DNA of 27,193 nt from the IMG/VR virus record IMGVR_UViG_3300024520_000413, positions 1 through 27,193 of that record; one strand, given 5' to 3'. The translations under genes and the position numbers were made by a program. Every line of letters starts with the position of its first letter. The first letter of the stretch is position 1. Source of the stretch: a virus. Under the pieces are notes generated by a model. It was given only the letters and a program-made list of their open reading frames with translations, had not been told where the DNA came from and searched no databases. This document shows positions 1 to 27,193 of this stretch, piece after piece.

Positions 1-613
1 CTTTACCGCGCAAGTCTCTTTGTAAATCTCTATCTAGCTGATTTTCTATTTCCTTGAATGATTGGCTTGCTTCACGCTCCGCCGTTGTGAAGCCTCCGCT
101 TTTCACTCGCTGGCGCTCTTCAAATGCTTGCCTATCATCTTGTTGTTGGCTCAGAAAAAGTTGCTGATCGTTTTGTCTAATCTCTGCGGCTTTATTTGCC
201 ATCTCTTGCATTTTCAGCGTAAACATATGATTAATATTATCTTGGGTCAATCGTCCTTGCTGCTCTAAATTAGTAATCCCAATTTGAAATTCACGCTGTA
301 ATTTATCACTTTCCTTTTGGTAATCAAATTCTTTTAATTTGAACTGAAAAGTCTGCTGAAATTCTTCCCGCTCGCGCCCCTCTTTTCTAAGGCGCAAATT
401 TATATCACTTCTAAACTCTTCCGCCTCTCGAGTTTCCGTTTGCTGAAACTGCATCTGTCTTAACAGGTGAGGCAGTAAAGCGTTTTGCTGTTTGGCTGCC
501 GCCGTTTCTTGCGCCTCTCTTTCGTCTTTTAACTCGCCTATACCTTGAAGAAGTCCGGTTAAAAAAGATAATTTTCTACTAGGCTCAAAACTCAATTCTT
601 TAGATTTGCCCAT
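1..613 (-). CDS. Coiled-coil internal virion or tail protein, cut by the window edge
   Basis: An open frame of 204 codons starts at ATG 613 and has no stop before the left edge, so the C-terminal part is missing. An AGGATG ribosome-binding site lies about ten bases upstream of the ATG. The visible part is very rich in Gln, Glu, Arg and Lys, with few hydrophobic or cysteine residues. It looks like long alpha-helix or coiled coil (for example the stretches around residues 60-110 and 150-200). It follows the 236-aa virion-like protein by 14 bases at the end of the tail module, where podovirus-like genomes usually keep ejection or internal virion proteins. No enzymatic motif is visible. Internal virion protein is my inference from position and composition; a tail fibre or tape-measure-like protein is possible. 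Confidence 0.75.
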   Translation of the reverse strand, partial: MGKSKELSFEPSRKLSFLTGLLQGIGELKDEREAQETAAAKQQNALLPHLLRQMQFQQTETREAEEFRSDINLRLRKEGREREEFQQTFQFKLKEFDYQKESDKLQREFQIGITNLEQQGRLTQDNINHMFTLKMQEMANKAAEIRQNDQQLFLSQQQDDRQAFEERQRVKSGGFTTAEREASQSFKEIENQLDRDLQRDLRGK

Positions 614-627
614 TTATAATCACATCC

Positions 628-1338
628 TTATGCTGTACCGCCGACATCGAATGAGTCAAACAATTCTGGAGTGCCTACACCAAAATCATCAAGAAAACCA
701 ATAGGTAGCGATTGATCGCCCACGCCTAAGTTATCCTGATTGCCAACACCAAAAAGCTTAAAAAGATCGGGAGTACTCTTTATCATCAGTTTTGCTACTT
801 CCGTATAAAGCTGATTTGTAGCCTGAGACTTCTGTGCATTAAGCTGCGCGACCGTCAGATCGAACCTGTCCTGGGCTTCTTTTGCCCTTTGCTCCAGCCC
901 CAATTTGTCCAATGCTATACTACCCTGCGCCTGTGCGCCGGCCTGTATGGCGGCAATACGGAGGTCGTCACGTCGCCCCTGCTGGCCGCCAGATCTTAGG
1001 ACGCCCCTGGAGGCAGCGTCAATGTCCGAAGCCCGTAACGCAGCCGCCAAGCGCGCCCCTATGGACGCTTGACTAGCCCGAAACTCCTGCCTAGCCGCCT
1101 CTTCTATCTTTGCACCTCGACCGGGCAATCCAACTATCGGGGTCGGTTGCGCGCCTACCTGTACTTGAGGAACATCTGATCCGGGAGCGTTTTGAATCGG
1201 TATGGCCAATCCTTGACTTTCCATCGATGCGCGCACAGCCGAATCGTTCAGAGGATCGAAACCAAACGGAAGAGGTTCTGGCTCTCTGGCCATGCTGCTC
1301 TTTAATAATATCGAAGCCAATGCTGGAGCTATAGCCAT
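628..1338 (-). CDS. Probable internal virion (ejection) protein, 236 aa
   Basis: The family is not recognised. Residues 1-16 are hydrophobic and could contact a membrane or the portal barrel. Residues 17-70 are Pro/Gly-rich. Residues 75-180 are Ala/Gln/Arg-rich and probably helical. The C-terminus has four loose repeats of the type [FL]GVG followed by acidic residues (about residues 195-236). This resembles ejection proteins that sit after the tail nozzle gene in short-tailed phages: a hydrophobic tip, a helical body and low complexity. A GGAAG ribosome-binding site sits inside the end of the preceding 47-aa gene, two bases upstream, so translation is probably coupled. Function is inferred from position and composition only. 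Confidence 0.7.
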   Translation of the reverse strand: MAIAPALASILLKSSMAREPEPLPFGFDPLNDSAVRASMESQGLAIPIQNAPGSDVPQVQVGAQPTPIVGLPGRGAKIEEAARQEFRASQASIGARLAAALRASDIDAASRGVLRSGGQQGRRDDLRIAAIQAGAQAQGSIALDKLGLEQRAKEAQDRFDLTVAQLNAQKSQATNQLYTEVAKLMIKSTPDLFKLFGVGNQDNLGVGDQSLPIGFLDDFGVGTPELFDSFDVGGTA

Positions 1339-1340
1339 CG

Positions 1341-1484
1341 TTATCTTCCACTCCTTTCCTGTCTTATTACAATTGTTTGATTAAGAGTCGCCGCCGCTAC
1401 TGCTGCTCGTCTTGTTATAGTTTGTTTGCGAGCTGGCGCACTATGCCGTTTACTGAGATGTCCTATCATTTTTTTCGTATTCAA
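1341..1484 (-). CDS. Small very basic protein, 47 aa, TTG start
   Basis: I found this frame by reading the gap between the two neighbouring genes. It starts at TTG 1484, sharing the bases TTGA with the stop of the upstream membrane-protein gene, and has GGAGGG seven bases upstream. It ends with TAA two bases before the ATG of the 236-aa gene. The product has eleven Lys/Arg and almost no acidic residues. It carries an RRAAVAAATL-type segment near residues 25-34. A small basic phage protein could bind nucleic acid or a structural partner, but I do not recognise a family. Support comes from the tight start and stop coupling on both sides and the strong ribosome-binding site. An ATG at codon 6 is a possible alternative start. 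Confidence 0.55.
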   Translation of the reverse strand: MNTKKMIGHLSKRHSAPARKQTITRRAAVAAATLNQTIVIRQERSGR

Positions 1485-1726
1485 AATAATACCCTCCAAA
1501 CTAGCGCCGCACCAACCAATCCAATAATTGCCCCTAGCTTATCTTTCCATGCCTGATCGCCTGTGTGCTTATCCTCGTTTTCTTCGTATCGAATAAACCA
1601 ATAGGCATGTACAATAGCTATTGCAATACCTCGCCATCCTTCGCAAATCATTACAACAGAAAAAACACCATGCGGAATATGCGTTACAACTCGTCGCCAA
1701 TCTACATCTGGGTGGAAAATTCTCAA
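1481..1726 (-). CDS. Small two-helix membrane protein, holin candidate, 81 aa
   Basis: The frame starts at TTG 1726, overlapping the stop of the nozzle gene (TTGA), with GGAGG nine bases and GAGG three bases upstream. Two hydrophobic segments are visible: residues about 12-45 (interrupted by charges) and 66-81. They flank a charged loop with a YEENED-type acidic motif followed by AWKDKLGA. Small phage proteins with this arrangement (membrane helix, YE-NED, AW-D, GxxxG helix) occur near tail genes in many phage genomes and are usually listed as hypothetical. A holin-like lysis role would fit two helices in 81 residues, but no endolysin is visible nearby, so that remains a guess. The last residues are hydrophobic right to the stop. 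Confidence 0.7.
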   Translation of the reverse strand: MRIFHPDVDWRRVVTHIPHGVFSVVMICEGWRGIAIAIVHAYWFIRYEENEDKHTGDQAWKDKLGAIIGLVGAALVWRVLF

Positions 1727-3663
1727 TGTCCTCGCCTCCGTCTGTAATGCGATGTAACAGATTCGATAATTCCTTCAAGCCAAGTAAAGGTGTAGGAAAA
1801 TAAACGGCCACTAACATTATCAATTCCAAAGAATCTGGTATCCGATTCTATATTAGAGGCATATTCATCGCCACTCTCGTTCTCGGCTATTACAAAACAT
1901 CCTTGATGTAAATCTTTTTTCTGTACCTGGAGTTTGCGAAGTATTGCATCCTCGTTGGCGCGACGCAAATCTAGCCACGCCGTTTTAAGAACTCCGAAAT
2001 ATAAGACCCCGTTATCATCAGTTTGGTCTGGATGATAATAGCGGTTGACAAAACCGCCAGAGCCACCCAAAATGCGGCCATCTCTATCGACGCAAAAACA
2101 AGCGACATTGATATTTTCATCATTCCACCAAAAACCTTTACCAATATGTAACACCCAAGCATCGCCAGATGGAGGGGATAAAGTGTAGAATACCTCGCCT
2201 TTATTATCAACCCATACTACGCCAGAAGTATCATCACTCAAGCCGAGAATATCCTGCCCTTGCGATACTGGAAGAATTTGTCCATTTTGAATTTTATAAA
2301 CTCCATACAGCGATGAATAAAATAAAATCAAATCCTCCCCGTACGTCGCAATGGAGCGAGGAGCGGTACACCCTATCCCTATTTCTGTTTGACTACCGGT
2401 TCTTTCGCCACCAGATAAAGCTTGTAGTGTTGGGCTTGCATCTGGATCTCCAGTCAATGCCCATACTTCTCTATCTTTGAATATGTAAAGGCTGTTGCCG
2501 TGAGCGACAAATCCGGTGACAAATCCTCCTCCGTCTACTCTTACTTCCAACCAGTTATCGTAATGCCAGGACTCCGGCTCTGCCAAGTCGCTATAAAGAG
2601 GTCGGGATCTATCGGCCGCACTCACGGCGTACAGCCTATCTTTATAATAAGTAATATACTTTAATCTTTCTGGTGGATTGCGCCAAGTATTTGCGGTATC
2701 AAGTTCTGGATGGTATATGGCGTAAGGTTGATCGAAAGAAGAATCCCATAGTTCGCTAATGTCTGCCTCGAATGTAACGCCATCTAAATAACCATCGGGA
2801 TATATATCCGTATGAGATGGGGCCAAATCATTATCCATTCCAGAATAATTTACATTGCCCGCACCTTGTGCCGCATCTATTCTGTACCATGTTCCACCAT
2901 CAAGATCTTGTCCTGTCGCATCCTCTCCGCCTAATGTTCCGTAAAGTTCTATATAATTAACTTGCTCATCTGTAGAATTTTGGCACGTCACCGTCATTGT
3001 CTTGCCCTGAAAATCAGGCGATACTGACTCTGGGCTGAATGGCGATGCAGTATATTCGTATATACCGTCAGCATCGCGAACAATTCTTATCCATCGATAT
3101 TTATACTTTCTAAAAAATGGAGAATTAAATTGAGGTGTTAGTGGGTTGGCAGTTCTGGCAAATGTTGGTGCTTGCGTCGGTGCGGCAATGCCCGCCTTTA
3201 GAAAATCAATGCCATCGTATTTGTACATCGCATCTAAGCCATTAGTTACCCACGCCCACCCATTATATTGAGCCAACCACATATCATCAGATGTCATTTC
3301 GATTCTTACTTCTTCGCTCGTTTCGTTGATACGATCAATTGTGCTAGCTGCTTCTCCATCCCACCCGTAATAATCTATCGTGCCATCATCATGCGTAATG
3401 GATACTACATACTCTCTGTACACAGTTTCAACAGGCGGAGTTTCGCTGGTATCTAGAGCATCTCTACTATACTGGTATATACTATTGATTTCGCCATCGA
3501 GTTCATGCTCTTCGTCGTATATATAAAGTTGCCCTTTACGCTTGACTGCTTCGCCGTTATGGGTGCGAATATTCTTCGCCTCTAGCAGAGTAAACAAAGA
3601 CGCTTTGCCTCTGCCTGATGAAGTATCCAAACCTTCAAAATGTGATATATTACGAATGTTCAT
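1723..3663 (-). CDS. Tail nozzle / stabilisation-like protein, 646 aa
   Basis: The protein probably forms the distal tail tube (nozzle), like T7 gp12 or P22 gp10-type proteins. It starts by collecting gene-typical phrases (HFEGLDTSSGRGK), then a long series of beta-rich blades. Blocks such as KYITYYKDRLYAV, GNSLYIFKDREVWALTG and GEDLILFYSSLYGVYKI (between about residues 310 and 450) are typical of beta-propeller nozzle proteins in short-tailed phages. The length of about 650 residues is normal for the group. It lies directly after the adaptor gene and a 31-codon frame and before the putative holin and internal virion proteins, the order expected for a tail module. Its ATG at 3663 has a weak ribosome-binding site, so coupling to the upstream mini-gene is likely. 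Family assignment rests on pattern recognition and position. Confidence 0.75.
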   Translation of the reverse strand: MNIRNISHFEGLDTSSGRGKASLFTLLEAKNIRTHNGEAVKRKGQLYIYDEEHELDGEINSIYQYSRDALDTSETPPVETVYREYVVSITHDDGTIDYYGWDGEAASTIDRINETSEEVRIEMTSDDMWLAQYNGWAWVTNGLDAMYKYDGIDFLKAGIAAPTQAPTFARTANPLTPQFNSPFFRKYKYRWIRIVRDADGIYEYTASPFSPESVSPDFQGKTMTVTCQNSTDEQVNYIELYGTLGGEDATGQDLDGGTWYRIDAAQGAGNVNYSGMDNDLAPSHTDIYPDGYLDGVTFEADISELWDSSFDQPYAIYHPELDTANTWRNPPERLKYITYYKDRLYAVSAADRSRPLYSDLAEPESWHYDNWLEVRVDGGGFVTGFVAHGNSLYIFKDREVWALTGDPDASPTLQALSGGERTGSQTEIGIGCTAPRSIATYGEDLILFYSSLYGVYKIQNGQILPVSQGQDILGLSDDTSGVVWVDNKGEVFYTLSPPSGDAWVLHIGKGFWWNDENINVACFCVDRDGRILGGSGGFVNRYYHPDQTDDNGVLYFGVLKTAWLDLRRANEDAILRKLQVQKKDLHQGCFVIAENESGDEYASNIESDTRFFGIDNVSGRLFSYTFTWLEGIIESVTSHYRRRRGH

Positions 3664-3667
3664 TTTG

Positions 3668-3763
3668 TTACCAATTCATAACTTCGATAATTGCAATGGC
3701 TATAAAGGTTGCTATCCATAGCACCCAAAACCACTCCAATGCTTTTTCTAATACGAAATTCAT
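3668..3763 (-). CDS. 31-aa single-span membrane microprotein
   Basis: This frame fills the gap between the adaptor and the nozzle genes. ATG 3763 lies one base after the adaptor stop (TAG), and TAA 3670-3668 lies four bases before the nozzle ATG. The peptide has a short charged start (EKALEW) and then an unbroken hydrophobic helix of about 20 residues (residues 10-29) rich in Trp, Ile and Ala. A ribosome-binding site is weak (GGTGGG about ten bases away), so it probably depends on coupling. Single-span phage microproteins can be lysis or membrane-modifying factors, but no function can be assigned. A chance frame cannot be excluded at this length; the exact tiling with both neighbours is the main support. 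Confidence 0.45.
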   Translation of the reverse strand: MNFVLEKALEWFWVLWIATFIAIAIIEVMNW

Positions 3764-3764
3764 T

Positions 3765-4466
3765 CTACCAAATCCCACCATCGGTCGTAATATTAAACTT
3801 CATTGGTTCGCCATCGCGAACAGGAAATACCTCATCTATACTGGCAAGCTGACTCACTGTTTGCGAGTTTAAGAAATTAGTAGATGCCATACCACGAAGC
3901 TTGTTAATCTCTTTCGCTTTAATTACTTCCGCATCGGATAAATTCATTTGATCATCATCTACTTTAGCTTCATTGATTGCTAGTTTAGGCAACGACGGAT
4001 GCCATTCTGTTGGAAATTGTGGCTCGTCGTTATCGAGAGTCATATCTTCTGGCCATCCATAAAACCACCAAGTAATTTCAATTGCGTCGCCATTAAAGGT
4101 GGGGTATATAGTTAGTTGCCTACGACCACTTTCTCCCCAAATATATCCCATTCGAGGTACACCCTCTAAATCGACCTGCCAGTTACCTTTTTCAAAATCT
4201 CGCGGACTGCCTACGATTTCTATCTCGTTAAAGTGCGGTGTTCCGTAATGAAGCAGTTCGTTAGATACAAATCCATGCGGTACGGCGTAGGATTGCTGCC
4301 CTTGAACAGATGCGAATATATATTTTCGCTTGGCGGTAACTTTAAGTTCTTGGGCAATATCATCTTTGAGCTGATTGAGTAAAGCCGTTACTCTATCATC
4401 ATTCCAGTACGCCCTATCATCTATTCGACGTTGCACCCTTTCGATCATATCTCGAAGTACCATCAT
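3765..4466 (-). CDS. Head-tail adaptor (connector) protein, 233 aa
   Basis: This is likely the ring protein that joins portal to nozzle, as T7 gp11 or P22 gp4-type adaptors do. The N-terminal helices (RDMIERVQRRIDD, then a Leu-rich helix to about residue 40) lead into a beta-rich middle with a Y-x-VP turn (QSYAVPHG) and the GDAIEITWWFYGWPEDMT strand. The C-terminal helices (residues about 165-205) contain the PKLAINEAK segment common in these adaptors. I place the start at ATG 4466. AGGAG lies five bases upstream of it, and the longer frame begins with a GTG that lacks a good site. The preceding 64-aa frame ends one base before this ATG. Position just before the nozzle gene supports the call. 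Confidence 0.7.
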   Translation of the reverse strand: MMVLRDMIERVQRRIDDRAYWNDDRVTALLNQLKDDIAQELKVTAKRKYIFASVQGQQSYAVPHGFVSNELLHYGTPHFNEIEIVGSPRDFEKGNWQVDLEGVPRMGYIWGESGRRQLTIYPTFNGDAIEITWWFYGWPEDMTLDNDEPQFPTEWHPSLPKLAINEAKVDDDQMNLSDAEVIKAKEINKLRGMASTNFLNSQTVSQLASIDEVFPVRDGEPMKFNITTDGGIW

Positions 4467-4467
4467 A

Positions 4468-4662
4468 TTAACTCCTTGAAAAACTTGTTGCACGCTTTCG
4501 CACTCTCTTGAATACCGATGCTTCTTTTTTTGTTTGTACTACCGACTCTACAAACGAAAGAGTATGTACTGCTACTGGCATATAAGCAAGCGATATATTT
4601 GATAAAAACCGTAAGGCTGTGCTTGTGAAATAGCCCAACATTATTGTAGTGATTTTTGTCAT
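4468..4662 (-). CDS. Small protein with hydrophobic N-half and basic tail, 64 aa
   Basis: The frame starts at ATG 4662 with an ATGA overlap to the sulfotransferase stop and ends one base before the adaptor ATG, so it tiles exactly between two real genes. The first 40 residues are moderately hydrophobic (TTIMLGYFTSTALRFL and later residues). The last 20 are strongly basic (KKEASVFKRVRKRATSF). No Shine-Dalgarno site precedes it, so it would depend on coupling to the sulfotransferase. The adaptor's AGGAG lies inside its last codons. No family is recognised. It could be a small membrane-associated protein or a remnant created when the upstream AT-rich islet was inserted. Confidence 0.5.
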   Translation of the reverse strand: MTKITTIMLGYFTSTALRFLSNISLAYMPVAVHTLSFVESVVQTKKEASVFKRVRKRATSFSRS

Positions 4663-5357
4663 TTTAACACCAAATTCTTAGAATGACCATTACGTTGATA
4701 ACCATAATGGAGCATGGTATCTCCAATCAAAGAATAAATATAGTTATTATACCAATCTGGCAATCGCTTCTCTTGTTGCCATTTATTACAATGTATATTA
4801 TAATAACTCCAATCTGGATTTTTTATTTCTTTACCTCTTCCTCCGTCCATATCGTATTCCAACACAACGCTTTCCACAGAACGCATAATTGGAATTTCAA
4901 GATGAACAACTACTTTATTTAATGTTTCCAATGGATACAAACATAAGCGTTCGTATTGAATAATAATAATATCTTTTTCCAACAAACCGCATGTAAAATA
5001 ACTTTCCCATTTTTTACATTGATCTGATATATGTTGTCGATTGCTCCAAACTTCATTCGTTAATAATTGATTTTTAATATTCATTTTATTAAAAGATGGT
5101 ATGCAATCGCGCGGATCTCTTACAATTAAAATATATTTAACATTATCCAATAATTTAATCTGATCATCTAGATGAGTAATAATATACGCACCTGGATGCA
5201 ATGGAGTATTTTGCATAACCAAACTAAATGTAGGAATTTGTCCAATTTGAGTAACCATTGTTTGCATCCAAACTGTACCAGATTTTTCATGTGAAAATTG
5301 AACAAAATGATCGTGTTGTTTAGCGTAACTATAATAAAAATCATACAAATTAAACAT
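4659..5357 (-). CDS. PAPS-dependent sulfotransferase, 232 aa
   Basis: The enzyme is expected to transfer sulfate from PAPS to a hydroxyl or amine of an acceptor, probably a sugar. The two PAPS-binding signatures of the cytosolic-type (Sulfotransfer_1) superfamily are visible. The 5'-phosphosulfate loop is EKSGTVWMQ (residues about 24-32), and the 3'-phosphate site is ILIVRDPRDCIPSF (residues about 76-89), with the usual Arg and Ser. A family-typical W-x-x-G-x-x-E-like C-terminal loop is less clear; a GGRGKE motif stands near residue 172. The start at ATG 5357 has AAGG seven bases upstream and overlaps the preceding stop by eight bases. A TTG two codons earlier is less likely. It is the last enzyme of the AT-rich islet. 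Acceptor unknown. Confidence 0.85.
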   Translation of the reverse strand: MFNLYDFYYSYAKQHDHFVQFSHEKSGTVWMQTMVTQIGQIPTFSLVMQNTPLHPGAYIITHLDDQIKLLDNVKYILIVRDPRDCIPSFNKMNIKNQLLTNEVWSNRQHISDQCKKWESYFTCGLLEKDIIIIQYERLCLYPLETLNKVVVHLEIPIMRSVESVVLEYDMDGGRGKEIKNPDWSYYNIHCNKWQQEKRLPDWYNNYIYSLIGDTMLHYGYQRNGHSKNLVLK

Positions 5358-6354
5358 CGCCAAACCTTACGTTCAACCCTAATCTACTAGCTACACAACT
5401 CGCTAATAATGGAATCATTATTTCGTGCTGCCCAACAATAAAATACCCTTTACCACCTAATTCCGATGGCCTTCTTACAATATTTTCCATAGGGCGATAA
5501 TGTTTAATCATATCAAAATTTACTGTAGTAAAATTTTTCACATCAAATCCTAAATTTTTAACTACATTCAAGGACTTTATAAATATTTCTGGCATAATTA
5601 CAGCAGACCCTACATTTAATACAGCACCACCGTCGCATAGTTTCGATATCTGCTCAATAAAAATATTCAAATCAATCGCACTAGCTTTTCCGAAATTTTC
5701 TCCACTAAAAGATGGATGATAATGAATTATATCAGCACCAATAGCAGAATGTACGGTTATTGGTATGTGTCGATATGAGCACGAAAGTATACTTTTATCT
5801 TTGTATAACATATTGGAGTTATTTAATCGCGCTGCTAAAGCTTCGCCTATACTTTGATCGCCATTACATATTGCATGATTTATCAGCTCGCCAATTTCTG
5901 TCCACATCCCAAACTTACCATCTCTTAAGTTTTTACCTACATCTTCCGATGTTTCTCCTATCATTGCAATTTCACAATCATGAATACTTGCACCACCATT
6001 CATGGCAATACTTGTGATTATACCATCTCTTATCATTGAAATAATAATAGGCGAAAGGCCACATTTTATAACATGCCCACCTATCATCATAATCACTGGT
6101 TTGTGGTGATAATAAGCATCTGCTATAGCATTAACAATATCTCGAAAATCATTGCCGGCTAAAATTTCTGGAAAATTATTTATAATATCTTGATCAATTT
6201 CATTAGATACAAAATCGGAAACACCAACTTTATTTTTTCGCTCTTTAATAGGATACGTTATGGTGTCGTTCAAATTTATTTTATTTTGCGAGTTCAATAT
6301 ATAATCCACCGAAAGTATTGTATTTGAATATATCGATTTTATCAAAAAATTCAT
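5350..6354 (-). CDS. Deoxyhypusine-synthase-like protein of unknown role, 334 aa or less
   Basis: The protein resembles an uncharacterised bacterial family related to deoxyhypusine synthase (NAD-binding Rossmann-like fold), which I recall from gene clusters for heptose or LPS synthesis. Key stretches are YPIKERK (34-40), GGHVIKCGLSPI (92-103), AMNGGASIHDCEIAMIGETS (117-136), AIGADIIHYHP (204-214), LNVGSAVIMPE (246-256), TTVNFDMIKHYRP (276-288) and VGQHEIMIPLL (307-317). The lysine-bearing GGKGYF segment is at 300-305. In this family the conserved part begins near YPIKERK. The true start may therefore be later than ATG 6354, for example TTG 6297 with GGTGG upstream, which would shrink the 74-base overlap with the TylF-like gene. 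The reaction is unknown. Its neighbours suggest a task in sugar metabolism rather than eIF5A modification. Confidence 0.75.
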   Translation of the reverse strand: MNFLIKSIYSNTILSVDYILNSQNKINLNDTITYPIKERKNKVGVSDFVSNEIDQDIINNFPEILAGNDFRDIVNAIADAYYHHKPVIMMIGGHVIKCGLSPIIISMIRDGIITSIAMNGGASIHDCEIAMIGETSEDVGKNLRDGKFGMWTEIGELINHAICNGDQSIGEALAARLNNSNMLYKDKSILSCSYRHIPITVHSAIGADIIHYHPSFSGENFGKASAIDLNIFIEQISKLCDGGAVLNVGSAVIMPEIFIKSLNVVKNLGFDVKNFTTVNFDMIKHYRPMENIVRRPSELGGKGYFIVGQHEIMIPLLASCVASRLGLNVRFGDV

Positions 6355-6907
6355 CTACTGCCAAAGTAGCTCCAGGAGTAAGGCGAAAACCGTAATCATC
6401 GATTAGTATAAAACCACCAGGAATCATTCTTGGATAAAAAAAGTTCAAACAATCTTGTACAGATTGATATTGATCGCAATCAATATGAACCAAACAAAAT
6501 TTTTCATAAGCAACTCGATGAAGAGTATCTTTAAACCACCCTTTATGCAAAATTATACGATTTCCAAATTTGCCAAGTAATTCATTTGGCATATCACAAG
6601 CTCCCCATCCGCGTGGCATTTCTTGTTTATCCAATCCTATCATATCCTCTAGTGATGGCTCCGGTAATCCTTCCCACGAATCAAAAGCGTAGATCGCTTT
6701 ATCCAAAATTACACTCGCGTACAGATATACAATACCACCACGCCAGACCCCTGCTTCTGCTATCGCACCTTCCATAAATTTTGCTCTTATCGCATATTCG
6801 TAATGAAGTTTAAGTTTTTCACGATCTACCATAGTACGATCAACAATATTATCCATTATACCAGGAAATGTAGGCGATATTTGATATCTATTATTACTAA
6901 ACTTCAT
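6281..6907 (-). CDS. TylF/MycF-family O-methyltransferase, 208 aa
   Basis: This class I SAM-dependent enzyme belongs to the macrocin O-methyltransferase (TylF/MycF) family, which methylates sugar hydroxyls in a metal-dependent way. Visible motifs are EAGVWRGG for SAM binding (51-58), FDSWEGLPEP after the second strand (75-84), the probable metal and catalytic site HIDCDQYQSVQDCL (141-154), and LIDDYGFRLTPG (168-179). The length of about 208 residues is a little shorter than typical antibiotic-cluster members but normal for phage and surface-sugar versions. ATG 6907 overlaps the upstream methyltransferase stop as ATGA. With a GT9 glycosyltransferase upstream, a phage-transferred sugar is the most likely substrate, which is inference. 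Confidence 0.88.
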   Translation of the reverse strand: MKFSNNRYQISPTFPGIMDNIVDRTMVDREKLKLHYEYAIRAKFMEGAIAEAGVWRGGIVYLYASVILDKAIYAFDSWEGLPEPSLEDMIGLDKQEMPRGWGACDMPNELLGKFGNRIILHKGWFKDTLHRVAYEKFCLVHIDCDQYQSVQDCLNFFYPRMIPGGFILIDDYGFRLTPGATLAVDEFFDKIDIFKYNTFGGLYIELAK

Positions 6908-7662
6908 TGCGAATCCTTCATATCTTTCTTAATTAAATCCAACAACGCAGGAATACCAGTACTCGTATCTTTATAAGCTACAACTCTTAATGATTTACCA
7001 TTAAAAATCAAAATAGATTTAAACCCACTATTATATAAAAAGTTAGCAATACTTGGCTCATCCAAGCAACCAAAATGATAATCTCCCGGCGAGCAACCAG
7101 AAAAAAGTTTGAAATTTACCCATCTTTGCATATCAAATAATTCACTATTAGATAAATTTGGATGCTCTTGGGCGGGAAAGCCAACCTTCTCGCCTCGCCT
7201 TTGCTTATCTAAGTTACCCAAATACATTAAAGAAATATATTCTAAATTAGGTGTATCAATAATTATAATACCGTTATCGCACAACAATGAAGATAACCAC
7301 TCAAATAAAGATGGGTAATAAAGCCATTCAATATGTTCTAGTGTATGCTTCATGCGAACAACTTTGTATTTACCATAACGAATATCATCTATATCTGGAT
7401 ATAACGCTTTACGCTCTCTGTAATAATCCGAAGGTGCAAATATAGAACGAATGTCAACTACCAAATCTGGAGATATACTACTATCACAATCTAGTGTCGT
7501 ATATACACCATCACAATCTTGGCCAGCACCAATATCCAATTTTAATGATTTATCAACATCATCCGATGCGGCTATGATGGCATTATCGATTTCATTATTA
7601 CCGACTAGAGTGAAGTGTTGGGAATATTCTGTTTGTTTTTTTAATTTTCTAAATAATTTCAT
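6904..7662 (-). CDS. SAM-dependent class I methyltransferase, 252 aa
   Basis: The SAM-binding glycine loop LDIGAGQ lies at residues 42-48, the acidic strand-2 end TLDCD at 56-60, and an HTLEHI motif typical of methyltransferase type 11/12 proteins at 106-111. After these comes the hydrophobic strand GIIIIDTPNLEY (131-142). The C-terminal part has a substrate-shaping EHPNLSN segment (166-172) and a final FLYNSGF helix and turn. Such enzymes often act with glycosyltransferases on cell-surface or virion sugars. It lies seven bases downstream of the GT9 gene and overlaps the TylF-like gene by four bases. No Shine-Dalgarno site is visible before ATG 7662, unlike most virion genes here. The substrate is unknown. 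Confidence 0.85.
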   Translation of the reverse strand: MKLFRKLKKQTEYSQHFTLVGNNEIDNAIIAASDDVDKSLKLDIGAGQDCDGVYTTLDCDSSISPDLVVDIRSIFAPSDYYRERKALYPDIDDIRYGKYKVVRMKHTLEHIEWLYYPSLFEWLSSLLCDNGIIIIDTPNLEYISLMYLGNLDKQRRGEKVGFPAQEHPNLSNSELFDMQRWVNFKLFSGCSPGDYHFGCLDEPSIANFLYNSGFKSILIFNGKSLRVVAYKDTSTGIPALLDLIKKDMKDSQ

Positions 7663-7668
7663 AATATT

Positions 7669-8601
7669 TTATCGTAATATATGATCCACTTTTTCAAGAA
7701 TATCTTTCGGTTTATATGACATACAAAACTTAAATTTACAAGGCTCGTACCAGCACCACTGTTTAGTACATTTTGTAAATCTCGGCATCCAATTAGCATT
7801 GTAATATTTCAACCTAACGATAGGATTTGTAGGGCCAAACAGTCCTAAAGTCGGTACTTGCAAAGCTCCGGCGACATGAGGAAATGCCGAATCTGGCCCA
7901 ATAAGTAATAAAGATGTTGCAATTACTCCATAAATAAATGCAAGGGGAGTATTATACAACCCCAAAACACCTTTAACATCATACGATTGCACCGCATCTA
8001 CAGTAACTACTTCAAAATCTAATTTTTTTCCAAGCTTCACTAGTCCATAAAGCAGCCATCTATTAAAGCGATAATCACGATCACAATCATGACTTCGTAA
8101 CTGCAATACAATATAACGATTAGCTAATCCCATTTCGCGATATACATTCAATTCATTATCATGCAATACAAAATTATAATTATTTATATCAAAATCAACT
8201 CCACATGATTCTGAAAATATTTCTTGTCTAGATTTATAAATATGCGGCGCACACGCTGACTCGTATTCGGAAGCAGGACATGGATGATGTAAAAAATACA
8301 TCTCGCAATCCAAATTATTTAATCTTTTTAAATCTTGTATATCTACTTGTTCGCCTAATTCTTCCTCTGTGTAAGAAATTATATGATCGACACTATCGTT
8401 ATGCTCAAAAATTGTTCTAATATAATCGATACACAATACAACAATTAAAGAGGCTGGATTTTTAAGTCTTAGCGCGGTAATCGCAGGAAGAATCATAATC
8501 GCATCGCCTATGCCACCCACCGGACGATATACAATAATAACTTTATCAGATCGAATATACTGTATAATAATATTAAATATTTCGTTTTTACTCAATACCA
8601 T
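7669..8601 (-). CDS. Glycosyltransferase family 9 (heptosyltransferase-like), 310 aa
   Basis: GT9 enzymes such as WaaC/WaaF transfer heptose from ADP-heptose to LPS core. Here the N-terminal loop VYRPVGGIGDAIMILPA (24-40) and the donor-binding LLIGPDSAFPHVAGALQVPT (232-251) with LGLFGPTNP (252-260) are clear. The N- and C-lobes match a GT-B fold of usual length. Near the C-terminus four cysteines stand at exact five-residue steps (278, 283, 288, 293), which could bind a metal or form disulfides. ATG 8601 directly follows the TGA of the upstream structural gene; no good ribosome-binding site is visible, so coupling is likely. It is the first gene of the AT-rich islet. The donor could be another sugar nucleotide, since GT9 is broader than heptose. 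Confidence 0.88.
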   Translation of the reverse strand: MVLSKNEIFNIIIQYIRSDKVIIVYRPVGGIGDAIMILPAITALRLKNPASLIVVLCIDYIRTIFEHNDSVDHIISYTEEELGEQVDIQDLKRLNNLDCEMYFLHHPCPASEYESACAPHIYKSRQEIFSESCGVDFDINNYNFVLHDNELNVYREMGLANRYIVLQLRSHDCDRDYRFNRWLLYGLVKLGKKLDFEVVTVDAVQSYDVKGVLGLYNTPLAFIYGVIATSLLLIGPDSAFPHVAGALQVPTLGLFGPTNPIVRLKYYNANWMPRFTKCTKQWCWYEPCKFKFCMSYKPKDILEKVDHILR

Positions 8602-9045
8602 TCAAAATCTTTCTGGATAAATATATACAGTTACTTCTAATATATCCCCAGTTAAAATTGTTATATCATCATCTAATGAAAACCTTACAAATAAATCACC
8701 ACCATATAATTCGTTTAGCAATCCAACCTCACGCAAAATATATTCATTAGTTGGTTGCCATGATTCAAATTTTGCAAATACTTTATAAGCTCCCCCGGCA
8801 ACACCGCTTACGCCCAACTTGCGATATTTCTCTGTTTCAAGACTCCTATCTTCTGTACTTGGGGCGGTTTCGCCCTGGCCTACCGCTATGAATGGCATAA
8901 AAGGTAAGGGCGAGCTGAATGGCGCAGCGAGATAAGAAGCAAATCTCTCGAGTCCAATCATAGTGACAGCAGATTGATAAGTAAGATCATCGCCATTCAG
9001 CGTAAGTCGTCCGGCTATTCTATTGTCAGAAGATGTAACAGCCAT
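8602..9045 (-). CDS. Virion protein of a duplicated phage domain family, 147 aa
   Basis: The protein consists almost wholly of a domain that also appears in the genes at 14963, 16348, 17058 and 22255. Landmarks are MPFIAVGQGETAPSTEDRSL (about 49-68), then YRKLGVSG, then a REVGLLNE turn near residue 105, and the final strand TGDILEVTVYIYPERF. Matching parts elsewhere are the AIGTG-T, E-L-x-R, EAGLF and DTLTVTWTI motifs. In other phages this domain is found in tail fibre or capsid-surface proteins. ATG 9045 overlaps the preceding stop (TAATG). It is the last structural gene before the sugar islet, and its TGA touches the GT9 ATG. Role as a surface or fibre component is inference. Confidence 0.7.
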   Translation of the reverse strand: MAVTSSDNRIAGRLTLNGDDLTYQSAVTMIGLERFASYLAAPFSSPLPFMPFIAVGQGETAPSTEDRSLETEKYRKLGVSGVAGGAYKVFAKFESWQPTNEYILREVGLLNELYGGDLFVRFSLDDDITILTGDILEVTVYIYPERF

Positions 9046-9524
9046 TATTCAATCCCGCGTCTCGCCATAAGATCGCCAAATTGCTCATTTTCACCGAGCA
9101 TTGCACCCTGCGTTGCGGCTCGGGATTCTTCCCACAATTTCTTGTCTACAATTACATACTCGCAATGCCACTCTTCGACTGGCAATCGATTCATCTTTAC
9201 CTCAAATCGATCTGCAATTATAAGACCCTCTTTTGTCATCTCTACAGTAGTAGATAATCCAGCGTCAAGAGATTCTGGCGAACCAGTCACTATATCATGC
9301 CATCCGTTTGTACCATCAATTTTATCAATGGCCGACATACTAACTTCGTATACAACAACTTTATCCAGATGATATCTATAATTATCTTCTTGTTCGGCGC
9401 GCTGTCTCTCTGCTTTTGCTTGTCCATCTACAGGAATAGTCCTGTCAAGAATTTGTACTAACTTTTCATCTGTTGTTAATTCAGTTGTTTCTTCTGGTTT
9501 GGTCTTTTTGCTATCTTCGACCAT
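9045..9524 (-). CDS. Unknown phage protein, 159 aa
   Basis: I do not recognise the family. The N-terminal 50 residues are charged and Lys/Glu/Thr-rich, probably disordered. The remainder is predicted mixed alpha/beta: a strand KVVVYEVSM (about 55-63), a WHDIVTGSPESLDAG loop, the strand GLIIADRFEVKMNRL, and a WHCEYVIVDKKLWEE strand and helix. ATG 9524 has AAGGA nine bases upstream. The gene sits between the capsid-associated protein and the 147-aa virion protein, so it probably contributes to head completion or the virion surface. A UUCG hairpin lies in its leader, which may set its expression apart from the capsid genes. Confidence 0.65.
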   Translation of the reverse strand: MVEDSKKTKPEETTELTTDEKLVQILDRTIPVDGQAKAERQRAEQEDNYRYHLDKVVVYEVSMSAIDKIDGTNGWHDIVTGSPESLDAGLSTTVEMTKEGLIIADRFEVKMNRLPVEEWHCEYVIVDKKLWEESRAATQGAMLGENEQFGDLMARRGIE

Positions 9525-9546
9525 AACAATATTCCTTATAAGTGGT

Positions 9547-9566
9547 GGAGCGGCCGAAGCCGCTCC
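9547..9566 (-). terminator. Hairpin with UUCG tetraloop
   Basis: A perfect 8-bp GC-rich stem closes on a four-base loop. Read on the transcribed minus strand the loop is TTCG closed by C-G, the exceptionally stable cUUCGg tetraloop. No T-run follows, so it may be a partial terminator, an RNA-processing stop or an mRNA stabiliser rather than a strong intrinsic terminator. It separates the capsid-associated gene from the genes downstream. Confidence 0.65.
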
Positions 9567-9584
9567 GTTATTGGTTGGTAATTA

Positions 9585-10418
9585 TTAGGTGGTTGTCAAC
9601 GCAATATCCATTACATCGAAGTAAACCGGAACAAGATCAAGTACCAAATCGCCGGTATTGGCCGAAATTGCCCTTGCGAGCATTATATCATCTTGATCGG
9701 ACGCAGACGAATCCAAAAGGCCTCCGGCAGCACCTATCAATCCTTCGCCAGCAGCGAAAGCCTCGCCCGCCAGAGTACCCGCAGTTACAATCCCTTTCGC
9801 CAAGAACCATCCCCAATAGTTATCGGGAACTGTGGTTGCTATTGTGACGCCAAAAGTTTCGTATCTTTCAATAGCACCACCGAGCAAATCCAAGTGGTTT
9901 AATCTGTGAACAATGGCCGTATCTGTATCCAATACGGCTGTAGACATTGCTGGCTGAAAAGTGAGAGTACCGGCAATATTCTTTACGACAATTGCCCACT
10001 CGCCCTCCGGCAACGCGCCAGCACCGGAAGCAGCATTTAGAATAAACAGAAGATTGCCGACTTCTTCATCTGCTACAAAAGCAGCCGCATCGTTTATCGT
10101 CGTGGTAGTTCCATCCGAGTCGGCAGTCACGGCAAGATCGGCTGTCCTTCTAGCTATTTCGCCTAGCGCGAAAGCCGTACCGGATCGATTGACTCCCCAC
10201 CTAAACCAGCATGGGCCATGACATTGCACATTTTTGAATTGTCCTGCACCTCTGATTCCATCCTCGTATCTCTCTGCGCCCGGTTTAGGGATCTCTCCAA
10301 GCAATCCCTCGCCAGAGCTACCATCGCGAGTGGTATAAAATGTATCCGCCATAGTATCTTCCAATCTCGCGCCCCAGGGTTTTCGTCCAAAAGGCTCTGA
10401 TGCCCATTCCATTGCCAT
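9585..10418 (-). CDS. Probable capsid decoration or head-associated protein, 277 aa
   Basis: The family is not firmly recognised. The N-terminal 90 residues are Trp/Gly/Arg-rich (MEWASEPFGRKPWGARLED, then a GPCWFRWGVNRSG stretch near residue 70). The rest is Ala/Gly/Thr-rich beta structure (for example TLTFQPAMSTAVLDTDTAIV and a long GEAFAAGEGLIGAAGGLLD loop near 215). A final strand pair LARAISANTGDLVLDLVPVYFD resembles small phage capsid-stabilising proteins. The best ribosome-binding site in the region (AAAAGGAG, seven bases) suggests high expression. It follows the capsid gene and is bracketed by two hairpins. These facts fit an abundant capsid-associated protein, which is inference. Confidence 0.6.
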   Translation of the reverse strand: MAMEWASEPFGRKPWGARLEDTMADTFYTTRDGSSGEGLLGEIPKPGAERYEDGIRGAGQFKNVQCHGPCWFRWGVNRSGTAFALGEIARRTADLAVTADSDGTTTTINDAAAFVADEEVGNLLFILNAASGAGALPEGEWAIVVKNIAGTLTFQPAMSTAVLDTDTAIVHRLNHLDLLGGAIERYETFGVTIATTVPDNYWGWFLAKGIVTAGTLAGEAFAAGEGLIGAAGGLLDSSASDQDDIMLARAISANTGDLVLDLVPVYFDVMDIALTTT

Positions 10419-10453
10419 TTTATTTCTCCTTTTAATTCAAGAGGATCATTTCA

Positions 10454-10479
10454 TTTGGGGGCAAGGATTTGCCCCCAAA
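10454..10479 (-). terminator. 11-bp perfect hairpin after the capsid gene
   Basis: Two perfect 11-base arms (TTTGGGGGCAA and its complement) flank a four-base loop, in the gap between the capsid stop and the next ATG. The stem contains five consecutive G-C pairs plus one. On the transcribed strand it is followed by AAATG rather than a T-run, so a stabilising or attenuating hairpin is as likely as a terminator. Confidence 0.65.
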
Positions 10480-10523
10480 CTTCCGTCCACCTCTTATGTT
10501 CGTATCTTGATCGTACCGCCTAG

Positions 10524-11615
10524 CTACGCTTGCCATGCAGTTATCCCCTGCAATACAGCGCAAGTAACTGGCTTGAGAAGTATAAGCTGACCTCTCAACA
10601 TCAAAAATCTAACCCTAGTAAACTGATTCACTGGTGACTTTTCGTCAGACCACTTGAACCATGCTTGGCTATCGGTTATTAGTTTGATATACTTCTTGTT
10701 AAGAAACCGCATTTGACCAGAGGGCGCGCCATTGGTCACGGTATCGAACAGTATCGGAACGCCTCGAAATAATGCACCTCCAAAATTATACTTTACAATG
10801 CGATCATCTTGCGAATACGCAATCCTAAAGTTCTTCGCATGTTGAGCCAACGCTTCGTATTGTTCGTAAACAAACTGCTCGGTAATAATAGAGTAATCAC
10901 TCATATTTTCACCTTGAGCGCAGTTGTTAAGCATCGTACCCATGCGCTTCAACCCATCAGATGCACCATCGGAGATATCGCCAAAAGCTCCTACTGCCGC
11001 CGGTGCGCCAAGAGTTGTATCGTGCGGAGGCTTTCCGTATGCAAAACCACTGGCGTTGTTATCCCAATAGGTGTTGCGCCACCAAATATTGAGAGCCCTA
11101 TCGAGACCAGCAATAATACCGGTACGAGGATCAGTTGGTACGAGCAACTGCAATCCGTTCATATCCATACCAGCATTGCCAACAGCAGAGTTCCAAAGCA
11201 TTGTATTAATTTCTTCTCTAACCGAATCGATAAGATCATCAATTCTAAGAGTAAGTAATTCAACAACACTATCCTGATTGCCGCCAGCATGTTCGCGCTC
11301 TTCGACCCAATCAATCATTATGTCACCCGCACCCTGCTTATAGTTCCAATAAGCAAACATGGCAGATGGATAAATCTGAGGAGTCATGGTCGCGCCACGA
11401 CCGAAAGTTTTGAACGATGTGTTTTTGCCAGTCCTCAGTGGACTTCGTATTCTCGCCCCACCGTTACGCTCTTCTTTGTAGGGAGTAGATTCAAACTCGC
11501 CAAGCAAAACCGATTGGCGCTCTACTTGGCTGTAAATTGTTGGCAACATATCATCCAGCATAAGCGCAACCCGTTCATCGGTTAATTGATCTGTAATGTT
11601 TCTATTAGCCATCAT
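10524..11615 (-). CDS. Probable major capsid protein, 363 aa
   Basis: The gene lies immediately after the scaffold and before the capsid-associated protein, the position expected of the major capsid protein; 363 residues is normal. The N-terminal helix (QLTDERVALMLDDMLP) is followed by an IRSPLRTGKNTSFKTFGRG loop. An alpha-helical segment rich in Glu/Asp (about 110-145) and the EINTMLWNSAVGN helix follow. The C-terminal half holds a TEQFVYEQYEALAQHAK helix and the final strands VNQFTRVRFLMLRGQLILL. These features fit a HK97-fold coat protein, though no signature is decisive. Two adjacent ATGs (11615 and 11612) are possible starts; the ribosome-binding site is modest (AGCGAG). The downstream hairpin is common after highly expressed capsid genes. 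Confidence 0.8.
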   Translation of the reverse strand: MMANRNITDQLTDERVALMLDDMLPTIYSQVERQSVLLGEFESTPYKEERNGGARIRSPLRTGKNTSFKTFGRGATMTPQIYPSAMFAYWNYKQGAGDIMIDWVEEREHAGGNQDSVVELLTLRIDDLIDSVREEINTMLWNSAVGNAGMDMNGLQLLVPTDPRTGIIAGLDRALNIWWRNTYWDNNASGFAYGKPPHDTTLGAPAAVGAFGDISDGASDGLKRMGTMLNNCAQGENMSDYSIITEQFVYEQYEALAQHAKNFRIAYSQDDRIVKYNFGGALFRGVPILFDTVTNGAPSGQMRFLNKKYIKLITDSQAWFKWSDEKSPVNQFTRVRFLMLRGQLILLKPVTCAVLQGITAWQA

Positions 11616-11627
11616 TAACTCGCTTTC

Positions 11628-12560
11628 TTATGTAGCCTCACCCTTCACGCGTATTTTATCAAGTGACGCGCGCAATCTATCTCTCATGGATACGCCATCT
11701 ACCTCGCTCGCTTTGGCTGCTTTTCGTAAACCTGCTATTCCTTCTGGCAAATCCAACACATCGCGACCCGTTTTCCCTCCGGATGGTTTCTCGACTTTAG
11801 TGCGAACAGAAGTTTTACCGGCGGCAGGTTTATCGACCTGAACCAGCAATGTAGGATCATCCATAGCGGCAAGATGAAACGCCTTTTCGAGCGGCATAGC
11901 TCCGCCACCAGTTGGGGTATATTGATTGCGAATTGCATTCAATTTACCCAACCCCAAACTTTCTGCCGCAGGATACTTATTTACCAAGTTAGCAAACTCA
12001 AGATTGACTTGCTGTCCTCTAACATGATTAGAGACAGTTCCAATTTCTGCTTGCAAGCTTGGGAGCCTCGCATCTAAGGCTTTGTTCGCAGCCCTAACCA
12101 TTATGGCCTCTAAATATCCTTCTGGATCAGTCGCTTGGTCTGGCAACTCTTCCTGCTCTTGCTCCTGGTTGTCATCACGAGCATCAGCCACACCATTATC
12201 CCTTCTATAGATCGCATCGTTAAGAGCTTTAGCCAATACCGGATCTTGCTCTATCATCTGCCATCTTTCAGCATCGGCTGCATTTTGCGCCGAACTCTGT
12301 CGCGCTTGCGTAAATCCAGCGTTCATATTATTGCGCTGTTCTACAAGATTATCATACGCTACTTGCATTTCCGGGGTGAGATCATCTCTATCTATATCCT
12401 TTAACGTAACACCAGCGAATCCATCTTCTTCATCAGAATCGTCGCTTTCCGATTGCTCTGATGGCTCAGCATCCACCTCGTCATCCAATTGTTGCTCTTC
12501 GGAAGAGTCATCTGGATTGATTTGGCTACTTATAATTATGCCTATCGACGGTAAAAACAT
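11628..12560 (-). CDS. Probable scaffolding protein, 310 aa
   Basis: The order portal, then this gene, then capsid, and the composition both fit a capsid scaffold. Residues 15-50 are extremely acidic and Ser-rich. The middle (55-180) is Gln/Glu/Asp/Ala-rich helix with a DPEGYLEAIMVRAANKALD segment, and the C-terminus (240-310) is basic and Lys-rich, as needed to bind the capsid shell. There are no enzymatic motifs. ATG 12560 has AAGGAG eight bases upstream, formed by the last codons of the preceding membrane-protein gene. The hydrophobic first ten residues are unusual for a scaffold and could mean that the real start is later, but no later start has a comparable site. Confidence 0.75.
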   Translation of the reverse strand: MFLPSIGIIISSQINPDDSSEEQQLDDEVDAEPSEQSESDDSDEEDGFAGVTLKDIDRDDLTPEMQVAYDNLVEQRNNMNAGFTQARQSSAQNAADAERWQMIEQDPVLAKALNDAIYRRDNGVADARDDNQEQEQEELPDQATDPEGYLEAIMVRAANKALDARLPSLQAEIGTVSNHVRGQQVNLEFANLVNKYPAAESLGLGKLNAIRNQYTPTGGGAMPLEKAFHLAAMDDPTLLVQVDKPAAGKTSVRTKVEKPSGGKTGRDVLDLPEGIAGLRKAAKASEVDGVSMRDRLRASLDKIRVKGEAT

Positions 12561-12564
12561 TTAA

Positions 12565-12795
12565 TTATCTCCTTTGTAAACTATTTGCTATTTGCTCCAA
12601 CAAAGTTGTTTGTTTTGTCGATTCAATAGCTAGTGTAGTCAAACAGGTGTGGCATAATTTCTGTCTTTCCTCTGCTATCGCTAACATATTGGTATGCTTG
12701 CTGCCTCTTAGCCACGATAACATACCAGAAACTATCGCTAAAAGAAATGCAAAAACAATTCCAATAGGTATCACAAGCTTTCCCGGTACATCCAC
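12565..12795 (-). CDS. Single-span membrane protein, 76 aa, GTG start
   Basis: The frame starts at GTG 12795, five bases after a perfect GGAGGT. It shows a typical signal-anchor plan: few charges, then a hydrophobic helix of about 20 residues (residues 7-27), then a charged cytoplasmic-type tail with a CHTC motif (48-51) and a C-terminal QIANSLQRR helix. The stop lies five bases before the scaffold start, and the scaffold's ribosome-binding site is inside its last codons. It has no family that I recognise. A holin, spanin-like or membrane-anchor function is possible, but its place among head genes is unusual for lysis genes. Confidence 0.65.
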   Translation of the reverse strand: MDVPGKLVIPIGIVFAFLLAIVSGMLSWLRGSKHTNMLAIAEERQKLCHTCLTTLAIESTKQTTLLEQIANSLQRR

Positions 12796-12810
12796 AGTCC
12801 ACCTCCAATA

Positions 12811-13284
12811 CTATTGCTTAACGTCATGTTGAAGTTTAATATTATCTCGCATTTCCTGATAATCAGCTTTACCCTCAACGGTAATTTCTAACTCATCGCC
12901 ACCACCATTAGACTGTGGCGGATTACCCCATCCTGGTTTGCGTCGTTTATCGAATAGCGAACTCCCAGCATCGGATAACTCTCTACGCTCTTCCTCGTAT
13001 AATCTCCCGGCTGATGGATAACTATTTGTTGGCAACTCATCAGAACTAGCATTATGTAACGCCAGCTGTTCTCGTAAATCTTTTCGTGATGTAATGTATG
13101 CACCGGTCGATTGATCAAAACGAGGCTCAAGATCAGAACGTACGGAAGGAACTTCAAGATCATGTGCGCGTTTTGCGCTAGCACCACATTTAGGACAATT
13201 CGATCCGGCTCTACCTTCCACAGTAAATCTATATTCATCCCAAGTAATTGCACATATTTCACACCTATACTGATAAAGCGGCAT
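12811..13284 (-). CDS. FmdB-type zinc-ribbon protein, 157 aa
   Basis: The first 40 residues match the FmdB/regulatory zinc-ribbon family: MPLYQYRC opening, C8-x2-C11 and C30-x2-C33, the last followed by GASAKR. The rest is a phage-specific extension with RKDLREQLALHNASSDELP (about 70-88) and a RYS/Glu-rich helix, then a Gly-rich linker and a Lys/Asp tail. FmdB-like ribbons occur next to portal or terminase genes in several phage groups; their role there is not known to me. The gene overlaps the portal end by 20 bases and has the strong site GGAGGAGG. It may act in head assembly or as a small DNA- or RNA-binding regulator. Confidence 0.75.
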   Translation of the reverse strand: MPLYQYRCEICAITWDEYRFTVEGRAGSNCPKCGASAKRAHDLEVPSVRSDLEPRFDQSTGAYITSRKDLREQLALHNASSDELPTNSYPSAGRLYEEERRELSDAGSSLFDKRRKPGWGNPPQSNGGGDELEITVEGKADYQEMRDNIKLQHDVKQ

Positions 13285-14947
13285 CGTTCCCTCCTCCTGT
13301 TATGTTTGCCGGTGCTGGCGCACCCGGTTGGTTACCTGCTGGCGCACCAGGAATAAGTAAATTATTTTCCCATAATTCCAAACCAAGAGCATCACTCATC
13401 ATTTCCATAACAACTTGCGGATTGATTTGTAAACCTAATTGAGTAGCAATCTGAGTGAATGTCATAACTCGATTTAATTTTTGCTGTTGTGCCTGAGCAG
13501 CGGTAGATCCAAACTTAACTTTTAGCGACATCTGATCAAACGGTGTTATTAACCGAGCAAATTGTGCCGGTAATCCAATAGCTTCTGCTATTTTCGCAAT
13601 AGGAATATTATCACTAGCTATTCGTAAAATATTTGACATAACAGATGCGGTAAACTCATTGAGTTTTTTGATGCGCCTGTTGTTTTTATCATCCGAACCC
13701 TCTTCGAGTAATCCTGCCTCGAAAGCGGTGCGAACTCCAGGCTCATGCTTGCCTCTATCTTGCTGTGTCACACCACTTGACTGTCTGATAATAGAATCAA
13801 CAAGTTGAAAATTAGCATAAAAATCTCCAGATGGCCCCGAAAACTTTAATTCTTGAACAGGCGAACCTTGCGAAACTCCATCAACGGGAACGATTTCTAC
13901 ATCTTTTACAGATTCTAATTGCCTAATAGCGGCTGGAGTTAATGCGCTTGCTTCAACTAAAATTTTAGTTATGCCAGTTCGCTTAGAATGACTTAAAAGA
14001 TGATAATATATTTTCGATAATGATACAGAGTGCTCTTCAACAGTTTGTGTAACACTTTTTCCCCATACTCTACGAGGTCGTGAATTACTAAAAGTTAATT
14101 GATTGTATACATCATAGCCATAATCATCATCTTCTCGCAATATCCTATTGTGACCATCTGCAATAGTAATTATTTTACCTTCTTTAAGATTGTGTATTTC
14201 TACCAACCTAACTAAATCTCTTTCTTTATCCGCTCGATTAATATCTTTTCGTGCTATACCTGGAATATCTTTAGATGGATGAATTGTAGCCTGTAAATTT
14301 TTAGTGTTACTGTACAAATCGTTATCTTTAACTTCATCGACTGGCTTGACAATTTCTTCCGCAATCCAACGTTTATCTCCCCATCTCTTAACTCTAAAAT
14401 CAACTAACAAATTCTGTATTTCAACATCTTCCATAAATACATTATCACTAAATATTACAGGCTCTTTAATGCTGGAATCACCCAACGTATATGCTTCGCT
14501 ATCAAAATCACCAGCATAACCTATCTTGCTTACACCAGAGCCAAGCAACAAACCATCAATAATAATCTCTTCCGAACTTGAATTTATATCCAAAAGCTCG
14601 TACAGTATATCTGCATATGATTCCCAGGCTAAAGCGGCAAATCTTTGTCTCGGATCATTAAAAACAGATTGAACTTGAAATGCCGGAGAAAAAACATGCA
14701 CTTTTGAAAGAACACTCTCTATGATAGGCTGTATAATATTTACTTGAGGAATCATATCGTAACTGTTTATTCTTGACCTACGACGAACATTCTCAAACCT
14801 ACCGGTAGCGAGACCCCACAAATTATCGTCATACATCTGTTCGTAGTAGTTCCAATTGCGAACATAATCTTCTCTGATAGTTCGAGCTATCGAAATCTCT
14901 GCAACCCATTTATTCAATTTCTCAGTTTCTGCTCGACCTATTCCCAT
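13265..14947 (-). CDS. Portal protein, 560 aa
   Basis: The protein forms the dodecameric gate of the head. Evidence: the size, the location upstream of scaffold and capsid, and the podovirus-type portal outline. The N-terminal helix region (residues 1-60, with RNWNYYEQMYDDNLWG) is followed by an alpha/beta stem with IIQPIIESVLSKVHVFSPAF (about 72-92). The wing follows. A QSSGVTQQDRGKHEPG segment near 390-405 and an RTAFEAGLLEEGS helix after it are typical of portal crown and stem regions. The C-terminus is Gln/Ala- then Pro/Gly/Ala-rich, probably disordered. ATG 14947 has TGGGAG seven bases upstream. No frameshift or gap is visible. Confidence 0.85.
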   Translation of the reverse strand: MGIGRAETEKLNKWVAEISIARTIREDYVRNWNYYEQMYDDNLWGLATGRFENVRRRSRINSYDMIPQVNIIQPIIESVLSKVHVFSPAFQVQSVFNDPRQRFAALAWESYADILYELLDINSSSEEIIIDGLLLGSGVSKIGYAGDFDSEAYTLGDSSIKEPVIFSDNVFMEDVEIQNLLVDFRVKRWGDKRWIAEEIVKPVDEVKDNDLYSNTKNLQATIHPSKDIPGIARKDINRADKERDLVRLVEIHNLKEGKIITIADGHNRILREDDDYGYDVYNQLTFSNSRPRRVWGKSVTQTVEEHSVSLSKIYYHLLSHSKRTGITKILVEASALTPAAIRQLESVKDVEIVPVDGVSQGSPVQELKFSGPSGDFYANFQLVDSIIRQSSGVTQQDRGKHEPGVRTAFEAGLLEEGSDDKNNRRIKKLNEFTASVMSNILRIASDNIPIAKIAEAIGLPAQFARLITPFDQMSLKVKFGSTAAQAQQQKLNRVMTFTQIATQLGLQINPQVVMEMMSDALGLELWENNLLIPGAPAGNQPGAPAPANITGGGNDAALSV

Positions 14948-14962
14948 TGTATGACTCCCAAC

Positions 14963-16348
14963 TTATGTAATCACAAAATCTGCATCATCAGTAATAGCTA
15001 AGGTATCCGATAATGCCGAAACTCTAGCCATTGCCATAGATATTACATCATCAACCGATGCGAGTTCTGCAAGAGTATTATCAAATTCTAATATCGTTCC
15101 CTGGAAAAATACCACCCTGCACTCTACCGGCAGCTCATCTAGATTATCTTTTGAAACTGCATTACCAAGAACCCATCGACGCCCCATATTTCCACCAGAC
15201 GCATCGGCAAATATACCAATCTCAGTTATAGATAAATCATCACCAGTAGGCTCATCCTGTCCAAAAACCGCCCTGCTAAAGCAAGTGCTTCCGACTGACC
15301 AAACATCAGCTTTTTTTCTGTATATTTCTTCTTCGAGTTGATCATCGCGCAGCTCATCCACCGCAGTCGTGCCAGTTCCTATAGCTATATATCCCATCCA
15401 TTCTTTACCATACTCTTGATAGCCTAACAAAGCATTTACTATTTCATCTTGCGCCTCGCCCTGCACAGATACGAATGCAATTAAATCTGCAATAGTAACT
15501 ATATCTGCAACAATTAAACGCGGCCCATTTAATGTGCTGAACAATTCTGCTATGGTTAAGGTATCGCTAAATTCTAAAGACTGCGGAATATTTATCGAAT
15601 CAGTAATTACTACAATATCGGCAAAACCGCTTCCAGTGCTAACGGTAAAATAAAAACCAGTTGTAAACTCATTTACTGCAATAGTATCAACTGCATTCTT
15701 TCCTACTTCCAATATAGACACATCGGATAATGTAAATGTATCCGAAGATGTTAAAAATCTATTTGTCGAGATAGTGTTAGTCCAAATCTGAGTAGCCAAT
15801 GGATCGATAGTGTACGCTCCGCCACCATTAAATCTAATCCATCTTCTAGTTTCACCATCAACTACTTGATCATCCCAATCATCTGGAGCAGAAATAAATA
15901 CATCAACAAAACCTACCGTCTTGAAATTGTTTAACGTACTGGCATAATGCGTGGCCGGAAGAATTGACCATCCTGCTAAAGTGCTGTACTCGATTGTAAA
16001 CGATCCCGAACCCGTACCGGCTGTTCCAATATTAAACGTAATCCAATCTATATTAGCATCTTCGCCAATGTAAAAAAAATCTGCTGCGTCGTGCAAAAGA
16101 AAAACATCATTAGCAGTAGCTTCGTTGGCCTCTGTGGTATAATCGGTAAAAGATGCTCCATCGTAAAAGAATCCAGCAGCTATGGCGGACGGTGTCACTT
16201 CATCAACAGCATCACCAATGGATGACTTTCCTGGCGCGGTGAAAATATTAACTTCCACATCTTGCTCGGTCACCACAACCAACGGAGCACTATGCTTGGG
16301 AGGGGATGTGAGAACTATTGGATATGTAGACCAAAATACATCTGCCAT
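14963..16348 (-). CDS. Multidomain virion surface or fibre protein, 461 aa
   Basis: Three parts are visible. Residues 60-195 form a beta-sandwich-like module (FFYDGASFTDYTTEANEATA, then FYIGED, GTGSGSFTIEYS, GWSILP, TRRWIRF) found in many phage surface proteins. Residues 200-292 and 430-455 hold repeated SDT[FL]T[LI]-type units with Asp every few residues. Residues 303-420 are the duplicated domain of this window (YIAIGTGTTAVDELRDDQLE, then ITEIGIFAD, then RRWVLGNAVS). ATG 16348 overlaps the upstream stop (TAATG); the ribosome-binding site is weak. It sits just before the portal gene. Role: probably fibre, adhesin or capsid surface protein; the exact location in the virion is unknown. Confidence 0.72.
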   Translation of the reverse strand: MADVFWSTYPIVLTSPPKHSAPLVVVTEQDVEVNIFTAPGKSSIGDAVDEVTPSAIAAGFFYDGASFTDYTTEANEATANDVFLLHDAADFFYIGEDANIDWITFNIGTAGTGSGSFTIEYSTLAGWSILPATHYASTLNNFKTVGFVDVFISAPDDWDDQVVDGETRRWIRFNGGGAYTIDPLATQIWTNTISTNRFLTSSDTFTLSDVSILEVGKNAVDTIAVNEFTTGFYFTVSTGSGFADIVVITDSINIPQSLEFSDTLTIAELFSTLNGPRLIVADIVTIADLIAFVSVQGEAQDEIVNALLGYQEYGKEWMGYIAIGTGTTAVDELRDDQLEEEIYRKKADVWSVGSTCFSRAVFGQDEPTGDDLSITEIGIFADASGGNMGRRWVLGNAVSKDNLDELPVECRVVFFQGTILEFDNTLAELASVDDVISMAMARVSALSDTLAITDDADFVIT

Positions 16349-17049
16349 TATGGAAAACTAGTCCTTATTTCATACTCAACATACAATCTATCGCCATCCG
16401 GCACAGCAACCCCGCCAGCATCGATATCGCGAGTTATTAAATGACTTATTCCAGTATCATCATAAAATAATCCCGTTTCATATATAGTTACCGGCGAACC
16501 AGACCCATTATCAAGCGCCCGCGTCCATGTAGATTCGTAATAACTAGATCCGCCGACCCAACTCTCCGACTTGGTCATCTGTATGTATTCTAATTGATTT
16601 GGGCCACTTCCATCTGTAACCAAATTACCTAGTTCAAAATCATCAAAACTTTCTGCCGTTGCATCTCTGCCGACCAATATTCCATGATGATCATCGTCCA
16701 CAGCAGCATAAAATCCACCACCTAATGATTCTGGAGTAAGATCTTGAATTATCGACTGCCCTAATGAATCTTCTAATCGCCATGTTCGTAAGTGACCATC
16801 AGCGTATAGCGTACCTTCAACCTGGAGCGTGGGAGCAATCGTAACATTCACATACATATTTCTCACAAAAGAATGAGAATGATGCTGTCGCGCTAACTTT
16901 ACTGCACCAGATTTGCCATCAACTAATTTGATTCTCACTATTGGCTCTATTATGCGAGTATTTAATTTACCTGCTATTTTACGCATCTTCTCGTAAATAG
17001 CAGATTCGTACTTAAATAATTCTTGCTCTTCTTTGAGAAGGTCATTCAT
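16348..17049 (-). CDS. Virion surface-domain protein, paralogue of the next upstream gene, 233 aa
   Basis: The first 35 residues are charged and helical. The rest matches the upstream gene at 17058: HSFVRNMYVN (about residues 59-68) against HTWLRNYSNM, and GILVGRDATAESFDDFELGN (about 128-147) against GIVIGRGAAAYSYEDFVLDS, followed by G-[ST]-G-x-NQ. The C-terminal turn YETGLFYDDTG and the final strand DRLYVEYEIRTSFP complete the fold. ATG 17049 has AGGA seven bases upstream. The pair looks like a tandem duplication that has diverged. Such domains occur in phage tail fibres and head-surface proteins; which applies here is not visible. Confidence 0.72.
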   Translation of the reverse strand: MNDLLKEEQELFKYESAIYEKMRKIAGKLNTRIIEPIVRIKLVDGKSGAVKLARQHHSHSFVRNMYVNVTIAPTLQVEGTLYADGHLRTWRLEDSLGQSIIQDLTPESLGGGFYAAVDDDHHGILVGRDATAESFDDFELGNLVTDGSGPNQLEYIQMTKSESWVGGSSYYESTWTRALDNGSGSPVTIYETGLFYDDTGISHLITRDIDAGGVAVPDGDRLYVEYEIRTSFP

Positions 17050-17057
17050 AATTTATC

Positions 17058-17765
17058 CTACGTTGGCCAGATGCCACTTACAGTAGTGTAGGTAACGCGA
17101 CACGCTTTATCGTTATCTATATTAACTGTAGGCGATACAACATCGCGCGACATTAAAATTTGATTATTATTTAATATTCCTGCCTCTGTTACTCCGATAG
17201 CACCACCAGATCGATTAACAAAATATCTTTTCATAACACTAGTCCATTGACGAATACCGCCATCCCACGTTTGAACATGATCAAACATATCATAATGTAA
17301 CATTTGATTAGCACCAGTTCCGTGATCAATCAAACTATCTAATACAAAATCTTCATAACTATACGCTGCTGCCCCTCTGCCAATAACAATACCAACAGTA
17401 TCTTCACCAAAAGCACCATCTATATCATCAAATCTAATTGCATCACCACTATCCGCAACAACCCCGGCTGTATTTTTTGAGTTAACATGACCAGCCGCGA
17501 AAGTAGTAGAACTCCCTTCTAAGCCACAACATAACATCGCAAACATATTAGAATAATTACGAAGCCATGTATGCATCAATCCTTCGCGCTTATCTTCAAC
17601 TCGTCCTTCTTTATCTAGCGACTCGCAAGAAAAGAATGGTATTGTAAAGGGGGGTGGAGATATAAGTTGACTACGAAGATAGAGCATTTCTTTATATAAC
17701 TCATACTCCTCTTGCCCTTCTAGCATGGAAAGTATTTTATCATCTTGTAAACTTTTTATTTGCAT
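17058..17765 (-). CDS. Virion surface-domain protein, paralogue of the next downstream gene, 235 aa
   Basis: An N-terminal helix region (MQIKSLQDDKILSMLEGQEE, continuing to residue 33) precedes a beta-rich domain. It shares the HTWLRN, G-R-x-A-x-A-x-S-[FY]-[DE]-DF-x-L and G-[ST]-G-x-NQ signatures with the gene at 16348. It ends with a VTEAGILNNNQILMSRDVVS turn and the strand ACRVTYTTVSGIWP. The two genes are nine bases apart and similar in length throughout, so a tandem duplication is likely. The ribosome-binding site AGAGGA lies six bases upstream of ATG 17765. Expected to be part of the virion surface, by comparison with where the domain is found in other phages. Confidence 0.72.
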   Translation of the reverse strand: MQIKSLQDDKILSMLEGQEEYELYKEMLYLRSQLISPPPFTIPFFSCESLDKEGRVEDKREGLMHTWLRNYSNMFAMLCCGLEGSSTTFAAGHVNSKNTAGVVADSGDAIRFDDIDGAFGEDTVGIVIGRGAAAYSYEDFVLDSLIDHGTGANQMLHYDMFDHVQTWDGGIRQWTSVMKRYFVNRSGGAIGVTEAGILNNNQILMSRDVVSPTVNIDNDKACRVTYTTVSGIWPT

Positions 17766-17767
17766 TA

Positions 17768-18055
17768 CTATTCCTCTACATCGAAAGACGCACGTTTTAC
17801 ATCTATATCCGGATCAATACCAGCAGTTATTTCCGCATACCACTTGCCAGACAATACTGCATCTGGGATTATAAAGGTGTAGCGGTAAGCACCCACTGAT
17901 TCGTTAATTAAATTATCAACATCATAATTGATGCGAGTCACATCGGACGGATCTTTCACTACAATAGATACAGTAGTTGCATCGATTAAAGCATCGTCGC
18001 TTTTCTGGCGATGCTCCCATTTTATTGTAACGCCTTGCCCCGGATGTTTAGCCAT
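17768..18055 (-). CDS. Small Ig-like virion protein, 95 aa
   Basis: The whole product looks like one Ig-like or beta-sandwich domain. Alternating strands include VTIKWEHRQKSDD, TVSIVVKDPSDVTRINYDVD, AYRYTFIIPDAVLSGKWYAE and KRASFDVEE. Such small domains with a V-x-V-x-DP-x-G pattern commonly occur in fibres or as capsid decoration. The start overlaps the previous stop (TAATG), with AAGG eight bases upstream. It stands two bases before the duplicated-domain pair and after the 113-aa gene, so it belongs to the surface protein block. The related N-terminal domain of the 715-aa gene (TYRIYEDETDPPILTGSM) has a similar pattern. Confidence 0.7.
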   Translation of the reverse strand: MAKHPGQGVTIKWEHRQKSDDALIDATTVSIVVKDPSDVTRINYDVDNLINESVGAYRYTFIIPDAVLSGKWYAEITAGIDPDIDVKRASFDVEE

Positions 18056-18396
18056 TAGTCAACCTTTAGAATTTTAATAAAATACACATTATCATCTTTA
18101 TACATGCGCGCACCAGATGTACGCAACAAAATTACTTCAAACAAATTGCTATCTATGCGAACCCGCCTCAACCAATTCGGAATATCCATACGCATGGAAT
18201 CAGATATAGACAATACATCACTAAGGGTTAAAACTCTTACAGGTACAATCGAATCGAATATATCTAGAGTGTCACCAACGTCCAGCGTAAGAACTATTGC
18301 CGATGGCCCGCTAAAAAACATTGGCATTGTTGGCGCTATCATATAGCCAACAGCATTTTGTACAGAATTGAGATTACCACGCCAATGTATTATCAT
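18055..18396 (-). CDS. Small virion-block protein with DTL-type repeats, 113 aa
   Basis: No family recognised. The first 30 residues are hydrophobic and Pro/Met-rich. Then two or three short repeats appear (VGDTLDIFDSI, LSDVLSISDSM; residues about 38-68) of the same kind as in the 461-aa gene. The C-terminal third contains VRIDSNLFEVILLRTSG and a basic YFIKILKVD end. The start overlaps the 715-aa gene stop as ATGA and has no Shine-Dalgarno site, so coupled translation is likely. The position suggests an accessory to the fibre-like protein; the function is unknown. Confidence 0.6.
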   Translation of the reverse strand: MIIHWRGNLNSVQNAVGYMIAPTMPMFFSGPSAIVLTLDVGDTLDIFDSIVPVRVLTLSDVLSISDSMRMDIPNWLRRVRIDSNLFEVILLRTSGARMYKDDNVYFIKILKVD

Positions 18397-20540
18397 GATG
18401 CTGTTTTAATTGTAACAAATGTATCGGCAGCTCCCGCAGACGAAAACTTGAACGTCAGTAAGTCAGCGTTCATATCCGCCGCTGTAGCATCTATCGCATA
18501 TATACCACTACCAATTTCAGCTATCGAGCCAGCAACGCCACCAAAGGCTCCACCATCTTTAGATACCTGACCGGTAACAGTAAGTCCTGTTTCGGGGGTA
18601 GTAAAATCTGTTTCGTCAACCATTAAAAATTCTAAATCTGCAAAAGCGGTATTCTTTAGCGGAGCCGAACCATCTGTTCCGCGCATCGTTTGCCTAATAG
18701 ATGTTTGGAACATCCGGCCAGTTGCATCGGCAAATACATAATCAATCCCACCAATAACTACCTTTTGATCCTTAAAGACTATCCTAATACTATCGCCTTC
18801 GGCATATCCAGACCCGCTATCGAATACCTCGTCGTAATAAATCAGACCAGCTGACTCGGAACACGCCGCATCGTTGACCACATTAGACCATGACGTACCT
18901 CCTATCGCCTTGCGATCAATACCAATTGTTCCCGGAGTAATCTCATCGATAGATGGTAAGTGAAGCAACGAATCAGTTATCATAAAACCTATCCTCACCG
19001 ATACAGTATCGGCAAGATCAATATCATTAGGTACGAGCGGCTGTGCGTGAATACTGGTTGCCACCATATCTGTATTGGTTGTAGTGGTATCAACCAATAT
19101 AACACCATTTATTTTAGTCGATCCTCGGTCGTAACCGCTATCTACAAAATGTTTAAGATCATTCGATGATTGATCGTCATGTTCAATAGTGCCTATAGAT
19201 GAATCGGCTCCTTGAATCTCATACGTCGTATCGGCCGCAGGATTGGTTGCCCAATTTGGTTTAATCGTCGCCACTTTTGTTGTACCATCATAAAAAGCAA
19301 TAATGCGCGATTGTCCTACACCAGTACCGCCGGTCGTTACTATTCTAGCCCCCTGATATAACTCATCTGTGGCCGGCTCACCAGCGGCGAGAGTGATAGA
19401 TCCGTTCGCGCCAGCTTGTGCCGTTCCTGTGGCCAAAGCAGTTAATCCAATTCCTGCATTTGTATCGACATGTATAGCGCGAATTACCTCAGAAAGCGAT
19501 ACACCATTACCGGGAGCAGCTTCCGCAGGGAACGCTACTATCCCAACAGTTCCTACAAGAATGTTAATAAACTGCTTTATATATTGCATTGCCGTATCGA
19601 CATCTGTCGGATCGCCACCGGCAGCAGCATCGTCCAATGCGCCCAACACAGATGCCTTTGCCGCGTTATCAGTTCCCCGCATCGCTGTCGTAGGAATCGC
19701 CGCGATAAGTGCCCGAAGTGCCTCCTCTGAATCGACCTGACTGGAGAAATCGCCACCACCAGAACCACCATCTGCGTTGATCGCTGTTAATTCTGTTGCA
19801 TTATCCGTTTCGATAGCAGCATCACTACGAGCAAGTAACTGGACGTATTTAAGCAACTTTGCCGCAGTAGCCGCAGCATCAAGAATAAGATCCAATCTAC
19901 CACCGTTTATCCAGTCGGTTAAAACACCCATACGAGCAACAGTAATCTCGTGCGTATTCGCCAACTGCACATCTAAATCTAGTCCGCCAGCATCGGATAT
20001 GGGTATACCACCAGGGCCATCCGCATCGGCACCAGGCAAACTGTTTATCGTGCCATTAGGTGTAGCGACATCGAGAAATTTTATCAACGCTGCCGCAAGT
20101 CTACCGGCCCCGCCTTCGGTCAATATAGTACCCATAACATGCGTCAAATCAACTTCCGGAACACCGGCTACCGATGGAGTTGCCGCTGCTGTATCAAGCC
20201 ATTTCTGAACATTAGACTTTCGTTCATCATACGCCTTGAAGCCATAACTGATTCCGCCTTGATCAGAATCAACAGTAGCAACTATATATACAGTATAACT
20301 CTTGCCATTCTCGAAACCATTGCCAGAAGTGCAAGCTATAGATTCGGTATAAAATCCAGTTGTATCGTCATCATCTAATTTTGCCATACTGCCAGTCAGA
20401 ATTGGTGGATCAGTCTCATCTTCGTATATTCTATATGTAGGCACAGAATCAGCGTCAGTCAACACACCCGTATCGGGATCGTGCGTAGTGACGCTAAATA
20501 CTAGATTATCGCCTATTTCAACTTCTGTCGGGCAGCCCAT
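18393..20540 (-). CDS. Large fibre- or adhesin-like virion protein, 715 aa
   Basis: This is the largest product of the surface block. Residues 1-100 form an Ig-like domain (VEIGDNLVFSVTTHDPDTG, then YRIYEDE and GKSYTVYIVATVD). Residues 110-290 are an Ala/Gly/Asp-rich low-complexity helix-rich section. Residues 330-440 contain VSLSEVIRAIHVDTN and the Gly/Thr-rich strand pair GARIVTTGGTGVGQSRIIAF. Residues 490-715 have further beta modules, with DTVSVRIGFMITDSLLHLPS and the final VSKDGGAFGGVAGSIAEIGS and GIYAIDATAADMNADLLTF. That last module is typical of phage fibre or adhesin tips. AGGAG lies eight bases before ATG 20540. It probably helps recognise the host, which is inference from composition and neighbours. 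Confidence 0.7.
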   Translation of the reverse strand: MGCPTEVEIGDNLVFSVTTHDPDTGVLTDADSVPTYRIYEDETDPPILTGSMAKLDDDDTTGFYTESIACTSGNGFENGKSYTVYIVATVDSDQGGISYGFKAYDERKSNVQKWLDTAAATPSVAGVPEVDLTHVMGTILTEGGAGRLAAALIKFLDVATPNGTINSLPGADADGPGGIPISDAGGLDLDVQLANTHEITVARMGVLTDWINGGRLDLILDAAATAAKLLKYVQLLARSDAAIETDNATELTAINADGGSGGGDFSSQVDSEEALRALIAAIPTTAMRGTDNAAKASVLGALDDAAAGGDPTDVDTAMQYIKQFINILVGTVGIVAFPAEAAPGNGVSLSEVIRAIHVDTNAGIGLTALATGTAQAGANGSITLAAGEPATDELYQGARIVTTGGTGVGQSRIIAFYDGTTKVATIKPNWATNPAADTTYEIQGADSSIGTIEHDDQSSNDLKHFVDSGYDRGSTKINGVILVDTTTTNTDMVATSIHAQPLVPNDIDLADTVSVRIGFMITDSLLHLPSIDEITPGTIGIDRKAIGGTSWSNVVNDAACSESAGLIYYDEVFDSGSGYAEGDSIRIVFKDQKVVIGGIDYVFADATGRMFQTSIRQTMRGTDGSAPLKNTAFADLEFLMVDETDFTTPETGLTVTGQVSKDGGAFGGVAGSIAEIGSGIYAIDATAADMNADLLTFKFSSAGAADTFVTIKTAS

Positions 20541-20541
20541 T

Positions 20542-20757
20542 CTATATCACTCCTGATAATATTTTTTCAGTCACACCCCAAATAAACGCAAATACTAAAC
20601 CGCCAATAATTATCTGACCACCAAATACTAGCGAATGTATACCATCCTTAGACATAATCGGCGTAGCTACTCCGACCGCTGGCGGAATCACAGCATCCTG
20701 CCATGCTCCCTGATATAACCTATCTTGCCACGCACCTTGATATAACCCTGTAGCCAT
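20542..20757 (-). CDS. Small protein with LYQGAWQD tandem repeat and membrane segment, 71 aa
   Basis: The N-terminus contains GLYQGAWQD and RLYQGAWQD back to back (residues 4-21), an almost exact nine-residue tandem duplication. A loop rich in Pro/Val/Ala follows, and then one or two hydrophobic spans (about residues 42-70: HSLVFGGQIIIGGLVFAFIW). ATG 20757 overlaps the beta-helix gene stop (TAATG), with GGAG eight bases upstream. The aromatic-rich repeat before a membrane segment is unusual for a structural block. It might anchor a fibre part, or could be a membrane protein with an unrelated job. The repeat resembles YQGAWQ motifs in small phage proteins of unknown function. Confidence 0.6.
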   Translation of the reverse strand: MATGLYQGAWQDRLYQGAWQDAVIPPAVGVATPIMSKDGIHSLVFGGQIIIGGLVFAFIWGVTEKILSGVI

Positions 20758-21710
20758 TAGCTTACTCCAAGTAATATAGCAAATGCATCGTCACTATCTA
20801 CACCGCTAAAATCGCCGCCGCCAGCATCAGTAAATCCGGGAGCATTGGCGGTAGCTCCAGACCCTTTGGTAACATTAGTAGTATCTCCACCAGTATTTCC
20901 GTTATAATTATTGTAATCAAACAAATTCGCCTCTATAGCGGAAGCCCAAACAATCCCTTTGGTTGTATTGGTCACAATTTGATTATTCAAAACTATATAA
21001 GCTTGACCAGCTATAGCATTTATCCCTGTAACACAATTATATATCGTATTATTGCAAATATATCCAAATTCAGTAGTAGCCCCAGTGACTTGCACTCCAT
21101 ACGTTGTACATGTATCAACAATATTAAAAGAAACACTGGAACGACCAGATACATGAATACCACTTTTAGAGTCATGAGCATAACATCCATACACCTGACC
21201 CTGAGTGCTGAACATCCCTATACCGTAACCGGCATCGCTAATTCCTTCGCAATTAAAGACTAGCGAGTACAGCCCTTCGATATCAATGGCACTTCTATCT
21301 GCCGTTCCGCTGCTATTATCCGCCTTACAGTTAATTACTTTAGTGCCTGTATCGCCTCGAAGAACATACGTTTGCTCGCCCTCAAATCTACAATTTTTCC
21401 ATTGCCAATAATTATCAACGCGAACACCGTAGCTTGCCCCTCCATCAAAGAAAGGTCGGTCAGTTCCTTGCGCCTCTGTCTCGGACTCATCGCTTACACC
21501 TATAACATTAATCATAGAAGCAGCAGTTCCATCAAGTGAGCTAAGTAAATTACTAGTCAACGTATATGTGCCGGACATAACATAATAAATATCGCCAGCA
21601 GCGGCACTACCTTCAAAATCCGTTTCAAATTCTGCATAGCCCATCGCGTTAGCCCAAGAGCTACCTGACTTATCTCCTGCCCCTGCTACTGTTACATACA
21701 TCGTAGCCAT
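20757..21710 (-). CDS. Right-handed beta-helix protein, tailspike- or pectate-lyase-like, 317 aa
   Basis: From about residue 80 to 265 the sequence runs in regular short turns typical of a parallel beta-helix. Examples are WQWKNCRFEGEQTYVLRGDT, VFNCEGISDAGYGIGMFSTQ, VYGCYAHDSKSGIHVSGRSS and GYICNNTIYNCVTGINAIAG. Asn, Gly and Cys recur at the turn positions. An N-terminal strand YVTVAGAGDKSGSSWANAMG and TYTLTSNLLSSLDGTA belong to the same class. Proteins of this fold serve as phage tailspikes that bind or cleave surface polysaccharide. No catalytic residues can be assigned, so binding may be its only job. The ATG overlaps the upstream stop (TAATG). A host-glycan-facing role fits its neighbours. 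Confidence 0.82.
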   Translation of the reverse strand: MATMYVTVAGAGDKSGSSWANAMGYAEFETDFEGSAAAGDIYYVMSGTYTLTSNLLSSLDGTAASMINVIGVSDESETEAQGTDRPFFDGGASYGVRVDNYWQWKNCRFEGEQTYVLRGDTGTKVINCKADNSSGTADRSAIDIEGLYSLVFNCEGISDAGYGIGMFSTQGQVYGCYAHDSKSGIHVSGRSSVSFNIVDTCTTYGVQVTGATTEFGYICNNTIYNCVTGINAIAGQAYIVLNNQIVTNTTKGIVWASAIEANLFDYNNYNGNTGGDTTNVTKGSGATANAPGFTDAGGGDFSGVDSDDAFAILLGVS

Positions 21711-22243
21711 TAGAGCATCTCCTTAACCAACACCATATCTTTATCCGATAAACTATATAACTTCTTTATCGTCGCTTCGTCTGCTAACGAGACGGATGCT
21801 TGCCCTGCTTTTTTAAGTTGGCCAAATACATCATCAAGTTGGTGAATTGCCAATAATCTTGCTCTTGTAACAGAAACCACTAAAGGGGTGACTGGTATAT
21901 CTTTGGGGTCGGTACTTAGTTTCAACTTCTCGTACATCTTCTTATCGATAGGTTCAACAGGTTTATCAGCGCCATCTATAAACCAATCCTCAAGATCGTT
22001 CTGTGTCGCAAACCGCTTGTGACTACAGCTTGGATCGACAGTATTGCCGGGCGGAATATAAACATTATCCAAATTGCATTTCTCAAATACTACACCAGTC
22101 ATAGTGTCGGGAAAAATATGTGCGTCAAGAGTCGATTGGGAGAACCCGCTGCCGACAATCGTACCAGCCAAATCTATTGCTGTTTTCAGCGCAGCAGGAT
22201 TACGACCAAAACTTTTATAGGAGTATTTTTCGTTTATTGCCAT
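21710..22243 (-). CDS. Unknown virion-block protein, 177 aa
   Basis: No firm family. The first 50 residues contain a Gly/Ser-rich region followed by a FEKCNLDNVYIPPGNTV stretch (about 53-69), a pattern that recurs in small phage proteins beside fibre genes. Residues 75-115 are charged (DWFIDGADKPVEPIDKK). Residues 120-177 are helical, with a VTRARLLAIHQLDDVFGQLK segment and a final EATIKKLYSLSDKDMVLVKE. It may pack against the beta-helix protein, since the two genes overlap. AGGA lies nine bases before ATG 22243. Function is not determinable. Confidence 0.6.
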   Translation of the reverse strand: MAINEKYSYKSFGRNPAALKTAIDLAGTIVGSGFSQSTLDAHIFPDTMTGVVFEKCNLDNVYIPPGNTVDPSCSHKRFATQNDLEDWFIDGADKPVEPIDKKMYEKLKLSTDPKDIPVTPLVVSVTRARLLAIHQLDDVFGQLKKAGQASVSLADEATIKKLYSLSDKDMVLVKEML

Positions 22244-22254
22244 AGTTAAAATTC

Positions 22255-22785
22255 CTACGATGCTCCGTAGGTAATAGTCCAGGTTACTGTTAAAGTGTCG
22301 CCAGCACCTTTGTTAATTACTGCAAAATCTTGATAAGCCATCAAAGTTACAGTGGTGGCTCCAGCCGAATCAAACAATCCAGCCTCCACTAATGCGCCAG
22401 TTCCAACACCAGCACCAAATGTAGATACATGCACTACATCATTATCGGCTGCACCAGCCCCTTGAAGATTCGAATCATTCTGAACTCTAGCTACTTCGGC
22501 TTCCAGCAAAGTACTTGCTGTGGACTTTCCGCCAGTAGTAGTGCCGATAGCAGTATAGTCAATAAGGGTATCCTGCGCTTCGCCTTTAACCATACACTCC
22601 GCTATAAGCGCATCATAAGCAGATGTAATAGTATTTGTGTACTCACGCTTATCTTTTAATCTGCCATCTTCGCCGGTAAGCACAAGCTCTAGGCGACCCC
22701 TGACTGATATTTGCTTATCATGTAATTTTGCCTTAGACTTCTTAATAGCTAAACCACCAATTACAAGTCTTTTACTTTCATCCAT
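22255..22785 (-). CDS. Virion surface-domain protein, 176 aa, first gene after the terminase
   Basis: The product shows the most complete copy of the duplicated domain of this window. A beta-rich N-terminus (ISVRGRLELVLTGEDGRLKD) leads to the REYTNTITSAYDALIAECM helix (about 48-66), then YTAIGTTTGGKSTASTLLEA (residues about 78-97), EVARVQNDSN, GALVEAGLFDSAGATTVTLM and the final DTLTVTWTITYG. The form is widespread in phage genomes, generally in fibre-type or surface proteins. A very strong site (GAGGGGG, about five bases) precedes ATG 22785, which overlaps the terminase stop by eight bases. The protein may be an abundant component, but the sequence does not say where it sits. Confidence 0.75.
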   Translation of the reverse strand: MDESKRLVIGGLAIKKSKAKLHDKQISVRGRLELVLTGEDGRLKDKREYTNTITSAYDALIAECMVKGEAQDTLIDYTAIGTTTGGKSTASTLLEAEVARVQNDSNLQGAGAADNDVVHVSTFGAGVGTGALVEAGLFDSAGATTVTLMAYQDFAVINKGAGDTLTVTWTITYGAS

Positions 22786-24316
22786 TATATCCCCCTCGCC
22801 TTCCTGCTGCTGTTAAAGTGTGCGGGTGCTCGTTCCCTTCTTCCTGCATCGCTAAAAGAACTCCGTACAAATCCCCAACCTCTTCGATTGGCTCGGCCGG
22901 TTCAGATGCCATCAAATTGCCAGCGCATATATATCGAAGGCAATCTGCTTTGTGCTTAAATATATCATTCGCCGGCTTTCTGGCTACACCAACTTTCTCG
23001 CCCCATCCATGATGCTTCATCGCTTCAATAACTTTTGGACAATCATCAGTAATGTATATACGAGGACGATAACGAGTAGTATAACTCAACCTTCGCTGAA
23101 CTCTATCAATCCCAACATTAACATTATTGTTAGTTAGCTTAGAATCGCAAGGTAACCCCAATCTTTGAAATTCAAATGCACATTGCGGATCTTCCGGATC
23201 GATATAGGTTAATGTGCGAATCTGTTGCTCTTTAGCAAATACATCCCATTCGTGCAATCCGCGTCGCATATCTTTCCAACCATGCGGTATACCATATTCG
23301 GCGCAACGCTCATTCTTTATATTGTATACTCTTTCCTCATAAGAAGTCTCTTGATCGTCATATTCGCCAGTAATATAAAGGTTTCCTTGCTCACTCATTA
23401 CCCCGCCTAACCACGCAAATTCCCCTCTAAACCCTGGGTCAATTGCTTCGTACCTTCTCCAATGAGGCGGAATATCAAACGGCGATATGATGTGGATACC
23501 TGGCACAAACTTAGTGTAGATGCTACCCGCGAAGGTGACAAACTTTCCTTCATATTGCTCTGCAAATATGAGCGAATCGAGTTCACTTCGTAACTCGTAT
23601 GGATCTTCTGGCCAGAATGGATTAGCCCAAGAAGGCCATTCTTTCGTAAAGAAAGCTGATTCATTATCGTTGTAACCTTTTAAATATTGCTCATATAACC
23701 AACTATCTGGATCTTTCTCACTCGACTTACCGCCAGGAGTTGTTGGTATGAGTAAGTCGCCTAATCGAGATCCAAGTCTACCTTTAAGCATCCTTTGGTA
23801 AAGTTGCTTTGGCTTCTTGATTTGCGCTGCCTCTGACATACAAATTGCATCAACTTCTTCACCAAAAGCACCGCCAGAACGTTCGAGAGATATACACTTA
23901 ATCCACGAACCCCACTTAGTCCTCATATACATATTGCCTTGCGACTCGTTGTATATGCAATTCTCTAGCGGACTAAAACCAAGCAGGTCTTTTAATTCTT
24001 CACTAATCATTCGCTCATAAACATAATCGAACTCTTTTGCTGTATCTGCGTAACTATTACCGACTATCCATATCCTTGTAGCTCCTGCCATTAAGTAGAC
24101 AGCCAACTCTTCGCCAGCTGCTCTGCTTTTTCCACCTCTTGTACCAGCACAAATAAATCTATTTCTTGCATCCGAATCATGAAATTCATATTGCGGAGCA
24201 TGTGGCGCATACCCAAACGTATCGAATAATGACCACTTGATAGATGCTATATTTCTCTTACGCTCTTCCGGAGTCGGAGGCGGGTTTGTTGTTCTCCGTT
24301 TTATCGTTTGAAGCAT
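22778..24316 (-). CDS. terL: Terminase large subunit (DNA packaging ATPase and nuclease), 512 aa
   Basis: The motor threads DNA into the procapsid and cuts concatemers. Walker A is AGTRGGKS at residues 57-64. A strand VDAICMSEAAQ (155-165) fits Walker B, with Glu162 as the catalytic acid. A coupling-type SPLENCIY/PTTPGG segment (motif III: LLIPTTPGG, 188-196) is visible. The RuvC-like nuclease residues fit AIDPGF (Asp293), ITGEYDD (Glu317-Asp320) and KADCLRYICAG (Asp458). The length is normal. ATG 24316 lies inside the preceding 67-aa gene, 59 bases overlapping, with GAGATG about seven bases upstream. Its N-terminus is basic (RRTTNPPPTPEERKR). The packaging type (cos, pac or direct repeat) cannot be told. 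Confidence 0.95.
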   Translation of the reverse strand: MLQTIKRRTTNPPPTPEERKRNIASIKWSLFDTFGYAPHAPQYEFHDSDARNRFICAGTRGGKSRAAGEELAVYLMAGATRIWIVGNSYADTAKEFDYVYERMISEELKDLLGFSPLENCIYNESQGNMYMRTKWGSWIKCISLERSGGAFGEEVDAICMSEAAQIKKPKQLYQRMLKGRLGSRLGDLLIPTTPGGKSSEKDPDSWLYEQYLKGYNDNESAFFTKEWPSWANPFWPEDPYELRSELDSLIFAEQYEGKFVTFAGSIYTKFVPGIHIISPFDIPPHWRRYEAIDPGFRGEFAWLGGVMSEQGNLYITGEYDDQETSYEERVYNIKNERCAEYGIPHGWKDMRRGLHEWDVFAKEQQIRTLTYIDPEDPQCAFEFQRLGLPCDSKLTNNNVNVGIDRVQRRLSYTTRYRPRIYITDDCPKVIEAMKHHGWGEKVGVARKPANDIFKHKADCLRYICAGNLMASEPAEPIEEVGDLYGVLLAMQEEGNEHPHTLTAAGRRGGYNG

Positions 24317-24461
24317 TTAGTTTCATCTCTTTTGATGCTTGGTTAATCTTCTCTTCTTGAATTCGTTTCCATATGTACGGAGGCATTACCCGAATAACTG
24401 TACCATCTGGATAGTGAATTATCCCACATTGCTTCGCTTCCTCTTCTGTTATCTCGAACAT
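24258..24461 (-). CDS. Small charged protein overlapping the terminase start, 67 aa
   Basis: ATG 24461 has an excellent GAGGAG site six bases upstream, and the frame overlaps the terminase start by 59 bases. The N-terminal half is ordered (EEEAKQCGIIHYPDGTVIRV, PPYIWKRIQEE), and the tail is Lys/Asn/Asp-rich and probably disordered. No family is recognised. Location between the sigma-like gene and the large terminase makes it a candidate terminase partner, but it is too short to be a normal small terminase and shows no helix-turn-helix. Confidence 0.65.
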   Translation of the reverse strand: MFEITEEEAKQCGIIHYPDGTVIRVMPPYIWKRIQEEKINQASKEMKLNASNDKTENNKPASDSGRA

Positions 24462-24533
24462 AGCTTCTCCTCGAGCATCTTTTAGTGCCGCAGCGTAAAG
24501 TGGTGTTACAGTAACAACAACCTATATCGGGAA

Positions 24534-25088
24534 TTACAAAGTATGATATTCTCGACGCGTTCTCATTCTCGCCATACCTTTTGTTCGTCGTTTCCAAATA
24601 GTCGTCCTGGGTAATCCCTCGCGTTCGCCGATTTCCCTGTCGCTCAAGTTGAGCCAAAACTTTGATAGTATCACCTTCCGTTGCTTGTCTGTCAACAGCG
24701 ATATAAATCTTTTTGCCTCTGCGCGCTCCATCGCAATGTCTGACGGATCATCATCGTAAGCCGGAACCAATTGTAAAGTGTGCTTTATTTTCTCAAAATC
24801 AACAAACTCGATACTATTTTTATAAGAATAATTGAACGCCCTTGATCTAATAAAATCTATCAATTTGTATTTTACTATCATATGAGCCCAAGCTCTATTG
24901 ATTGTGCCATCCGAATTGATTGCTTTTGCAATAACTTTTGGATCGAAATAATACATGTAATACTGCTGTTCTAAATCTTTTACTTTATCTTTGTAAGTAG
25001 AACCTTTAGGGGCGTATCGTCTGGCTAGATATCTAGCGTCCTTCTTAATCGCCTCGTGCTCGCCTTCGTAATTAACCTTCAGTTCCAA
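24534..25088 (-). CDS. Sigma70-like RNA polymerase factor, 184 aa, TTG start
   Basis: Two sigma70-type parts can be seen. A region-2-like block is at about 62-100 (NRAWAHMIVKYKLIDFIRSR followed by an aromatic stretch). A linker with acidic DDDPSDIAMERAEAKR follows. A region-4 helix-turn-helix is at 131-178 (LLTDKQRKVILSKFWLNLSD, REIGEREGLPRTTIWKRR). The length and order fit ECF-type factors. Its start is TTG 25088 with GAGGG six bases upstream; no ATG is near. The gene precedes the terminase by two genes, where phages often carry a small terminase. The helix-turn-helix could therefore serve DNA recognition in packaging, but the region-2-like block favours a transcription role. Target promoters are not visible. 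Confidence 0.75.
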   Translation of the reverse strand: MELKVNYEGEHEAIKKDARYLARRYAPKGSTYKDKVKDLEQQYYMYYFDPKVIAKAINSDGTINRAWAHMIVKYKLIDFIRSRAFNYSYKNSIEFVDFEKIKHTLQLVPAYDDDPSDIAMERAEAKRFISLLTDKQRKVILSKFWLNLSDREIGEREGLPRTTIWKRRTKGMARMRTRREYHTL

Positions 25089-25345
25089 GATTGCCCTCTT
25101 TGTGCATCCGGATTGGCTACTTGTATATCTCCTGGATCGACATAATGATTTTGGATTAAACGCATTTTCTCTTGTTCGTTCTTAGCTACTATCAAGCAAG
25201 TCTGACCAGCTTTCTTGGCCTTATGATACGCCGCCATTGCTTTGAAAGTTTTGCCATGCCCTCGAGAACCGGTCTGCATAACTCTGTACTTTTGCGGTCT
25301 AGGAGTCGCTATTGCAGGGCTGTAAAGTTTTGGTTGTTTATTCAT
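25079..25345 (-). CDS. 88-aa Walker-A mini-protein
   Basis: ATG 25345 has AGGAAGA just upstream and lies within the end of the preceding gene (eight-base overlap). Longer starts in this frame lack a site. Residues 18-60 look like the first part of a P-loop NTPase: strand YRVMQTGSRGHGKT with Walker A GSRGHGKT (26-33), helix FKAMAAYHKAKKAG, and strand QTCLIVAKNEQEKMRLIQNH. There is no Walker B and the rest is short (DPGDIQVANPDAQRGQSWN). It could be a nucleotide-binding accessory of the terminase or a remnant of a longer ATPase. It ends ten bases after the start of the sigma-like gene. Confidence 0.65.
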   Translation of the reverse strand: MNKQPKLYSPAIATPRPQKYRVMQTGSRGHGKTFKAMAAYHKAKKAGQTCLIVAKNEQEKMRLIQNHYVDPGDIQVANPDAQRGQSWN

Positions 25346-25907
25346 TCTTCCTATAAGACGGTTCCCTCGCTCCCTGTCTTTCCCATTGTTGTCGTTTCTC
25401 TGATCCATCCCCACCGGTTCTAATATCCTCAATCTCTGGAGGTGGGTCTGGCGTAAAGGTGGGGGGTGAATCTTGCTCTTCCTCGCGCGGCTTGAGCATC
25501 ATATTGTCGTCTAGCTGTAGACGCTCTCTGACATCTCCATCCCATTGCTTCGCTTGCTGTAAAGTGTGTGTTTGAATTGTTTGGTTGGATTCTGTGATAT
25601 CGTTAAATACCGCGCGTAAGTCTATTTTGACATGCTGCTCTACGCGTTGTATTGGTGCTTGGGTTTTTTTAGATGCCATCTCTTTGAAGAAAGCGAACGC
25701 TTGTTTGTCATCCAGTAACCCTTCGGAGTATTTTGTTAACAGTATTGACATAGCTAAATTGCCGGTAGCTTCTGCTGTATCTAGATTGCCGGAACTAATA
25801 TCGCCAGATATACTATCGGTAATAGCCTCTGCAATCTCTGATATTGCATCTGCGTTTGTTACGGTTTTCTTTTCTGGCACTGTAGTGGTTAGTTTATTTC
25901 GTTTCAT
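25338..25907 (-). CDS. First gene of the late operon, unknown, 189 aa
   Basis: No family is recognised. Residues 18-95 look helical (EIAEAITDSISGDISSGNLD, then NLAMSILLTKYSEGLLDDKQ). A beta-like segment RVEQHVKIDLRAVFNDI (about 98-114) and a Gln-rich helix follow, and the C-terminus (about 135-189) is Pro/Glu/Asp-rich and probably disordered. Its place before the large terminase makes a small-terminase or packaging role conceivable, but no DNA-binding motif is visible. ATG 25907 has GAGG nine bases upstream and a leader of about 58 bases to the mapped promoter. Confidence 0.65.
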   Translation of the reverse strand: MKRNKLTTTVPEKKTVTNADAISEIAEAITDSISGDISSGNLDTAEATGNLAMSILLTKYSEGLLDDKQAFAFFKEMASKKTQAPIQRVEQHVKIDLRAVFNDITESNQTIQTHTLQQAKQWDGDVRERLQLDDNMMLKPREEEQDSPPTFTPDPPPEIEDIRTGGDGSEKRQQWERQGAREPSYRKNE

Positions 25908-25972
25908 TGAAAAAGCCTCGTCAGTATCGGTAGTATCTCAATATGTAGTAATACAATTCTGGCCTATGCTTA

Positions 25973-26001
25973 ATTATACCATATAAAGTGGGGCTTGTCA
26001 A
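25973..26001 (-). promoter_or_regulatory. Perfect sigma70 promoter of the late operon
   Basis: On the minus strand TTGACA (26001-25996) and TATAAT (25978-25973) match consensus in all twelve positions with a 17-base spacer. A TGG immediately before the -10 box makes it an extended -10 as well. Predicted start near 25965, leaving a leader of roughly 58 bases to ATG 25907. Such strength suggests a need for repression. Confidence 0.85.
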
Positions 26002-26127
26002 GGCCGAAGTGCCATTTTTTGGCGGCGGCGGTCTATAAAGTGGGTTGCGAGGTTGATCGAAATGATGGAGGGGATTAGTTAGTGGATTGTAGTGGGGGAG
26101 TGAATGCGTCTTAGCTATAAATGTGGG
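25982..26127 (+). repeat. TATAAAGTGGG direct repeats near the late promoter
   Basis: TATAAAGTGGG occurs at 25982-25992, inside the promoter spacer, and at 26034-26044. A near copy with an extra T (TATAAATGTGGG) stands at 26116-26127. The placement over a strong promoter suggests operator sites, which is inference. No palindrome is present within the unit. Confidence 0.5.
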
Positions 26128-26425
26128 TGTCGGTGGGTGGCATGGTGGTGCGAAAGGGTGTATTTGCGCCTACGCACGACACAGCGAGTTGGCGAGGGTC
26201 GATAGGGGGTATACCCCTGCCTCGGTATATATTATATCAACGGCGGTCTGTCAGCGTTTCTCTTGGCGGGTGGCGGACGGCGGTCGTATCTGGCTGAACC
26301 ACATTTAGATCAGGGTCATGACCTGATTTCATGCCAACTACTACACACATGTTTATTTCACTTAACATACGTTTCTGAAAAGTAGCAGAATACCCCTAGT
26401 AGATCTTAGGTTGATCGAAATGATG
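26050..26425 (+). repeat. 18-base direct repeat
   Basis: AGGTTGATCGAAATGATG occurs exactly at 26050-26067 and 26408-26425, about 358 bases apart, in the gene-free region. Function unknown; protein-binding site or recombination footprint are possible. Confidence 0.8.
26306..26327. promoter_or_regulatory. Operator-like palindrome
   Basis: A central perfect ten-base palindrome GGTCATGACC is extended on both sides by ATCA/TGAT with a one-base bulge. A related half-degenerate copy (TAGATCAAGGTCATGTCTTAT) stands at 26488-26508. Spacing of about 130-330 bases upstream of the first sigma54 promoter is what enhancer sites for sigma54 activators usually show. Confidence 0.5.
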
Positions 26426-26487
26426 AGATCGAGGCAAAAGGGCAGAATAAAGGGCTTTTCAGAAGAATAAACAAACAAAACAACAAA

Positions 26488-26508
26488 TAGATCAAGGTCA
26501 TGTCTTAT
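26488..26508. promoter_or_regulatory. Second, weaker copy of the palindrome
   Basis: The first half (TAGATCA-x-GGTCATG) matches the copy at 26306; the second half is degenerate. The two copies lie about 182 bases apart, upstream of the sigma54 elements. Confidence 0.45.
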
Positions 26509-26611
26509 GTATTTATTAGTATTCCTGCTTGCTGGTTTTCGATATTGGTTTACCGCAACTAAAAGTTGCACCGCCAGCTTCTCCCCCCAGTAACCACCAG
26601 CCCCCTTTACA

Positions 26612-26630
26612 CTTGGCGCGATTATTTCCT
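26612..26630 (+). promoter_or_regulatory. Sigma54-like element with imperfect -12
   Basis: CTTGGCGCGATTATTTCCT has the -24 GG at 26615-26616, but TC stands where GC should be ten bases later. A sister copy lies at 26665-26683. Likely a degenerate promoter or decoy binding site. Confidence 0.4.
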
Positions 26631-26635
26631 ACACT

Positions 26636-26655
26636 CTTGGCATGGTTCTTGCATG
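26636..26655 (+). promoter_or_regulatory. Sigma54 (-24/-12) promoter, perfect spacing
   Basis: CTTGGCATGGTTCTTGCATG places GG at 26639-26640 and GC at 26651-26652 with exactly ten bases between, matching TGGCAYR-N4-TTGCA. Transcription would start near 26664, rightward. Flanked on both sides by near-copies. Confidence 0.7.
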
Positions 26656-26664
26656 TAAAATACA

Positions 26665-26683
26665 CTTGGCACGATTATTTCCT
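26665..26683 (+). promoter_or_regulatory. Sigma54-like element with imperfect -12
   Basis: CTTGGCACGATTATTTCCT has a consensus -24 (TTGGCACG) but TC in place of GC at -12. It repeats the 26612 element almost exactly, 53 bases further on. Confidence 0.45.
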
Positions 26684-26882
26684 GGCTAAATGTGTGGTAT
26701 TTTTGGTACACTGGTGTAGCAAAATGACACACATCACCTAAACCCTTTATTCATGCCTATCCACGCCGTTTTAACCACTTTACCCATGCCATTATGTCAC
26801 ACCGCTATACCGCACCCAAAATACACTAAACCCGTCAGCCCCCTATTCAAGGGCGTTGACGCTTAACACCATTGATCTAAAT

Positions 26883-26902
26883 GTTGGCATGGTAATTGCA
26901 TA
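26883..26902 (+). promoter_or_regulatory. Sigma54 promoter of the rightward operon
   Basis: GTTGGCATGGTAATTGCATA has GG at 26886-26887, ten bases, and GC at 26898-26899. Start is expected near 26911, giving a 95-base leader that holds a hairpin and boxA before ATG 27006. An AT-rich run follows the -12 box. Confidence 0.75.
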
Positions 26903-26925
26903 TATAAAAAATAAAAACGACTTTT

Positions 26926-26940
26926 TCGGGTTTGACCCGA
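26926..26940 (+). promoter_or_regulatory. Short leader hairpin
   Basis: TCGGGT-TTG-ACCCGA forms a six-pair stem with a three-base loop, between the sigma54 promoter and boxA. No T-run follows, so it is not a terminator on the rightward strand. A nut-like role with boxA is possible although the order is reversed from lambda. Confidence 0.5.
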
Positions 26941-26950
26941 TATTGACCGC

Positions 26951-26965
26951 TGTTCTTTGACAATT
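26951..26965 (+). promoter_or_regulatory. rrn-type boxA antitermination site
   Basis: TGTTCTTTGACAATT differs at two places from the E. coli rrn boxA TGCTCTTTAACAATT, the RNA site bound by NusB-NusE. It lies in the predicted leader of the rightward operon. TTGACA within it could also be read as a -35 box, but the -10 match (TTTAAC) is poor and the start would be only about a dozen bases before the ATG. Confidence 0.6.
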
Positions 26966-27005
26966 GAATAAAGGGCTTATTTAACTTCGAGAAGGGGAGC
27001 ATACC

Positions 27006-27193
27006 ATGCAAAAAGCGTTGTTAGCAGAAATTACCAGCGAAGATTTTATCAACGAAATGATCAACGAAATGATCAATCGCACTTGTGACACCTCTGGTAC
27101 GGAATGGCGCGAAATAAGAAGAGCCAGATCGCACCTCCGCAAGCACGTCACACAAATCGCATGTTGGGGCAACTTAGACGACAACCGAAAAAA
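27006..27193 (+). CDS. First gene of the rightward operon, cut by the window edge
   Basis: ATG 27006 has GGGGAG six bases upstream, and the frame is open for 62 codons to the right edge. The product begins MQKALLAEITSEDF, contains a four-residue tandem repeat INEMINEM from an exact 12-base duplication (27048-27071), and continues with a basic helix REIRRARSHLRKHV. No family is recognised. Position right after sigma54 promoter, hairpin and boxA makes it the leader gene of a rightward, probably early, operon. Confidence 0.7.
   Translation, partial: MQKALLAEITSEDFINEMINEMINRTCDTSGTEWREIRRARSHLRKHVTQIACWGNLDDNRK

Follow-up and report, generated by a model that had tools for sequence, protein, structure and literature searches.

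The virion operon of the phage studied here contains a block of five enzyme genes, an islet that very likely attaches a seven-carbon, heptose-type sugar to something and then methylates and sulfates it. The block was found in a 27,193-base virus record, which we call the window. It occupies a locus that is a standing feature of a phage group, represented by four phages only, and the cargo of this locus changes from phage to phage. We give an even chance to the reading that the locus is serotype-like and expressed late, and that its products heptosylate a surface protein of the virion and cap the sugar with methyl and sulfate groups. Three relatives of the window phage have the same virion operon. 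They are designated L004, L104, and L102, and their MCP identity to the window is 88%, 68%, and 40%, respectively. The window phage itself is represented by one more contig, with an identity of 99.98%.

All genes of clear identity in the window (terminase, portal, capsid, adaptor, and tail-related protein genes) lie on the minus strand throughout. The five islet enzyme genes follow each other in the order GT9, MT1, TylF, GSU2086-family, and sulfotransferase, and a 64-aa ORF comes next (Table 1). The gaps or overlaps between neighbors range from a few bases up to approximately 70 bases. The ORFs are intact, and every inspected motif is in place. An earlier note on this DNA had described five such genes between a surface-domain gene and the adaptor gene; their positions, strand, and domains, as well as the nature of both flanks, were confirmed. 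The islet limits given there, 4659–8601, are right for the five enzyme genes but omit the 64-aa ORF. Strand and position are the two features that suggest a late timing of the islet. A search for an internal promoter or terminator separating it from the operon returned promoter-like sites at chance number, and a search for structured RNA gave no Rfam match.

Table 1. Genes of the islet and of its two flanks in the window
Feature	Coordinates	Strand	Evidence
Tail-collar-fibre-like surface-domain protein, 147 aa; upstream flank and candidate acceptor	8602..9045	-	homologs adjoin GT9 in L004, L104, and L102; AF2 model
GT9 (heptosyltransferase-type) glycosyltransferase, 310 aa	7669..8601	-	PF01075, TIGR02193, motifs
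SAM methyltransferase MT1, 252 aa	6904..7662	-	PF13489; orthologs in L104 and L102
TylF-family O-methyltransferase, 208 aa	6281..6907	-	PF05711
GSU2086-family protein, deoxyhypusine-synthase fold, 334 aa	5350..6354	-	NF052581, AF2 model
PAPS-type sulfotransferase, 234 aa, TTG start	4659..5363	-	PF00685, PF13469, motifs
Small ORF, 64 aa, between sulfotransferase and adaptor	4468..4662	-	C-terminal conservation with L004
SU10-type adaptor, right-hand flank	3765..4493	-	PF24175, E 1e-13; 76, 45, and 29% to relatives

In all four phages the locus opens with the GT9 gene, placed directly behind the homolog of the 147-aa gene, and stops short of the adaptor gene. Each of them has GT9 (33–49%), and all but L004 have MT1 (32–44%). 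In L004 the place of MT1 is taken by a different methyltransferase with an unfamiliar C-terminal part. The locus of L104 additionally encodes two methyltransferases, MT2, which is joined to another GT9-like part in a fusion, and MT3. L102 in turn has MT2, another GT9-like gene, TylF, genes of an acetyltransferase (GNAT, PF00583) and a pyruvyltransferase (PF04230), and one more gene that probably encodes a transferase. In the records of L102, L104, and L004, which are possibly incomplete, no member of the sulfotransferase or GSU2086 family was found. It is the same site in four phages together with differing accessory enzymes that identifies the locus as a permanent one with exchangeable contents.

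The 64-aa ORF has a hydrophobic N-terminus and a basic C-terminus; it matches its L104 counterpart at 33% over 63 aa and its L004 counterpart at 84% over the C-terminal 31 aa, the N-terminus being different. This places the right-hand end of the variable part within the ORF. The GT9 of L004 is oddly diverged from that of the window (42%, versus mostly 75–88% for the flanking genes; a decoration-like gene shows 53%). A quartet tree of GT9 did not reject the phage tree and does not distinguish exchange from fast evolution of the L004 gene. Searches with MCP in 285 and 297 genomes of two phyla revealed remote relatives only; these capsid relatives in cellular genomes had no homologs of the islet enzymes in the corresponding position or near the capsid gene.

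The assignment of the GT9 protein to its family is based on the GT9 profile (PF01075, E 5e-8; TIGR02193, E 3e-7), the donor-binding C-terminal half, and the N-terminal catalytic Asp. The domain starts near residue 20, and the PF01075 score is above the cut-off in the window, L004, and L104. The G-x-G-D motif with the catalytic Asp (D33), the GPT motif, and three Cys residues of the C-terminal tail are invariant in the four phages. The protein shares the family and the donor-binding half with the LPS heptosyltransferases WaaC and WaaF. Unlike them, it is encoded in a virion operon, and it scores far below the cut-offs of the heptosyltransferase I, II, and III equivalogs (WaaC, WaaF, and WaaQ; 30, 18.5, and 28 bits against 185, 135, and 170). 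Heptose as the sugar of this GT9 thus rests on context. BAHT enzymes (TibC, AAH) are GT9-type enzymes that use ADP-heptose on protein instead of LPS, so protein heptosylation is possible for enzymes of this type. The window GT9 is not a BAHT itself: it has no N-terminal beta-barrel, and the spacing of its C-terminal Cys residues, x4-x4-x4, is unlike that of the TibC iron finger, Cys339/342/358/370 (PMC4358343).

The capping enzymes are assigned with different scores. MT1 matches PF13489 (Methyltransf_23) with E 6e-6 and 26.5 bits, just under the 27-bit cut-off, and its orthologs lie directly behind GT9 in L104 (44%) and L102 (32%). The TylF-family protein matches PF05711 with E 4e-27 and 95.6 bits against a cut-off of 23; it is homologous to MycF and NovP and shows 34% to TylF of L102. 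The sulfotransferase belongs to the PAPS-dependent enzymes according to PF00685 (Sulfotransfer_1; E 3e-9, 37 bits against a cut-off of 22) and PF13469 (E 9e-9), and both PAPS-binding motifs, KSGTVW and RDPRDCIPSF, are read in its sequence. Families, motifs, and strand together bear out the original description of the block as a module that runs in the late direction and serves to transfer, methylate, and sulfate a sugar.

The remaining enzyme had been called deoxyhypusine-synthase-like, which is correct for its fold and incorrect for its family. Its AlphaFold model (pLDDT 90.8) was matched by Foldseek to deoxyhypusine synthases, the LOR/SDH protein, and AgrE/ArgZ, so it shares its fold with a set of enzymes that includes users of NAD+. 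Deoxyhypusine synthase function is ruled out, as the profile scores are far below the cut-off (PF01916, E 0.18; DHS equivalog, E 0.075) and the Lys found close to where deoxyhypusine synthase has its active-site lysine, in a GK context, varies among family members. Instead, the protein is a full-length member of the GSU2086 family (NF052581, 364.7 bits against the NCBIfam cut-off of 250) and retains all residues that are invariant in 29 homologs. NCBIfam gives no function to this family, which is spread over several bacterial phyla. An alternative TTG start near 6297 is possible, with GGTGG upstream and with homologs beginning there. The best identity of the protein is to Poribacteria (50–54%); as to the donor lineage of the gene, the phage copy branches outside Poribacteria in the tree, with no supported placement.

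We counted heptose genes around GSU2086 genes in 80 genome loci, 35 non-poribacterial and 45 from Poribacteria. In the non-poribacterial loci, hldE or gmhA is found at a distance of up to 4 kb in 28 of 35 cases and beyond 4 kb in none; in Poribacteria, one of the two is within 4 kb in 1 of 45 loci. All of the near matches are on the same strand as the GSU2086 gene. On a Solidesulfovibrio plasmid the gene is flanked by hldE-like and gmhA-like genes, and in one poribacterial locus inspected it adjoins an O-antigen ligase gene. In Geobacter, GSU2086 is located between hldE and gmhA, and the three mutants have similar electrode-growth defects (PMC5585712). The window protein matches the family of this operon, invariant residues included, whereas its gene has no hldE or gmhA and lies beside GT9 and the sulfotransferase gene. 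Heptose is thus the sugar suggested by a GSU2086 gene that a phage carries next to a GT9 of heptosyltransferase type.

Just before the terminase gene, L104 has overlapping genes of a heptose-7-phosphate kinase and of GmhB (heptose-1,7-bisphosphate phosphatase). Both score below the equivalog cut-offs (TIGR02198, E 1.6e-65, for the kinase; NF006506, E 2e-41, for GmhB). The nearest solved structure of the former is D-beta-D-heptose 7-phosphate kinase, and those of the latter include GmhB; the GAGD, DRDG, and Cys motifs are intact. After GT9 and GSU2086, this pair connects the group to heptose in a third, independent way. From the GSU2086 neighborhoods and the L104 kinase and phosphatase together, we infer that the donor is a nucleotide-heptose; the same two lines of evidence support the idea that the sugar is heptose. 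A PHROG match to “phosphoheptose isomerase” in a relative was not confirmed: phmmer with three GmhA queries gave no match, and no SIS domain came up. Phage-borne heptose kinases are also found in cyanophages (HldE of Synechococcus phage S-T4). Those genes belong to large cyanophages, and we found no link from them to a virion-operon GT9 locus.

Whether virion proteins or LPS receive the sugar had been left undecided, and the anatomy of the locus leans towards the virion. Homologs of the 147-aa protein stand beside GT9 in L004 (76%), L104 (43%), and L102 (33%). Its AF2 model is of moderate confidence (pLDDT 75.5). The best PDB match is a tail protein of the Haloferax virus HFTV1 (9h4p_BD, E 9.5e-7), and among the viral models of BFVD many tail-collar fibre proteins are matched. 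Domains similar to it recur in other genes of the window operon. None of the four loci was found to encode a flippase, polymerase, membrane transferase, or ligase. A virion acceptor is favored by this adjacency, the position in the virion operon, and the lack of identified membrane glycan machinery in the four loci.

The main rival reading, which we hold to be rather unlikely though it deserves serious consideration, is that the locus acts late on a host surface glycan (LPS core or capsule), adding methylated and sulfated heptose to it. Its role would be receptor masking, which guards released progeny from binding to debris and excludes rival phages. GT9 is the family of LPS heptosyltransferases, and its members typically act on the LPS core, which favors LPS as the target; in terms of the GT9 family, the host envelope fits at least as well as a virion acceptor. 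GSU2086 genes occur in LPS and surface-polysaccharide operons, and methyl, sulfate, acetyl, and pyruvyl caps are generally known as usual on bacterial surface glycans. However, besides the lack of an identified membrane transferase, flippase, or ligase, the locus is tied to a fibre-like gene and the adaptor gene instead of lying with early or lysogeny genes, and masking would be of limited use at the end of the lytic cycle.

It is improbable that the products modify phage DNA, a small molecule, or a host signalling metabolite (for example, by drawing off ADP-heptose or by making a decoy). TylF enzymes do act on small-molecule sugars, and modification of DNA by glycosyltransferases is described for other phages (Pyle et al. 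2024, as cited in PMC12619734). But no DNA modification is known that combines sulfation with methylation by a GT9 locus. Among 56 mainly early-region proteins of the three relatives there was no base-hypermodification family; only N6/Dam-type DNA methyltransferases were present. Such a target would also leave the position in the virion operon unexplained.

The islet is AT-rich, as had been claimed: its GC content is 0.329 versus 0.430 in the flanking genes, and GC3 is 0.237 versus 0.345 (Mann–Whitney p=0.0003, all genes). The ribosome-binding sites are poorer in the stated direction, although the difference is weak (mean anti-SD duplex energy of −3.1 versus −6.1 kcal/mol, p=0.03 with only five islet genes). 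The islets of all four phages are somewhat AT-richer than their own flanks, to a differing degree, so AT-richness is a standing property and not a sign of recent arrival. The view of the whole block as a newly acquired cassette did not hold: GT9 occupies the same site in all three relatives, down to 40% MCP identity, and MT1 is present in two of the three. The sulfotransferase and GSU2086 genes may be later additions to the islet. Least probable, and very much so, is a recently acquired passenger cargo with no role in the phage cycle, which would agree with the AT-richness, the weaker ribosome-binding sites, and the two families not found in the relatives, but not with a GT9 held at one site, an MT1 shared by three of the four phages, and active-site motifs that are intact where inspected, with all GSU2086 invariant residues retained.

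The preferred reading, modification of the phage's own virion, can be put as a sequence of steps whose order is presumed. The locus would be placed in the virion operon so as to be made late. The host would supply ADP-heptose or an intermediate of its pathway, to which one relative would add heptose-7-phosphate kinase and GmhB. Enzymes of the same fold that use NAD serve as the analogy for the GSU2086-family protein, which probably modifies the heptose, either as such or in its nucleotide form. GT9 would then move the sugar onto the acceptor. This is most likely a surface protein of the virion, and the first candidate is the tail-collar-fibre-like protein encoded by the adjoining gene. Finally, the two methyltransferases and the sulfotransferase would cap the sugar with O-methyl groups and sulfate. 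The predicted caps are sulfate and methyl in the window; acetyl, pyruvyl, and methyl in L102; and methyl only in L104 and L004. Swaps of capping enzymes between phages would change the sugar coat of the particle and hence its recognition. The full form of this proposal has slightly less than an even chance in our estimate: a serotype-like locus that heptosylates the phage's own tail or capsid surface, with sulfate, methyl, acetyl, and pyruvyl caps differing between phages, with part of the heptose supply encoded by some members, and with GSU2086 as an enzyme acting on heptose or its nucleotide form.

To our knowledge, most known cases of glycosylated phage particles are mycobacteriophages. The sugar on mycobacteriophage virions shields the particles from antibodies. 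Virion glycosylation as such is therefore already known, and the version with heptose and sulfate appears to be new in this phage group. A collection of 50,697 phage records contained no match to any of GT9, GSU2086, and the sulfotransferase. If our reading is true, it would suggest that phages make use of variable sugar coats on the virion more generally, with exchangeable caps in this group of environmental phages. The GSU2086 family also gains a concrete hypothesis, namely that it acts on heptose next to a defined transferase.

In mycobacteriophages, capsid and tail-tube proteins are glycosylated by the phages' own glycosyltransferases (PMC12363180). The mycobacteriophage genes are located near the genome end, and those of the window among the virion genes. 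The likeness is in the enzymes: phage glycosyltransferases with a TylF-type methyltransferase domain (Che8 gp108–gp110; Corndog gp38). In Che8, a glycosyltransferase/TylF fusion (gp108) is encoded two genes from gp110, and the window TylF matches the C-terminal part of gp108 at 33% over 142 aa (E 8e-14).

The row of consecutive genes in L064, a Woesearchaeota contig, encodes a heptose kinase-GmhA fusion, a protein of the GSU2086 family (deoxyhypusine-synthase fold) and a heptose kinase, and is a heptose operon in an archaeon. GSU2086 genes are also present in viral contigs. A 74-kb contig (L092, IMGVR_UViG_3300010883_000017) has such a gene clustered with genes for a GDP-mannose-dehydratase-like protein and a bifunctional HldE; a 201-kb contig (L090, IMGVR_UViG_3300022696_000071) carries one with no heptose genes nearby.

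In the GmhB phosphatase of L104, a relative of the window phage, a segment of about 21 residues is repeated internally, close to the C-terminus. The short kinase-like stretch in L111 (see the table) may be a fragment or a duplication.

Heptose-related and sigma-70-like features of the window and its relatives
Feature	Location	Context
Overlapping genes for heptose-7-phosphate kinase and GmhB phosphatase	L104:2256-3867	immediately ahead of terminase gene
23-residue stretch, 78% identity to phage heptose kinase	L111:6787-6855	opposite strand, ~3.5 kb off, same contig
Sigma-70 region 4-like protein	window 24534-25088	immediately upstream of terminase gene

In L108, L109 and L111, contig parts from two relatives of the window phage, the genes on the strand opposite the virion operon include those for an MCM-like P-loop helicase, a PriS-like primase domain and Dam-like methyltransferases. 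This replication gene set is unusual and may be a clue to the host.
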